Assembly (NCBI GenBank): GCA_020848455.1
Contig: JADLAB010000403.1
Location: forward strand, 1-61,304
DNA from: Polyangiaceae bacterium
GTDB taxonomy: Bacteria > Myxococcota_A > Polyangia > Polyangiales > Polyangiaceae
Length of the DNA stretch: 61,304 nt
Direction of reading: 5' to 3'
The position numbers were made by a program, and so were the translations under genes. The notes under the pieces are model-generated. The model did not search any database and had not been told where the DNA came from. It saw only the letters and a program-made list of their open reading frames with translations. Below, one piece after another: positions 1 through 61,304 of this stretch; the first letter of the stretch is position 1; every line of letters begins with the position of its first letter.

Positions 1-1083
1 CTCGGCGGCACCTGCGAGGCCGAGGGCGGTCAGCGCGCGGGCGAGGCCGCTACGCACCGACGCCGAGCCGGGATCGAGCGCGAGCGCGCGCTCGAAGGCC
101 TCGCGCGCGGCCGCGTGCGCGCCGCGGCGCTCGTGCACGCGCCCGCGGAGCTCGTGGGCGAGGGCGCGCTCCGGAGCGAGGACGGTCGCGAGCTCGAGGA
201 AGTGCTCGGCCTCGTCGAGCGCATCGTCGTCCGGGCCGGGCGCTCGTGGCGCCTCGCCCGAGGCATCGAGCAGGAGCGCGCCGAGGCCGAGGGCCGCCGC
301 GGCCGCGAGCGGATCCTTGCGGAGGCAGGCGCGGAAGGCGGCGCGCGCCTCGTCGCAGCGTCCGGCCGCGCGCAGGGCGTCGGCCGCAGCGAGCTCGGCG
401 CTCGCGTCGACGCGCGGCGCTCGGGTGGGGCGCGCCTCGGCGAGGCGCTCGAGCGCGGCCGCGGCGAGCGGGGCCGCCTTCCGCTTCTTCTGGACGATCG
501 TCTCGAAGATCGCGCGAGCGCGCTCGGGCTCGCCGAGCTCGAGCGCGACGAGACCCTCGTGGTAGTGCCCCGTGTGGGAGAAGTCCGCCGGGCCCGTGAC
601 GAGGGCGATGGTCCGGAGCGCGAGCGGCGCGACGCCGCGCCGCGCCCAGAGCAAGGCCATGCGGCACAGGGGCTCGACCCGCTCGCGGTGGCTCCGTTCG
701 AGCCGCACGACGCGCTCGAGATCCACGAGGGCGGCGTCGAGGTCGTCGCTCTCGGCGAGGGCGCTCCGCAGGGTGAGCGCCTCGAGCAAGATGCCGAGCT
801 CAAGCGAGCCCGCGGTGCGGAGCAGGGGGTCGCGCACCACCTCGTTCAGGGTCGCGCGCGCCTCGTCCTTGCGCCCGAGGGCGACGAGCGCCTTGGCGCG
901 CACGCGCCGCACCGACGACACGATGGACTTGTCGGCCGGAAGGGCGATGCCCGCGGCGGCGAGCGAGGCGAGACAGTCGTCGACGGCGGCGAGCGCGTCA
1001 CCGGGCCGGCCCTGCTCGAGCAGTGACCTGGCCTGCTTGTCCACGTCGTAGAGGGCGAGGAGGCGCGTCTTGTCCGAGCTCAT
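1..1083 (-). CDS. TPR-type repeat protein, C-terminus outside window
   Basis: The minus strand is open from an ATG at 1083-1081 to the window edge (361 codons, 3' end missing). The protein is Ala/Leu/Arg-rich and built of paired helices with TPR-like spacing (for example ALVALGRKDEARATL, and AREAFERALALDPGS near the visible end). No signal peptide or membrane segment is visible, so it is probably cytoplasmic. TPR arrays are protein-interaction scaffolds; no partner can be named. A TAGCCT box ends 7 nt before the ATG, with no Shine-Dalgarno sequence, suggesting a leaderless transcript. It is divergent from the M3 peptidase gene. Confidence 0.8.
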   Translation of the reverse strand, partial: MSSDKTRLLALYDVDKQARSLLEQGRPGDALAAVDDCLASLAAAGIALPADKSIVSSVRRVRAKALVALGRKDEARATLNEVVRDPLLRTAGSLELGILLEALTLRSALAESDDLDAALVDLERVVRLERSHRERVEPLCRMALLWARRGVAPLALRTIALVTGPADFSHTGHYHEGLVALELGEPERARAIFETIVQKKRKAAPLAAAALERLAEARPTRAPRVDASAELAAADALRAAGRCDEARAAFRACLRKDPLAAAAALGLGALLLDASGEAPRAPGPDDDALDEAEHFLELATVLAPERALAHELRGRVHERRGAHAAAREAFERALALDPGSASVRSGLARALTALGLAGAAE

Positions 1084-1090
1084 GGCCGGC

Positions 1091-1096
1091 AGGCTA
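1091..1096 (-). promoter_or_regulatory. -10 box (TAGCCT), predicted leaderless start of TPR gene
   Basis: TAGCCT on the minus strand is followed by 7 nt and then the ATG at 1083. This spacing puts the predicted transcription start at or beside the start codon. It is one of the window-wide TANNNT set. Confidence 0.5.
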
Positions 1097-1231
1097 GATC
1101 ACCCGGGCCCTGGAGCGTGCGCTCGATTGCCATCGGAGCGGCTGCAGGCTTGCCGCCCCGGGCCCACGGTGGCACCGCTCCGGGGCGCGAGGCTCGTGCC
1201 GGCGGACGCCGCGCACCACAGGGAGACGGCG

Positions 1232-3333
<2,102 letters not shown>

Positions 3334-3337
<4 letters not shown>

Positions 3338-3984
3338 GGCCGCTCGCGCTCGTCGTGGCGCTCTCGGTGCTCGGGCTCGCGCGCGTCACGCGCGCCGAGG
3401 TCGAGGTGGACGCCGGCACGCACCCCTGCGTCGGGCGCTGGCTCGGCATCGGCAACAACGGCAACTCGGACTGGACGATCGACATGGTGGTCGCGGCGCC
3501 GGGCGGAGCGCGCTGCGGCACGATCGAGTACCCGTCGCTGCGCTGCGGCGGGTACCTTGAGCGCTGCGAGGCGTCGGGACCCGACGCACTCGGGCTCGTC
3601 GAGCTCTACACGCACAACCCCGGGACTTGCGCGCCGGCCGGGCGGCTCGAGGTGAGCTGCACGGGCGACGAGATGAAGTGGCGCTGGATCGGCATCGAGG
3701 TGGTCACGACGACCCTGCGCCGCGCGCCCGGCTCGGGCCCGCCCCCGCCCGCGCCGTCGGAGCGAGATGCGGGGCCCGGGGACGCGGGGGCGGCGGAGCG
3801 CCAGCACCCCGACGAGCGCGTGCCGCCGCCGCCGGTCTCGACGGCGGCTCCGCCGGAGCGCGAGGCGCGCGGGTGCAGCTGCCGCCTGGCGGGCAGTCCG
3901 GCAGGAGCTCACCCGTGGTGGGCCGCGAGCCTCGCGCTCGGCGGGTGCTGCGCGCTTCGGCGCGCGCGGCGCCGTTCAGCGTGA
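3334..3984 (+). CDS. Secreted protein with MYXO-CTERM-like tail
   Basis: 216 aa, GTG start overlapping the M3 peptidase stop (GTGA), so the two are probably translationally coupled. Residues 1-20 form a signal peptide (VRPLALVVALSVLGLARV then TRAEV). The globular part contains six or more Cys and a GRWLGIGNN segment; I recognise no family. It continues into a Pro-rich linker and ends with RGCSC, a hydrophobic stretch and LRRARRRSA. That is the layout of the MYXO-CTERM sorting tail (Cys motif, transmembrane segment, Arg cluster), which implies surface delivery. The 3' end overlaps the convergent zinc-ribbon gene by 9 bp. Confidence 0.8.
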
Positions 3985-4746
3985 GCTGCTCCCCGTCGCC
4001 GCCGAGGACGTGCCGGGCCCGGGTACCGCGTTCGCGTTCGACTTGTTGCGCTCGCTGAGCGCATACGCGCCGGCCGTGATCGCGGCGAGGACGACGGCCG
4101 CGGCGACGATGGTGCGCACGCGCGTGCGAGCGGCGCGCGCGAACCCGGCCATCAGCTCGGCGAACTCCGACTCGAGCGGCTCGAGCTGCTCGAGCAGCGA
4201 GCGCTCGCCGGCGGCCATGCGGCGAATCCCCTCGATGTTCCGGCTCACGACCGCCGTGAGCTTGTCGTAGTCCCCGCGCTGGAACTCGGCCGCAGGCTTG
4301 GGCCGCCGCCAGAACAACGCCACGATGCCGGCCGTGGGCAGGACGCAGTACCACCAGAGCACGATGGTCACCGCGTACCTCGCGCTCGGCCGCGGCAGCT
4401 CGCGCAGGGCGTCGAGGTTGTTCTCGATGAGCTCGCGCTGCCGCTCCCAGGTGCCGGCCGGGTCGAAGGTGCGCACGCGGTTCGTCGCGAGCGTGCCGCA
4501 GTAGGCACAGGCGAAGCGCAGCGCCGGCAGCGCGGCGCCGCACCGGTGGCACGCGTCGTCGGCAAGGTCGCGCTCGGTCGCCTCGGCCGCGGCGCCGCCG
4601 CGGGCCGGGGGCGCTGCTCCGGCGCCACGCGGACGAGCGGGGGCGGAGCCGAGCGCTACCACGGCCCGAGGCGCACCGCAGTGCGGGCACGCCTCGTCCT
4701 CGTCGGAGATCTCTTCCTGGCACCCCGCACACGAGATCAGCGCCAT
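3976..4746 (-). CDS. Zinc-ribbon membrane protein
   Basis: 256 aa. Two zinc-ribbon CxxC pairs lie near the N-terminus (CAGC...CPHC at residues 6-23, then CHRC...CAYC around residues 65-85). They are followed by a hydrophobic pair (YAVTIVLWWYCVLPTAGIV), a helical middle rich in Glu/Leu, and a second membrane segment near the C-terminus (TIVAAAVVLAAITAGAY). I know no function for this architecture; a cytoplasmic zinc-ribbon sensor region on a membrane anchor is an inference. ATG 4746 is preferred over an upstream in-frame start because GGAGGATC lies 8 nt before it and the first Cys pair follows at once. Confidence 0.82.
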   Translation of the reverse strand: MALISCAGCQEEISDEDEACPHCGAPRAVVALGSAPARPRGAGAAPPARGGAAAEATERDLADDACHRCGAALPALRFACAYCGTLATNRVRTFDPAGTWERQRELIENNLDALRELPRPSARYAVTIVLWWYCVLPTAGIVALFWRRPKPAAEFQRGDYDKLTAVVSRNIEGIRRMAAGERSLLEQLEPLESEFAELMAGFARAARTRVRTIVAAAVVLAAITAGAYALSERNKSNANAVPGPGTSSAATGSSSR

Positions 4747-4862
4747 GTCGTGCGATCCTCCCAGGGCGGCGAGCCCTCGGGCCCGTCCGCCGGCCGACAC
4801 GGCTGCGTCGGCTCGATGGGCTGCATAGGCTTCCTCGGACGGGGATGCCACTCTCCCGGCTC

Positions 4863-4892
4863 GGGTGCGCGCGGGTGCGCGCGGGTGCGGCG
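4863..4892. repeat. 10-bp tandem repeat upstream of zinc-ribbon gene
   Basis: Two exact copies and one near copy of GGGTGCGCGC lie end to end in the gap between the DUF2330 gene and the zinc-ribbon gene. No function is evident. Confidence 0.6.
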
Positions 4893-4902
4893 CCGCCGCG
4901 CT

Positions 4903-5994
4903 CTACCGGGCCTGCTCGCGCGCCCGCCGGCGCCCGGTGCGGCACGCGAGCGCGAGCGCACCGAGCCACAGCAGCAGATCGGCCGCCGGAAGGCGCCGCG
5001 CGCCCGACCCGGCCCGCACCGAGCAGCCGTCGCAACTGCGCGTCACGTACTGGATGTCCGTCGCGCGGAAGTCGCCCGGGGCGGGCTCGACGGCGAAGGC
5101 GAGATCGTCGGCGAGCCACGAGGGTTCGATGGTGAGCCGCAGCCGCGTCACGTGATCTCCGGCGACGGCGAGGGTCGCCACCTCGGGCAGGTCCGCGAGG
5201 TCGGCGGCGGCGAGACCCCAGGCATAGCGCAGCTCCGACGAGAGGATTCCCGGGTCGGGGAGCGCGCGTTGCTGCTCGGCCGTGAGGGTGTACACGTCCC
5301 ACACGAGGCTCCCCATGGCGCCGGCCGCGGTGATGCGCGCCGGGACCACGGGCTCGGGGGTGGGGAACTCGAGCGCGAACGGGCCGAGGTCGCCGCAGAC
5401 TTCGGAACCGGGCGGGGGCGCCGAGAGCGTCGTGGCGAACTTGAATGCGACGAAGTACCAACCCTTGCCGACGTAGTGGTCGAACACCGCCGTGGCGCCG
5501 GCCGGGTAGGGATAGCCGTTCGCGTCGAGCCAGTCGGTGAACGCCGCCTGGGTGTCGGCCTGGACCTGCACCCAGTCGAAGTCACCGACCCGGCCCGCGT
5601 CGATGACGTTCACGCCCTGGTTGCCTCCCGCGAGGGCCTTGTCCGACGCGGCCGTGCCGCAGCCGAGCCCCTCGCCCGACTCGTCGGCGCACACGTACTC
5701 GATCTGGACGGTCGGCGCGGAGAGCGCGTCGAGCTCGTGGAAGAGCTCGGGCGCGGCGAGCGCGGGGCTCGCGGACAGCGGCGTCGGCACGGGCAGGACG
5801 AGGCCGAAGGCGCTCGCCTTGCCGCAGAAGCGCGGCCCGAAGACGTAGGTCTCGATGCCCGCGTGGTAGCCGACGACGATCTTCTGATCCGGCTCCACCC
5901 GGATCTCGTCGCCGAACGGGGCGCCGCAGGGCAAGGCCGTGGCCGCGGACGACAGCACGAGGACGAATGCGACGAAGCTCGCCAGGGCGCGCAT
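4903..5994 (-). CDS. DUF2330 secreted protein
   Basis: 363 aa. Signal peptide (MRALASFVAFVLVLSSAATA) followed by LPCGAPFGDEIRVEPDQ and FGLVLPVPTPL, which are characteristic of DUF2330 proteins of unknown function common in Myxococcota. The C-terminus reads CDGCS, then a hydrophobic stretch (LLLWLGALALAC) and RTGRRRAREQAR, a MYXO-CTERM-like tail. Start at ATG 5994: GGAGGGC lies 10 nt upstream, and the upstream FGE-fold gene ends only 2 bp before, so the two form an operon. Probably envelope-located or exported. Confidence 0.85.
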   Translation of the reverse strand: MRALASFVAFVLVLSSAATALPCGAPFGDEIRVEPDQKIVVGYHAGIETYVFGPRFCGKASAFGLVLPVPTPLSASPALAAPELFHELDALSAPTVQIEYVCADESGEGLGCGTAASDKALAGGNQGVNVIDAGRVGDFDWVQVQADTQAAFTDWLDANGYPYPAGATAVFDHYVGKGWYFVAFKFATTLSAPPPGSEVCGDLGPFALEFPTPEPVVPARITAAGAMGSLVWDVYTLTAEQQRALPDPGILSSELRYAWGLAAADLADLPEVATLAVAGDHVTRLRLTIEPSWLADDLAFAVEPAPGDFRATDIQYVTRSCDGCSVRAGSGARRLPAADLLLWLGALALACRTGRRRAREQAR

Positions 5995-5996
5995 GG

Positions 5997-7010
<1,014 letters not shown>

Positions 7011-7309
7011 CTTCGTGCCTCCTCGGCTCGGACCACCGTGTCGGTCGCGCCGCCCAGCCTAGCAAGGCGCATACCCTACACCCGCCGCCTGCCGATGCGT
7101 TGGGCCACGCCGCCCGGTTGGCCAAGGCAGACGCTCGGGGCTGGGGCCCGTCGTGTGCGCATGTTTCGCCTTTCGGGCGAGTATCTCGCGGCTGCGGGGA
7201 TCGGGCTTCGGACTTCAGGCACTGCGCGGCGCGACCATGATCCTGCGATCGCGATCGCCCGGCACAGTCGGCCGCCGTGGCCTCGATGCGCCAGCCGGCT
7301 CGCGGGCGG
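7011..7309. other. 299-bp intergenic region, FGE-fold promoter side
   Basis: This region lies between the end of the DAB operon and the start of the FGE-fold gene, both on the minus strand. It holds a TAGGCT box on the minus strand at 7071-7066, one copy of a dispersed hairpin repeat (7168-7199) and a GCGATCGC-type palindrome cluster near 7246-7262. No small gene is convincing. Confidence 0.5.
7168..7199. repeat. Dispersed hairpin repeat, copy 1
   Basis: The stretch GCC-TTTCGGGCGA, four variable bases, CTCG-C-GGCT-G-CGGG recurs at 60113-60145 with only a 1-base gap and a few substitutions. The left part can form a short hairpin (CGCC with GGCG). Both copies are intergenic. Confidence 0.5.
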
Positions 7310-8812
7310 CTACGGCTCGGGCTGCTCGGGGGGGCTCGGGGCAGCCGGGGGCTCGTGCGAGGCGTCGCTCGGTGCGGGACGGAGCACCGAGAGCACGCCC
7401 CGTCGCACCGCGAGCAGCGGCGCGGCCGCGAAGCCTCCCGCCAGCAGGGTCACGAGCACGGTCACCGCGACCCAGCGCTCGCGCGGCAGCAGGTCCTCGA
7501 ACCCGCGCAGGTCCGCGGCGTGCCGCGTGCTCGGGCCGAGGAAGGTGCGCTTGTAGGCGCGCACCAGGGTCACGCCGTTGACCGCCGTCACGACGAGCAG
7601 CGTGGCGGCCACGGCGGCGTGGCGCTGCAACAGGCCCTGGACGAGCAGATCTTCGGACACGAAGAGGACCGTGCCCGGGAAGCCCACGGCGGCGAGCGCG
7701 AACACGAGGAAGAGCGATGCCATGAACGGAGCCTGCCGCACGATGCCGCCGAGGCGCCGCATGTCGACGGTGGCCGCCCGCGCCTCGATCGCCGCGGCGA
7801 GCAGCACGAGACCGGAGCAGGCGACCGACACGGCCGCCGCCTGCAAGAGCGAGCCCGCGACCGAGGGCTCGTTCAGGCTGGCGATGCCGGCGAGCACGAA
7901 GCCCGACAGGCTGACGAGCACGAAGCCGAGCAGGCGCCGCAGATCGTGCTGGCCGACGGCGAGGAGCGCGCCGTAGAGCGCCGTCACGACGCCGAGACCG
8001 AGCAGCAACGGTGCCGCGCGTACGACCACCTCGGGGAACAGCGGGAGCGCCAGGCGCGCCAGGAGGAACGAGCCGATGGGTGTCAGGACCGCGACGACCA
8101 CGAGGTGCACCGGCCCGCGCTCCACGGCGAGCGGCACCCAGGCGTGGAGCGGGAACACGCCCATGCGCAGGAGCGCCGCGAGCAGCACGAGGACGCCGAC
8201 CCACGTCGGGGCAGGGTGTGCCTCTGCGAGCGCGGCGTGCGCCGCGAGGTCGAGCGGCGCGACGAGGCCGGCCCGCGCCCCGTGGACACCGAGCGCCACG
8301 GTCGCCGCCACGAGCAGCGCGGTCGAGCCGCCGACGGCGAGGTCGATCACCGCGGCGAGGACGCGGTCCTTGCCGCGGCGCACCGAGAGGGCGACGGGCA
8401 CGAGCGCCGCGACCCAGAACAGCGTGAGCAGGCCGAGGTCGAGCGACACGAGGCAGCCGAGCAGGCCCGCATCGGTCACGAGGACCCGGGCCGCCGCGCG
8501 CCCGTCGAGATCCGCGCGCGGTGCGGCGAGCAGGGCTCCGAACGCGAGCGCCGCCGTCACCGGGAGCAAGACCCACGAGAGCCCGTCGACCCCCACGTGG
8601 TACTGGAAGCCGGCCACGACCGGGGCGGCGACGAGCTCGATGCTCGCGAAGCCGGAGCCGACCCCCACGACGAACAGCCCGACGGCGACGGCGAACGCGA
8701 CCCCCGCGCCCGCGAGCGCCACGAGCCGCGCGCGCGCGCGATCCGCGAGGCGCGCCGAGAGCAGCGCGGCGCAGAGCGGTGCGAGCCACACGACCGAGAG
8801 CGCGTTCTTCAT
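7310..8812 (-). CDS. NuoM/MnhD-like membrane subunit of DAB locus
   Basis: 500 aa, about 14 hydrophobic segments, of the proton-conducting antiporter family (NuoL/M/N, MrpA/D). Its ATG overlaps the stop of the NuoL-like gene (ATGA), so it is made with it. FPLHAWVP marks the family TM7 region and DLRRLLGF the TM12 region. The usual TM5 Glu is Val134 in the FWVAALVP segment, and the TM7 Lys is Arg216 (LLRMGVFPLH). The canonical proton path therefore looks altered, and a structural role in the DAB complex is plausible. It is not part of the nuo operon at 42.9 kb. Confidence 0.85.
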   Translation of the reverse strand: MKNALSVVWLAPLCAALLSARLADRARARLVALAGAGVAFAVAVGLFVVGVGSGFASIELVAAPVVAGFQYHVGVDGLSWVLLPVTAALAFGALLAAPRADLDGRAAARVLVTDAGLLGCLVSLDLGLLTLFWVAALVPVALSVRRGKDRVLAAVIDLAVGGSTALLVAATVALGVHGARAGLVAPLDLAAHAALAEAHPAPTWVGVLVLLAALLRMGVFPLHAWVPLAVERGPVHLVVVAVLTPIGSFLLARLALPLFPEVVVRAAPLLLGLGVVTALYGALLAVGQHDLRRLLGFVLVSLSGFVLAGIASLNEPSVAGSLLQAAAVSVACSGLVLLAAAIEARAATVDMRRLGGIVRQAPFMASLFLVFALAAVGFPGTVLFVSEDLLVQGLLQRHAAVAATLLVVTAVNGVTLVRAYKRTFLGPSTRHAADLRGFEDLLPRERWVAVTVLVTLLAGGFAAAPLLAVRRGVLSVLRPAPSDASHEPPAAPSPPEQPEP

Positions 8813-10191
8813 GGCTGCGTCTCGGTGGCGGGGCGCTCGGTGGCGTCACGCCTCGACCGCTTGGTCCGCCGGGGGCGCGCCAGGCGACCGAGCGCCCGCG
8901 ACTCGAGCCGGTCGAGCCAGGCGGAGGCCCCGAGCACCGGGCGCACGAGCCAGCGCTCGAGCGCCGGCTCCACCGCGAAGCGCTCGAGCGCGAGGCGGTA
9001 CAGGAAGCGCCGGAGCCCGAGCCCGAGCCCCTCCCAGCGCGCCGCGGCCTCGTCGGGCTCCGTCCGGCCGAGCGCAGCCCGGCGGGCGAGCGCGTCCTTC
9101 AGGGTCGAGGGGGTGCGCAGGAACTGGTAGTAACGCAGCGTCGCGTGGGCCACGAGGTGGACGAGCGCGATGCGGTGGAGCCCGAGGCCGCACTCCACGA
9201 ACATGAGCCCGACCTGGCTGATCGTGGCGTGCGCGAGGGCGGTCTTGGCGTCGGCGCTCACCTGACCGCTGAGCGCGCCCATGGCCGCGGTCACGGCGCC
9301 CACGACGATGAGCACGGTCCGCGCCACCGGCGACGCATCGAGCAGGGGCGCGGTACGGAGCAACAGGTAGACGCCCGCATGCACCGACAGCCCGCCGTAG
9401 AACACGGCGCTCGAGGCCGTCGGACCCTCCATCGCGCGCGGGAGCCAGCCGCCCACGGGAAACTGCGCCGATTTGCCCATGGCGGCGACGATGAGCGCGA
9501 GGCCGACGGCGGTGGTCGGCACGAGCGCCGCCGTCGCGGGCGCGGCCGCGAGGCGACCGAGCTCGGCGAAGCTCGTGGTGTGGACCGCGAGGTGCAGCCA
9601 CACCGCGCCGAGCACGAGCCCCACGTCGCAGATGCGGTACGTGACGAGCACGCGGATGGCGGCCCGCACCGGTCCGGAGCGCTCGCGGAAGAACGCGACC
9701 AGCAGCACCGACGTCATGCCGACGACCTCCCAGCCCGCGAACACGAGCTCGAGCCGCGCGCCGAGCACGAGCACGAGCATGCCCGCGCCGAAGACGAGCA
9801 CGAGCAGGAAGAAGCGCGCGAAGCCCGGCTCGCGGTGGAGGTAGTTCACCGAGAACCTGCTCGTCGCGAGCAGCAGCACGCCCACGAGCAGCGCGACCGG
9901 GACGGAGGTCTCGTCGACCAGAAAGCCGAGCTCGAAGCCGTAGTCGCCGGCGTGGAACCAGTGCCCGAGATCGACCTCGAGCGCACCCGGCCCCGCGAGC
10001 AGCCACGCGGCGGTCGCGGCGAGCATGCTGGCGAAGGACAGCCACAGGCTGCCGAGCGCGATGCGCGCCACCCAGCGCTCGGCGGGCGGTCGGGGCAGGA
10101 GCACCAGCGCGCCGAGCACGAGCGCGCCGAGCGCGGGCCACGCCGGTGCCGTCACGCCCACGAGCGCGAGCGGCGACGGATCAGCGGACAT
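8809..10191 (-). CDS. dabB: DabB, NuoL-like energy-coupling subunit of inorganic-carbon pump
   Basis: 460 aa, multi-pass NuoL/MrpA-like protein. The channel residues of the family are present: Glu155 in GWEVVGM (TM5), Lys240 in MGKSAQFP (broken TM7) and Lys in DAKTALAHATISQ (TM12). The 85-residue spacing of Glu155 and Lys240 is what I recall for E. coli NuoL. In the characterised DAB system, DabB couples cation flow to DabA-driven CO2 hydration. Here the gene overlaps dabA by 11 bp and the NuoM-like gene by 4 bp. Its short length, compared with NuoL of about 600 aa, fits DabB-type proteins. Confidence 0.88.
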   Translation of the reverse strand: MSADPSPLALVGVTAPAWPALGALVLGALVLLPRPPAERWVARIALGSLWLSFASMLAATAAWLLAGPGALEVDLGHWFHAGDYGFELGFLVDETSVPVALLVGVLLLATSRFSVNYLHREPGFARFFLLVLVFGAGMLVLVLGARLELVFAGWEVVGMTSVLLVAFFRERSGPVRAAIRVLVTYRICDVGLVLGAVWLHLAVHTTSFAELGRLAAAPATAALVPTTAVGLALIVAAMGKSAQFPVGGWLPRAMEGPTASSAVFYGGLSVHAGVYLLLRTAPLLDASPVARTVLIVVGAVTAAMGALSGQVSADAKTALAHATISQVGLMFVECGLGLHRIALVHLVAHATLRYYQFLRTPSTLKDALARRAALGRTEPDEAAARWEGLGLGLRRFLYRLALERFAVEPALERWLVRPVLGASAWLDRLESRALGRLARPRRTKRSRRDATERPATETQP

Positions 10192-13100
10192 CGCTGCCGT
10201 CCTCCAGGCGGTGTCGGTTGCGTCGCACGGGTGAGCGCCCCACGAGGCGCGCCGGGGCGACGTACCCGAGCTTGCCGGCGTACCAGCTCGCCGCCTCGTC
10301 GACCTCCTCGAGCGTGCGCTCGGGTGGCGACCACGAGCGGAAGCCCCGTCCCGGCTCGTAGGTCGCGAACGAGCGGCCGTCCGGCGCGATGACCGAGACG
10401 CGGACCCACTCGTGGTCGACGAGCCGGGCGAGCGACGGCTGGCGTGCGACGATCGCGGCCAGGCGCTCGGTCTCGGTCTCGATGACGAGCTGCAGGCGGA
10501 GCGGCTCGTGGATCTCGATCATCTGCGTCGGCAGTCCGGTGCGCAGATCGCTGGAAGCGCCGTCGACCACGCCGAACAGTCCGGTCACGTTGTGCGGCAG
10601 CTTGGTGCCGGCACCGAGGCGCGGGTTGTCGACGGTCGAGAAGAAGTACTCGAGGTTGATGCCGGCACCGACGGGCGCCACCGCCAGGAGCACGCGCTCG
10701 AGGGTGCTGCCGTCCGCGTCGAGGGTCGGGTCGTAGGACACGAGGAAGGCGCGCCGATCGAGGAACAGGCCGCGCGAGATCAGGCGGCGTCCGACCACGC
10801 ACGACGCGTTGGTCGCATGTCCGAGCTCCGGCCGCGCCTGGCTGAGGTCGAAGGCGCGCCCCTCGACGTGGCGCAGCGCCTGCGCCGGCGTGGCGTCGCG
10901 CGGCGCGGACTCGAACTTGCGGCAGCGCTCGTGGGCGTTTCGGCGGCACGCCTCGGCGAGGGCGTCGCGCAGGGCGTCGAGGGCGGGCAGCCGCTCCGCC
11001 GGCAGCGCCTCGACGTCGAAGAACGTGACGGTGTCGGTCGAGGTGTCCTGCACGGCGCCCACGAACACCGTGGCATCGGGGACGTCGATCCCGCGCTCGC
11101 GCAGCCGCTCGCGCACCTCGCTGCGATTGGCCATGCGCGCGAACAGACGCGCGTTCGGTCCGCCGCTCCGGCCGCCGCAGGCGCCGCAGGAGTAGGCCGC
11201 GAAGTGCGGGTTGTTCACGCTCGACGAGTCGTGCCCCACGATGGCGACGAGCGGCGCGAAGCGCGTGGTGAGCCCGAGGCTCTCGAGCAGATCGCCCACG
11301 CGCGCCGCCTTCTCGTCGAGCTCGAAGCCGTCGAAGAGCTCGTCCGAGCGCTCGTCCGCGCTCGGTCGGACCGCGCCGGACGGACGGCCCGCGGTGAGGC
11401 GCGTGCGCGGGCTCGGCAAGAGGCGCCGCGCCAGCGAGCGCCGGAGCCGCCCGGCGACCCACGGTGCGAAGACGCTCGCGAGCAGCGGCAAGGCCGCGAG
11501 CAGACCGGAGGCCGCGGTCACGAGCGGCCCCCAGAGGAGCGAGCGCGAAGCGCGCGCGAAGGCCGCGTTCACCCGACCCCAGCGGCGCAGTCGTCGCTGG
11601 CGACGCAGCGCGAGCACGCGATGCTCCGAGGCCGGCTCCTCCTCGATGCGGTGGCGCGGCTCGATCACCACCGGACACAGGGGGAACGTGGTCGGATCGT
11701 CGATCCCCCGGTAGGCGATCGCGAGGTTGAAGAACCCCGCTGCGCCGAGCGTCTCGTGCGCCTCGGATAGCGCCTCGAAGTGCCGCCGCAGCGACTCGCT
11801 GCGGTCGTCGATGCAGGTCACGATCTGGAAGCGCGGGGTGGGCTCGGGCCGACGGTGCGGCACGTTGACCGCGAGGGCGTGGAGCACCTCGTCGCGGTAG
11901 TGGCGCTCGTAGGCCTCGTGCCAGATGCGCAGCCGCGCGGGCTCGTCGAACGCGTCGAGCACGCGCACGACCTCGGCCACGCCGGCGCGCCCGGCGCGCC
12001 GCAGCACCGGGGCGGACACGCCGGCGAGCTGGGCGACGCGGAACAGGGGCCAGGCCGTGTCGTGATCGCCGCGCGCGGCGGGCGGCGCGACGAGCGGCAA
12101 GGTGGCGCAGTGCGCGCCGAGCTCCGCGAGCGGGCCGCGGTGCCCGAGGCGGCGGCCCACGTCCGCCCACGCGAGCACGTCGAGGGTGAGCCGCACCGCG
12201 AGGAAATCGACGAGCCGCACGCGCGCGCTCGTGCGCCCGATCGAGCCCGCACCGTGCTCGAGCCGATGGAACATCCCGGCCCACCCCGGCAGGCGCAAGA
12301 GCGTGTGCTCGACGAAGGCGTCGAGATCGACGTCGGTGAGGCCGAGCTCGTCGACGAGCTCGAGCACGGCCCCCTCGGCGTCCACGCCGCGCCGCAGCCC
12401 GTCGCGCAGCCGCGCGCCCAGCCGCGACAGCCACGCGGCGCGGACGGCGTGGCCGCTCGTGAGCACGCGCCGCCACGCGTCGAAGAAGCCGGCCTCGCGG
12501 TCGGGCATGGACCACTGCGACTGGCCGCGATCCAGGAACGCGCCCGACAGGTGGATGAGCACCGGGTGCACGAGATCGTCCGGATCCTCGTGGCTCACGG
12601 CGGCGAGCTGCTCGGCGAGGCGCGAGGGGGCGCCACGCGGCGCGGCCGTCGCGGCCCCGGGGCTCGTGAGCTCGCGACAGGCGGTCCACAGCGCGCGCAC
12701 GGCCACCCGCTCGGCCCGGTCCTCGAGCGCCTCGAGCAGGGCCGCGCGCTTCGGCTTGATGCCGAGGATGGCGCCGAGCCGCGCCACCGGATCGCCGTCG
12801 GCGTCGCCGCAGACGAGGTGCGCGATGTTCCGGACGCCGTCGTCGCCGTAGACTTGCTCGCGCAGCCACCGGTACGTCTCGACCACGATGCGCTCCTGCG
12901 CGAGCGGCGAGCTGTCGGCCGCGAAGGCGTCGGCGGCGCCCCGCTCCGTGGTCGACCAGCGCACGCTGGCGGGCGTCTCGGCGCGCACGCCGTGCAGCAG
13001 CACCAGGCGCGCGAGCGCCGTGGCCGACGGGAAGCCCTCGACCGAGAGGCGGCAGGGCGGCGCGAGATCCGCGAGGGCGGCCGCGACCTCGGCCTCCGTG

Positions 13101-13390
13101 ATGCGGCCCGTGGCGAACGCCTCGCGGTAGCGCTCCTCGGGCAAGTAGCCCCGACTGCCGAGCTTGCGCCCGGCCTCGCCGAGCGCCTCGTGGAAGGGCA
13201 GGTGCTCGAAGGCGTGCAGGGTGTTGTGATGGACGAACACCTCGAGCGGCGCCTGCGCCGGCAGGTAGTGGGCGGCGTGCTCGAGCGCCCGCCGCAGGCG
13301 CGCACGTCTTGGCTCCGGATCCGGGTGGTCGTCGGGCTCCACCACGGCGGCGGCGGTCGGCTCCGGCGGGGGCGCGTGGCGTGCGCTCAT
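10181..13390 (-). CDS. dabA: DabA, DUF2309 inorganic-carbon transporter subunit
   Basis: 1069 aa, longer than most DUF2309 proteins (about 800 aa) but of the long subclass. DabA is a beta-carbonic-anhydrase-like, vectorial CO2-hydrating protein bound to the inner membrane with DabB. The zinc-site residues are visible: Cys526 and Asp528 in TCIDDRSESLRRHFE, His720 in VGHDSSSVNNPH and Cys735 in YSCGACGG. The His-Cys spacing of 15 and Cys-Asp spacing of 2 match those reported for Halothiobacillus DabA (C351, D353, H524, C539). ATG 13390 overlaps the regulator stop (ATGA). An upstream in-frame extension is Arg/Ala-rich and unlikely. Confidence 0.93.
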   Translation of the reverse strand: MSARHAPPPEPTAAAVVEPDDHPDPEPRRARLRRALEHAAHYLPAQAPLEVFVHHNTLHAFEHLPFHEALGEAGRKLGSRGYLPEERYREAFATGRITEAEVAAALADLAPPCRLSVEGFPSATALARLVLLHGVRAETPASVRWSTTERGAADAFAADSSPLAQERIVVETYRWLREQVYGDDGVRNIAHLVCGDADGDPVARLGAILGIKPKRAALLEALEDRAERVAVRALWTACRELTSPGAATAAPRGAPSRLAEQLAAVSHEDPDDLVHPVLIHLSGAFLDRGQSQWSMPDREAGFFDAWRRVLTSGHAVRAAWLSRLGARLRDGLRRGVDAEGAVLELVDELGLTDVDLDAFVEHTLLRLPGWAGMFHRLEHGAGSIGRTSARVRLVDFLAVRLTLDVLAWADVGRRLGHRGPLAELGAHCATLPLVAPPAARGDHDTAWPLFRVAQLAGVSAPVLRRAGRAGVAEVVRVLDAFDEPARLRIWHEAYERHYRDEVLHALAVNVPHRRPEPTPRFQIVTCIDDRSESLRRHFEALSEAHETLGAAGFFNLAIAYRGIDDPTTFPLCPVVIEPRHRIEEEPASEHRVLALRRQRRLRRWGRVNAAFARASRSLLWGPLVTAASGLLAALPLLASVFAPWVAGRLRRSLARRLLPSPRTRLTAGRPSGAVRPSADERSDELFDGFELDEKAARVGDLLESLGLTTRFAPLVAIVGHDSSSVNNPHFAAYSCGACGGRSGGPNARLFARMANRSEVRERLRERGIDVPDATVFVGAVQDTSTDTVTFFDVEALPAERLPALDALRDALAEACRRNAHERCRKFESAPRDATPAQALRHVEGRAFDLSQARPELGHATNASCVVGRRLISRGLFLDRRAFLVSYDPTLDADGSTLERVLLAVAPVGAGINLEYFFSTVDNPRLGAGTKLPHNVTGLFGVVDGASSDLRTGLPTQMIEIHEPLRLQLVIETETERLAAIVARQPSLARLVDHEWVRVSVIAPDGRSFATYEPGRGFRSWSPPERTLEEVDEAASWYAGKLGYVAPARLVGRSPVRRNRHRLEDGSDVR

Positions 13391-14115
13391 GCGGACCCCA
13401 CCTCCGAGCTCTCGACGGCGCCGCGGGGCGCGAGCAGGCGCTCGGCCGCGAGCAGCTCCTCGTGGATGGCGCCCGCGTCGGGCGCGTCGAGCAGCCGGCC
13501 CACGGCGTTCGGCTGCAGGAGCATGTGCACGAGCTTGGCGAGCCACGGCAGGTGCAGCTCGTCGTACTTGAGGCCGAGCACGAAGAAGAGGTGGGTCGGC
13601 TGGCCGTCGAGGGCATCGAAGTCGATGCCCTCGCGCGAGCGGCCGAGCAGCATGAACGGTGTGAGCACCTGCTCGGGGCTCCGCCGCAGGGTGTGGAGGA
13701 AGGCGACGCCGTTGCCGAGTGCGCTCGGCATGACGTTCTCGCGCTGGATGAGCGCTCCCACGAACCAGGTCTCGTCGCGCACGAGGCCGAGGCGCGCCGC
13801 GAGCCCAGCCAGCTCGACGAGGACGGCGGACTTCGTCTTGCCCGCGAGCTCCGGGATCACGTGGGTCGGGGCGAAGCAGCTCGCCAGCGCGAGCACCCGC
13901 TGGGGGGCCGCGTGTCGCGAGGCATCGACGTAGCGCGGGGTCACGCCGAGGGCCTGATCGTCGAGCCAGGTATCGATCATCGCCTTACGGAACCGCCACT
14001 GCGAGCCGACCTTCACGCCGGGGATGGCGCCTTCTTGCACGAGCTTGAGCACGGTTCGATCGTTGACGTTCAGGTAGCCCGCCAGCTGCTTCACCGTCAT
14101 CAGGCGATCTTCCAC
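13387..14115 (-). CDS. HTH-EIIA(Ntr)-like regulator heading the DAB operon
   Basis: 242 aa. Residues 6-52 form an excisionase/MerR-like helix-turn-helix (MTVKQLAGYLNVNDRTVLKLV, then VKVGSQWRFRKAMIDTWL). Residues 70-215 form a PTS EIIA type-2 (PtsN-like) domain with SALGNGVAFLH, whose His141 matches the phosphorylatable His. This suggests a DNA-binding regulator reading PTS-Ntr phosphorylation and controlling the carbon pump. It is coupled to dabA by ATGA. GTG 14115 has AAGGG 6 nt upstream; ATG 14100 (residue 6) is an alternative, since an 18-bp repeated element overlaps the GTG. Confidence 0.88.
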   Translation of the reverse strand: MEDRLMTVKQLAGYLNVNDRTVLKLVQEGAIPGVKVGSQWRFRKAMIDTWLDDQALGVTPRYVDASRHAAPQRVLALASCFAPTHVIPELAGKTKSAVLVELAGLAARLGLVRDETWFVGALIQRENVMPSALGNGVAFLHTLRRSPEQVLTPFMLLGRSREGIDFDALDGQPTHLFFVLGLKYDELHLPWLAKLVHMLLQPNAVGRLLDAPDAGAIHEELLAAERLLAPRGAVESSEVGSA

Positions 14116-14131
14116 GACGTTCCCTTACGTT
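14114..14131 (-). repeat. 18-bp operator-like element, copy 1
   Basis: Reads AACGTAAGGGAACGTCGT on the minus strand and matches the copy at 14144-14161 in 16 of 18 positions, with 30 bp from start to start (about three helical turns). It overlaps the GTG start region of the HTH-EIIA gene. Confidence 0.6.
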
Positions 14132-14143
14132 CGGTTGCGCAGA

Positions 14144-14161
14144 ACGGCGTTCCTTTACGTT
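14144..14161 (-). repeat. 18-bp operator-like element, copy 2
   Basis: Reads AACGTAAAGGAACGCCGT on the minus strand. It overlaps the predicted -10 region of the DAB operon promoter, so a bound protein would occlude RNA polymerase. Confidence 0.6.
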
Positions 14162-14180
14162 GAAATACGTCGTCTGTCAA
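14152..14180 (-). promoter_or_regulatory. DAB operon promoter candidate
   Basis: A perfect -35 TTGACA at 14180-14175, 17 nt, then TAAAGG at 14157-14152 on the minus strand. The -10 is weak, as expected of an activated or repressed promoter. It would give a leader of roughly 30 nt to GTG 14115. Confidence 0.5.
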
Positions 14181-14282
14181 ACGAGCGGCGCGCCCGCCAG
14201 CGCTCGCCGAGGAGGCCACGGCCGACGCCGGTCGCGGCCCCCAACGCCGGGCGGGCGCGACGTCTACGGCCGCAACATTGCG

Positions 14283-14288
14283 ATTATA
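14283..14288 (-). promoter_or_regulatory. Isolated TATAAT box upstream of DAB operon
   Basis: An exact TATAAT on the minus strand, unusual in such GC-rich DNA, about 170 nt upstream of the regulator gene. No good -35 lies at 16-18 nt, so it may be a second, activator-dependent promoter. Confidence 0.3.
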
Positions 14289-14354
14289 CGTGACTTTCTG
14301 CAACCACGTGGGCCGCGAGCGCGAGGCTCGCGGTCGTCGGAACGGCGTGCAGGG

Positions 14355-16208
14355 TCAGCGCAGGAGCAGGAAGTACGCCGCCGCACCACCGCCACCGAGC
14401 ACCACGAGGGCGCCGAGGACGATCCACAGCACCATCGACCCGCTCCGGCCGCCGCCGGTCACCTGCAGGGTGGCGGCCGAGAACGCTGCGTGCGCGGCCG
14501 CGTCGCTGCTCGACGGGCCGGCGGCGGAGCCGGGGACCGATGCGCCGGGCACGATCGACTCCGGCTGGGCGCTCGCGACCGGCGCAGGCGCGGTCGCGGG
14601 CTGGTTCACGATGATCCCACGCGGCTCGGCACTGCCCCCGCCGACCGGCGCGCGCGACGCGATCGGCGCCGCCACGACGGCCTGGGCGGCGAAATTGGCG
14701 CCGCCCGAGACCATGAGTCCGCGCTGCGAAGCGGGGGCCGCGTCGAGCGCGGGGCCCGCGGCGGGGGATGGCGCCGGGCCCGGTGACGACGCACGTGGCG
14801 GCGCGCCGGGCGCGGACGCGCGTGCGGGTGCGGCGGGCGGGCCCGAGCGCTGCGGCGGGACCGGAGGCTGCGGCCGACCGGACGCGGGGGCCTGGGCCTG
14901 CGAGCCCTGCGCGGCGACCGCGGGCGCTGCGGCCGCGGGCTGGCCCTGCAACTGCTGCTGGGCGTAGGCCTGCTGCTGCTGCACGTAGGCTTGCTGCTGG
15001 GCGTAGGCCTGCTGCTGCTGGGCGTAGGCCTGTTGCTGCTGGGCGTAGGCCTGTTGCTGCTGGGCGTAGGCCTGCTGCTGCGCGTGAGCCCGCTGCGCGC
15101 CCTGGGCTTGCGGCTGGGCCCCCGCCTGGGGCTGCGACGGCCGCGTGGAGGTCGGGCCCGGCTGCGCCGCTGGCGTGGGCCGCGTCGAGGACGGCGGCGC
15201 CTTGTCCGCGATCTTGTTGAACGCCTGGCGCAGGCGCATCGCCTGCTCGTTCGGCTTGGCGGCCGCGAAGGGATTCATCTGTCCCACGAACTGCGTCGCC
15301 TCGAGGTCGGCCTCGCCCGGATCGGCCGCCCCGGCGCCGAGGCGTGCGTTGATCGCGTTCACGTCGGCGAGCATCTGGCTGGCGAGCCGGTAGCGCACCT
15401 CGAGCGGCTTCGCGACGGCGCGCTCGATCACGGCCGCGAAGGGCGAGGTCTTGATCGCGTCGGGCAGCACGTGCGGGCGGTCCGAGCCCTGCGCCACGAA
15501 CAGGTCGAGCTCCTTGCCACCCTGCACGAGCGGGTGCCCGAGCAGCATCTCGGCCATCACGAGGCCGAACGCGTACACGTCGGCCGGGGGCCCCACCGCC
15601 TCGCTGCGCACCTGCTCCGGGGCCATGTAGCGCGGCGTGCCCACGAGCGCGCCGGCGCGCGTCACGTCCATGCGCTCGTTCGGGTTGTGGGCGATCTTGG
15701 CCGTGCCAAAGTCGAGGATCTGCACGATCTCGCCGATGGGTGTGCGGCACAGGTAGATGTTGGCCGGCTTGATGTCGCGGTGCGCGATGTCCATGCCGTG
15801 CGCCTTGTCGAGCGCGGACAGGACCTGCGCCGCGAAGCGGCCCGTGGTCGCGTAGTCGAGCGGACCCTCGGCGCGCAGCCGTTGCTCGAGCGTGCGACCC
15901 TCGAGCAGCGGAAACACGAGGAAGGGCAGGGCGCCCTCGTGGCCGTAATCGATGAGCCGCACCACGTGCGGGTGCTCGAGGCGCTTGACCACCTCGGCCT
16001 CGCGCGCGAAGCGCTGCTTCTCGCTGTCGCTGTCGAGGTGCTCGGCGTTCATCACCTTGAGGGCGACCACGAGCTGCATGCCGACCTTCTGCGCGCGGTA
16101 GACGCTGCCGCTGCCGCCCGCCCCCAGCAGGCCGACGATCCGGTAGCCGCCGACCACGGTGCCCGGTCGGAGCTCGCCCTCGAAATCGTCCTCTTCCTCG
16201 ACGCTCAC
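14355..16208 (-). CDS. Transmembrane Ser/Thr protein kinase with Gln-rich linker
   Basis: 617 aa from GTG 16208. The Pkn-type kinase domain (about residues 20-300) has a Gly-rich loop GAGGSGSVY, Lys51 in VALK, HRD at 143-145 and DFG at 166-168, all intact. It is followed by a long low-complexity linker with tandem Ala-Tyr-Ala-Gln repeats, Pro/Ala-rich sequence and one C-terminal membrane segment (VLWIVLGALVVLGGGGAAAYF). The kinase faces the cytoplasm with almost no periplasmic part. A CACAAT box ends 7 nt before the GTG. It follows the FHA protein gene by 90 bp on the same strand, suggesting a kinase/phosphothreonine-reader pair. Confidence 0.92.
   Translation of the reverse strand: MSVEEEDDFEGELRPGTVVGGYRIVGLLGAGGSGSVYRAQKVGMQLVVALKVMNAEHLDSDSEKQRFAREAEVVKRLEHPHVVRLIDYGHEGALPFLVFPLLEGRTLEQRLRAEGPLDYATTGRFAAQVLSALDKAHGMDIAHRDIKPANIYLCRTPIGEIVQILDFGTAKIAHNPNERMDVTRAGALVGTPRYMAPEQVRSEAVGPPADVYAFGLVMAEMLLGHPLVQGGKELDLFVAQGSDRPHVLPDAIKTSPFAAVIERAVAKPLEVRYRLASQMLADVNAINARLGAGAADPGEADLEATQFVGQMNPFAAAKPNEQAMRLRQAFNKIADKAPPSSTRPTPAAQPGPTSTRPSQPQAGAQPQAQGAQRAHAQQQAYAQQQQAYAQQQQAYAQQQQAYAQQQAYVQQQQAYAQQQLQGQPAAAAPAVAAQGSQAQAPASGRPQPPVPPQRSGPPAAPARASAPGAPPRASSPGPAPSPAAGPALDAAPASQRGLMVSGGANFAAQAVVAAPIASRAPVGGGSAEPRGIIVNQPATAPAPVASAQPESIVPGASVPGSAAGPSSSDAAAHAAFSAATLQVTGGGRSGSMVLWIVLGALVVLGGGGAAAYFLLLR
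14955..15090. repeat. 21-bp tandem repeat encoding Gln/Ala/Tyr linker
   Basis: About six copies of a 21-bp unit (GGCGTAGGCCTGCTGCTGCT with variants) lie within the kinase gene. The copies are nearly identical at the DNA level, so the array probably expands and contracts by slippage. Confidence 0.8.
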
Positions 16209-16215
16209 GGGCCGG

Positions 16216-16221
16216 ATTGTG
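16216..16221 (-). promoter_or_regulatory. -10-like box (CACAAT) before kinase GTG
   Basis: CACAAT on the minus strand followed by 7 nt and GTG 16208. It is a weaker member of the start-proximal box set and supports this start over an upstream TTG. Confidence 0.3.
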
Positions 16222-16298
16222 CTCTCAAGCGGTGCCCACGTCACCCCCGCGCTTGCGCCGGCTCCGCCCGAGGCCGCTGGCACCCGCAAGCACCGGCG

Positions 16299-17291
16299 TC
16301 ATCGACCGAAGAGCCACGCGAGGCCGGCGGCCGAGAGCGAAAGGACGCCGAGCGCGAGCACGAGCGCGAGCACCTCGATCGGGCCGAAGCCGCTGCGGCG
16401 CGCGGTCTCGCGCTCCTCGGCGCGCTCCTCGCGGAGCGCCTCGGCCTCGTCGGGGTCGGGCGCGCTCGCCTCGTCCGGGGCCTCGACGCGCGGGGCGGCC
16501 TCGGCGGCGAGCCACGGCGGCGAGGCGTCGAGCTCGCGCGCGTTCATGCGCACGTCCGCCGCGGCGAGCGCCTGCGCGAGCGCGTCGGCGAGCGGTGTCG
16601 CGAGCGCGAAGGTGTCGCCGGCGGCGCCGATCTCGCGCGGCGCGCGCCACTCGGTCTCGCTCGTGCCGAGCGGCTCGCCGTCGAGGCGCGAGCCCGGCTT
16701 CGAGCCGAGGTCGCGCGCGCGCACGCCGCCGCCGTCCCATGTCACGCCCACGTGGCGGCGCGAGGCGTTGGGGTCCGACAGCACGAGGTCCGCTTCGCGC
16801 CCGCGGCCGAGCACGTACTCGCGCCCGGGCTCGGCGAGCCGGAGCGTGCGGCCCGTGTCGGGACCGGCGACGACGCGCACCTCCGGCGCCATGTCCTCGC
16901 CCGCGGCGCGCAGGCTCCGCTCGAGCCAGCGCGCCGCCACCTCCTCGGCGCTCACGCGCGCCGCGCCGACCGTGGCGCGCGCCACCCCGAGCTCGATCTC
17001 GAGCCAGACGCGGCCCACGCGCACGATCTCGCCGTGGCGCAGCACGCGCGGGGTGTGTGCCGGCAAGCGCACGTTGCCCACCTGGATGCCGTTCGTGCTC
17101 CCCTCGTCGACCACGATGTACTCGGTGCCGCGCTGGCGGATCGAGGCGTGGCGCGCGGACACGCTGGCGTCGGGCAGGAGCACCTCGGCGCTACGCGCGC
17201 GCCCGATCACGATGCGCGGCGAGTCGAAGCCGAGCGCGAGGCGCTCGTCGCGCTCCGGATCGTCGTTGCGCAGGTGGACGGTGATGGGCAT
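16299..17291 (-). CDS. Double-FHA-domain membrane protein
   Basis: 330 aa. The first FHA domain, about residues 25-95, has IVIGRA, SVSARHASI and GSTNGIQVG. A second FHA-like domain at about 135-215 has YVLGRG, NASRRHVGV and GSKPGSRLDG. The acidic tail ends in one transmembrane segment (IEVLALVLALGVLSLSAAGLAWLF). FHA domains bind phosphothreonine peptides, so it may recruit targets of the kinase encoded just downstream. On the minus strand TTGACG, 16 nt and CAGAAT lie about 17 nt before the ATG and form a plausible promoter. It is divergent from the SDR gene. Confidence 0.9.
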   Translation of the reverse strand: MPITVHLRNDDPERDERLALGFDSPRIVIGRARSAEVLLPDASVSARHASIRQRGTEYIVVDEGSTNGIQVGNVRLPAHTPRVLRHGEIVRVGRVWLEIELGVARATVGAARVSAEEVAARWLERSLRAAGEDMAPEVRVVAGPDTGRTLRLAEPGREYVLGRGREADLVLSDPNASRRHVGVTWDGGGVRARDLGSKPGSRLDGEPLGTSETEWRAPREIGAAGDTFALATPLADALAQALAAADVRMNARELDASPPWLAAEAAPRVEAPDEASAPDPDEAEALREERAEERETARRSGFGPIEVLALVLALGVLSLSAAGLAWLFGR

Positions 17292-17381
17292 GCGGCGGCC
17301 GGTCGGGTCGCATTCTGGGCCGTCTCGTCGGGACGTCAAATAAGCTTGCCGCCCCGGGCGCCCAGGTCGAAACCGCGCCTC

Positions 17382-18203
17382 GTGAAGACGCTCGCAGGCA
17401 AGACGTTGTTCATCACCGGCGCGAGCCGTGGCATCGGGCTCGCGATCGGTCTCGCTGCCGCGAAGGACGGCGCCAACGTGGTCATCGCGGCCAAGACGAC
17501 CGAGCCGCACCCGAAGCTGCCCGGAACGATCTACACCGCGGCGCAGGCGATCGAGGCGGCCGGCGGGCGTGCGCTCGCGTGCGTCGTCGACATCCGCTTC
17601 GAGGAGCAGGTCGAGGCGGCGGTGGCGCAGGCGGTCGCGACCTTCGGCGGCATCGACGTGCTCGTCAACAACGCGAGCGCGATCAGCCTCACCGGCACGC
17701 TGGCGACGCCGATGAAGCGCTACGACCTCATGCACGCCGTCAACACGCGCGGCACCTTCCTCTGCTCGCAGAAGTGCATCCCGCACCTCGCCCGTGCGGC
17801 GAGTCCGCACATCCTCAACATCTCGCCGCCCCTCTCGATGGAGGCGCGCTGGTTCGCGCCGCACGTCGCCTACACGATGGCGAAGTTCGGGATGAGCATG
17901 TGCGTGCTCGGCATGGCCGAGGAGCTGCGGCCCCAGGGTATCGCCGTGAACGCGCTGTGGCCGCGCGCCGTCATCGACACGTCGGCCGTGCGCAACTTGC
18001 TCGGCGGCCCGGCCATCGCCTCGCGCGCGCGCACCGCCGAGATCATGGCCGACGCCGCGCGCGCCATCCTGCTCGAGGACAGCCGCACCTGCACCGGCAA
18101 TTTCTTCGTCGACGAGGACCTCTTGCGCGCCAGGGGCGTGACCGACTTCGCGCGCTACAACGTCACGCCGGGCACCGAGCCCCTGCCCGACTTCTTCGTG
18201 TGA
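17382..18203 (+). CDS. SDR oxidoreductase, HSDL2-like
   Basis: 273 aa short-chain dehydrogenase. The NAD(P)-binding motif is TGASRGIG (residues 12-19), then VLVNNAS, and the catalytic Tyr/Lys in AYTMAKFG with an upstream Ser in NISPPLS. The segment AAKTTEPHPKLPGTIYTAA is distinctive of the hydroxysteroid-dehydrogenase-like 2 (HSDL2) group. The substrate is unknown, probably a lipid or fatty-acyl compound. GTG 17382 begins the protein directly before the Rossmann strand. A TAAGCT box lies further upstream (17341). The next gene starts inside the stop codon (GTGTGA), so they form an operon. Confidence 0.9.
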   Translation: MKTLAGKTLFITGASRGIGLAIGLAAAKDGANVVIAAKTTEPHPKLPGTIYTAAQAIEAAGGRALACVVDIRFEEQVEAAVAQAVATFGGIDVLVNNASAISLTGTLATPMKRYDLMHAVNTRGTFLCSQKCIPHLARAASPHILNISPPLSMEARWFAPHVAYTMAKFGMSMCVLGMAEELRPQGIAVNALWPRAVIDTSAVRNLLGGPAIASRARTAEIMADAARAILLEDSRTCTGNFFVDEDLLRARGVTDFARYNVTPGTEPLPDFFV

Positions 18204-19030
18204 GCACGAGCGGAGCGCTGCCGCATCCGTCCCGCCTGCTCGTGCTCGGCACGGGCTACGTGGGCACGGCCGTCGCGCGCCTCGGCCGCGCCCGCGGCAT
18301 GGCGGTGACGGCGAGCGCGCGCCGCTCGGACCATGCGGCGCGCCTTCGCGCCGACGGCTTCGAGGTGCACGAGGCGGCGCGCCTGGGCGCCGAGGTCGGC
18401 GCGCTCGTCGACGCGCGCACCCACGTGGTGGTCGCCTTCCCGCCCGACGGCGAGACCGACCTCCGTGTGACCGCGGTGCTCGGCGCGGCGGCCGCGGTGA
18501 GCTACGTGTCGACCACGGGCGTGTACGGCGCGACACGGGGCGTCGTCGATGACGCGACGCCCGTGCCCCCACCCGCCGACGAGCGCAGCGCCTCGGTGCT
18601 CGCGGCCGAGCGCGCTTACCGGGCCGTCGGCGGCACGGTGCTGCGCTGCCCGGGCATCTACGGGCCCGACCGCGGGCTGCACGTGCGCGTGGTGTCGGGC
18701 GTGCACCGCATCCCGGGCGACGGCAGCCTCTACCTGTCGCGCATCCACGTCGCGGATCTCGCCGCGCTCTTGCTCGCGAGCGCGCGCGTGCGCGGCGAGT
18801 GCTTCGTCGTCGGCGACCTCGCCCCGGCCCCTCAGCTCGAGGTCGTGCGCGTCATCGCGGAGCACCACGGCGTGCCGCTGCCGCCGTCGGTGCCGCTCGA
18901 CGAAGTGCACCCTTCGCTCCGCACCGATCGGCGCATCGACGGCCGCCGCGCGCTCGCCGTGCTCGGCGTCGAGCTCGCGTTCCCGACCTACCGCGAGGGC
19001 ATGGCGCCCGCGGGTCGCCGGCCGCCATGA
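18200..19030 (+). CDS. NAD(P)-dependent epimerase/dehydratase-like SDR (YeeZ type)
   Basis: 276 aa. A Rossmann fold with LLVLGTGYVGTAVARLG near the N-terminus, VVVAFPPDGE, a YVSTTGVYG strand, RCPGIYGPDRGLH and SRIHVADLAALL; this is the extended-SDR pattern of YeeZ-like proteins. GTG 18200 overlaps the preceding SDR's stop, so translation is coupled. No specific substrate can be given. It converges with the beta-lactamase-fold gene 20 bp downstream. Confidence 0.86.
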   Translation: MSTSGALPHPSRLLVLGTGYVGTAVARLGRARGMAVTASARRSDHAARLRADGFEVHEAARLGAEVGALVDARTHVVVAFPPDGETDLRVTAVLGAAAAVSYVSTTGVYGATRGVVDDATPVPPPADERSASVLAAERAYRAVGGTVLRCPGIYGPDRGLHVRVVSGVHRIPGDGSLYLSRIHVADLAALLLASARVRGECFVVGDLAPAPQLEVVRVIAEHHGVPLPPSVPLDEVHPSLRTDRRIDGRRALAVLGVELAFPTYREGMAPAGRRPP

Positions 19031-19049
19031 CGAGGCGACACCGCGTGTC

Positions 19050-20303
19050 CTAGGCCTGCCGGAGCGGCTCGCAGTGCCGCGCGATGCGCCACAGCACGGC
19101 CACGAGGTAGGGCAGGTGGGTGTCGAAGAGGATCTTGCCGGTGGTCATCAGCGACACGGCGATGTCGCGCTCGGGGTCGGCGTAGCAGAAGACGTTCATG
19201 AACCCGATGTGACCGAAGGCACGCCCGAGCCCGGGCCCGAACGGGCTGACGAGCGGGGCTCCGAGGATCAGGCCCTGTCCGTAGCGCACCGGCCACACGA
19301 GCACGCGGTCGGGCTCGAGGTAGGCGGTCTCGACGCGCGCCCGCTCGAGGGTGCGCGCCGCGAGGATGCGCTTGCCGTCGAGCTCGCCGCCGCGCAGCAG
19401 CAGCTCGAAGAAGCGGCTCGCCTCGTTCGCCGTGCCGATGACGTTCGCGGACGGGATGACCCGCCGGTAGAAGCGCGGGTCGTTCGAGAGGCGCGTCGCC
19501 TGCTCCCACGTGAGCCCGAGCGCGCGCCGCGTCATGAACGCGACGGGGAGCGGCATCTTGCGCCCCGTGACGTAGTTGACGGCCACGTCGTCCTCGCGCT
19601 CGCGCGGGACGCCGTACCCCATGAGGTCGAAGCCGAGCGGATCCAGGATCTCCCGGCGCAGGACCTCCTCGAGCGTGCGTCCCGTGATCCCCTTCACGAT
19701 GGCGCCGAGCAGGTAGCCGCCGGCGAGCGCGTGGTACGCGAGCGTGCGCCCGGGCGCGTGCGTCGGCTTGGCGTCGCACAGGCGCGCGACGCACGCCTCG
19801 GGGTCGAGCAGGATGTCCGGCTCGGTGAGCGAGCCCGGCACGCGCGGCACGCCCGCCCGGTGCGTGAGCAGGTGCGCGATCGTCACCGCGCCCTTGCCGT
19901 GCCGCTCGAAGCCGGGCACGTGGTCGGCGACGCGATCCTCGAGCCCGAGCACGCCGCGCTCCGCGAGCAGGTGGATGGCGATCGCGGTCACCGCCTTCGA
20001 GGCCGAGAAGAGCCCGAAGGGCGTCCTTGGCGTGGCGAGCACGGCCCGCTCGGAGGCCCGCTCGTCGGGCCCGTGCCCGCGTGCGTGGCCGATGGCGCCG
20101 TCGACGACGACGTGCCCGCGCCGCCGGATGCAGAGCGCGATCGCGGGGTGGACGCCGGTGCGGTAGAGCCGCTCCACGCTGCGCCAGATGGCATCGCACC
20201 CCCGGCGCGTGACGCCTGCGTCGCGCAGGGTCGCCTCGTCGATCGTCCGTCGCGTGGTCACCGCCGCCAGATCCGGCGGCACCTCGATTCGCCCGTGCGG
20301 CAT
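19050..20303 (-). CDS. Serine hydrolase of the beta-lactamase/class C (EstB) family
   Basis: 417 aa. The SxxK nucleophile motif is present as SASK within FGLFSASKAVTAIAIHLL. YHA replaces the Tyr-x-Asn motif, and HIGF near the C-terminus corresponds to the KTG-like box. Such proteins are mostly esterases or peptidases rather than antibiotic-resistance enzymes. No signal peptide, so it is probably cytoplasmic. A strong GGAGGAG precedes ATG 20303. It is divergent from the desaturase across a 144-bp region carrying phased TGAC boxes. Confidence 0.88.
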   Translation of the reverse strand: MPHGRIEVPPDLAAVTTRRTIDEATLRDAGVTRRGCDAIWRSVERLYRTGVHPAIALCIRRRGHVVVDGAIGHARGHGPDERASERAVLATPRTPFGLFSASKAVTAIAIHLLAERGVLGLEDRVADHVPGFERHGKGAVTIAHLLTHRAGVPRVPGSLTEPDILLDPEACVARLCDAKPTHAPGRTLAYHALAGGYLLGAIVKGITGRTLEEVLRREILDPLGFDLMGYGVPREREDDVAVNYVTGRKMPLPVAFMTRRALGLTWEQATRLSNDPRFYRRVIPSANVIGTANEASRFFELLLRGGELDGKRILAARTLERARVETAYLEPDRVLVWPVRYGQGLILGAPLVSPFGPGLGRAFGHIGFMNVFCYADPERDIAVSLMTTGKILFDTHLPYLVAVLWRIARHCEPLRQA

Positions 20304-20347
20304 GCTCCTCCTCTTCTGGCCTCGCGCGGCGCGATGCTACCCCCTCC

Positions 20348-20387
20348 GTGACGCGGCGCTGACATGGTGTGACGCAACGCTGACGTA
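20348..20387. repeat. Tandem 19-bp direct repeat with phased TGAC boxes
   Basis: GTGACGCGGCGCTGACATG (20348-20366) and GTGACGCAACGCTGACGTA (20369-20387) match in 15 of 19 positions and are 21 bp apart. Each holds two TGAC cores, so TGAC occurs at 20349, 20360, 20370 and 20381, once per helical turn, with a further one at 20396. Likely a cooperative regulator site shared by the divergent hydrolase and desaturase genes. Confidence 0.6.
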
Positions 20388-20447
20388 GCGAAACGTGACC
20401 CGATGCTACGCAACTGCGTCGGGCGGGGCGGCGAGGCGGGAGCAGTC

Positions 20448-21365
20448 ATGGCGATTCGGTATCGGCGCGCGGCGGACGAGCGGGTGAGCTGGTGGAAGAC
20501 GATCCCTTTCATGCTCCTGCACGTGGCGCCGATCGGCATCGTGTGGACGGGCTTCGGCTGGCGCGAGGCGGCGCTCTGCGCGGCGCTCTACTTCGTGCGC
20601 ATGTTCTTCATCACCGCCGGCTACCACCGCTACTTCGCGCACCGGAGCTTCCGCGCCGGGCGCGTCGTGCAGTTCCTGCTCGCCTTCGGGGGTGGGACCG
20701 CGGCGCAGAAGGGCGCGCTCTGGTGGGCGGGCCACCACCGCCATCACCACCGTCACTCGGACGACGAGCTCGACATCCACTCGCCGCGGCGCGGCTTCTG
20801 GTGGAGTCACGTGGGCTGGATCGTGTGCGCCAAGTACGACGCCACCCCGACGGCGGCCATCGAGGACATGGCGCGCTACCCCGAGCTCCGCTGGCTCGAC
20901 CGCTACCACCTCGTGCCGCCCGTCCTGCTCGGCGCGGCCTGCCTGCTCTGCTTCGGCTGGAGCGGGCTCTTCGGCGGCTTCTTCCTCTCGACCGTGATCC
21001 TCTACCACGGCACCTTCGTCATCAACTCGCTATCCCACGTGTTCGGCCGGCGCCGCTACGCGACGACCGACACGAGTCGCAACTCGCTCTTGCTCGCGCT
21101 CGTCACGCTCGGGGAGGGCTGGCACAACAACCACCACTACTACCAGCGCTCGACGAGCCAGGGCTTCTTCTGGTGGGAGATCGACATCACCTTCTACGTC
21201 CTCAAGGTGCTGAGCTGGGTCGGCCTCGTGCGCGGTCTGCACACGCCGCCGAAGCGCGTGCTCGACGCGAACCGCCTCGCCGCCGGGACCGAGGACCCGG
21301 GCCTCTCTGCGTCCGGGGTCGTGCTCGCGAGCCGGGCCGCGGTCGCACCGGAGGCCGGCGGCTGA
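20448..21365 (+). CDS. Acyl-CoA delta-9 desaturase
   Basis: 305 aa membrane di-iron fatty-acid desaturase. The three His boxes are intact: HRYFAHRS (HxxxxH), GHHRHHHRH (HxxHH) and EGWHNNHHYY (HxxHH). Four hydrophobic segments flank them. The family inserts a double bond at C9 of stearoyl/palmitoyl chains to adjust membrane fluidity. ATG 20448 is preferred to an upstream in-frame ATG because GGGAG lies just before it and the upstream residues are Gly-rich filler. The phased TGAC repeats upstream probably mediate lipid- or temperature-linked control (inference). Confidence 0.95.
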   Translation: MAIRYRRAADERVSWWKTIPFMLLHVAPIGIVWTGFGWREAALCAALYFVRMFFITAGYHRYFAHRSFRAGRVVQFLLAFGGGTAAQKGALWWAGHHRHHHRHSDDELDIHSPRRGFWWSHVGWIVCAKYDATPTAAIEDMARYPELRWLDRYHLVPPVLLGAACLLCFGWSGLFGGFFLSTVILYHGTFVINSLSHVFGRRRYATTDTSRNSLLLALVTLGEGWHNNHHYYQRSTSQGFFWWEIDITFYVLKVLSWVGLVRGLHTPPKRVLDANRLAAGTEDPGLSASGVVLASRAAVAPEAGG

Positions 21366-21400
21366 CGGCGACTCGCTGGCCGAGCCGCGGCCTTTCGCGG

Positions 21401-21406
21401 TACGCT
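21401..21406 (+). promoter_or_regulatory. -10 box (TACGCT), predicted leaderless start of PilZ gene
   Basis: TACGCT then 8 nt then GTG 21415. No Shine-Dalgarno sequence is present. Confidence 0.5.
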
Positions 21407-21414
21407 GCGCGCCC

Positions 21415-21783
21415 GTGGAGAAGCGCCACTTCCAGCGCTACCGCCTGTGGCTGCCCGCGCGCATCGACGCCGGTGCCGGTCAGGTGCAGCTCGCCGTCGG
21501 CCACGACCTGAGCAAGGGCGGCGTGTCGCTCGTCACGGCCGAGAAGCTCGAGGTGGGCGTCGAGGTGACGGTCACCTTCGCCCTGCCGCCGGATGGAGCG
21601 GTCGAGCGCAGCGTGCGGGCGCGCATCGTGCGCGTGGAGGCGAACGAGGACGATCCGGAGGGCTTCTGGCCCTTCCGCGTGAGCGTGGAGTTCCTCGTGG
21701 AGGACGCGACCGTCGACGAGCTCTTGCGCGAGCACCCCAACCTCGTCGAGGGACGTCGCGACTCGGGCGACGGGGAGAGCTGA
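21415..21783 (+). CDS. PilZ-domain protein
   Basis: 122 aa single-domain protein. RYRLWLPAR near the N-terminus and DLSKGGVSL at about residues 31-39 correspond to the arginine and D/N-x-S-x-x-G motifs that bind cyclic-di-GMP. The first motif is less than perfect (R-x-R rather than RxxxR in the best position), so binding needs testing. GTG start supported by the TACGCT box. It is 1 bp upstream of the uridylyltransferase gene and probably co-transcribed with it, which hints at c-di-GMP input to polysaccharide precursor supply. Confidence 0.85.
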   Translation: MEKRHFQRYRLWLPARIDAGAGQVQLAVGHDLSKGGVSLVTAEKLEVGVEVTVTFALPPDGAVERSVRARIVRVEANEDDPEGFWPFRVSVEFLVEDATVDELLREHPNLVEGRRDSGDGES

Positions 21784-21784
21784 C

Positions 21785-22903
21785 GTGCCTTCGACCTCGC
21801 TCGCCGCCGAGCTCGCGCTGCTGCCCGCCGGGCTCCGCTCGCGCCTTGCCGCGCGCGGCTTCTCGGCGGAAAAGCTCGTCACCTGGGCGCACACGCTCGG
21901 CCCGGGCAGCGACGCGCGCAACCGCCTCGCGGGGCGCGTCGAGCCCGTCGCCGCGAGCGACGTCGGGAGCCCTCCCGTCGCCGGCGAGGCGCTCGAGCGC
22001 GCGCGTGCGGTCGGCGAGGCTGCGCTCGCGCGGGGCGAGCTCGCCATCTGCGTGCTCGCGGGCGGCATGGCGACGCGCATGGGCGGCGTCGTGAAGGCGC
22101 TCGTCGAGGTGCTCCCGGGCACGACCTTCCTCGACGTGCGCCTCGCCGAGCGGCGCGCCTTGGCGGAGCGCTACGGTCGCGAGGCTCCGCTCTGGCTCAT
22201 GACGAGCGAGCCCACCGAGCCCGGCATCGCCGAGCGGCTCGGCGGCGCGCGCGACGGCTACGCCGTGGCGACCTTCGAGCAGTTCGTGTCGCTGCGCCTG
22301 CGCCCCGACGGCGCCCTGTTCCGCGACGGCGCCGGCGAGCCGAGCGTCTACGCCACCGGGCACGGCGATCTGCCGGACGCCCTCCGCGCGAGCGGGCTCC
22401 TCGCGAGCTTCCTCGCGCGCGGCGGCCGCCACGTGTGGATCTCGAACCTCGACAACCTCGGGGCGCGGGTGGATCCGGCCATCCTCGGCTGGCACATCGG
22501 CCACGGCGGCCCGCTGACGGTCGAGCTCGTCGACAAGCGCGCGGGTGACGTCGGCGGAGGCCCGGTGCGCCACGAGGGCCGCCCGATCGTGTGCGAGCAC
22601 TTCCGCCTGCCCGTCGGCTTCGACGCGGCCTCCGTGCCGGTGTTCAACACCAACACCTTCCTCGTGTCCGCCGCGGCCCTGGCGGCGCTCGTCTTCGAGT
22701 GGACCTACGTGGAGGTCCACAAGAAGGTCGGCGAGCTCGAGGCCGTGCAGTTCGAGCGCCTGCTCGGCGAGCTCAGCGTACCCCTCACCCCGTCGTTCCT
22801 GCGGGTACCCCGCGACGGCGCCGCGAGTCGCTTCGTGCCGGTCAAGGACGTGCGCGACCTCGCCGCGGCCGCCGCCTTCGTGGAGGCCTCCGGCGGGGGC
22901 TGA
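21785..22903 (+). CDS. UTP--sugar-1-phosphate uridylyltransferase (UDPGP family)
   Basis: 372 aa. The nucleotide-binding motif LAGGMATRMGGVVKALVEV lies at about residues 91-109, followed by EPTEPG, HVWISNLDNLGARVDP (metal/sugar-phosphate region) and PVFNTNTFLVS. This matches the UDP-glucose/UDP-N-acetylhexosamine pyrophosphorylase family, which makes nucleotide sugars for glycans. GTG start 1 bp after the PilZ stop. The exact sugar cannot be told. A catalytic-site Lys is in the VKAL position. Confidence 0.85.
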   Translation: MPSTSLAAELALLPAGLRSRLAARGFSAEKLVTWAHTLGPGSDARNRLAGRVEPVAASDVGSPPVAGEALERARAVGEAALARGELAICVLAGGMATRMGGVVKALVEVLPGTTFLDVRLAERRALAERYGREAPLWLMTSEPTEPGIAERLGGARDGYAVATFEQFVSLRLRPDGALFRDGAGEPSVYATGHGDLPDALRASGLLASFLARGGRHVWISNLDNLGARVDPAILGWHIGHGGPLTVELVDKRAGDVGGGPVRHEGRPIVCEHFRLPVGFDAASVPVFNTNTFLVSAAALAALVFEWTYVEVHKKVGELEAVQFERLLGELSVPLTPSFLRVPRDGAASRFVPVKDVRDLAAAAAFVEASGGG

Positions 22904-22970
22904 CGTCGCCGCGCCTCCCGTCGCCGCTTCTGTTCTGCTCCTCCCAGGGCTCCCCGGACCCCGCTCTGCC

Positions 22971-23489
22971 GTGCGCTTCCAGCTCCACCACGACTTCGAC
23001 GCGCCGCTCGGACAGGTCGAGCGCGCCCTGTGCGATCCGGCGCTAGGGCCGGCCGTGGCGCTCGGCACGCCCTCGATCGAGTCCGTGACCGTGGTGCGCC
23101 ACGAGCTCGGCCCGGACGCGCTCGAGCGCGTGTGGCGCTTCCAGGCGCGCGCGCCCTTCGGCATCCTGCGCGGCTACGGCTCGGCCCGCGAGATGCTCTG
23201 CTGGGAGGAGCACTGGCGCTACGCCTTCGCCGAGCACGCCGGCGCGTGGACGGTCGTGCCGCGCGGCGAGCTCGCGCCCGACGCGCCGTGGCGACGCTAC
23301 TTCGCCTGCGAGGGCAGCTACACGCTCGAGGCGCTGGCCGGCGACGGCACGCGCCGCCGCGTCGGCGGGACCGTCGAGGTACGCCTGCCTCTGGTCGGCG
23401 CCGTGGTCGAGCGCCTCGGCCTGCGCGAAATCCGCAAGGCATATGCCGCCGAGGCGGCTAGGCTGCGCACGTCGTGCACCCCCCCATGA
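22971..23489 (+). CDS. DUF2505 (SRPBCC-like) protein
   Basis: 172 aa. FQLHHDFDAPLGQVERALCDP at the N-terminus and the closing LVGAVVERLGLREIRKAYAAEAA helix resemble DUF2505, a START/SRPBCC-superfold lipid- or ligand-binding family of unknown role. GTG start inferred from where the family begins; no clear ribosome-binding site is seen. The 3' end overlaps the sppA-like gene. Confidence 0.7.
   Translation: MRFQLHHDFDAPLGQVERALCDPALGPAVALGTPSIESVTVVRHELGPDALERVWRFQARAPFGILRGYGSAREMLCWEEHWRYAFAEHAGAWTVVPRGELAPDAPWRRYFACEGSYTLEALAGDGTRRRVGGTVEVRLPLVGAVVERLGLREIRKAYAAEAARLRTSCTPP
23459..23464 (+). promoter_or_regulatory. -10 box (TAGGCT) inside DUF2505 gene, for sppA-like gene
   Basis: TAGGCT then 9 nt then GTG 23474. 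This favours GTG 23474 over ATG 23486 as the SppA start and gives the protease its own promoter. Confidence 0.45.
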
Positions 23490-25999
23490 AACGTTCCCTC
23501 GGTCCTCGGCTGCTCGCGCTTGCGGCGCTCGCGCTCCTGCCGGCCACGGCCGGCACCGTGCGCGCCGACCCGCCTCCGCCACGGCCCTCCGACGGCGGCG
23601 CGCTGCCGGCCAAGGGCATCGCGTCCACGGACGACGCCTCGAGCATCCTCGTGAACCCCGCGAACCTCGCCTTCGGCCCCGGGCTCGAGGCGCGCTTTCT
23701 CTGGATGCACACGCCCGAGAGCTCGCCGCGCGCCATGCGCGGCTACACCCTCGATCTCGCCGCGCCCTTCTGGCTGTTCGGCACGGGCCTCGAGCTCGAG
23801 TGGCTGCGGGCCCCGTCGGCCGCCCCCGCGCCCTACGGCGGGCACCTGCAGCAGTGGGTGCGCTGGGCGCTGGCGGCCAAGGCGGGCGACTGGCTCGGCG
23901 TGGGCACGACCCTCGCGTGGTCGACCTCGCGCGAGGACGCCCTCGACCGGCAGTTCTCGGTGACGAGCGGTCTCACCTTCCGGCCGATCTCGTACCTGTC
24001 GCTCGCCGTCGTGGCGCGCGACTGGAACGACCCCGAGAACGACGCCGGGGAGCGCATCGAGCCCTCGGTCGACCTCGGCCTCGCGCTGCGGCCCGTCTTC
24101 GGCCACCGCATGCTCGAGTGGGGCCTCGGCGCCTCGTACCGGGGCTCGGGCGAGTCGTGGGTGCCGAGCACCACGCTCGCGGTCGACATCCCGTACGTCG
24201 GCCGCCTGCGCGCCGGCGCCGAGGTGGTCGATCCGAAGCACTTCGGCGTGAGCGCCTCGGCCGGCCTCGACGTGCACGTCGACGCCTTCGAGCTCGCGGC
24301 CGGCGCCCTGTTCGGCAGCGCGCACACGCTCGCGGGCACCGGCCTCTACGCGGGGGCTGCGTTCCGCTCGTTCCGCGAGCGGCCCGACATCCCGCTGCCG
24401 GCGCGCGTGGTGCGGCTGCGCATCGAGTCGGTGCCCGATGCGCGCGGGCACACCGCGCTGCTGCGCAAGCTCTGGCGCCTCTCCGAGGACCCCGAGGTGG
24501 ACGGCGTGCTGTTCGCGATGCGCGCCGCGCCGGCCGAGAGCGTCGCCCACGCCGAGGAGCTCGTCGACGCGGTCGAGCTCCTGCGGCGGCGCGGCAAGAA
24601 GGTCCTGTGTCACCTCGAGGACGCGACCGGGCGCGCGCTCTTCGTGTGCTCGGCCGCCGACCGGGTGGCCGTCAACCCCGCGGGCGGCGTGCGCTTCGCG
24701 GGCCTCTCGAGTCGCTACTTCTACTTCGGCGGTCTGCTCGACAAGCTCGGCGTGCGCGCGGACTTCGTGCGCATCGGCCTCAGCAAGACCGCACCCGAGC
24801 AGTTCACGCTCGAGGGCGGCAGCGAGCAGGCGCACCACGACCATGGCGACATCCTGCGGCAGATCGAGGACGTGTACCTCGACCAGCTGGCGCCCGGGCG
24901 CGGCCTCGAGCGCGAGGTGGTGCGCCAGCGCATCGCGGCCGGCCCCTACATCGCGAGCGAGGCGCGCGAGGCCGGCTTCGTGGACGAGCTCGTCTACGAG
25001 GACGAGATCCCGCGCTTCGCCGAGGACGTGCTCGGGCGCCCGGTGCGCATCGAGCCTGCCAGCCGCCCGAAGGAGGCGCGCGCGTACTGGCGCGACGGTC
25101 CGAGCGTGGCGGTCGTGTACCTCGACGGCGACATGATCGACGGCGAGAGCCGCACCATCCCGCTCATCGGCATGAAGCTCGCGGGGTCCTACACCGTGGC
25201 GCGGGCCCTGAAGCGCGCCCGCGAGGACAGCTCCATCCGCGCGGTCGTGTTCCGCATCGAGACGGGCGGCGGGTCGTCCCTCGCCAGCGACGTCATCCTG
25301 CGCGAGGCGACCCTCACCGCCAAGGTCAAGCCGCTCATCGTGTCGATGGGCAGCAAGGCGGCGAGCGGCGGCTACTACGCCTCGGTCGGCGGGCGCGAGA
25401 TCTTCGCCAACCGCGCCACCGTGACCGGCTCGATCGGCATCTTCTACGGCAAGGTCGACGTCTCCGGTCTGCTCGCCAAGCTCGGCGTGCGCAGCGAGTC
25501 GATCGAGAGCGCGCCGCGCGCCGATTCGGAGAGCCTGTTCCGGGCCTTCACCGACGACGAGCGCGCGACCCTCGGAGCGAAGGTCAAGCAGTTCTACGAC
25601 CTGTTCGTGGGTCGCGTGGCCGACGGGCGAGCGCTCGGCGTCGCCGAGGTCGACGCCGTCGGCCGCGGGCGCGTGTGGAGCGGCGCGCAGGCGCTCGACC
25701 GCCACCTCGTCGACCGGCTGGGGGGCCTGCGCCAGGCCCTGGCGCGGGCGCGCGCGCTCGCAGGTCTCTCGGCCGACGCCGAGGTCGTCGAGCTGCCGGA
25801 GCAGCAGCAGGCGCTGCTCGACATCGTGCTCGAGCTCGTCGGCGTGCCGCCGCTCTTCCAGGTGTCGAGCGAAGAGGCGAGCGCGCCCGGCTGGATCCCA
25901 CCGATGCTGGTCGACGCGGCGCGCGCCCTCGCGCCCTTCATGGTCTACGACAGCGGCCGGCCGCTGGCGCGCATCGAGCTGTCGGTCGACGGGCCGTGA
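23474..25999 (+). CDS. sppA: SppA-type signal-peptide peptidase with N-terminal beta-barrel-like domain
   Basis: 841 aa. A signal peptide is followed by about 290 residues rich in alternating hydrophobic strands (SLAVVARDW, GLGASYRGSGESW, LDVHVDAFELAAGALFG) and starting SILVNPANLAFGPGL, like outer-membrane FadL/UPF0164-type barrels. After this come two S49 repeats: Lys438 in IGLSKTAPEQF (general base) and Ser631 in KAASGGYYAS (nucleophile), 193 apart, comparable to E. coli SppA K209/S409. The N-terminal domain is an unusual fusion for SppA, usually an inner-membrane peptidase; outer-membrane tethering is an inference. ATG 23486 is an alternative start (ATGA overlap with DUF2505). Confidence 0.88.
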   Translation: MHPPMKRSLGPRLLALAALALLPATAGTVRADPPPPRPSDGGALPAKGIASTDDASSILVNPANLAFGPGLEARFLWMHTPESSPRAMRGYTLDLAAPFWLFGTGLELEWLRAPSAAPAPYGGHLQQWVRWALAAKAGDWLGVGTTLAWSTSREDALDRQFSVTSGLTFRPISYLSLAVVARDWNDPENDAGERIEPSVDLGLALRPVFGHRMLEWGLGASYRGSGESWVPSTTLAVDIPYVGRLRAGAEVVDPKHFGVSASAGLDVHVDAFELAAGALFGSAHTLAGTGLYAGAAFRSFRERPDIPLPARVVRLRIESVPDARGHTALLRKLWRLSEDPEVDGVLFAMRAAPAESVAHAEELVDAVELLRRRGKKVLCHLEDATGRALFVCSAADRVAVNPAGGVRFAGLSSRYFYFGGLLDKLGVRADFVRIGLSKTAPEQFTLEGGSEQAHHDHGDILRQIEDVYLDQLAPGRGLEREVVRQRIAAGPYIASEAREAGFVDELVYEDEIPRFAEDVLGRPVRIEPASRPKEARAYWRDGPSVAVVYLDGDMIDGESRTIPLIGMKLAGSYTVARALKRAREDSSIRAVVFRIETGGGSSLASDVILREATLTAKVKPLIVSMGSKAASGGYYASVGGREIFANRATVTGSIGIFYGKVDVSGLLAKLGVRSESIESAPRADSESLFRAFTDDERATLGAKVKQFYDLFVGRVADGRALGVAEVDAVGRGRVWSGAQALDRHLVDRLGGLRQALARARALAGLSADAEVVELPEQQQALLDIVLELVGVPPLFQVSSEEASAPGWIPPMLVDAARALAPFMVYDSGRPLARIELSVDGP

Positions 26000-26034
26000 G
26001 CGCCGCGGAGTGCATGTACGGCGGCGATCGGCGC

Positions 26035-26040
26035 TAGACT
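26035..26040 (+). promoter_or_regulatory. -10 box (TAGACT), leaderless lipoprotein gene
   Basis: TAGACT, 8 nt, ATG 26049. There is no Shine-Dalgarno sequence. Confidence 0.5.
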
Positions 26041-26048
26041 CACCGATC

Positions 26049-26783
26049 ATGAGCTTCCGTCTCGCGGGAATCGCCGGTGGCTGCGGCGCGGGTGTGGCCC
26101 TCGTCGCCGGTCTGGGCGGCTGCAACCTGGTGGCCGGCCTCAACGACTACCAGGTCGGCTCCGGCAGCGGCGGCTCGACCGCGTCGCAGTCGACGAGCTC
26201 GAGCACGAGCGCGGGCGGCGGTGGGAGCTGCGGCTCGCCGGTCGTCGTGCCGATCGACGCCAACGCCGACGTGAAGTCGCTCCTGCCGAACCAGAACGGT
26301 GGCAGCGACCAGACGTTCTCGGTGCACCTCGTGGGAGGCACGAGCGAGGTGCACGCGCTCTTCCTGGCGAGCGGCCTCCACGAGGCGGCCCTGGGCAAGA
26401 ATCGAGCGGAGCTCTGCGTGCAGCACGCGTCGCCCGCGGCGGGCGTGGGAACCGGCGTCGTCGGCGCCTTCGAGGTCTCGCTGGCGTGGAACGAGGCCGA
26501 GGTGACCTGGAACGTCGCCTCGGGCGGCGTTTCCTGGACGCTGCCGGGCGGGGACTACGAGGCCACGCCGCTCGACGCCGTGTCCATCGACGGGCAGGCG
26601 GACGCCGAGACCGAGAAGTGCTGGGACGTCACGTCGTACGCGGAGAAGGTCGCGGGAGCGGGCACCTCGGACCGCGGCATCATCCTCGTGCCCACGGGCA
26701 CCAACTTCACGGCCGTGTTCTTCGCCGACGACGCGACCAACCCGATCGTACGCCCCGTCTTCAAGCTCTGGGCCTGCCCGTGA
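26049..26783 (+). CDS. Lipoprotein with DNRLRE-like beta-sandwich domain
   Basis: 244 aa. Signal peptide with lipobox LGGC (Cys25), then a Gly/Ser/Thr linker and a domain running to the C-terminus with VTWNVASGGVSWTLPGGDYE, CWDVTSYAEKV and RGIILVP. This spacing (Trp, W-x-x-PGGD, DVT, G-I-L) resembles DNRLRE/carbohydrate-binding-like modules found in secreted proteins. No catalytic residues are seen. Probably an outer-membrane lipoprotein; ligand unknown. Confidence 0.78.
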   Translation: MSFRLAGIAGGCGAGVALVAGLGGCNLVAGLNDYQVGSGSGGSTASQSTSSSTSAGGGGSCGSPVVVPIDANADVKSLLPNQNGGSDQTFSVHLVGGTSEVHALFLASGLHEAALGKNRAELCVQHASPAAGVGTGVVGAFEVSLAWNEAEVTWNVASGGVSWTLPGGDYEATPLDAVSIDGQADAETEKCWDVTSYAEKVAGAGTSDRGIILVPTGTNFTAVFFADDATNPIVRPVFKLWACP

Positions 26784-26867
26784 CGCCTGCGGCGCGCACT
26801 TGACCGACGACATCTACCGGCGGCCCCGAGGCGAGCCCCCCGGCGGCGGCTCTGCTATGAGCAACGT

Positions 26868-27671
26868 GTGACCGCCCTCTGGTCCAAGCCCGTTCGCGAC
26901 TACATGAGCAAGGGGCTCGTCGCCGTGCACCCGACGATGCCGCTCGCGGAGCTGCAGCAGGTGCTCGAGGACCGCAACATCTCGGCCGTGCCCGTCGTCG
27001 ACGACGGCGCGCGCCTCCTCGGCATCGTGTCGACGACCGATCTCTTGCGCGTCGCCCACGTCGAGATCTCCTACCGCGGGGCGCGCCCGCGCGTGGCCAT
27101 GCCGGCCTCGACGGCGCGCGACGTGATGCGCCCCGAGGTGGCGACCGTCGACGAGGCGGCGCCGCTCAGCGCGGCGGCGCAGACGATGGTCGAGCGGCGG
27201 ATCCATCGCCTGATCGTGCTGCACGAGGGCCGCGCGGCGGCCGTGGTCTCGACGCGCGACGCGATGCGTGCCGTGCTCGAGCACCATGTCGCGTTGCCGC
27301 TCTCGGTCGTGATGTCGCACCCCGTCGAGACCATCGAGCTCGGCGAGACCATCCGGAGCGCCGTCGATCGGCTGCGCGGCGCCAACGTGCGCGGCCTCGT
27401 CGTCGTCGACGGCACCTGGCCGATCGGCGTCTTCACCCACAGCGAGGCGATCCGCGCGCGTGCGCTGCCCCAGGGGCTGCTCGACATGCCGGTCGAGGAT
27501 CTCATGAGCTACGAGATGTACTGCCTCGACGTCGAGACGCCGCTCTACCGCGTCGCGGGCCACGCCATCCAGACCGGCGTGCGCCGCATTCTCGCCGTGC
27601 GCGACCGGCGCGTGCACGGCATCGTCACGGGCTTCGATCTCGTGCGCGTGATGACGATGGCCGAGGCGTGA
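26868..27671 (+). CDS. Four-CBS-motif protein
   Basis: 267 aa made of two Bateman modules: CBS repeats begin at about residues 8 (VRDYMSKGLVAV), 79 (ARDVMRPEVATV), 146 (LSVVMSHPVETI) and 208 (VEDLMSYEMYCL). Such modules bind adenine nucleotides and report energy state. No other domain is fused. A GTG start is the only good one, with a TATGAG box 6 nt upstream. Its stop is shared with the GTG of the degenerate ABC ATPase gene, so the two proteins are made in a fixed ratio and may form a complex. Confidence 0.9.
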   Translation: MTALWSKPVRDYMSKGLVAVHPTMPLAELQQVLEDRNISAVPVVDDGARLLGIVSTTDLLRVAHVEISYRGARPRVAMPASTARDVMRPEVATVDEAAPLSAAAQTMVERRIHRLIVLHEGRAAAVVSTRDAMRAVLEHHVALPLSVVMSHPVETIELGETIRSAVDRLRGANVRGLVVVDGTWPIGVFTHSEAIRARALPQGLLDMPVEDLMSYEMYCLDVETPLYRVAGHAIQTGVRRILAVRDRRVHGIVTGFDLVRVMTMAEA

Positions 27672-28594
27672 GCTCCGCTTTCCCGCTCATCCTCGCCGAG
27701 GCGCTCACCGTCCACGCCGACGGCCGGCCCGTGCTCGAGGGGCTCGACCTCGAGACGTGCGGCGACCGCGTCGTCCTCACCGGCGCCGCGGGGGCGTTCG
27801 TCGCGACGCTCATGGGCTTCGCGCTGGGCGCGCCCGATGCGACCGCCGAGCCGCCGCGCGTGGCGTCGGGGTCGCTCCGCCTGGGTGGCCGCGACGTCGC
27901 GAGCGGCGCGCACCTCGCGAGCCTCGGCGTGGCGCCCTTCGAGCCGCCGCTGCCCGCGGGCGACACGGTGCGCGAGGTGGTCGCGTGGGCGGCGCGGCTC
28001 GCCGGGGTCGCGGGGCCGTTGCCCTTCCGCGGGCGCGCCGCGCAGGTCGCCGCGACGGCGGTCCTCGAGCGGCTCGGCGGCGCACACCTCGCGGCGCGCA
28101 AGGTCGGCGGGCTCGGGACGCTCGAGCGCCGCGCGGTCGTGCTCGCGCGCGCGCTCGTGGGCGCGCCCGAGGTCCTGCTCGTCGCCGACCCGCTCGCCGG
28201 GCTCGACGGCGCGGCCACGCGCTACCTGCTCGACGCCCTCCGCACGGCCGGGGAGGGGCGCCGCACGATCGTGTGGCTCTCTCGCCCCGAGCTCGGTGGG
28301 CCGGAGGGCACGCTGCTCCGCGAGGCGAGCGACCTCGTCGTGTTCGGCGAGGGACGCCTCGTGGCCGCGGGCCCGCCCGACGAGGTCCTCGCCGGCGCGC
28401 ACCTCTACGAGCTCACGGTGCGAGCCGGCGCCGAGGCCCTGTGCGACGCGCTCGTGGCCCGCGGCGGGGTCGTGCGCGGCGGACCCGAGCACTTCTGTCT
28501 CGGCCTGCCGGCCGGCCTCGGTCCAAGCGACGTCCTGCGGGAGGCGCTGCGCGTCGAGGCGTCCGTGGTGCGCTGCGCGCCGCTGCTCGGCTGA
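27668..28594 (+). CDS. Degenerate ABC-type ATPase-like protein
   Basis: 308 aa with an ABC nucleotide-binding-domain plan but altered catalytic motifs. The Walker A site reads GAAGAFVAT (residues 39-47) with no Gly-Lys-Ser/Thr. The signature LSGGQ is LGTLERR (149-155). Walker B is LLVADP, with the Asp-Glu pair replaced by Ala-Asp (173-174), while the following GLD is kept. The last 80 residues form a small extra domain. It probably cannot hydrolyse ATP. No permease gene is adjacent. Coupled by GTGA overlap to the CBS protein, which suggests a nucleotide-sensing pair instead of a transporter. Confidence 0.8.
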   Translation: MSSAFPLILAEALTVHADGRPVLEGLDLETCGDRVVLTGAAGAFVATLMGFALGAPDATAEPPRVASGSLRLGGRDVASGAHLASLGVAPFEPPLPAGDTVREVVAWAARLAGVAGPLPFRGRAAQVAATAVLERLGGAHLAARKVGGLGTLERRAVVLARALVGAPEVLLVADPLAGLDGAATRYLLDALRTAGEGRRTIVWLSRPELGGPEGTLLREASDLVVFGEGRLVAAGPPDEVLAGAHLYELTVRAGAEALCDALVARGGVVRGGPEHFCLGLPAGLGPSDVLREALRVEASVVRCAPLLG

Positions 28595-28607
28595 GCGGTG
28601 GACGGGC

Positions 28608-29396
28608 TCAGCGCGCGGGGCGGCGGCGGCGGCGCCAGGTGAGGCCGAGCCCGAGGAGGCCGGCGGTCGCCGCGACGGCGAGGCCGCCCTCGGGCGCGCC
28701 CCCGGACAGGTTGCAGCTGAAGCTGCCGTGGGCCTCGCCGGAGGCCTCGAAGCTCACCTCGAAGTTGGAGATGAGATAGTCGATGCACGCCGGCAGGTCC
28801 GAGGCGGCGACGTACTGACCGTCGCAGAAGAGAGCGCCCGTCGGCGCCTCGCAGTCGATCTGGCAGCCGCCCTCGAGGCTCGCCGTGCACTCGAGCTCGC
28901 AGCCGAGGTTCGCGTCGACCTCGCACGAGGCGCTGCACGCCGCGTCGCACTGCGCCTCGCAGCTCGCGCTCGGAGGCACGACCTCGCACGAGGCGCTGCA
29001 CTCGCTGTTGCAGCTCGCCTGCGCGTAGGCCTCGCACGACGAGTCGCCGCCGCACTGGGCGTGCGCGTCGGCCTGACACGAGGCCTCGCAGCTCGCCCGG
29101 CAGTCGAAGCTTCCGGGGTCGGCCTGGCACGAGGCCTGGCAGCTGCCGCTGCACGAGGCGCTACAGGTCGCGTCGATCGACGCCTGGCACTGCCCGGAGC
29201 ACTCGGCGACGAAGGAGAGCGGCTCGCACTGCGCGACGCAGCCGCCGTCGAACTCGAAGTGGCACTCGCCGACGGCGAGCAGCTCGATGTGGCCGCAGGC
29301 CTCCGCCCCCGTCGCGGCGGAGGCCTGGGCGGGCACGAGCGCGAACGCGAAGAGACCGAGCGAGGCGAGCGAAGGAACGACGGCGCGACGGGACAT
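28608..29396 (-). CDS. Cys-rich repeat surface protein with MYXO-CTERM-like tail
   Basis: 262 aa. Signal peptide (MSRRAVVPSLASLGLFAFAL...AQASA), then about 140 residues with Cys every four residues (CSASC, CQASC, CRASC, CEASC, CEAQC, CSASC patterns), then SFSCNLSGG, a Gly-rich hydrophobic stretch (LAVAATAGLLGLGLTW) and RRRRRPAR, the tail of MYXO-CTERM surface proteins. About 40 Cys imply a disulfide-stacked helical or rod structure. TGGAGG lies 9 nt before ATG 29396. Function unknown; related proteins are known to me only as hypothetical myxobacterial proteins. Confidence 0.85.
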   Translation of the reverse strand: MSRRAVVPSLASLGLFAFALVPAQASAATGAEACGHIELLAVGECHFEFDGGCVAQCEPLSFVAECSGQCQASIDATCSASCSGSCQASCQADPGSFDCRASCEASCQADAHAQCGGDSSCEAYAQASCNSECSASCEVVPPSASCEAQCDAACSASCEVDANLGCELECTASLEGGCQIDCEAPTGALFCDGQYVAASDLPACIDYLISNFEVSFEASGEAHGSFSCNLSGGAPEGGLAVAATAGLLGLGLTWRRRRRPAR

Positions 29397-29577
29397 GGGG
29401 GACCTCCAGGCGAGGGGGCAAAAGGTTGTGCTGTTCTCCGAAGCACGCTCCGTGCCGCAGCTCCGGGAAGGCATCGGCCTCGGTGTCGGTTCCGGTGGCG
29501 CGGCGCCAGGCGCAGTGATTTCGTGCCTCGCCGGGCCGACGAGGCGTGCGGGTGCGCGCGCTCGGGGCGCACGGTCG

Positions 29578-29595
29578 CGCGACAGGTCTGTCGCG
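29578..29595. promoter_or_regulatory. 18-bp perfect palindrome, operator candidate
   Basis: CGCGACAG, GT, CTGTCGCG: 8-bp arms with a 2-bp centre, about 115 bp upstream of the HtrA-like gene's predicted -10. The form suits a dimeric regulator. No family assignment. Confidence 0.5.
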
Positions 29596-29708
29596 AGTGC
29601 GGCATGCGCTCCGCAGGCGGCGCGGGCCGTCGCCGCCCTCGTCGACGTCACCGCCACCGAGCGGCGTGCGGCGAGCCCCGTTGCGCTCGACCCTAGCCCA
29701 CCAAGGAC

Positions 29709-29714
29709 TACACT
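29709..29714 (+). promoter_or_regulatory. -10 box (TACACT), leaderless htrA-like gene
   Basis: TACACT, 6 nt, GTG 29721. TCGACC lies 16 nt further upstream as a fair -35. Confidence 0.5.
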
Positions 29715-29720
29715 CGCCGC

Positions 29721-30896
29721 GTGTCCGCCCGTTGCCGCCTTGCACGAGTCGCGCTCCTGGCTCTCGCCCTGCTCTTCACCGCCTGTCGAGCGAGCACCGA
29801 GGTCGCCTTACCGCCGAGCAACACCGTGGTCCCGCCGACCGTCGTGGCGAGCGGCCACGCTCCCGCGGCGGCGAGCGCGCCCGCGGTCCCCGAGCCGCCC
29901 GCCATCGCGCCCCTGTCCCCGAACGCGCGCACCGAGGACGAGCGCAACACCATCGCCGTGTTCCGTGACGCGGCGCCGTCCACCGTGTTCGTCACGCAGA
30001 CGCGCGTCGTCGTCGACTGGTACGCGGGGGTCGCACAGGAGGTGCCCGCGGGCTCCGGCTCCGGCTTCGTGTGGGACACCGCCGGCCACATCGTGACGAA
30101 CTACCACGTCATCGAGGGGGCGCGCTCCCTCACGGTCACCTTCCAGGAGCAGAAGAGCTTCGAGGCGAAGGTCGTCGGCGTCGAGCCGCGCAAGGACATC
30201 GCCGTGCTCCGCGTCGACGCGCCGGCCGAGCTCCTCAAGCCCGTGCGCGTGCCGAAGAGCTTCGAGCTCGAGGTCGGCCAGAAGACCATCGCCATCGGCA
30301 ACCCCTTCGGCCTCGACCACACGCTGACGACCGGCGTCATCAGCGCGCTCGGCCGCGAGATGCAGGGCATCGGCGGCGTGGCCATCCGCGACATGATCCA
30401 GACGGACGCCGCCATCAACCCCGGCAACTCGGGCGGGCCCTTGCTCGACTCCGCGGGGCAGCTCATCGGCATGAACACCATGATCTTCTCGAAGAGCGGC
30501 GGCTCCGCGGGCATCGGCTTCGCCGTGCCGGTGTCGAGCATCGCGCGCGTCGTGCCGCAGATCGTGCGGACCGGGCGCGCCGAGCAGGTCGGCTTCGGCG
30601 TCAACGTGGATCCGAACCAGCGCATCGAGCGCCGCCTCGGCCTGCGTGGCGTCATCGTCATCTCGGTCAAGCCTGGCAGCCCGGCCGAGGCGGCGGGGCT
30701 GCGGGGGCTCGTGGCGACACCCCAGGGCGTGGAGCTGGGCGACGTCCTCGTCGGCATCGACGACGCGCGCATCGAGAGCTACGACGACCTCTACACGGCG
30801 CTCGATCGGCGCGCCGCCGGTCAGAAGGTAAAGCTCAAGGTCGCGCGGGGCGACGGCATCCTGACGCTCGACGTCGAGCTCGTGCGAGTGGACTGA
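29721..30896 (+). CDS. HtrA/DegP-like serine protease lipoprotein
   Basis: 391 aa S1C protease. Signal peptide with a Cys after LLFTA (lipobox-like), a Pro/Ala linker, then the catalytic triad: His in NYHVIEG, Asp in RKDIAVLR and Ser in PGNSGGPLL. The loops TGVISALGRE and NTMIFSKSGGSAGIGFAVPV are typical. A C-terminal PDZ domain has GVIVISVKPGSPAEAAGL. It degrades or refolds misfolded envelope proteins. GTG start from the TACACT box. The DUF2804 gene follows 1 bp later on the same strand. Confidence 0.94.
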   Translation: MSARCRLARVALLALALLFTACRASTEVALPPSNTVVPPTVVASGHAPAAASAPAVPEPPAIAPLSPNARTEDERNTIAVFRDAAPSTVFVTQTRVVVDWYAGVAQEVPAGSGSGFVWDTAGHIVTNYHVIEGARSLTVTFQEQKSFEAKVVGVEPRKDIAVLRVDAPAELLKPVRVPKSFELEVGQKTIAIGNPFGLDHTLTTGVISALGREMQGIGGVAIRDMIQTDAAINPGNSGGPLLDSAGQLIGMNTMIFSKSGGSAGIGFAVPVSSIARVVPQIVRTGRAEQVGFGVNVDPNQRIERRLGLRGVIVISVKPGSPAEAAGLRGLVATPQGVELGDVLVGIDDARIESYDDLYTALDRRAAGQKVKLKVARGDGILTLDVELVRVD

Positions 30897-30897
30897 C

Positions 30898-31899
30898 GTG
30901 GCGCAACGGCCCGCCAGCGCGGCCGGAACGGAGCGTGAGATCGTCGCGCCGGTCGCGCTCTGCCGCGCCGACGGCAGCTTCGACCCCGCGGCGCGCGGCT
31001 TCTCGCGCGGGCCGCTCTCGGCATGCGAGGTCCCGGGGCACTGGGGCCGGCGCAAGCGCTGGCACTACTGGGGCGTGACCTCGCCCCGCGAGATCGTGTC
31101 GCTCACCTTCGTCGACCTCGACTACGTCGGTCTCGCGATCGCGGTCGTCGTCGACCGCGCGAGCGGGCGTCGCTTTCGGGGGGGCGCGCTCGCGCCGCTC
31201 GGGTGGCGCATGCCCCTGCCGGTGCGCGACGGCGAGGGGGAGGTCGCGGTCCGGCGCCGCCGCTTCGGGCTCTCGTTCCGCGACCTCGGCCGCGAGGTCG
31301 CGCTCGTCGTGCGGGCACCCGGGCTCGCGGTCGACGTGACCGTGACGCGCCCCCCGGGGCACGAGACGCTGGGGGTCGGGGTCGGCTGGGACGAGCAGCA
31401 CTTCGCCTACAGTGCCAAGCACACGGCTCTGCCTGCCCGGGGCTCGCTCGCCCTCGACGGCGTGCGGCGCCGCCTCGCCGAGGGGGCCTTCGCGTGTCTC
31501 GACTTCGGTCGCGGCGTATGGCCCTGGCGGAGCGCGTGGAACTGGGCCTCGGCCGCGGGGGTCGCGGGCGGTCGCACGCTCGGGCTCAACCTCGGCGCAC
31601 GGTGGACGGCCGGCGCGGGCCCGAGCGAGAACGCGCTCGTGGTCGACGGGCGCATCCACAAGCTCCCGGGCGAGCTCCGCTTCGACCTCGACCGCCGTGC
31701 GCCCCGGCGACCTTGGCGCATCGAAGGGCGGGGCGTCACGCTCCGCTTCCGGCCCGAGCTGTGCGAGCACCCCCGCCTGCCGCTCGGCGTCCTCGCCGCG
31801 GAGCTCGTGCTCGGCTTCGGGCACTTCGAGGGACGCGTGCTCGACCACGACCTCACGGGCCTGTTCGGCTGGGCGGAGGACTTCCGCGCGCGCTGGTGA
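30898..31899 (+). CDS. DUF2804 protein
   Basis: 333 aa. The motif run RKRWHYWGVTSP, SLTFVDLDYVGLA, RRFGLSF, the WDEQHFAYSAKHTALPARG segment and the ending VLDHDLTGLFGWAEDFRARW match DUF2804, a family of unknown function with a beta-rich fold. No signal peptide. GTG starts 1 bp after the HtrA-like stop, so co-translation is likely. The link between an envelope protease and DUF2804 is not explained. Confidence 0.85.
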   Translation: MAQRPASAAGTEREIVAPVALCRADGSFDPAARGFSRGPLSACEVPGHWGRRKRWHYWGVTSPREIVSLTFVDLDYVGLAIAVVVDRASGRRFRGGALAPLGWRMPLPVRDGEGEVAVRRRRFGLSFRDLGREVALVVRAPGLAVDVTVTRPPGHETLGVGVGWDEQHFAYSAKHTALPARGSLALDGVRRRLAEGAFACLDFGRGVWPWRSAWNWASAAGVAGGRTLGLNLGARWTAGAGPSENALVVDGRIHKLPGELRFDLDRRAPRRPWRIEGRGVTLRFRPELCEHPRLPLGVLAAELVLGFGHFEGRVLDHDLTGLFGWAEDFRARW

Positions 31900-31956
31900 G
31901 CCGGCCCTCGGGCCGTGGCCTTCGCGCTCGCGCGCGATCGAGGCTAAGAACGCCTC

Positions 31957-32661
31957 GTGGCCACCTTCTACCTGCGGCAGCTCCTCGTGGGGCGCGACAT
32001 CGGCGAGGACGACGTCGCCGGCGCCCAGATGCAGAACTTCGTCTACCTCGTGGGCGATCGCGACGCCGGCACTTGCCTCGTCGTCGACCCGGCGTGGGAC
32101 GTGGCAGGGGCGCTCGACCGAGCGCGCGAGGACGGCATGCGCGTCACCGGCGCGCTCGTCACGCACTACCACCCCGACCACGTGGGCGGCTCCATCTTCG
32201 GCCTGCGCATCGAGGGGCTCGCGAAGCTCATGGATCTCGCGCCGGGCAAGGTGCACGTGCACGAGCTCGAGGCCGACGGCGTGAAGCAGGTGACGGGGCT
32301 GTCGGAGAGCGATCTCGCGCGCCACCGCGGCGGCGATCGCGTCGGCATCGGGGGCATCGAGATCGAGCTGCTGCACACGCCCGGGCACACGCCGGGCTCG
32401 CAGTGCTTCCGCGTGAAGGACGCGCTCGTCGCGGGCGACACGCTGTTCCTCGAGGGGTGCGGGCGCGTGGATCTGCCGGGCGGGAGCCCCGAGGAGATGG
32501 AGCGCACGCTGTCGCAGCGGCTCTCGACGCTGCCCGACGACATGGTGCTCTACCCGGGCCACGCCTACGGCGGCGAGAGCGCGCCGCTCGCCGTCGTGCG
32601 GCGCGTGAACCCCTACCTGCGCGCCGCGATGGCGAAGGCGCGCGGCGCCCGGCCGAGCTGA
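31957..32661 (+). CDS. Metallo-beta-lactamase-fold hydrolase (glyoxalase II / persulfide dioxygenase-like)
   Basis: 234 aa. THYHPDHVGG supplies the HxHxDH metal motif, followed by TPGHTPGSQCF, GDTLFLEGCGR and YPGHAYGG. That order is typical of glyoxalase II and ETHE1-like persulfide dioxygenases; the DTLFLEGCGR segment is closer to the ETHE1 side. Probably cytosolic thioester or persulfide chemistry. GTG start with a weak TAAGAA box 6 nt upstream. Convergent with the GDPD gene. Confidence 0.88.
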   Translation: MATFYLRQLLVGRDIGEDDVAGAQMQNFVYLVGDRDAGTCLVVDPAWDVAGALDRAREDGMRVTGALVTHYHPDHVGGSIFGLRIEGLAKLMDLAPGKVHVHELEADGVKQVTGLSESDLARHRGGDRVGIGGIEIELLHTPGHTPGSQCFRVKDALVAGDTLFLEGCGRVDLPGGSPEEMERTLSQRLSTLPDDMVLYPGHAYGGESAPLAVVRRVNPYLRAAMAKARGARPS

Positions 32662-32679
32662 GCGACGCGCCCGGTCGGC

Positions 32680-33672
32680 TCAGCGCCCGAGGTAGTGGAG
32701 CACGAGCTCGGGGCGGTCGGTCTGCGCGATGTCGATGCCGTCGGCGAACACCGGCGCGTAGTCCGAGGGGTCGTTCGAGAACTTCGCGAGCAGATCGAAC
32801 GCGAACACGTCGATGAGCGCGCGGTGGCCCGCGGCGTGCACCTCGTCGGTGAGCGCCTGCGGCGACGGCACGTCGGAGAGCTCGACGATGACGGGTGGGT
32901 GGGCGGCGAAGAGCGCCAGCGCGGCCGCGAGCTCGGCCGAGGTGCCGACGCGCACCATGGTGTGCAGTGCGGGCTCGAGCACGAGCGCCTCCTCGATCTT
33001 GGCGGTGCTGCTCGTGTCGAAGATCGCCCAGTCGAGCGTGTCGGTGGCCTGGATCGCCGCGACGAGCAGATCCACGCGGTCGGTCTTGTTCGCGTCGACG
33101 AGCACGTGCACCTTGCCGCGCGCCGTCGCGAGCACGTCTGCGAGCGTCGGGATGCGCTCGCAGGCGTAGTCGCCCGGGAAGGCCCCGGCGTCGATGTGGA
33201 GCGCCTGGAGCTCGGCGAGCGTCAGGTCCGCGGCCGCGCCCGTGCCGTCGGTCGTGCGGTCGACGGTGGTGTCGTGCAGGTTCACGAGCACCCCGTCCGC
33301 GGTGGGTCGCGGATCGGTCTCCACGAAGTCGAGGCCGATGGCGATCGCGGCTCGCACGCTCGCAAGCGTGTCCTCCGGGGCGAGGACGCCGAGCTGCCCG
33401 CCCGCGCCGCGGTGCCCGGACACGAGCTTGTCCGGGCACGTCCGGTCCGTGGCGCAGCTCGGGTCGATCGGCGTCACCCGGTCCGGTGGCCCTGCGGCCG
33501 TGCAGTCGTACACGCCCGGGTCGGGGAGCACGATGCCGTTGCCGCTGCCGCCCGCGCCGCCCGCCCCCGGCTCCACGGGGCTCGCGCTCGTGCAGGCGGC
33601 GTGCAGGGCGAAGAGCGGCGCGAGAGCCGCGATGCGTGCGACGGTGGGGTGGGTGCGCGAGGAGGTGCTCAC
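32680..33672 (-). CDS. Glycerophosphodiester phosphodiesterase family lipoprotein
   Basis: 330 aa GDPD-fold protein. SGHRGAGG (first catalytic His), PEDT, FVETDPRPTADGVLVNLHDTT (metal Glu/Asp and second His) and the closing DIAQTDRPELVLHYL are all typical. The family cleaves glycerophosphodiesters to glycerol-3-phosphate. A signal peptide ends near LHAAC, giving a probable lipoprotein Cys and a Gly-rich linker. GTG 33672 has a CATCAT box 6 nt upstream, placed just after an intrinsic terminator. Confidence 0.88.
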   Translation of the reverse strand: MSTSSRTHPTVARIAALAPLFALHAACTSASPVEPGAGGAGGSGNGIVLPDPGVYDCTAAGPPDRVTPIDPSCATDRTCPDKLVSGHRGAGGQLGVLAPEDTLASVRAAIAIGLDFVETDPRPTADGVLVNLHDTTVDRTTDGTGAAADLTLAELQALHIDAGAFPGDYACERIPTLADVLATARGKVHVLVDANKTDRVDLLVAAIQATDTLDWAIFDTSSTAKIEEALVLEPALHTMVRVGTSAELAAALALFAAHPPVIVELSDVPSPQALTDEVHAAGHRALIDVFAFDLLAKFSNDPSDYAPVFADGIDIAQTDRPELVLHYLGR

Positions 33673-33678
33673 GCGTCC

Positions 33679-33684
33679 ATGATG
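33679..33684 (-). promoter_or_regulatory. -10-like box (CATCAT) of GDPD gene
   Basis: CATCAT on the minus strand, 6 nt before GTG 33672, directly downstream of the terminator's T-tract. A weaker fit to the TANNNT set. Confidence 0.3.
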
Positions 33685-33686
33685 CC

Positions 33687-33724
33687 AAAAAAAAACCGTG
33701 CCGTCGGGTTGGCCGACGGCACGG
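33687..33724 (-). terminator. Strong intrinsic terminator, minus strand
   Basis: A perfect 12-bp stem (CCGTGCCGTCGG with CCGACGGCACGG, loop of 5) is followed on the minus strand by nine T (33695-33687). It is the only textbook terminator I see in the window. It stands between two divergent genes, immediately before GDPD, so it may block antisense transcription from the neighbouring lipoprotein gene or act as an attenuator. Confidence 0.85.
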
Positions 33725-33794
33725 GCCTCCCCCCGTCCCGCCGCGTCAGCGGCGCCGCCTCGCGCGCGCTTGCCGGACGGGGGGTGTCGTGCGG

Positions 33795-33800
33795 TAGCAT
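33795..33800 (+). promoter_or_regulatory. -10 box (TAGCAT), leaderless lipoprotein gene
   Basis: TAGCAT, 7 nt, ATG 33808. An in-frame ATG at 33799 overlaps the box and is therefore unlikely to be the start. Confidence 0.5.
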
Positions 33801-33807
33801 GGCGGGC

Positions 33808-35013
33808 ATGGGTATCCGGCAGGGGTGGGGCCGAGCGTGCGCCCTCGGCGGCGCGCTCGTGGGGCTGTGGGCGTGCTCGAGCAGCGGCAGCGACGCGGGC
33901 GCAGGCGCGACGGGGGGCACCACCACGACGAGCACCTCTACCGGTTCGGGCGGGACCGGCACGGGTGGAGACGCGACGGGTGGTACCGGGACCGGTGGTA
34001 CCGGGACGGGTGGCACCGGCACGGGCGGCACGGGCACGGGCGGCACGGGCACGGGCGGCACGGGCACGGGCGCGACCGGTGGCGCGGGCGGCAGTGCGGG
34101 CGCTCCGACCGGTGCCTACTTCCCGGCGGGCGCGTGGATGTACCAGGACATCTCGCAGGCGGCGGTGCGCGCCGACTCGGCCGCCATCACGCAGTGGCTC
34201 GAGAACAACGGCTCCTGGGGCACGGGCGAGATCCGCATCGACTACTCCATCGAGGTGCTTCAGAAGACGCCGCAGACCCCCTACCAGAGCTTCATACAGA
34301 CCGCGGAATTCTACTCGCCGGACTGCGACGCCGTCGACGTGCCCGTGCCGCCGGGCGGCGCGCTCGAGGGCGAGACCGGCTACGAGTGCACGAGCGGCGG
34401 CGACTGCCACCTCATCGTGGTCGACAACGACCTGCACCGGCTGTTCGAGATGTGGCGCGCCGACATCCAGGGCGGCACGTTCTACGGCGGCTGCCTGGCC
34501 GCCTGGGACATGACGCGCGTGTACGGTGTCGAGGGGCGCGGCGAGCAGTGCACCAGCGCCGACGCGGCGGGCTTCCCCATCGCGCCGCTGCTCTTCAGCG
34601 CGGACGAGGTCGCCGCGGGCGAGATCGCGCACGCGATCCGCTTCATCCTCCCGAACGCGCGCATGCGCGGCGGCTGGTACTCCCATCCGGGGACGCACGC
34701 GGGCGGACCGAGCGGCCCGGCACCCGCGCCCGTCTATGGCTCGCGCTGGCGGCTGCGCGCGAATTTCGACCTCGCTTCGCTTCCGAACGACGGCGCGCGG
34801 GTCGTGGCGCGCGCCCTGCAGCGCTACGGCATGGCCCTCGCCGACGGCGGCAACATCGCGCTCACGGCCCAGAGCGACCGCTTCACGGTCGCGAAGTGGG
34901 CCGGCCTGCTCGGCACCTTCGATCTGGCCTCGATCCAGCCGACCGACTTCGAGGTGCTCGACGGCGGCCCCGCGATCCAGCTCACCTACGACTGCGTGCG
35001 CAGCGCGTACTGA
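33808..35013 (+). CDS. Gly/Thr-repeat lipoprotein, function unknown
   Basis: 401 aa. Signal peptide ending LVGLWAC (Cys23), then about 70 residues of Gly/Thr/Ala low-complexity linker, partly made of 15-bp DNA repeats (Thr-Gly-Thr-Gly-Gly units). A globular domain follows to the C-terminus with AGAWMYQDIS, GSWGTGEIRIDYS, DLHRLFEMWRADI, AWDMTRVYG and AHAIRFILPNARM, and about six Cys. I recognise no family with certainty; the look is of a secreted substrate-binding or enzymatic domain. It is 14 bp before an SDR gene. Confidence 0.82.
   Translation: MGIRQGWGRACALGGALVGLWACSSSGSDAGAGATGGTTTTSTSTGSGGTGTGGDATGGTGTGGTGTGGTGTGGTGTGGTGTGGTGTGATGGAGGSAGAPTGAYFPAGAWMYQDISQAAVRADSAAITQWLENNGSWGTGEIRIDYSIEVLQKTPQTPYQSFIQTAEFYSPDCDAVDVPVPPGGALEGETGYECTSGGDCHLIVVDNDLHRLFEMWRADIQGGTFYGGCLAAWDMTRVYGVEGRGEQCTSADAAGFPIAPLLFSADEVAAGEIAHAIRFILPNARMRGGWYSHPGTHAGGPSGPAPAPVYGSRWRLRANFDLASLPNDGARVVARALQRYGMALADGGNIALTAQSDRFTVAKWAGLLGTFDLASIQPTDFEVLDGGPAIQLTYDCVRSAY
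33963..34070. repeat. 15-bp tandem repeats coding Gly-Thr linker
   Basis: Five or more copies of a GGCACGGGCACGGGC-type unit encode the linker of the lipoprotein; variants at the left end mark older copies. Confidence 0.6.
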
Positions 35014-35027
35014 CCCTGCCGCGACGC

Positions 35028-35858
35028 ATGAGCCGAGCGCCCGTCGTCCTCGTCACCGGCGCCACCGACGGCATCGGCCGCGAGACGGCCCGCGTGCTCG
35101 CGGCGCGCGGCGCGCGGGTCGTGCTCCACGGCCGCAGCGCCTCGAAGCTCGCCGCCACCCGCGAGGCCATCGAGCAGGCGACCGGCCGTCGCTTGCCCGA
35201 GCCCGTGCTCTGCGACCTGGCCTCGCTCGCCGCCGTGCGCGAGCTCGCGGCGGCGCTCGCGGCGCAGCCCGAGCGCCCGACCGTGCTCCTGCACAACGCG
35301 GGCGTGTACATGCGCCGCTTCGCGACGAGCCCGGACGGCTTCGAGCTCACCATGGCCGTGAACCACCTCGCGCCGTTCCTGCTCACGCACCTCCTGCTCG
35401 GGAGCGCCGGGCAGACCATCGGGCGCGTGGTCAACGTGAGCTCCGTCGCGCACCAGCGCGGCGCGGTCGATCCGGACGACGTCGGCCTCGTGCGGCGCAG
35501 CTTCGAGCCCTACGGCCACTACGCCGCCTCGAAGCTCGCCAACGTGCTCTTCACGGTGGAGCTCGCGCGGCGCGTGCGCGCGCGCGGTGTGGCGGTCAAC
35601 GCTCTGCATCCGGGCGTCGTGTCGACGAAGCTCCTCACCGAGGGCTTCGGCATGCAGGGCGGCGACTCGCTCGAGGAGGGTGCGGCGACGAGCGTCCTGC
35701 TCGCGCTCGAGCCCGTCGGCGCGAGCGCGCACGGCCGCTACTTCGCCGCCGGGCGCGAGGCGCCGATGAGCCCGCTCGCGGCCGACGCGCGCCTCGCCCG
35801 GCGCTTCTACGAGGCGAGTGCCGAGGCGGTCGGTGTCGCGCCGCTGCCGGTGGCCTGA
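35028..35858 (+). CDS. SDR oxidoreductase, retinol-dehydrogenase-like
   Basis: 276 aa. TGATDGIGRETARVLAARGARVV (cofactor motif, residues 9-31), LLHNAGVY, NVSSVAHQRG (Ser) and YAASKLANVLF (Tyr, Lys); HPGVVSTKL follows. The arrangement matches RDH/WW-domain-type SDRs that reduce long aldehydes or ketones. ATG 35028 lies 14 bp after the lipoprotein stop. No Shine-Dalgarno sequence is obvious. Confidence 0.9.
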   Translation: MSRAPVVLVTGATDGIGRETARVLAARGARVVLHGRSASKLAATREAIEQATGRRLPEPVLCDLASLAAVRELAAALAAQPERPTVLLHNAGVYMRRFATSPDGFELTMAVNHLAPFLLTHLLLGSAGQTIGRVVNVSSVAHQRGAVDPDDVGLVRRSFEPYGHYAASKLANVLFTVELARRVRARGVAVNALHPGVVSTKLLTEGFGMQGGDSLEEGAATSVLLALEPVGASAHGRYFAAGREAPMSPLAADARLARRFYEASAEAVGVAPLPVA

Positions 35859-36295
35859 GGGGCCGCCGGCACGACTCCGACGCCGGCGCTATTGCATTGC
35901 TGGAATATTGTCCTTAAACTGGAATCCTTCGGTGGCGACGTGTGGCTCCAGACTCGGCCGCCGTCGCCTTCGTCGTTGGGGGATGGCTTCTGCTTGCTGC
36001 TAGCTAGGGCACCGCGCGTGTCCTCTTAGCGTTTGCAGATGGCGAGCCCCGCGGCCGCGCGGTCACTCCGACGCGGCGGCGGCTCGCTTCGAGCGGCCAG
36101 TCCAACGGCTGCGCGTCGATCGAGCGGCGACCGACACGGCACGCGTGCGCCCGGCGCACGGCGCCCGAGTCGCCGCACGACGGCGTCGCGGCACCCGTGT
36201 GCGCCGCGCGTGGCTCTCCGCGCACGGCGCGCGCGGCTCTTCCGGCACGGCCGGGCTCTAGGGCCCGGTGTGGGTGCCCGTCCATGGAGCGTCCG
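35859..36295. other. 437-bp gap with A+T-richer island
   Basis: The part at about 35888-36040 is much richer in A+T than the rest of the window and is stopped in several frames, so it looks non-coding. It contains TTGCAT, 16 nt and TTAAAC (a weak promoter-like pair) and a CTAGCTAG palindrome near 36000. An imperfect GCCGGC hairpin pair (35865-35887) follows the SDR gene. Confidence 0.45.
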
Positions 36296-39200
36296 ATGCA
36301 CAGACACGGGTGGTGGCGATGGGTGGCGGGTCTCGCGGGGCTCGCCGTGGTCGTGTCGAGCGCGCTCGCACGGGCCGAGGACGCGTGCGTCCCGGAGACG
36401 CTGCGCCGTGCCGCGTGGGATTGCGCGGACGGCAGCACGGGGACGGGCGCCGCGCCGCGGCCCTCGCTTCCGGTGAGCGCCGCGCCCGAGCCGAAGGCTG
36501 CGCCGCGACCCGGGCGCCCGGGTGACGGCCCGTCCCGCGAGACGCGCCCCGCGGTCCTGCACCCGCGCGACAAGGCGCTGCTGCTCGCGCAGATCGCGGG
36601 GCTCGAGCGGCTCCTCTCCGACACGCCGGCCCTCGCGAGCGACCACCCGAAGGTGCTGCGGCAGCTCGCCGACGCCTATGCCGAGCTCGAGGCGGCGGCG
36701 TCCAACGAGAAGCTCGACGCCGAGCTCAAGGCAAGCGCCGTCGCGACCGCGCAGCCGGAAGCGGCGCGCGAGCTCCGGGCCGCGGCCCGCAAGGCGGGCC
36801 GGGTGCGCGACGAGGCGCAGAAGGGCGCCGTCCGGCACTACGCCGCGCTCGCGACGACCCACCCGAGCTTCTGCCTCGAGCCCGCGCAGCAGCGCGGCTG
36901 CGCCGACGAAGCGCTCTACTTCTGGGCCTACGAGCTCGAGCAGGCCGGCGACCGCTCGGGCGCGCGCGACGTGTACCTCGCGATCGTGTCGGAGTGGCCG
37001 AGCTCGTCCTTCGTGCCGCGCGCCTACCTCGCGTTCGGCGAGGAGCTCTACGACGAGGCGCTCGGCGAGCCCGAGAAGTGGCGCGCGGCCGAGCAGGCCT
37101 ATCGCGAGGTCCTGCAGCGCGCCCCGGCGGACGGCGCGCTGTGGGCGCACGCGCAGAACAAGCTCGCCTACGTGCACTGGAACCAGGGGGCACTCGACCG
37201 AGCCATCGACGACTTCGCGGCGCTCGTGGCCGCGGTCGAGCGACGGCCGCACGGCGACGCCACGGGTATCGCGGAGCACGCGCGCCGCGATCTCGGCGCC
37301 GTGTACGCGGCAGCTGGCGACGTCGGCCGCGCCTTCGACTTCATCGCGCCGCTCGCTGGCGACGCGCCGGGGTCGAGCAGCAAGGCCTTCTTGTGGCTCG
37401 AGCGGCTCGGCACGGGCCTCGTCGACCGCGGGCGCTACGCCGATGCCGTCGCGCTCCACCGCGAGCTGCTGCGGCGCAATCCGGGTGACTCGAGCTGCGC
37501 CTACCAGAGCGCCGTGACGCGCGCGACGCTCGCGTGGAAGAGCGGGGACAAGGACGCCGTCGGCGCCGAGCTCGAGCAGCAGCTCCGGAGCTGGCAGCGC
37601 TTCGACGCCGGGCGGCACCCCGACGCCCTGCGCGCGAGCTGCGCCAACGCCACGGCCGAGCTCCTGCTCGACGTCGCCACCGCGTGGCACCTCGAGGCCG
37701 TGGGCTCGGGCGGCGTGCGCGGCACCGGCGACGCGCACGCGCTCGCCGGCGCGGCGCGCTGGTACGCGGCCGTCGTCGCGAGCTTCGGCCGCGACGCCTT
37801 CGGCGGCTTCACCTTCCCGCGCCTGGTGAAGGAGGACTGGCCGACGCTCGCGAAGGTGCGCTACTGGCAGGCGGATCTCGCCTACGCGCAGAAGGACTGG
37901 AAGACGTGCGGGCCCGCCTTCGACGCCGCCTACGCCGAGGATCCGAGCGGGCGCGACGCCTCGGCGGCGTCGTTCGGCGCGGCGGTGTGCCACCAGAAGG
38001 CGGCCGACGCCGAGCGCGGACGCGGGGTCGCGGCGACCCCGTCGGAGGGGGAGCGCGGGCCGCGCGCGTTCGGGGCCGAGGAGCGTGCGACCGTCGGCGC
38101 GTTCCAGCGCTATCTCTGCCGCTTCGCGCCGACCGCGGGCGACCCCGAGAGCACCGAGCGCCATGTCGAGGTCGCCTTCGCGCTCGGCCGGAGCTTCTAC
38201 GACGCGCGCCACTTCGCCGAGGCGGCGGAGGTGTTCGGGGCCATCCTGCGCGATCACGCGGGCGCCGAGGCCGCGCCCTACGCTGCCAACTACCACCTGG
38301 CGGCCCTGCGTGCGCTCGCGCTCGCCGAGGGCGCCACACCCGGACCCTGCAGCGGCGCCCTGGAGCGCGCGGTGGGGCCGCTCTACGCGAGCTACTGCGA
38401 GGGTGAGCACCCGCGCGGCGACGGCGAGAGCTGCGCGCTGCTGCACCGCACCTACGTCGACGTCCTGCGCCTCGGCGCCGAACGAAGCGTGCGCGCCTGC
38501 GATGCCGGGGGCGCGGGCGCGCTCGCGGCGTGCGAGGCGGGCGGTGATGCGTACCTCGAGCTGTGGAAGACGCACCTGCGCCAGCCCTGCGAGAAGCAGG
38601 AGGCCCTGTGCGCCCGCGCCGACGAGGTGCTCTACGACGCGGCGCGCGCCTACCAGGCCGCGCGGCTCGTCGGGCGCGCCATCGGCGTGCGCACGCTCCT
38701 GCTCGATCCGCGCTACCACCTCGACGGCGGCGCGGTCGCGCGGCGGGCGACCTACGAGATCGGCGCCGCCTACCAGGCGATCGCGGTCTACGACGAGGCT
38801 GCCAGGTGGTACGAGCGCTACGCCGCGGACGACCCCGCGGGCGAGCGTGCGCCCGACGCGCTCGCCGACGCGGTGGTGCTGCGCCTCGGGCTCGGCGAGC
38901 CTGCCGCCGCCGTGGCCTCCGCGCGGCTCTTCGAGCGGCGCTTCGGCTCGCAGCAGGGCGCGCGCGCCGCGCAGCTCGCGCTCGCCATCGCGGCGCACTA
39001 CGCCGAGAAGTCCGCCTTCGCCGAGGCGGAGCGCGAGCTCGCGAGCGCCCTGCCGACCCTCGACGCTCGGGCCAGCGAGGACCTGCGCATCCAGGCTCAC
39101 GCGCTGATGGGCCGCATCGCACGCGCGCGCGGCAAGAGCGCCGTGGCGGACGCCGAGTACGACAGGGTGCGGGGCGCGTGGCGCGACCCGGAGGCCGTCG

Positions 39201-39907
39201 CGACCCGGCTCGCGGCGCTCGGCGGCAGCGAGGAGGACCGGGCGCGGCGCCTGACGCGCGTGCTCGCCGCGGTGGGGGAGGCGCTCGTCGCGGCGGCGGA
39301 GCAGAAGCGCCGCGTGGCCGATGCGCTGCCGATCCCGGTGTATCGCGGCGCCGGCGGCGCTCGGGACGTCGACGCCTTCGTGCGCACCAAGGTCAAGGAC
39401 TGGATGGCGAAGAAGGAGCTCGCGATCCGCGAGGCCGAGGGGGCCTACCTCGCCGTGAAGGCGCTCCGCCCCGTGGCACCGCCGCGCTGGGTGGTCGTGG
39501 CCGCCGAGGCGTCGGGGGGCCTCTGGGCGCGCTACGTGGCCGAGATCCTGCGCGCGCCCTACCCGAAGGACTGGGACCGGCCGGGCTACGTGCCCGACGT
39601 CGAGCCGCCGCTGCTCTGGGCCGAGCTCAAGGCCACGTTCCAGAACGAGCTCGGTCGCAGCGCCTCGCCGCAGCGCGAGCGAGCCCGGCGAGCGTACGAG
39701 GGCTGCCTCGCGACGAGCGCCGCCGAGCAGTTCTTCGACGAGCACACGCGCGCCTGCGAGCACTGGCTCTCCCGGGAGTACCCGAACGAGTACCACCTCA
39801 TCGACGAGCTCCGGCCCGCCGCCTCGCGCTCGAACACGGGGCTCGACGAGCGGTCCGCCATGCTCGACGCGCAAGGGGAGTCGCTCTTCGACGAACGACG
39901 ACCCTGA
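36296..39907 (+). CDS. Large periplasmic TPR protein
   Basis: 1203 aa. A signal peptide (GLAGLAVVVSSALARA) then many TPR-like helix pairs (ALYFWAYELEQAGDRSGA, AYREVLQRAPADGA, AARWYERYAADDPAGE) up to residue about 900. The C-terminus has a conserved-looking CLATSAAEQFFDEHTRACEHWL and the ending EYHLIDELRP. Size and plan recall the large periplasmic TPR proteins of myxobacterial envelope and motility machines, but assignment is not possible from sequence alone. ATG 36296 follows GGAG by 6 nt; ATG 36284 is an alternative. Confidence 0.85.
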   Translation: MHRHGWWRWVAGLAGLAVVVSSALARAEDACVPETLRRAAWDCADGSTGTGAAPRPSLPVSAAPEPKAAPRPGRPGDGPSRETRPAVLHPRDKALLLAQIAGLERLLSDTPALASDHPKVLRQLADAYAELEAAASNEKLDAELKASAVATAQPEAARELRAAARKAGRVRDEAQKGAVRHYAALATTHPSFCLEPAQQRGCADEALYFWAYELEQAGDRSGARDVYLAIVSEWPSSSFVPRAYLAFGEELYDEALGEPEKWRAAEQAYREVLQRAPADGALWAHAQNKLAYVHWNQGALDRAIDDFAALVAAVERRPHGDATGIAEHARRDLGAVYAAAGDVGRAFDFIAPLAGDAPGSSSKAFLWLERLGTGLVDRGRYADAVALHRELLRRNPGDSSCAYQSAVTRATLAWKSGDKDAVGAELEQQLRSWQRFDAGRHPDALRASCANATAELLLDVATAWHLEAVGSGGVRGTGDAHALAGAARWYAAVVASFGRDAFGGFTFPRLVKEDWPTLAKVRYWQADLAYAQKDWKTCGPAFDAAYAEDPSGRDASAASFGAAVCHQKAADAERGRGVAATPSEGERGPRAFGAEERATVGAFQRYLCRFAPTAGDPESTERHVEVAFALGRSFYDARHFAEAAEVFGAILRDHAGAEAAPYAANYHLAALRALALAEGATPGPCSGALERAVGPLYASYCEGEHPRGDGESCALLHRTYVDVLRLGAERSVRACDAGGAGALAACEAGGDAYLELWKTHLRQPCEKQEALCARADEVLYDAARAYQAARLVGRAIGVRTLLLDPRYHLDGGAVARRATYEIGAAYQAIAVYDEAARWYERYAADDPAGERAPDALADAVVLRLGLGEPAAAVASARLFERRFGSQQGARAAQLALAIAAHYAEKSAFAEAERELASALPTLDARASEDLRIQAHALMGRIARARGKSAVADAEYDRVRGAWRDPEAVATRLAALGGSEEDRARRLTRVLAAVGEALVAAAEQKRRVADALPIPVYRGAGGARDVDAFVRTKVKDWMAKKELAIREAEGAYLAVKALRPVAPPRWVVVAAEASGGLWARYVAEILRAPYPKDWDRPGYVPDVEPPLLWAELKATFQNELGRSASPQRERARRAYEGCLATSAAEQFFDEHTRACEHWLSREYPNEYHLIDELRPAASRSNTGLDERSAMLDAQGESLFDERRP

Positions 39908-40033
39908 GCCCGGCCGGCGGTCGCCGTGTCGCGGGTACCTCGCGTCCGGGCATGGTGGCGCCGGTGCGCGTGTCGGCCCGACCCTGCGCGGCGCGTGAAC
40001 GGCTCCGATGGACCCACCCGCGGTCGCCTGCGC

Positions 40034-40039
40034 TATCGT
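40034..40039 (+). promoter_or_regulatory. -10 box (TATCGT), leaderless histidine kinase gene
   Basis: TATCGT, 6 nt, GTG 40046. The frame opened by this GTG begins a convincing PAS domain, which supports the rule. Confidence 0.5.
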
Positions 40040-40045
40040 GCCGCG

Positions 40046-42782
40046 GTGGGTACGGCAGACGAGCGAGCCCAGCAGGAGCCTGCCGCGGGCGACGGCGAGG
40101 CGGCCTTCCGGACCGTCTTCGACGCGGCGCTCGACGGTATGGTGCTCACGGACGACGCTGGCGTCGTTCGCGACGCGAACGCTGCTGCCGTGGCGATCGT
40201 GGGGGGTCGCGCCGGCGGAGCTCGTCGGGCGGAGCGCGCTCGCGCTGCTCGCGCCCGGCTTCGATCTCGAACGCGCCAAGACGCAGGTCGACGAGCATGG
40301 CAACCTGCGCACCGACCTCGACGTCGTGCGGCCCGATGGCGAGCGGCGCACGGTGTCGACCGCGACGCGCGTGCGCGCGCTCCGCGGGCTGCACCTCACC
40401 GTCTTTCGCGACGTGACGGGGCGGCGAGCCGCCGAGCTCGCCCTCCGGTGCTCGGAGGAGCGCTTCGCGAAGGCGTTCCGCGCGGGTCCCGTCGCGAGCT
40501 GCATCGTCACCGAGGTCGAGGGGCGCGTGGTCGAGGCGAACGACGCCTTCCTCGCCCTCACGGGCCACGAGCGCGCCGAGGCCGTCGGGCGCACCTGTTC
40601 CGAGCTCGGCTTGTGGGTCGACCCGTCCGAGCGCGCGCGGCTCGACGCTGCGGTCGCAGAGCGCGGCTCGGCCCGACAGGTCCCGGTGCGCGTGCGCCGC
40701 CGGAGCGGCGCGCTGCGGGCAACCCTCCTGTCGGCCGAGCGCATCGAGGGCGCCGGCGAGTCCTGCGTGCTCACCGTCTTCGAGGACGTGACCGAGCGCG
40801 ACGGCGCCCTCGACGCCCTGCGGCGCGAGCAGGCCCGGCTGCGGGCCCTGCTCGAGGATAGCGCGGACGCGATCGTGCTCGTCGATGCCAGCGGCGTCAT
40901 GACGTACGTCTCGCCGTCGATCCGCAACGTGCTCGGGCGTACCCCCGAGCAAGTCGTGGGCGGGCACGCGCTCGGGCGCATCCACCCGGACGACCTTCCG
41001 GCCGCGCGGGCGGCGCTCGGCCGGGTCCTCGCGGCGCCTGGCGGGCGCGTGCGGCTGGAGTGTCGCGGTCTGCACGCCGACGGCTCGTGGATCGACCTCG
41101 AGGTCATCGCCGCCAATCACCTCGACGACCCCGACGTCGCCTCCATCGTCGGCAACTTCCGCGACATCACCGAGCGGCGGCGCGGCGAGCGCGCGCGCGA
41201 TCTGCTCGCGTCCATCGTCGAGTCCTCGGACGACGCCATCATCAGCGCCTCGCCCGACGGTCGCTTCCTCAGCTGGAACGCCGCGGCCGAGCGCCTCTAC
41301 GGCTACCGCGCCGAGGAGGTGGTGGGGCACGACCTACGGATCATCGACGCGGTGAGCACGCCCGGCGACGCTCGCGAGCTCTTGCTGCGCGCCGCCGCGG
41401 GGGAGCGCGTGGTGCACCACGAGACGCGACGGCGCCGCAGGGACGGGGTCGAGATCGACGTCTCGGTCACGGTCTCGCCGGTGCGCGACGCGAGCGGCCG
41501 GGTCGTCGGCGGCTCGGCGATCGTGCGCGACGTGAGCGAGCGGCGGCGCGCGGAGGTGGAGCGCGCGCGGCTCACCGCCGATCTGCAGCGCGAGCTCGAG
41601 GACCGCGAGAAGGCGGAGCGCGCCCTGCGCCGCCGCGAGGAGGAGCTCCGCCAGGTGCAGAAGATGGAGGCCGTCGGCAGCCTCGCGGGTGGTCTCGCTC
41701 ACGACTTCAACAACCTGCTGTCGGTCATCATGAGCTACGCCGAGATCGTCCTCGCCGAGCTCGCGCCCGGCGAGCCCTATCACACGGAGATCTCGGCCAT
41801 CCACGGCGCCGGCATGCGCGCCGGCGAGCTCACGCGGCAGCTGCTCGCGTTCAGCCGCCGACAGATCCTGCAGCCCCGCGTCGTCGATGCCAACGAGCTC
41901 TGCGCCGGCCTCGCGCGGATCCTGCGCCGGCTGGTGGGCGAGCACGTCGAGCTCGTGCTCGCGCCGGCGGCCGATCTCGGTCGCGTGCTCATCGATCCGA
42001 GCCAGCTCGAGAACGTGATGCTGAACCTCGCGTCGAACGCACGCGACGCCATGCCCCGCGGCGGACAGCTCCTCATCTCGACCCAGAACGCCAGCCTCGA
42101 CGCCGACGCCGCGGCGGCGCGCGGGGCCGTGCGCCCCGGCCGCTACGTGTGCATCTCCGTTCGCGACACGGGGGTCGGGATGGACGAGGCGACCCGGGAG
42201 CGCATGTTCGAGCCCTTCTTCACGACCAAAGGCCTCGGGCACGGGACGGGGCTGGGGCTCGCCACCGTGTTCGGCGTCGTGCAACAGAGCGCCGGACACC
42301 TCGTGGTCGACAGCGCACCGGGCGAGGGGACCACGGTCGGCATCTGGCTGCCCCGCACGGACGAGCCGCCCGAGGCGCCGCCGTCGGGGCCGGTCCCCTC
42401 GGACCGGCTGCGCGGTGTCGAGACCATCCTGCTCGTCGAGGACGACAGCGGCGTCCGCGAGGTGGTGCGACACATCCTTCGGCGGCAGGGCTACCAGGTG
42501 CTCGAGGCGGCGAATGCGGGCGAGGCGCTGCTCATCTGCGAGCAGCACACCTCGGAGATCCACCTTATGCTGACCGACGTCGTGATGCCTCGCATGAGCG
42601 GGCGCTCGCTCGCCGCTCGGCTCGCGCCCCTGCGCCCGCACATGAAGGTGCTCTACATGTCCGGCTACACCCACGGCGGCATCGACCAGCAGGGCGTGCT
42701 CGATCCGGGCATCACCTTCATCCCGAAGCCCATCCGTCCCGAAGCGCTGGCGCGGCGCGTGCGCGCGCTGCTGGACCAGTAG
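40046..42782 (+). CDS. Hybrid PAS sensor histidine kinase with frameshift
   Basis: Multi-PAS hybrid kinase. After GTG 40046 the frame reads a normal PAS start (FRTVFDAALDGMVLTDDAG, then VVRDANAAAVAIVG) but breaks at a G6 run (40201-40206). Removing one G joins it to GVAPAELVGRSALALL and the rest of the protein. Downstream are three or more further PAS segments with ITERR/VTERD ends, the phospho-His motif LAGGLAHDFNNLL, an ATPase domain (NLASNARDAM, DTGVGM, GTGLGLATV) and a receiver (LLVEDDS, phospho-Asp in LMLTDVVMPRMSG). No membrane segment. Either a real frameshift (lost N-terminal PAS), slippage, or a sequencing error. Start downstream of the break is unlikely. Confidence 0.82.
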
Positions 42783-42909
42783 GCGCGTTGCCGTTACGTA
42801 ACATGCGTGCTAAGCCGAAGGCTAGCTGGACGACCGTCGAGGCACCGGCTAGACGTGGGTCACGCGGGCTCCGCACCCGGCAGGGTGTCCGCGCTCCGAG
42901 GTACCGACC

Positions 42910-43368
42910 ATGTTGACGGCGTATGCGATGGTGGGGGTCTTCTTCATCGTGGCGATAGGCTTCGTCGTCGGAGCCCTGCTGCTCGGGCGGCTCATCCGCC
43001 CGAACCGCATGTACCCCGAGAAGCTGCAGACCTACGAGTGCGGCGAGGAGCCGGTAGGTCCCGCCTGGTTCAACTTCAACCCGCGTTTTTACATCGTCGC
43101 GCTCATCTACATCGTCTTCGACGTCGAGATCGCGTTCATCTACCCGGTGGCGAGGGTGTTCCGGTCGTGGGTGAACCAGGGCCTGGGCTGGTTCGCTTTC
43201 GTCGAGATCTTCTCGTTCATCGCCGTCTTGCTCGTCGGTCTCGCGTACGTGTGGCTGAAGGGCGACCTCGACTGGATCCGGGCCATCAAGGGCGACCCGC
43301 GTGGCGCCCAGGGCGTGAGCGCACGAGCGCGCGCGGCGGCACCGGCACCGATGGACGAAGCTGCCTAG
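42910..43368 (+). CDS. nuoA: NADH-quinone oxidoreductase subunit A
   Basis: 152 aa, three membrane helices. YECGEEPVGPAWFNFNPRFY and VFDVEIAF are the conserved NuoA loops. ATG 42910 has GAGG about 10 nt upstream and a 125-nt gap back to the kinase, which holds imperfect hairpins. First gene of the nuoABCD cluster. The C-terminal 25 residues (Ala/Arg-rich, ending APMDEAA) are an extension beyond the usual end. Confidence 0.95.
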   Translation: MLTAYAMVGVFFIVAIGFVVGALLLGRLIRPNRMYPEKLQTYECGEEPVGPAWFNFNPRFYIVALIYIVFDVEIAFIYPVARVFRSWVNQGLGWFAFVEIFSFIAVLLVGLAYVWLKGDLDWIRAIKGDPRGAQGVSARARAAAPAPMDEAA

Positions 43369-43398
43369 GCGGACCCCGCCCGGCGGTCTGGAGCGAAC

Positions 43399-43947
43399 AT
43401 GGAAGGCAAGTTGAACTTGATGGCGCGCCCCGCGGGGTACGGCGCCGCCGACGTCGGCAAGGAGGGGGGCACCGTCATCCAGACCCGGGTCGACGAGGCG
43501 ATCAACTGGGTCGTCAACTGGAGCCGCGCCAACAGCATCTGGTACATGCTCTTCGGCCTGGCGTGCTGTGCCATCGAGCTCATGCAGACCGGCGGTCCGC
43601 GCGGCGACTTCGAGCGCTTCGGCGCGCCGCCGCGACCGAGCCCGCGCTCGAGCGACCTCTTCATCATCGCCGGCACGCTCACGTACAAGATGGCCCTGCG
43701 CGTGCGGCGCCTCTACGACCAGATGAGCGAGCCGCGCTACGTGATCTCGATGGGGAGCTGCGCGAACTGCGGCGGGCTCTTCCAGTACGCCTACTCGGTG
43801 TGCAAGGGCGTCGACCAGATCATCCCGGTCGACGTGTACATCCCCGGTTGCCCGCCGCGACCCGAGGCGCTGCTCGAGGGGCTGCTCAAGATCCAGGAGA
43901 AGATCAAGCACGAGCGCTACCTCCAGAACCGCTACGGCGTGGCGTGA
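43399..43947 (+). CDS. nuoB: NADH-quinone oxidoreductase subunit B
   Basis: 182 aa. Ligands of the N2 4Fe-4S cluster are in place: Cys56 and Cys57 (GLACCAIE), Cys121 (MGSCANCGG) and Cys151 ([11 protein letters not shown]). N2 passes electrons to quinone at the NuoB/NuoD interface. A 30-residue N-terminal lead precedes the family start. GGAG 6 nt before the ATG; part of nuoABCD. Confidence 0.96.
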
Positions 43948-44044
43948 CGGACGGCGCGCGCGTCGAGCGCGCTGCGGGTGCGGGGGACGAGGGACGAGCG
44001 ACAACGGAGCGGTGCGCGGTCTCGGACCCGCCCGGCGAGAGGAC

Positions 44045-44653
44045 ATGCAGGCGCAGGAGATCTTCCAGAAGCTCGAGAGCCAGTTCGGCGCCGAGGTGGT
44101 GAGCGACTTCCACGAGGCCAAGGGCGGCGACAAGGACGCCTGGTTCCAGGTGGCGCCGTCGCGCGTGGCCGACGTGGGGCGCTTCCTGCGCGACGAGCCG
44201 GAGCTCCATTGCGAGTACCTCGAGTGCGTGACCGGCGTCGACTGGCCCAAGGAGAACCGCATCTCGGTCGTCTACCACGTGTACTCGCTGCGCCACCGGC
44301 ACCGCATCGTGATGAAGGCGCTCTGCGACCGCGACGCCCCGACGCTGCCCACCGTGGTCGACGTGTGGTCGGTCGCCAACTGGCAGGAGCGCGAGTGCTA
44401 CGACCTGCTCGGCGTCGTCTTCGAGGGCCACCCCGATCTCCGGCGGCTGCTCATGCCCGAGGACTGGGAGGGTCACCCGCTGCGCAAGGACTACGTCGAG
44501 AAGGACCACTACCACGGGATCCCTACCGTGCGGCCGAACCCGGTGGAGCTCTTCGGCATGAAGGCGGCGGCGAACGCCGCGGCTGCGGCGGCCAGCGCGG
44601 CGGCGACCGCGGCCGCGGGCAAGGACAAGGAGCCCGAGGCGGCCAAGGCCTGA
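44045..44653 (+). CDS. nuoC: NADH-quinone oxidoreductase subunit C
   Basis: 202 aa. [33 protein letters not shown]-like [19 protein letters not shown] and [15 protein letters not shown] are the NuoC signatures. The last 35 residues ([19 protein letters not shown] then [10 protein letters not shown]) are a low-complexity Ala tail absent from typical NuoC. GAGG precedes ATG 44045; the in-frame upstream GTG would add 11 unlike residues. Confidence 0.94.
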
Positions 44654-44672
44654 TCGGCGGCGAGGCGAAGTC

Positions 44673-45818
44673 ATGACCGAAGTCGTGCTGCAGAACGAGA
44701 ACGAGATGGACGAGGAGATGACCCTCAACATGGGTCCTCACCACCCCTCGACCCACGGCGTCTTGCGCTTCGTGCTGAAGTCGGACGGCGAGATCCTGCG
44801 CAAGGCGACGCCCGAGGTGGGCTACCTGCACCGCGCCATCGAGAAGATCGGCGAGCGCAACAGCTACCCGGGCTTCATGCCCTACACCGATCGCGTGGAC
44901 TACGTGGCGGCGATGTTCGCCAACGAATGCTGGGCGACGGCGTGCGAGAAGCTCATGGACGTCGAGGTGCCGAAGCGCGCCCAGTACCTGCGCGCCATCT
45001 CCTGCGAGCTGAACCGCATCGCGAGCCACATGGTCGCGCTCGGCTGCACCGCGATGGACATCGGCGCCATCACGCCCTTCCCGTGGGCGCTGCGCGAGCG
45101 CGAGCGCGCGAACGACCTCGTCGAGGAGCTGTGCGGCGCGCGCCTGACCTTCAACTACCACCGCATCGGCGGCGTCAGCTTCGATCTGCCGAAGGGCTGG
45201 CGCGACAAGGCGCTCGCGTGGCTCGACCGCTTCGACCCGGCCATGGAGGAGTTCGACCGGCTCATCACCTACAACGAGATCTTCGTCCGGCGCCTCGCGA
45301 ACGTGGCGATCATCACCGGCGAGGAGGCCGTCGACTGGGGCCTCGTCGGCCCGAACCTGCGCGCCAGCGGGGTCGCGTGGGACCTGCGCAAGGAGGATCG
45401 CTACGGCGTCTACCCCGAGCTCGAGTTCGACGTGCCGGTGGGCAAGGGCGAGGTCGGCACCGTGGGCGACTGCTGGGACCGCTTCTGGGTGCGCGTCGTC
45501 GAGTGCCGCGAGTCGAGCCGCCTGCTGCGCCAGTGCCTCGACAAGATCGACGAGCACCCCGAGGACGACATCGTCGGCAAGCTGCCGAAGAAGATGAAGC
45601 CCGACGGCGAGGCCTACGCGCGCGTCGAGAGCGCGCGCGGCGACATGGGCTGCTACGTCATCGGCAAGGGCGCGACCGAGCCCTACCGCGTGCGCTTCCG
45701 CACCGGGAGCTTCAACGCCATGAGCATCATCGAGGCCAAGAGCCCGGGCCTGTTCGTGGCCGACCTCGTGGCGCTCATCGCGAGCCTCGACGTGGTCGCG
45801 CCCGAGATCGATCGCTGA
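44673..45818 (+). CDS. nuoD: NADH-quinone oxidoreductase subunit D
   Basis: 381 aa. [32 protein letters not shown] and PLGSRV-type segments identify NuoD, which forms the quinone-binding pocket with NuoB; the C-terminus ends DVVAPEIDR as in the family. GAGGCG lies about 9 nt before the ATG. The cluster stops here: no nuoE-N follows within the window. Confidence 0.96.
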
Positions 45819-45864
45819 GGGCGGCGCCGGCGCGGGGTGGGCTGGTCCTGGCCTGGCGGCGCGC

Positions 45865-45870
45865 TAGGCT
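45865..45870 (+). promoter_or_regulatory. -10 box (TAGGCT), leaderless hydrolase gene
   Basis: TAGGCT, 6 nt, ATG 45877. It marks the end of nuo transcription context and a new unit. Confidence 0.5.
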
Positions 45871-45876
45871 TTCCCG

Positions 45877-47001
45877 ATGACCGACCCCCACGAGCGCCAG
45901 CGCCGCATCGCCGCCTCGCCCGCCTGGAACGGCAAGGCCTTCCAGAACCGCGAGCCCACGCCGATGATGGTGAAGGGCGGCGGGCGGCTCATGGCGCGCT
46001 TCCTGTTCGAGCGCGCCCAGCGCGAGCCGCCCGGGCCGCTGCCGAGCGTGGCGGTCGATCCCGCCGTCCTGCACGGCGCGGCCCTGCGCGGGCTGCGTGT
46101 GACGTGGCTCGGACACTCGACGACGCTGGTGGAGATCGGCGGGTTCCGCGTGCTCTTCGACCCGGTGTGGTCGGAGCGCCTGTCGCCCATCGGCGTCGGC
46201 GGTCCGAGGCGCTTCCAGCCCGTGCCCGTGGCCCTCGAGGGCGTGCCGCTGCCGGACGTCGTCGTCGTGTCCCACGATCACTACGACCACCTCGATCGGC
46301 CCACGGTGGAGGCGCTCGCGGCGCGCGGCGCCCGCTTCGTGACCGCGCTCGGGGTCGGCGCGCACCTCGAGCGCTGGGGCATCGCGCCCGGACGCGTGCG
46401 CGAGCTCGACTGGCACGAGAGCACGGAGCCGGTGCCCGGTCTCGTCGTGCGCGCGCTCCCCGCGCGGCACTTCTCCGGTCGCGGCCTCTTCGACCGCAAC
46501 CGCACGCTCTGGGCCTCGTTCGCGCTCGAGGCCGGCGGGCGGCGCCTCTACTTCGGTGGCGACGGCGGCTTCGACGCGCCGGCCTTCGCCGAGATCGGCG
46601 CGCGCTTTGGACCCTTCGATCTGACGCTGCTCGAGATCGGTGCCTTCGACCCGGCGTGGGGTGCCATCCACCTCGGGCCCGACAACGCCGTCCGCGCGCA
46701 CGTCCTGCTCCGCGGGCGCGCGCTCCTGCCCGTGCACTGGGGCACCTTCAACCTCGGCCTGCACGCCTGGGACGCGCCGATCGAGGAGCTGTGCGTGGCC
46801 GCGCGCGCGGCCGAGGTCGAGCTCGCCCTGCCGGCGATCGGCGCGAGCGTCGTGGTCGGCGAGGCGTTGCCGGTCGCACCCTGGTGGCGCGTCTTGCGCG
46901 CAGCCGCCCCGCGTGAGCAGGCGCAGGTGGTGCCACGGTCGGCGAGCGCGCGCGCCGCCGGAGCCCCGCGACCTCGGCCCGCACCCGAGCCGGCCGAGTG
47001 A
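45877..47001 (+). CDS. Metallo-beta-lactamase-fold hydrolase, NAPE-PLD-like
   Basis: 374 aa. VTWLGHSTTLVEIGGFRVLFDPVWS near residue 75, SHDHYDHLD (HxHxDH), ALPARHFSGRGLFDRN, YFGGDGGFD and LPVHWGTFNLGLHAW are the marks of N-acyl-phosphatidylethanolamine phospholipase D and its bacterial relatives. Substrate probably a phospholipid or phosphate ester. No signal peptide. The Pro/Ala/Arg C-terminal tail is unstructured. ATG supported by the TAGGCT box. Convergent with the kinase gene. Confidence 0.88.
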   Translation: MTDPHERQRRIAASPAWNGKAFQNREPTPMMVKGGGRLMARFLFERAQREPPGPLPSVAVDPAVLHGAALRGLRVTWLGHSTTLVEIGGFRVLFDPVWSERLSPIGVGGPRRFQPVPVALEGVPLPDVVVVSHDHYDHLDRPTVEALAARGARFVTALGVGAHLERWGIAPGRVRELDWHESTEPVPGLVVRALPARHFSGRGLFDRNRTLWASFALEAGGRRLYFGGDGGFDAPAFAEIGARFGPFDLTLLEIGAFDPAWGAIHLGPDNAVRAHVLLRGRALLPVHWGTFNLGLHAWDAPIEELCVAARAAEVELALPAIGASVVVGEALPVAPWWRVLRAAAPREQAQVVPRSASARAAGAPRPRPAPEPAE

Positions 47002-47044
47002 CGCCCTGCCGCGGAGCGCCCGGCCCAGGCTCGTCGCTCGCGCG

Positions 47045-48373
<1,329 letters not shown>

Positions 48374-48380
48374 GTCGGCA

Positions 48381-48386
48381 AGTGTA
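48381..48386 (-). promoter_or_regulatory. -10 box (TACACT), leaderless kinase gene
   Basis: TACACT on the minus strand, 7 nt before GTG 48373. No Shine-Dalgarno sequence. Confidence 0.5.
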
Positions 48387-48472
48387 ATCCAACCGCGCCC
48401 GGTGCGTCGCGCGCCGTCGGCCGTGAGTCGTCGGTCGGCCGCCCCGGCGCGGCCGAGCGGCTGCCGCGCCCG

Positions 48473-49009
48473 CTACAGGACCGACCGCAGCTCGCTCTCG
48501 AGCGCGCGCTCGGCCGTCACGCCCTCGTGGACGGCTGCGACCGTGCCCGTCTTGTCGACGACGACGAGGGTCGGCAGGCGCGTCACCCCGTAGCCCTGGC
48601 CCGTGTCGCCGTTCTCGTCGCTCACCATCGGGTAGCCGAGGCCGTGGTCGTGGACGTAGGCGGCCACGTCGTCGCTCGTGTCCACGAGGTTCACGCCGAC
48701 CACCGTCAGGTCGCTCGGGTACTTGCGCGCCAGCCGGTCGAGGATCGACGCCTGCGTCGTGCAGGGGCCGCAGCTCGTGGTCCAGAAGTCGAGCACCACC
48801 ACGCGGTCGCGCAGATCGCTCAACCGCACGCGCGCACCGGGGTCGCCGTTCGCGACGACGGGCAGCGTGAAGTCGGGCGCGGTCCTGGACACGAGCGGGT
48901 GCTGCGGGCCGAGGCGCGGCAGCACGAACAGGCCGAACAGCGCGGACAGGATCGCGAGGACGCCGATCGCCGGGTAGAGCAGCTTGCCCGAGTAGTACTC
49001 CCGCGCCAT
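48473..49009 (-). CDS. TlpA-like membrane-anchored thioredoxin
   Basis: 178 aa. One N-terminal membrane helix (YPAIGVLAILSALFGLFVL) followed by a thioredoxin-fold domain: APDFTLPVV, VVVLDFWTTSCGPC (the CxxC redox pair) and YGVTRLPTLVVVDKTG with the cis-Pro. Such proteins reduce or isomerise disulfides in the periplasm, for example in cytochrome maturation. ATG 49009 is taken because the membrane helix starts right after. Divergent from the radical SAM pair, which may share its promoter region. Confidence 0.88.
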   Translation of the reverse strand: MAREYYSGKLLYPAIGVLAILSALFGLFVLPRLGPQHPLVSRTAPDFTLPVVANGDPGARVRLSDLRDRVVVLDFWTTSCGPCTTQASILDRLARKYPSDLTVVGVNLVDTSDDVAAYVHDHGLGYPMVSDENGDTGQGYGVTRLPTLVVVDKTGTVAAVHEGVTAERALESELRSVL

Positions 49010-49110
49010 GAGCCCGTGCCTTAGCACCCCGTGCCCGCCTGGGCACACCCGGTCCGCGGGCGAGGACGGGGGCCCTCGTCGGGAAGACCGGCACTCGGCC
49101 GGAATTTCGC

Positions 49111-49116
49111 TACCAT
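49111..49116 (+). promoter_or_regulatory. -10 box (TACCAT) of radical SAM operon
   Basis: TACCAT, 8 nt, GTG 49125. A GGAG also lies directly before the GTG but too close for normal Shine-Dalgarno use. Confidence 0.45.
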
Positions 49117-49124
49117 GAGCGGAG

Positions 49125-51026
49125 GTGAAAGCGCTCGTCAAAGTCGGCTACGGGTGCAACGAGCACTGCACCTTCTGCCACACGGCCGACGTGCGCGAGC
49201 TCGACGACACCGATGCCCGGGTGCGCAGGAAGATCGAGCGCGCCGCGGAGCTCGGCTACACGATGACGGTGCTGTCGGGCGGCGAGCCCACGCGCCGGCC
49301 CGAGCTCCGGGCCTGGGCGCGCCTCGTCGCCGCGTGCGGCATGGACCTCGGGCTCGTGACCAACGGCCTGTTGCTGTCGTACCCCGAGATCGTGGACGAG
49401 CTCGTCGAGCAGAGCCGCCTGCGCTACGTGTACATGTCGCTCCACGGCGGCACGGCACGCGTCCACGCCTCGCTCACGCGCGCCGACACCTTCGACCGCG
49501 CGGTCGCCGCCGTCGGGCTCGTGCACGGGCGCGTGCCCGACTTCACCGTGAACTGCGTGGTCACGCGCCAGAACGTCGCGCACCTCGTGCCGCTCGTGGA
49601 CCGGCTCGCGGGGTACCCCGAGCTCACGCTCAAGTTCTCCATGACCCAGCCGAAGGGGGCGGCCGCGGCGGCCTTCGAGACGGTCGTGCCCGACGTGGAA
49701 ACGTGCGCGCGTGCCGTGGCGGCGGCCATCGCTCACGGGCACGCCCGGCGAGCGGCCGAGGGCTCCGGCCCGCGCTTCGCGCACGACGGCATCCCCTTCT
49801 GCCTCATGCCCGGTCTCGAGGAGCTCTACGACGACCTCAAGACGCACGACTTCGCTACCATGGTCGAGGTGGACGAGGACGACTTCGTCCCGGTGGACGA
49901 CGTGGACAAGGTGCACCTCGAGCCGTGTCAGGGCTGCGCGCTTCGCGGGCCGTGTCCGGGCCTCTACCGCGGCTACCACGAGCGCCGCGGCGCGCCCGCG
50001 CTCGCGCCGTGCACGAACCGACCGCGCCCGAACTCCTTCCACTACGTGCCCGAGCGAGACCTCGCGTGGGCGCGGGGGGCGCCGTGCCCGGTAGAGCTCG
50101 CCGGCACGAGTCCCTACGATCACGGCCGTACGCTGTTCCTGCGCCTGCGCGACCGGCTGCGCCTGGTGCGCACGAAGAGCCGCGACTTCACCGATCGCGA
50201 GATCACCGCCACGAAGGCGCTCGGGCAGGTGTACCTCGACGTGTCGAGCAAGGTCGCGCCCGACGACTTCGCGCGCGACTTCGCGGCGCTGCGCCCGGCG
50301 CGCGAGTGCACGGGCTGCGCGGTGCGCGGCGCCTGCACCGGCGCCTTCGAGCTCGAGCGCGGCGACGTGTTCGCGCGCGACGACGCGCGGCTCGTGGCGA
50401 TCCTGGGCGAGCTCGCGGGCCAGGTGCTCGACCTCGGCTGCGGCGAGGGGCGTTACCTCGAGGCCCTGCGGCCGCGCGCGGAGCGGGGCGAGGTCGCCTA
50501 CACCGGCGTCGACCCCGACCCGGCGCGGCTCGCGGCGCTCGGGCGGCGCTTCGCCTTCGCGCGCTTCGTCGTGGGCAGCGGCGAGGAGCTCGATCCGGCG
50601 CTGGGACCCTTCGATCACGTGCTCGTCCTGCGCAGCTGGAACCACCTCGCGAGCCCGGCGCGGGCGCTCGCGCGGGCGCTCGCCCTCTTGCGCCCGGGCG
50701 GCACCCTCACCCTCGTCGACAACGTCGCCTTCGGGCTCGTGCGGCAGCGCGACGCCGCGGAGCGCGCCGAGCGCGCGCCGGCGGTCGGCTTCGAGCACTA
50801 CCGCAACGACGGCGCCGAGGCCGCGAGCGCGCTCTGCACCCGACTGCCGCTGCGGCTGTGCGAGCGACGCGACGTCGCGCCGGGCAGCTCGAACCAGTGG
50901 CTGTTGCGCTACGAGCGCCTCGCCGGGCCGGTGGTCGCGGCGGGCCCGAGCGCGAGCCGTGAGGACCGGGAGCACGAACGCGCGCTCTCCGACGGAGCCC
51001 CGCGCGGGGTCGAGGTGACGGCATGA
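49125..51026 (+). CDS. Radical SAM protein fused to SAM methyltransferase
   Basis: 633 aa. Radical SAM cluster C11-x3-C15-x2-C18 (CNEHCTFC), SGGEPT and further core segments occupy residues 1-260. Two C-x2-C-x5-C-x-G motifs (CQGCALRGPCPGLYRG and CTGCAVRGACTGAF) suggest auxiliary iron-sulfur sites, as in SPASM/twitch proteins. From about residue 430 there is a class I methyltransferase (VLDLGCGEGRYLEAL, VDPDPARL, LRPGGTLTLVDNV). Substrate unknown. GTG 49125 follows a TACCAT box. Its stop overlaps the second radical SAM gene by ATGA, so the two are obligate partners. Confidence 0.9.
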   Translation: MKALVKVGYGCNEHCTFCHTADVRELDDTDARVRRKIERAAELGYTMTVLSGGEPTRRPELRAWARLVAACGMDLGLVTNGLLLSYPEIVDELVEQSRLRYVYMSLHGGTARVHASLTRADTFDRAVAAVGLVHGRVPDFTVNCVVTRQNVAHLVPLVDRLAGYPELTLKFSMTQPKGAAAAAFETVVPDVETCARAVAAAIAHGHARRAAEGSGPRFAHDGIPFCLMPGLEELYDDLKTHDFATMVEVDEDDFVPVDDVDKVHLEPCQGCALRGPCPGLYRGYHERRGAPALAPCTNRPRPNSFHYVPERDLAWARGAPCPVELAGTSPYDHGRTLFLRLRDRLRLVRTKSRDFTDREITATKALGQVYLDVSSKVAPDDFARDFAALRPARECTGCAVRGACTGAFELERGDVFARDDARLVAILGELAGQVLDLGCGEGRYLEALRPRAERGEVAYTGVDPDPARLAALGRRFAFARFVVGSGEELDPALGPFDHVLVLRSWNHLASPARALARALALLRPGGTLTLVDNVAFGLVRQRDAAERAERAPAVGFEHYRNDGAEAASALCTRLPLRLCERRDVAPGSSNQWLLRYERLAGPVVAAGPSASREDREHERALSDGAPRGVEVTA

Positions 51027-52726
51027 CGGACCACGGAGCCGTGCGCGCCTCGGGAGCGGCGCGCCGACTGCGCGTCCTCTCGCACGAGGAGGCCGCGCAC
51101 GAGAAGCGCAACTGGGTGCGCCTCACGCACGACTGCAACAACCACTGCATCTTCTGCCTCGACACCGAGGCGCACAACGGGACGATGCGCGCGGTCGATG
51201 CCATCAAGGCGCAGATCGTCGCGGGGCGGAGGCGCGGCGCCGAGCGGCTCATCCTGTCGGGCGGCGAGCCCACCATGCACCCCAACTTCCTCGATTTCGT
51301 GCGGCTCGGGCAGCGGGCGGGCTACCCCAAGATCCAGACCGTGACGAACGGTCGCATGTTCGCCTATCCGGAGTTCCTCGCCGGGGCGGCCGAGGCGGGC
51401 CTGCACGAGATCACCTTCTCCGTGCACGGACACACCGCAAAGCTCCACGACGCGCTCGTCGGCACGCCGGGCGCCTTCGAGGAAGAGACGGCGGGGCTGC
51501 GCGCGGCGCTCGCCTCCGCGCGCTTCATCGTCAACGTCGACATCGTCATCAACAAGCTCAACGTCGCGCACCTCGCCGACATGCTCGAGACCTTCATCGG
51601 CTGGGGCGTGAAGGAGTTCGATCTGCTGCAGGTCATTCCCTTCGGCGCCGCCTGGGGCAGCGCGCGCGAGCACCTGTTCTACGACCTCGAGGGCAACCTC
51701 GAGCACCTGCAGCGCGCCTTCGCCTACTCGCTGCGGCCCGACGTGCACCTGTGGCTGAACCGCTTTCCGCCGGCCTTCGCCGAGGGCTTCGAGGAGCTCA
51801 TCCAGGACCCCTACAAGCTCCACGACGAGGTGCGCGGGCGGCGCGAGGAGTTCGACCGCTACCTCGCGTTCGGCAAGAAGCTCGACTGCCGCGAGCCCGA
51901 GCGCTGCCGGCGCTGCTACCTCGAGGAGCTGTGCGACGGGCTCGAGGGCGTGGTGCTCGAGGCGCGCGCCCCGCAGCTCGAGCGCGTGCGCGTGGTGGCG
52001 CCGCTGTCGAGGGCGATGCCGCTCCCGAAGGCGGTGCGCGCGTGGATCGTCGCGCCGGACGTGGACCAGGCGGTCGCGGTGGCGCGCGAGCTAGGCGTCG
52101 AGGAGCTCGAGCTCGAGCTCGAGCGCACGGCCGGGCTCGCCGCGCGGCTCGAGCGCGACGTCGCGGGCGAGGTGCGCCTCGCGGGCCGGCCGGTGCGGCG
52201 GGTGCACGCGCGCGACGCCGCGCGTGCCCGGGAGCTCCTGGCGATCGACGCTCCCTTCGAGGTCCTGCTCGAGCTGCGGCGCGACACCGCGCCCTTCGCC
52301 CTCGAGCTCGCGCGGGCGGGAGGCGCCGCGCTCGGGCGGCTCGCGCTGCGGCAGCCGAACCACGTGCTCGTGACCGAGGCGCGCGCGCACGACGTGGACC
52401 TCGAGGCCTTCGCAGCCGAGCTCGACGCGGCGTGCGGGGACCGCGCGCCCGCCGGGAGCCCCGCCATCGAGAACGCGCCTCGCTGTCTCGTGGGCGCGCG
52501 CGCCCGGCCGATGCGCGCCACCCTCGACGCGGCGATGCTCGGGTCGGACGGGCGGGTCGACATGGGGCGGTACACCGAGCGCTTCGTGGCGGAGCGCTCC
52601 TACGGTCACGCGCTCCGCTGCGGAGGCTGCGCCGCGCGCTCCCAGTGCGCGGGCGTGCACATCAACTGGGTGCGGGCGCACGGCTTCGCGGCGCTCGATC
52701 CGGCCGCCTGCGCGCGCTCGACCTGA
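51023..52726 (+). CDS. Radical SAM protein with SPASM-like C-terminal cysteines
   Basis: 567 aa. CNNHCIFC (C38, C42, C45) and LSGGEPT define the radical SAM domain. CRRCYLEELCDGLEG at about residue 293 and CGGCAARSQCAGVHINWVRAHG near the end are two C-x2-C-x5-C-x-G motifs. Residues about 320-490 form an insert of alternating helix/strand, rich in Arg/Glu, that I cannot assign. Together with the preceding protein it forms a coupled pair; peptide- or cofactor-modifying activity is the best guess, unproven. Confidence 0.88.
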   Translation: MTDHGAVRASGAARRLRVLSHEEAAHEKRNWVRLTHDCNNHCIFCLDTEAHNGTMRAVDAIKAQIVAGRRRGAERLILSGGEPTMHPNFLDFVRLGQRAGYPKIQTVTNGRMFAYPEFLAGAAEAGLHEITFSVHGHTAKLHDALVGTPGAFEEETAGLRAALASARFIVNVDIVINKLNVAHLADMLETFIGWGVKEFDLLQVIPFGAAWGSAREHLFYDLEGNLEHLQRAFAYSLRPDVHLWLNRFPPAFAEGFEELIQDPYKLHDEVRGRREEFDRYLAFGKKLDCREPERCRRCYLEELCDGLEGVVLEARAPQLERVRVVAPLSRAMPLPKAVRAWIVAPDVDQAVAVARELGVEELELELERTAGLAARLERDVAGEVRLAGRPVRRVHARDAARARELLAIDAPFEVLLELRRDTAPFALELARAGGAALGRLALRQPNHVLVTEARAHDVDLEAFAAELDAACGDRAPAGSPAIENAPRCLVGARARPMRATLDAAMLGSDGRVDMGRYTERFVAERSYGHALRCGGCAARSQCAGVHINWVRAHGFAALDPAACARST

Positions 52727-52756
52727 GGCCCGTTCGAGCCCGAGCGGCCGCCGCCC

Positions 52757-53509
52757 CTACTTGGTGGGGCTGACCTTGCAGTCCGAGAGCTGGCCGACGG
52801 GCCAGCCGCTGCCTGGCAACCAGCCGTCGCGCTGGTGCCAGCGGATGAAGGTGTCCTGGCTCATGCCCTTGACCTCGAACTTGCAGTCCACGCTGAAGCG
52901 CGGGCTCTGCGTCGCCCCCTTCTCCTTGTCGAGCTTCTCCTTGAGCGCCGGCTGCGCCCACAGCCCGGCTCCGAGGATCTGGCCCGCCTGATCCACGGTC
53001 GTGTAGGGCTGCAGCAGGGTCGCGTCCTCGAGGGGCTTCTGGCCCTTCGGCGAGGGCTTGTTCGCCTGCGACTCGAAGGCGCAGTGCAGGTCGCCGACGT
53101 CGGCGGGCATGGCGCAGCCGAGCTCGCGCAGATCGTCCACCGTCAGCGTGAGGGCGATGTCGTAGGTCTTGCCCGCGACGTAGCGTGCGCTCGGCGCCCC
53201 GCCCCCGCCGCTGCCCATCTGACCCACGATGGCGAACGCGGCGGCGAGCCCGCCCACGAGGCCGATGAAGATGACGATGTTGCGGGTGGAGGTCCCGCCA
53301 CCCTTCGGAGCCGCGGCGGCCGGGGGGCGTCGCCGGGGCCGCGACGCGGCTCGCTCGGGAGCAGGCGGCGGCTCCGCAGGCTCGTCGCCGGACGCGCCCT
53401 CGTCGTCGGGCCCGTCGTGGGCCTCGTCCTCGTCGTCGGAACCGGCGTCGTCCTCGACGTCGTCCTTGCCCTCGTCCTCGTCCTTCGTGTCGTCCGCTTC
53501 TCGTGCCAT
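52757..53509 (-). CDS. Membrane protein with acidic N-terminus, function unknown
   Basis: 250 aa. The N-terminal 60 residues are Asp/Glu-rich, followed by an Arg/Pro-rich stretch and one membrane helix (NIVIFIGLVGGLAAAFAIV, about residues 81-99), then an extracytoplasmic domain with four Cys (CAMPADVGDLHCAF, then CKFEV and CKVSPTK). No family recognised. ATG 53509 has GAGGG about 9 nt upstream; an in-frame GTG at 53551 sits directly on a TATAGG box, so it is not used. It is not clearly linked to the radical SAM genes (convergent). Confidence 0.78.
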   Translation of the reverse strand: MAREADDTKDEDEGKDDVEDDAGSDDEDEAHDGPDDEGASGDEPAEPPPAPERAASRPRRRPPAAAAPKGGGTSTRNIVIFIGLVGGLAAAFAIVGQMGSGGGGAPSARYVAGKTYDIALTLTVDDLRELGCAMPADVGDLHCAFESQANKPSPKGQKPLEDATLLQPYTTVDQAGQILGAGLWAQPALKEKLDKEKGATQSPRFSVDCKFEVKGMSQDTFIRWHQRDGWLPGSGWPVGQLSDCKVSPTK

Positions 53510-53716
53510 GTCGTCGGCCCTCGTCGCGGGCGGGCCCGCGAGGCGGCTCACCTATAGCCCAGCCCGGCAGGGAGGGGAAAGGCGGGCGTGCGCCCCTGAT
53601 CCGGCGGCGAGGTTCTTGCGCGCACTGGGCGCCAGGCCCCCGGCGTCCGACGCCGACTCCGGGGACCGGAGGTCGGCTCGGGAAGGACTCGCTCGGGCAC
53701 GGGGCTCGGCGGGGCC

Positions 53717-54457
53717 TCAGTCCGGGGGCCAGACCGCGAGCTCCGCCAGGCGCTCGCAGATCGTGCGCACGCACCCCTGCTCGCGGGGCGAGGCGCTGTC
53801 GAGCGGGTGAGCGTGCTCGTAGAGGCCGATGCGCAGCCGCACCTCGACGGGCTCGTCGCCCACCTGTTCGGGGCGCGACGAGTACGGGTTGCAGAGCACG
53901 GCCGGGCACGGGCCCGCCAGCACGTGTCCGGCGATCCGCAGGAGGGCGGCGCGCACCATGTCGACGGCGGCGAGCCCGCCGTACCAGCTCTGCAGGAGCG
54001 GCAGCGCGCGGCCGCTCAGCTCGATCTCGTAGCCCATCGTGTGGAACCGCGCCTCGGCGTCGAGCTCCTCGGCGACGAACACGCTCGCGCGCACACCGTA
54101 GGCGCGCGCCAGCGTCCGGAGCTCGTCCTGGAGCCGCTCGGAGCGCAGGCGCGCCGCGTGCACCGACGGCCCCGTGAGCGGCGTCGGCGGCGGCGCGATC
54201 GGGTGCAGCGTCGCCACATTGTCGTGCCTCGGCGGGGGCGGCGTCGTGCGCGGCACGCCCAGGGTGCGGCGCACGCCCTTCGGTCCCTTGGCGACCCAGG
54301 GCAACGTGCGCACGACGCCGCGCACGACGCTGACGTTGGAGCGGCGCAAGGGCGACCCCGAGACCGCCGAACGCGTGCGGACCGCTGGGAGTTCGATCCG
54401 GATGCGCAGCGACCTCGCGTGCGGTGTCGCGGACCAGCGTTTGGCGTGGGCGGCCAT
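53717..54457 (-). CDS. Hypothetical protein, 246 aa
   Basis: I recognise no family. The N-terminal third is Arg/Pro-rich and probably disordered; from about residue 95 there is a compact domain (SERLQDELRTLARAYGVRASVFVAEEL, ALPLLQSWYGGLAAVDMVRAALLRIAGHVLAG). No signal peptide. A strong AGAGGTGA precedes the ATG by 6 nt, which supports a real gene. Divergent from the response regulator gene. Confidence 0.7.
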   Translation of the reverse strand: MAAHAKRWSATPHARSLRIRIELPAVRTRSAVSGSPLRRSNVSVVRGVVRTLPWVAKGPKGVRRTLGVPRTTPPPPRHDNVATLHPIAPPPTPLTGPSVHAARLRSERLQDELRTLARAYGVRASVFVAEELDAEARFHTMGYEIELSGRALPLLQSWYGGLAAVDMVRAALLRIAGHVLAGPCPAVLCNPYSSRPEQVGDEPVEVRLRIGLYEHAHPLDSASPREQGCVRTICERLAELAVWPPD

Positions 54458-54644
54458 GGTTCACCTCTTTCCGGCGCGGCCCGTGGGCAGGACCAGCGTC
54501 AGTGGTATTCCAGCCCCGCGCTCTCCTTCGCACCATCCTCGAAATCCATGAGTCGCTGGGCTGCGATCCAGGAGACCGGCAGCGCGATCCGGGGTGGGCG
54601 CGCGCGGGGCTCGCCGCGGGCCCTCTCGCACTGCCGTGCTTTCG

Positions 54645-54658
54645 CTCGTGGTTACGAG
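54645..54658. promoter_or_regulatory. Inverted repeat in response-regulator promoter
   Basis: CTCGT, four bases, ACGAG lies just upstream of the TACCAT box, inside the -35/-10 spacer. It is a possible autoregulatory site of the LuxR-type regulator. Confidence 0.35.
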
Positions 54659-54662
54659 GGTC

Positions 54663-54668
54663 TACCAT
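54663..54668 (+). promoter_or_regulatory. -10 box (TACCAT), leaderless response regulator gene
   Basis: TACCAT, 9 nt, ATG 54678. TTCGCT lies 16 nt upstream as a possible -35. Confidence 0.5.
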
Positions 54669-54677
54669 GAGGACCCG

Positions 54678-55319
54678 ATGAAGGTTCTCCTGGCCGACGA
54701 CCACGCCATCCTGCGCCACGGTCTGCGCGCCATCCTCGAGCGCGCCGGGCTCGAGGTCGTCGGCGAGGCGGCGAACGGCCGGGACGTGCTCGCCGTGGCG
54801 CAGCGCCTGCGTCCGGACATCGTCGTCATGGACATCTCGATGCCCGAGCTCAACGGCATCGACGCCACGCGCCAGCTCGTCGCCGAGATGCCGCACGTGA
54901 AGGTGCTCGGCCTGTCGATGCACTGCGACCGGCGCTACGTGCTCGCGATGTTCCACGCCGGCGCGGCGGGCTACCTCTTAAAGGACTCCGCCTCGGACGA
55001 GCTCATCACCGCCGTCCAGGCGCTCGGGCGCGATCAGAAGTACGTGAGCCCCGCCATCGCCGACGTCCTCGTCGAGGCCTCCGCGGAGGGCAAGGCCGCG
55101 CGGGCCGTGACGCACCGGCCGCTCTCGGCCCGCGAGCGCGAGGTCCTGCAGCTGCTCGCCGAGGGGCACGGCTCGAAGGAGATCGCCTCGCACCTCGCGA
55201 TCTCGGTGCCCACCGTCGAGACCCACCGGCGCCAGATCATGCAGAAGCTGGGGCTGCACACGATCGCCGAGCTGACGAAGTACGCCATCCGCGAGGGGCT
55301 CACCTCGGTGGACAAGTAG
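54678..55319 (+). CDS. NarL/FixJ-type response regulator
   Basis: 213 aa. Receiver domain with acidic pair (ADDH), phospho-Asp52 (VVMDISMPELNG) and conserved LKD loop; C-terminal LuxR helix-turn-helix (LSAREREVLQLLAEG, SVPTVETHRRQIMQKL). It activates or represses genes when phosphorylated. No histidine kinase is adjacent; the frameshifted hybrid kinase is 12 kb away and carries its own receiver. ATG by TACCAT rule. It converges with the next gene, 1 bp gap. Confidence 0.95.
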   Translation: MKVLLADDHAILRHGLRAILERAGLEVVGEAANGRDVLAVAQRLRPDIVVMDISMPELNGIDATRQLVAEMPHVKVLGLSMHCDRRYVLAMFHAGAAGYLLKDSASDELITAVQALGRDQKYVSPAIADVLVEASAEGKAARAVTHRPLSAREREVLQLLAEGHGSKEIASHLAISVPTVETHRRQIMQKLGLHTIAELTKYAIREGLTSVDK

Positions 55320-55320
55320 G

Positions 55321-56175
55321 CTAGATCTCGCTCAGCATCACCGCGAGCGCCGCATCGTCGGCGAGCTCTGGCGCCGCCCGCGCAGCGACGACGAAGTGGC
55401 GCTTCTCGACGTCGACGGTGCCCGCGTAGGGCCCGGACTTGGTCTTCTCGGGGAGGCCGAGCTTCGCCAGCGCCTCGGCGTTCACGTCGGGCGTGACGGG
55501 CGCGCCGAACGCCCCGTCGCCCTTGGCGATGAAGACGTAGACGAGCGGGATGGCGCGGTTCTGGCCCTCTTGCTCCTTCGTGAGCTCGCGGCGCGCGTCG
55601 TCCTCGAGGAAGCGCGCGTAGAGGCGCAGGGACCAGCCGGACACGAAGCTGCCGCGCAGCTCCCCGTTGGCCACGACCGGGTGGCCGACGACCCACTCGA
55701 GATCCGGCCCGACGTTGACGCCGCGCAGCGCGTCCCAGTGCCCGAAGGTCTCGCTCAGGCCCGAGGTGGCGACGGCGAACTTCTTCGCCTCCGGCACCGC
55801 GTCGGTGAGGGACTTGCCGGCCGCGAGATCGGGATCGCCTTCGCTGCGCTGCACCACGCCCTTCGCGTCGACGAAGAGAAAGAAGGTGCTCTTCGCGTAG
55901 CTCAGGTCGCGGATGGAGCCGCGCGTCTTTTGCAGCGCACGCCGCAGGCCCTCGAGGTCCGCGCCCGGGTCGGAGGGCAGCAGCCGCGCCAGCTCGGCGG
56001 CGCCCTGGGGTAGCCCGTCGCGCACCTGCTTGGTGTCGCGCTCGACGAGCGGCAGGAGGCGCTCGACGATGCTGTCGGCCTTGGCCGTGGCCTTCTTGTC
56101 GTCCCCCTTGCAGCCGAGGCCCGCGGCGAGCGCGGCGACGGTCAGGCCGACCACGATGACGGCTCTCGCGTTCAC
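55321..56175 (-). CDS. Putative lipoprotein with sensory-like extracytoplasmic domain
   Basis: 284 aa. Signal peptide with AAGLGC (Cys22, a weak lipobox) then a helical segment and a mixed domain with STFFLFVDAKGVVQRSEGDPDLAAGKSL and VVGHPVVANGELRGSFVSGWSLRLYARFL. The FVDAKGVVQRSEGDPDLAAG layout is reminiscent of Cache/PAS-like extracytoplasmic ligand-binding domains, but no family is certain. GTG 56175 has AGAGGTG about 8 nt upstream. Confidence 0.78.
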   Translation of the reverse strand: MNARAVIVVGLTVAALAAGLGCKGDDKKATAKADSIVERLLPLVERDTKQVRDGLPQGAAELARLLPSDPGADLEGLRRALQKTRGSIRDLSYAKSTFFLFVDAKGVVQRSEGDPDLAAGKSLTDAVPEAKKFAVATSGLSETFGHWDALRGVNVGPDLEWVVGHPVVANGELRGSFVSGWSLRLYARFLEDDARRELTKEQEGQNRAIPLVYVFIAKGDGAFGAPVTPDVNAEALAKLGLPEKTKSGPYAGTVDVEKRHFVVAARAAPELADDAALAVMLSEI

Positions 56176-56291
56176 GACACACCTCTCTCGGCGGTGGGCG
56201 CCGGGTTCATGCGTTGGCGAGACCGTTCTACCACGGCCGGGGCCCGCCGCCCGAGGCCTGAAGCCACGTCACGCCGGAGCCGAGCTTTCTT

Positions 56292-57440
56292 TCAGAGCAG
56301 GGCGGGTGCCACGAACACGATCTCGACGCGCTCGTTGCGCGCGTGGTGGGCGCTCGCGGGGTCCACGAGCGGCGCCGCGGTGCCGGCCACCTCCACGCGC
56401 CCGGCGGGCACCCCGAGCGCGCCCAGCACGAGGGCGCCCCGCGTCCGCCACGCCTCGAGGTCACGGTCGGCCGGCGCGCGGTCCTGGTGCAGCACGACCA
56501 GCACCGGGCCCGGGTGCGCCGCCGCGACCGTCGCGAGGTCGGCGAGGGCGGCGCGGCCCCCGGGGCTCAGGGCGTCGCCGGTGAAGAGGCTCTCGAGCGT
56601 CACCACCACGCCGCGCTCGTCCCGGCGCGGCGCCCCGCGCCGCAGCGCCGACAGCGCGGGGAGGAGCCGGTCCGCTGCGCCGCTCGTGGCCGCGCCGGTG
56701 GTGGCGTCGGCGCTCGCGTGGCGCACCGCCGAGAGCGCGCCGAGGCACGCCGCGCGGACCCGCGTCGCCTGATCGATCGGTGCGGCGGGCGGCGGGCTCG
56801 CGAGCAGCGCGTCGAGCGCCGCGAGCGCCGCCTCCGCGCTCCCGAGCTCCGCGGGCGCGGCGGCTCCGGCAGGAGCGGCCGCCTGCAGCATGCGGGCGGA
56901 GGTGCACAGCAGGCGCGCCTGCAGCCGCAGCGTGGCCGTGGCGCGCGCGCGTGCCGCTTCGCGCTCGCCGGACGCCGGCCCCGACGGGACGATGCTCTCG
57001 GCCTCGCGCAGGGCCTCGAGCCGCGCCTCGAGGGCGGTGACGTCCGCCGCGAGCGCCTGCTCCTCGGCGTGGAGCTTCGCGAGCTCCGCGGTGCCGCGGC
57101 GCTCGTCCTCCTCGGCCGCGACGCGCTGCTCCTCGGCGCGCGCCGCCCGCGCGAGCGCGACGGCCTGCTCGTAGGCCGCGAGCGCCTGCTCGCCCAGGAT
57201 CTGCGCGCCGGCGAAATCGTCGTCGGCGAGGGCCTGCTCGGCCGCGGCGAAGAGCTGGTCCGCGTGGGCCCGTGCCGTCGGGGCGCGCTCGGCGGCCTGC
57301 GCCGCGGCGGGCGAGTGCTTCACGCGCTCGAGCTCGGCGAGCACGTCGGGGGGCGGGATCGGCGCGCAGCCGGCGACGAGGCACGCCCCCACGAGCCCGA
57401 GGATGCGGCGGGCTCGGCGCGGCTCAGGGAGCGTGGCCAC
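56292..57440 (-). CDS. Coiled-coil lipoprotein with OmpA-like C-terminal domain
   Basis: 382 aa. Lipobox VAGC (Cys25), a long Ala/Glu-rich coiled coil (residues about 40-190) and a C-terminal OmpA-like domain: LFTGDALSPGGRAALADLA, WRTRGALVLGALGVPAGRVEVAGTA and ARNERVEIVFV. The usual Gly-His-Thr-Asp peptidoglycan motif is changed to LHQDRAP, so peptidoglycan binding is uncertain. GTG 57440 overlaps the preceding gene by 17 bp. Confidence 0.82.
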   Translation of the reverse strand: MATLPEPRRARRILGLVGACLVAGCAPIPPPDVLAELERVKHSPAAAQAAERAPTARAHADQLFAAAEQALADDDFAGAQILGEQALAAYEQAVALARAARAEEQRVAAEEDERRGTAELAKLHAEEQALAADVTALEARLEALREAESIVPSGPASGEREAARARATATLRLQARLLCTSARMLQAAAPAGAAAPAELGSAEAALAALDALLASPPPAAPIDQATRVRAACLGALSAVRHASADATTGAATSGAADRLLPALSALRRGAPRRDERGVVVTLESLFTGDALSPGGRAALADLATVAAAHPGPVLVVLHQDRAPADRDLEAWRTRGALVLGALGVPAGRVEVAGTAAPLVDPASAHHARNERVEIVFVAPALL

Positions 57441-58065
57441 CGTTCGCGCCTCTCGGTCCGGGCTGCTTCGGTGCCGGCGGCGGTGCGCCCGGCGCCGGTC
57501 GCTTGGGTGGCGGGGCGCCCTTGCCCGCCGCCTTGTCGAGCCGGGCGCGCTCGGCGTCCGCCGCCGCTCCGCTGCGCGCCCGGGCGGTCTCCTCGGCTCG
57601 GGCGATCTCCGTGAGCAGGCTCAGCTTGTGCGCCTGGTGCTGCGTCAGCACGTCGCGCGTGCGCTCGAGCTTCTGCTGGAGCGCCGATGCGCGCTCCGCC
57701 GCCTCGCGCGACGCGCGCTCGGAGCGCACGGCGCCGACGAGCGCGCGGCCCGTCGCGCGCCACTCGTCGACGAGCCGCCAGCGCATGGGGGCATGCCGGC
57801 CGTCGCCGCTCGCTCCGGCGCCCCGTGCGCGCTCGATGGCGCGGCGTCCCTCGCCGACGGGGCGCGCGAGCACGGCGGGCGTCAGGCCCTCCGCTCGTGC
57901 CTGTCGCTCGAGCTCCGCGAGCGAGCCCTCGAGCGCCGCCGCGTGCGCGCCGACGTCGGCAGCCTCCTCGACCGCCTGCGACGCGGGAGCCGGCTGCGGC
58001 TCCGCGGCCCAGGCCGCCGGGCCGAGCGCCGTGAGGCAGAGCAGCGTCGCGAGGGGGCGGACCAT
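57424..58065 (-). CDS. Secreted coiled-coil protein
   Basis: 213 aa. Signal peptide (LATLLCLTALGPAAWA, cut before AEPQ) followed by an Ala/Glu/Arg helical region with heptads (LERQARAEG, ASREAAERASALQQKLERTRDVL, LLTEIARAEETARA) and a Pro/Gly-rich end. Probably periplasmic, co-translated with the OmpA-like lipoprotein and thus a likely partner. ATG 58065 chosen because the signal peptide begins there. Confidence 0.78.
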   Translation of the reverse strand: MVRPLATLLCLTALGPAAWAAEPQPAPASQAVEEAADVGAHAAALEGSLAELERQARAEGLTPAVLARPVGEGRRAIERARGAGASGDGRHAPMRWRLVDEWRATGRALVGAVRSERASREAAERASALQQKLERTRDVLTQHQAHKLSLLTEIARAEETARARSGAAADAERARLDKAAGKGAPPPKRPAPGAPPPAPKQPGPRGANGGHAP

Positions 58066-58237
58066 GATGGGGGGCGAGCCTGCGACCGCCGCGCTCGTGG
58101 TCGACGGCCCGATCGTGCGAGGCGTAGCAGCGGACGCCCGGGGGCGCACCGAAAAGCGTGGCCCCGGCGCCGGCGCGCCGTGCGGGGGCGCGGGGGCACC
58201 ACCTGCCTCGAACTCGGCCCGCGCGCGCGGCCCGCCC

Positions 58238-58243
58238 TAGGAT
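58238..58243 (+). promoter_or_regulatory. -10 box (TAGGAT), leaderless kinase gene
   Basis: TAGGAT, 9 nt, GTG 58253. Confidence 0.5.
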
Positions 58244-58252
58244 CGCCGCACC

Positions 58253-60088
58253 GTGAGCAACGACGAGCGACGCGAGGGAGCGGGGGCAGGCGCGGAGCCC
58301 CTCCCGCCCGAGGGCCTCCGGGCCACGATCACGCAGTGCTTCGGGGCTGGACGCCCCCCGCGCGAGCCGCGTCCGGTGCTGCCCCTCGAGGGCGAGGTCG
58401 TGGGCGGCCACTACCGCCTCGTCGAGCTGCTCGGCGAGGGCGCCTTCGGGCGCGTGTACCGCGCCGAGCGCACCGACGTGCCCGAGCACCGGGTCGCGCT
58501 CAAGGTGACGACGCGCGCCGCGCTCGCGGGCCGCAACGTCGAGCGCGAGCTCGTCATGCTCGCGGCCGCCGGGCACCCGAACGTCGTCCAGCTGAAGGAT
58601 CACGGGCTCGCCGACGGGTACGTGTGGTTCACGATGCCCCTGCTCGAGGGCGAGACCCTGAGCGCGCGGCTCGCGCGCGGCCCGCTCGGCCTGCGCGAGG
58701 CCCACGCCGTCTTCCTGCCCATCGCGCGGGGCCTCGAGGCCCTGCACGCCGCGGGCCTCCGCCACCAGGATCTGAAGCCCGACAACGTCTTCCTCGCGCG
58801 CTTCGCCGGCCGCGTGCACCCGGTGATCCTCGACCTCGGGGTCGCCGTGGAGTGCGATTCCTCCTTCGTCGCGGGCACGGTGCTGTTCGGCGCGCCCGAG
58901 CAGGTCGTGGCGCTGCTCGGCACGCCGGGCGGGCTTCCGCTCTCCGACCGCATGGACGTCTACTGCCTCGCGGCGACCCTGCTCTACGCCCTCGTCGGGC
59001 CCGCCAACTTCCCGGGCGAGGACGCGAGCGGGCGCGACGAGCTCGCCGCCGCGTTCCGCGAGCGCGAGCAGGCGCCGCTGCGCGCGGACGCGCTGCCGGC
59101 GTTGAAGGGCGCGCCCCGCGCGCGGCTCGCGGCGGCACTCGGGCGCTGGCTGCGGCACGCGCCGGGCGAGCGACCGAGCGCCGGCGAGCTCGCCCTCGAG
59201 CTCGGCGTGCTGCTCGCGCAGGACGAGGAGCGCGAGCTCGGTCGCCAGCGCGCCCTCGAGCGGCAGCGCGTGGCGCTCGTGCGCCTGCGCTTCGGCGCGG
59301 CGGCGATGCTCGCGGCCGCGCTCGGCGTCGGGGCCTACGCGTACTCGAAGCGCGAGACCCTGCGGCTCGCGGACGAGCTCGCGGCGGCGCGCCGCGAAGG
59401 TGCGCGCTCCTTCGGCGAGCTCGACACGTGCACCGCGGCCCACGCGCTCGCGGCGCGCGATCTCGGAACGTGCGCCGCGGCCCGCGACGCCGAGGCGACT
59501 GCCCACGCGAGCGCGCTCGCCGAGCTCGGCGCCAGCCACGACCGCGCCGAGGCGCTCGCCGCACGCAAGCTCGCCGACGCCGTCGCGGGTACCGCGAGCT
59601 GCGAGGACTCGGCCGAGCGCGCCCGCAAGGCTGCCGCCAAGGACAAGGAGGCGCTCGTCGCGGACCTGGAACGGGCGCGCCGCGAGGCGGACGAGCGCGA
59701 GCAGGCGCAGGCGGCGCTCTCGGCCGAGCGCGACGAGGCGCGGCGCGCGGCCGAGCGTGCCCTCGGGTCTCTCGCCGACGCCGAGCGCGCGCGCGCGAGC
59801 TGCGATGCCGAGCGCACGGGCTGCGGCCTGGAGCTCGCCAGCTGCTCGTCCGCGCGCGAGCGCTGCGCCCACGCCGCCGAGGCCGCGGCCGTGGCCGCGC
59901 GGGCCGGCGCGGCCCCGCCCGTCGCGCCCCCGGCGAGCGCCGGGCACGGTGCCGCCCCCGCGAGCGCGTCCGCCGGCGCGCCCGGGACCCTGCCGCCGGC
60001 CCCCACGGCTCCGGCGCAGCCGGGGGACGTCACGCCTGCCGCGTACGCCCCCGGCGCTCCCGGAGCGAGCGCGGCGCACGGGCGCTGA
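58253..60088 (+). CDS. Ser/Thr protein kinase with periplasmic coiled coil
   Basis: 611 aa. Kinase domain at residues 50-310 with GEGAFGRVY loop and Lys84, but the catalytic loop is HQD (171-173; Asp kept) and DFG is DLG (194-196); both are mild changes seen in some active kinases. One membrane helix at about 344-362 (FGAAAMLAAALGVGAYAY), then a long Ala/Glu/Arg coiled coil with paired Cys (for example CTAAHALAARDLGTC, CDAERTGCGLELASC) outside the membrane, and a Pro/Ala tail. GTG by TAGGAT rule. Divergent from the coiled-coil/OmpA-like lipoprotein operon, a likely functional neighbour. Confidence 0.9.
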   Translation: MSNDERREGAGAGAEPLPPEGLRATITQCFGAGRPPREPRPVLPLEGEVVGGHYRLVELLGEGAFGRVYRAERTDVPEHRVALKVTTRAALAGRNVERELVMLAAAGHPNVVQLKDHGLADGYVWFTMPLLEGETLSARLARGPLGLREAHAVFLPIARGLEALHAAGLRHQDLKPDNVFLARFAGRVHPVILDLGVAVECDSSFVAGTVLFGAPEQVVALLGTPGGLPLSDRMDVYCLAATLLYALVGPANFPGEDASGRDELAAAFREREQAPLRADALPALKGAPRARLAAALGRWLRHAPGERPSAGELALELGVLLAQDEERELGRQRALERQRVALVRLRFGAAAMLAAALGVGAYAYSKRETLRLADELAAARREGARSFGELDTCTAAHALAARDLGTCAAARDAEATAHASALAELGASHDRAEALAARKLADAVAGTASCEDSAERARKAAAKDKEALVADLERARREADEREQAQAALSAERDEARRAAERALGSLADAERARASCDAERTGCGLELASCSSARERCAHAAEAAAVAARAGAAPPVAPPASAGHGAAPASASAGAPGTLPPAPTAPAQPGDVTPAAYAPGAPGASAAHGR

Positions 60089-60112
60089 GCGCGTGACTCG
60101 AGCTCGTGTTGC

Positions 60113-60145
60113 GCCCTTTCGGGCGAAACACTCGTGGCTTCGGGC
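60113..60145. repeat. Dispersed hairpin repeat, copy 2
   Basis: Same element as 7168-7199. Here CGCCC, TTTC, GGGCG (60112-60125) can fold as a hairpin; the ACTCGTGGCTTCGGGC tail aligns with the first copy. Confidence 0.5.
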
Positions 60146-60195
60146 TACCGGCTCCGGGGCTTCGGGCTACAGTGGGTCGCGGTAGGAGCCGCGAC
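60136..60195. repeat. 13-bp direct repeat and hairpin after kinase gene
   Basis: GGCTTCGGGCTAC occurs at 60136-60148 and 60158-60170. Next to it is a 7-bp perfect stem (GTCGCGG with CCGCGAC, 60176-60195). A short TTTT follows at 60210-60213, so it may be a weak terminator of the kinase gene. Confidence 0.4.
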
Positions 60196-60296
60196 GCCGC
60201 GCGCGCGAATTTTCCGGTCGAGGCGCGGTGCTCCCCGGGTTTGACGTGGCGCTTCGGGTCGGATGGAGTGGCCGCGCCCGCCAACAGAAGGTAACC

Positions 60297-60302
60297 TAAC
60301 GT
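60297..60302 (+). promoter_or_regulatory. -10 box (TAACGT), leaderless DUF362 gene
   Basis: TAACGT, 7 nt, ATG 60310. A second TAACCT box lies 5 nt further upstream. Confidence 0.45.
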
Positions 60303-60309
60303 CACTTTC

Positions 60310-61287
60310 ATGAACCGGCTCTCGCGACGCGACGCGCTCCTGCGCTTCGGGAAGGTGGCGGCCGTGCTCGGCGGTGCGTCCGCGGCGACCGCGCTCGCCT
60401 TCGACCGCGGCGGCCCGGGCGTCGTGCGCCCCGGGGCCGGGCAGCAGACGCGCGACTACCGGCCCGACGACCCCGGTCCCGAGGGTGCGCCGGCGGAGCT
60501 CGCGATCGCGCGCGGCGACACCGACGCGGCCCTGCTCGTGCGCCGTGCCGTCGAGGCGCTCGGCGGCATGCGGCGCTTCGTCTCGAACCGCGACGTCGTC
60601 GCCATCAAGCCGAACATCGGGTGGGACCGCGCGCCGGTGCACGCCGCCAACACGAATCCGTTCGTCGTGGCCGAGCTCGTCCGGCAGTGCCTCGACGCCG
60701 GCGCGGCGCGCGTGGTCGTCACCGACGCCTCGTGCAACGAGCCGGGGCGCTGCTTCACGCGCAGCGGCATCTGGCAGGCCGCCTACGACGCGGGCGCGGA
60801 GGTCGTGCTGCCGACGACCCACCGCTTCCGCAACATGCGCATGGGCGGCGAGGTGCTCGACGAGTGGCCGATCTACCGGCCCATCATCGAGTCCGACAAG
60901 GTCATCAACGTGCCGGTGGCCAAGCACCACAACCTCGCGCGCTTCACGGGCGCGATGAAGAACTGGTACGGCCTGCTCGGCGGGCGCCGCAACCGCCTGC
61001 ACCAGAACATCGACGTCTCCATCGCCGATCTGGCGACCTTCCTGCGCCCGACGCTCACCGTGCTCGACGCGACGCGCGTGCTCGTGCGCAACGGACCGCA
61101 AGGCGGCAACATCAGCGACGCCAAGGATCTGTTCACCATCGTCGCGTCGACCGACCAGGTGGCCGCGGACGCCTACGGCTGCGGGCTCATCGGCGTGCGC
61201 CGCGAGGACCTGCCGTACCTGCGCATGGGGCAGGAGCGCGGGCTCGGCACGACGAGCTGGGAGACCCTGCGCACGGTGGAGGTCTGA
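60310..61287 (+). CDS. DUF362 protein with Tat signal
   Basis: 325 aa. The N-terminus SRRDALLRFG followed by a hydrophobic stretch is a twin-arginine signal (RRxxxLRF), so a folded or cofactor-bearing protein is exported. The body has VAIKPNIGWDR, DASCNEPGRCF, KVINVPVAKHHNLARFTGAMKNWYGLL and VLDATRVLVRNGPQGG, the pattern of DUF362. No classic ferredoxin CxxCxxC set is present, but several Cys are. The next gene's start overlaps its stop (TGATG), with GGAGG before it. Confidence 0.92.
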   Translation: MNRLSRRDALLRFGKVAAVLGGASAATALAFDRGGPGVVRPGAGQQTRDYRPDDPGPEGAPAELAIARGDTDAALLVRRAVEALGGMRRFVSNRDVVAIKPNIGWDRAPVHAANTNPFVVAELVRQCLDAGAARVVVTDASCNEPGRCFTRSGIWQAAYDAGAEVVLPTTHRFRNMRMGGEVLDEWPIYRPIIESDKVINVPVAKHHNLARFTGAMKNWYGLLGGRRNRLHQNIDVSIADLATFLRPTLTVLDATRVLVRNGPQGGNISDAKDLFTIVASTDQVAADAYGCGLIGVRREDLPYLRMGQERGLGTTSWETLRTVEV

Positions 61288-61304
61288 TGGCCTGCGCGGC
61301 GTCC
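61287..61304 (+). CDS. Start of a downstream gene, cut by window
   Basis: ATG 61287 overlaps the DUF362 stop (TGATG) and has GGAGG 5 nt upstream. Only six codons (MACAAS) are visible, so no function can be given; genes after DUF362 proteins often encode iron-sulfur or membrane partners. Confidence 0.5.

Follow-up and report, generated by a model that had tools for sequence, protein, structure and literature searches.

Two radical SAM (rSAM) genes, hereafter RS1 and RS2, overlap in a 61,304-nt stretch of DNA (the window) from a Polyangiaceae bacterium (GCA_020848455.1, contig JADLAB010000403.1, forward strand, positions 1 to 61,304), which raises the question of what they modify and where their substrate is encoded. 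The original prediction, made from this stretch alone, described a coupled pair that might define a new pathway and have its substrate encoded elsewhere. Both open reading frames were recovered exactly where it had located them, with four bases in common (ATGA) and a PF04055 match in each (Table 1). A six-frame scan of the whole window revealed neither an HxS-type repeat nor an LPSF-type precursor, as anticipated for a pair with no adjacent precursor gene. The neighboring TlpA-like gene is indeed divergent, and it was rejected as a partner of the pair because this position is kept only in the sister genome G001.

Table 1. Coordinates of RS1, RS2, their domains and the candidate precursor (positions in the window unless another contig is given)
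Feature	Position	Strand	Description
RS1	49125..51026	+	GTG start, 633 aa; rSAM, Twitch-like domain, second Cys motif, C-terminal class I methyltransferase
RS1 radical SAM core (aa 1-215)	49125..49769	+	CX3CX2C C11/C15/C18; PF04055 1.3e-20 (residues 6-159); AlphaFold model; VIA-aligns to SkfB, viperin, SuiB
RS1 Twitch-like domain (aa 216-296)	49770..50012	+	C226, C268, C271, C277; homologous to RS2 end
RS1 linker	50013..50375	+	Invariant C321, C395, C398, C404
RS1 class I SAM methyltransferase domain (aa 418-600)	50376..50924	+	Pfam; fold resembles that of many class I methyltransferases
RS2	51023..52726	+	ATG start, 567 aa; rSAM with two auxiliary Cys sites
RS2 radical SAM core (aa 26-285)	51098..51877	+	PF04055 4.4e-16 (residues 34-189); C38/C42/C45 CX3CX2C intact
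RS2 first auxiliary Cys site	51887..51934	+	C289, C295, C298, C304; invariant in 19-21 sequences
RS2 insert (aa 318-480)	51974..52462	+	Alpha/beta domain; no conserved Cys
RS2 C-terminal Twitch-like domain	52463..52708	+	Invariant C488, C533, C536, C542
HxsA4 precursor	C568:31806-32078 (= L162 11807-12079)		NCBIfam HxsA4, 98.3 bits (cut-off 55)

The Twitch-like cysteines of RS1 are conserved in 24/24 sequences and are likely ligands of an auxiliary cluster, while those of the linker possibly form a further Fe-S site. This linker travels with the methyltransferase where the latter is split into its own gene (L083, L084, L085, L086). The predicted class I SAM methyltransferase at the end of RS1 was substantiated by Pfam matches at residues 428-535 (Methyltransf_25/11/23/12, 1.2e-14), and G432, D436, G438, G440, D497, N506, H507, and D532 are invariant in this domain. 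A fusion artefact, which the original prediction had envisaged as a possible objection, is contradicted by fused relatives in 17 other genomes (49-94% identical) and by a free-standing version in the same type of operon in others; that is, the methyltransferase is conserved among relatives, fused in most and as its own gene in some.

PF04055 is the only Pfam family above cut-off in RS2, whose core structurally matches viperin (Z 19.8, rmsd 2.7, 223 residues aligned), SkfB (19.4, 3.2, 242) and BlsE (19.1, 4.0, 259). The long insert noticed earlier in this protein stood as a confident alpha/beta domain (residues ~318-480), with most of it above 90 in an AlphaFold model of mean pLDDT 88. Profile comparison of the insert and the RS2 barrel gave no significant match (probability 5%), so we rejected a second radical SAM barrel; a degenerate partial barrel is what we infer. 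As for the supposedly SPASM-like end, Pfam reported no SPASM domain in RS2, and this region is homologous to the Cys-bearing Twitch-like domain of RS1 (aa 218-296; hhalign probability 91.7%, E 7.7e-7).

The top NCBIfam match for both proteins was HxsC4, at 81.7 (RS1) and 114.4 bits (RS2) versus a cut-off of 500; HxsC scores were 48.5 and 93.8 bits, respectively (cut-off 267.9). Values so far under the cut-offs make RS1 and RS2 relatives, not members, of these families. The NCBIfam models for the system are NF038313 (HxsA4), TIGR03978 (HxsB), NF038332 (HxsC4), TIGR03976 (HxsD), and NF038315 (HxsD-like). The likely substrate is encoded on contig C568 of the source genome, namely a 90-residue precursor with an LPSF leader followed by QHC(SHG)12SW. 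The Ser, Gly, and His codons of the repeat vary while the peptide repeat stays perfect, which indicates selection acting on the protein. Neighboring this gene are those of HxsB, HxsD (50.8 bits, cut-off 50), HxsD-like (57.3 bits, cut-off 41), and two further rSAM proteins. The HxsB copy adjoining the precursor scores under the cut-off and lacks CX3CX2C; contig C498 encodes an HxsB of 544 bits (cut-off 370). HxsC-type genes are also present in the genome, with products under the HxsC4 cut-off. A second HxsA4-like match (C567, L338; 57.8 bits) was set aside as a low-complexity frame devoid of the LPSF leader.

Distribution across genomes links the pair to this precursor. Among 59 relatives, an SHG-type repeat was present in all 30 that carry RS2 (25 by a strict pattern and 5 by a relaxed one), and the strict pattern in none of the 29 RS2-negative ones (p 5e-12 on strict counts, shared ancestry ignored). 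Similarly, the HxsD-like family occurred in 28/30 RS2-positive relatives versus 0/29 of the others. Throughout the phylum (379 genomes), RS2 was found in 122 genomes, HxsA4 in 126, and both in 113 (p 1.5e-69), whereas RS1 was found in 71, 68 of them with HxsA4 (p 8.5e-36), neither p value being corrected for phylogeny. With the threshold applied, RS1 is missing from approximately half of the genomes that carry HxsA4, and methylation is therefore not general to HxsA4 systems. All clear relatives of RS1 and RS2 come from one phylum.

In the source genome and in another one (G033) the pair lies away from the precursor, and in one single-contig genome ~3.6 Mb separate them. Linkage of RS1 or RS2 to the precursor, absent from the window, was found in relatives, where RS1, RS2, or the free methyltransferase share clusters or overlapping operons with Hxs genes. 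Plesiocystis pacifica (L229) holds RS1-HxsD-HxsD-like-HxsB-HxsA4 in a single cluster, and the order is HxsC type-RS1-HxsD-HxsD-like-HxsB-HxsA4-HxsC4 in L225 and RS1-HxsD-HxsD-like-HxsA4 (two copies) in L226. RS2 figures in RS2-rSAM-c12-HxsD-HxsD-like-HxsB-HxsA4 (L344) and HxsA4-HxsC type-RS2 (L339), and both genes in HxsA4 (two copies)-rSAM-RS2-RS1 (L066). Together, co-occurrence and these operons support a peptide-modifying pair with its substrate encoded elsewhere, as first proposed, but place it in the already named HxsA4 His-Xaa-Ser system rather than in a new pathway. The families, structures, and papers searched yielded no orthologous pair of characterised enzymes. We thus regard RS1 and RS2 as peptide maturases of an HxsA4-type His-Xaa-Ser pathway with a probability of roughly 0.9; in Myxococcota, the RS1 fusion and RS2 seem to belong to the core of this system and to have gone unmodelled.

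In the mechanism that we envisage, the precursor would be supplied in trans (from C568 in the source genome), HxsD and HxsD-like would help present its leader, and the rSAM enzymes (HxsB, HxsC types, RS1, and RS2) would progress along the repeat by single His-Gly-Ser units. The radical step would proceed by a 5'-deoxyadenosyl radical, the favored reaction being oxidation or crosslinking of His i to Ser i+2, a spacing as in triceptide enzymes, some of which link His C2 to the Cbeta of residue i+2 (PMC11002830). Either ahead of this step or after it, and while the same peptide is bound, the class I domain of RS1 may transfer SAM methyl groups to it, at imidazole N, at Ser O, or in the C-terminal region. 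RS2, with its two auxiliary Cys sites, would be the general partner and RS1 an added methylation branch. Judged by repeat spacing and domain content, the odds that RS1 methylates the peptide, whichever the acceptor, are about even, and crosslinking of His to Ser is a more tentative proposal. OvsM, one of the OvsM/OvoA histidine-derivative N-methyltransferases (PDB 9bxh, 8khq), topped the Foldseek matches of the RS1 model (E 4.4e-8) and gave a weak phmmer match (2.5e-4). However, VIA-align did not separate OvsM/OvoA from many class I enzymes that tie or rank higher, so we discarded this likeness as proof of histidine methylation, and the RS1 substrate cannot be read from it. Doubtful is a periodic polymer in which dispersed rSAM enzymes convert each of 7-58 perfect His-Gly-Ser units into a His-Ser three-residue crosslink and the fused methyltransferase of RS1 N-methylates the imidazoles, which would yield a rod-like peptide, probably able to bind metals, unlike any described so far.

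The pair might also act on HxsA4 without crosslinking the repeats. RS1 would then methylate either the Ser-Trp at the C terminus or the single Cys/His where the repeat starts, and RS2 would perform oxidation, epimerisation, or thioether formation there. This is a variant inside the HxsA4 pathway, and its likelihood overlaps that of the main reading. In RS1-positive genomes, all main precursors that were read end in SHGSW, and SHGQW was read in RS1-negative genomes and second loci, but this split may just mark two lineages, and several RS1-negative genomes end in SW too. The HC preceding the repeats is nearly constant, and the tied fold matches include two RiPP methyltransferases, LahSb and CgnL; yet selection seems to act mainly on the repeats, which reach 58 perfect units, and we consider such terminal modification less likely than not. 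Quite improbable is a target in another system-linked protein, HxsA4 being a mere companion: c12-type genes and genes for 38-169-Cys proteins do recur next to HxsA4/HxsC genes, but Cys-rich protein genes are common in these genomes, neither type adjoins the pair in the window, and it is with HxsD, HxsB, and HxsA4 that RS1 and RS2 relatives share overlapping operons. Finally, tRNA or cofactor modification is the role of some rSAM and methyltransferase proteins, and relatives confined to one phylum would suit a tRNA or small cofactor precursor as a target merely sharing the Hxs phylogeny, but this is very improbable given that the pair tracks HxsA4 inside one family where many genera have neither and that gene overlaps and common operons bind it to Hxs genes.

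Assignment to HxsA4 maturation provides an apparent orphan pair with a concrete, short, easily expressed candidate substrate, and the chemistry of His-Xaa-Ser peptides, so far named in silico and with no product reported in the papers searched, therefore becomes directly testable. Moreover, RiPP enzymes and their precursor can be megabases apart, so neighborhood-based mining would miss such systems; co-occurrence is able to find these links.

Among known systems, triceptides (HaaB, YhhB, MscB; PMC11002830) similarly join an aromatic residue i to i+2, His or Ser may participate, and the rSAM crosslinks described include His-to-Cbeta(i+2) and Phe-to-Cbeta(Ser, i+2). The period-3 His-Gly-Ser repeat satisfies this i/i+2 aromatic-partner pattern, a weak criterion of spacing alone. 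We know of no triceptide that repeats one identical unit 7-58 times or involves a fused methyltransferase. The SAM-dependent methylation of a ribosomal peptide proposed here is shared with RiPP methyltransferases and rSAM methyltransferase classes A-C (PMC11285071), whereas RS1 couples rSAM to a classical class I domain; as predicted, neither RS1 nor RS2 has a B12-binding match above the Pfam cut-off, which sets them apart from the cobalamin-dependent class B. Searched by term, that review yielded no passage on histidine or rSAM-class I fusions. Closest is the His-Xaa-Ser HxsA4 system itself, whose HxsB and HxsC are credited to Haft and Basu (PMC9062424); the open literature searched yielded no paper on HxsA/HxsB/HxsC/HxsD chemistry. 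The source genome shares with it the repeat precursor, HxsB, an HxsC-type rSAM, HxsD, and HxsD-like, but its genes are spread across several loci, and NCBIfam has no model for the rSAM-methyltransferase fusion or the two-site RS2.

The two radical SAM (rSAM) genes of the window, RS1 and RS2, share an ATGA on the same strand, the overlap that the original prediction had described. Pfam searches placed the rSAM core of RS1 at residues 6-159 (PF04055, 1.3e-20) and bore out the class I methyltransferase proposed for its end (residues 428-535, 1.2e-14); RS2 returned an rSAM core at residues 34-189 (4.4e-16) and, beyond it, no match above any Pfam cut-off. The best NCBIfam match of both proteins is HxsC4, at 81.7 bits for RS1 and 114.4 for RS2, far below the HxsC4 cut-off of 500; HxsC also scores high. 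Judged by sequence, the pair is related to the His-Xaa-Ser rSAM proteins and lies outside the HxsC4 and HxsC models. The window corresponds to contig C407 in a 9.2 Mb genome that gives 78 rSAM matches; the clear relatives in named collections come from Myxococcota, mostly Polyangia (Polyangium, Nannocystis, Plesiocystis, Sandaracinus). Convergent to RS2 lies a gene for a protein with one likely membrane helix, four Cys and no Pfam match; its relatives sit at the same position in the sister genome and in G015, and close to the pair in G031.

Alignments of 24 RS1-type and 19 RS2-type proteins, together with wider ones, revealed three conserved cysteine sets in each protein: C11/C15/C18 (rSAM), C226/C268/C271/C277 and C321/C395/C398/C404 in RS1, the last immediately preceding the methyltransferase, and C38/C42/C45, C289/C295/C298/C304 and C488/C533/C536/C542 in RS2. 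The extra sets are putative Fe-S cluster ligands. AlphaFold models were confident (RS1 pLDDT 82.6, pTM 0.81; RS2 pLDDT 88.1, pTM 0.86), and the rSAM cores matched SkfB, viperin, BlsE and SuiB. The C-terminal end of RS2 shares homology with the post-barrel Cys domain of RS1 (hhalign probability 91.7%, E 7.7e-7), which makes Twitch-like a better name for it than the SPASM-like of the original prediction. The long insert also anticipated in RS2 (residues ~318-480) is an ordered alpha/beta domain devoid of conserved Cys, possibly a degenerate partial barrel, with a profile match to the RS2 barrel that is not significant.

Small genes adjoining HxsB in relatives encode a common LPSF leader and a perfect-repeat core, (A/G)QHC(SHG)nSW, with 7 to 58 HGS units; the longest repeats found, of 34 and 58 units, belong to two precursors at one locus (L217). 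Within the arrays Ser, Gly and His codons vary while the protein repeat stays perfect, as would be expected from selection on the protein. The window's genome carries such a precursor on contig C568, MSAENKKLPSFKRS...GGVIPAQHC(SHG)12SW, which scores 98.3 bits against the NCBIfam HxsA4 model (cut-off 55) and neighbors c12, an HxsC-type rSAM, a second rSAM (c28 type), HxsD, HxsD-like and HxsB. Another HxsA4-like match, on C567 (57.8 bits), was set aside; it lies in a low-complexity frame without LPSF leader beside a 754 aa ORF.

Among 59 relatives, RS2 occurs in 30 and RS1 or its parts in 27; HxsD-like (28 genomes) and the exact repeat pattern (25) are both confined to the RS2 genomes. A looser pattern, run on eight genomes only, recovered the repeat in the other five with RS2 (G016, G017, G024, G044, G055) and not in three with HxsD and without RS2. 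Two genomes with HxsD, devoid of RS1, RS2 and HxsD-like (G020, G041), carry a different repeat of the kind HRSHQSHRS. Fisher p values, which here and below assume independent genomes although these are related, were 5e-12 for RS2 with the repeat (strict counts) and 8e-15 for RS2 with HxsD-like. Across 379 genomes of the phylum, HxsA4 (E 1e-9 or better) was counted in 126 and RS2 in 122, with 113 sharing both (p 1.5e-69), and 68 of the 71 RS1 genomes have HxsA4 (p 8.5e-36).

Coordinates and gene orders of the examined features (L, loci; G, relatives' genomes; C, contigs of the window's genome)
Feature	Location	Strand	Details
RS1	window 49125-51026	+	GTG start, 633 aa
RS2	window 51023-52726	+	ATG start, 567 aa
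Gene convergent to RS2	window 52757-53551	-	
HxsA4 precursor	C568:31806-32078 (= L162 11807-12079)	-	90 aa
HxsB next to precursor	L162 7452-8879 (C568)		
c12 family	L162 12105-12614; L083 5086-5595; L086 13261; others		
Cys-rich proteins	L162 13097-15457; L164, L165, L167, L170, L172		
HExxH-type genes	L073 11432-12565; L173, L174, L214, L223, L224, L229		
RS2 paralogues	C194 (L080 3-4847)		
HxsA4-like match set aside	C567 (L338 ~2440-2710)		
Plesiocystis pacifica SIR-1	L229	all +	RS1 9839-11863, HxsD, HxsD-like, HxsB, HxsA4 14476-14787
Nannocystaceae	L225		HxsC type, RS1, HxsD, HxsD-like, HxsB, HxsA4, HxsC4
RS1 locus	L226		RS1, HxsD, HxsD-like, two HxsA4
G062	L344	one strand	RS2, c28 rSAM, c12, HxsD, HxsD-like, HxsB, HxsA4
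G055	L339		repeat, HxsC type, RS2
G004	L066		RS2-RS1 pair; two HxsA4 copies <=3 kb away
G048	L073		RS1, HExxH peptide beta-hydroxylase-type gene (TIGR04267, 6.2e-24), RS2; overlapping
G033 (single contig, 11.39 Mb)	repeat 394,771; pair 8,216,651-8,220,156		

On the assumption of a circular contig, the repeat and the pair of G033 are separated by ~3.6 Mb. This separation, together with the clustering in other relatives, indicates that the pair is a detached piece of an often clustered system. The methyltransferase fusion, whose conservation had been left to be checked, is conserved: 17 further genomes from this order have fused relatives at 49-94% identity (one copy cut by a contig end). At four loci (L083, L084, L085, L086) the RS1 part from residue ~300 on, with its Cys set, is a separate gene that follows HxsD and HxsD-like and, at three of these loci, precedes RS2; L087-L089 instead have a fusion of the RS1 rSAM domain with RS2. 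The behavior of RS1, its methyltransferase and RS2 is thus that of modules which one system can interchange.

Further Hxs genes occur in the window's genome. The HxsB copy next to the precursor has no CX3CX2C motif, which is also the case in the sister genome (L163), and C498 encodes another, intact HxsB (544 bits, cut-off 370) together with an HxsC-type gene; the motif-less copy is possibly a catalytically dead partner. C194 (11.9 kb) carries two diverged RS2 paralogues, ~31-32% identical, flanking another rSAM gene, and no repeat precursor was found on it. Members of the c12 family, ~100-200 aa long and in part beginning with a Tat-like RR, adjoin HxsC/HxsA4 genes in most loci, and those tested had no NCBIfam match. 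Proteins with very high Cys content (38-169 Cys) often lie next to HxsA4 loci, and a gene for an alpha-ketoglutarate HExxH-type peptide beta-hydroxylase is found repeatedly at HxsA4 or RS1 loci in other families; at L229 it is divergent from the RS1-HxsA4 series, together with an HxsC-type gene and c12.

Gene content, conservation, linkage and intact catalytic motifs were directly observed. To membership of RS1 and RS2 in the HxsA4 pathway we assign a probability of 0.9. The leader would be bound with help from HxsD and HxsD-like, the rSAM enzymes would act on the His-Gly-Ser units, and the methyltransferase would work on the same peptide. Methylation of the peptide by RS1 is an evenly balanced proposition. 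The top Foldseek match of the RS1 model is OvsM, a 5-selenohistidine N-methyltransferase, but in VIA-align many class I enzymes tie with or outrank OvsM. All main precursors that were read in genomes with RS1 end in SHGSW, and SHGQW occurs in RS1-negative genomes or second loci, a split that may mark the C-terminus as methylation site or reflect lineage only.

The system was already known in silico, since HxsA4, HxsB, HxsC4, HxsD and HxsD-like are families with names of their own. The open-access papers searched yielded no product or reaction of an HxsA4-type system, though closed-journal work may exist, and a term search of a 2024 RiPP methyltransferase review (PMC11285071) brought up neither histidine nor an rSAM-class I fusion. 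To our knowledge, the near-constant partnership of RS1 and RS2 with HxsA4, the rSAM-methyltransferase fusion and the gene dispersal are new. Crosslinking of His to Ser within the repeats is a tentative proposal. Three-residue cyclophane enzymes link an aromatic ring at position i to Cbeta at i+2, with crosslinks that include C2 of His (HaaB, YhhB) and, from Phe, Cbeta of Ser (MscB) (PMC11002830); this i/i+2 spacing, a lead and not a test, matches the HGS repeats described here.
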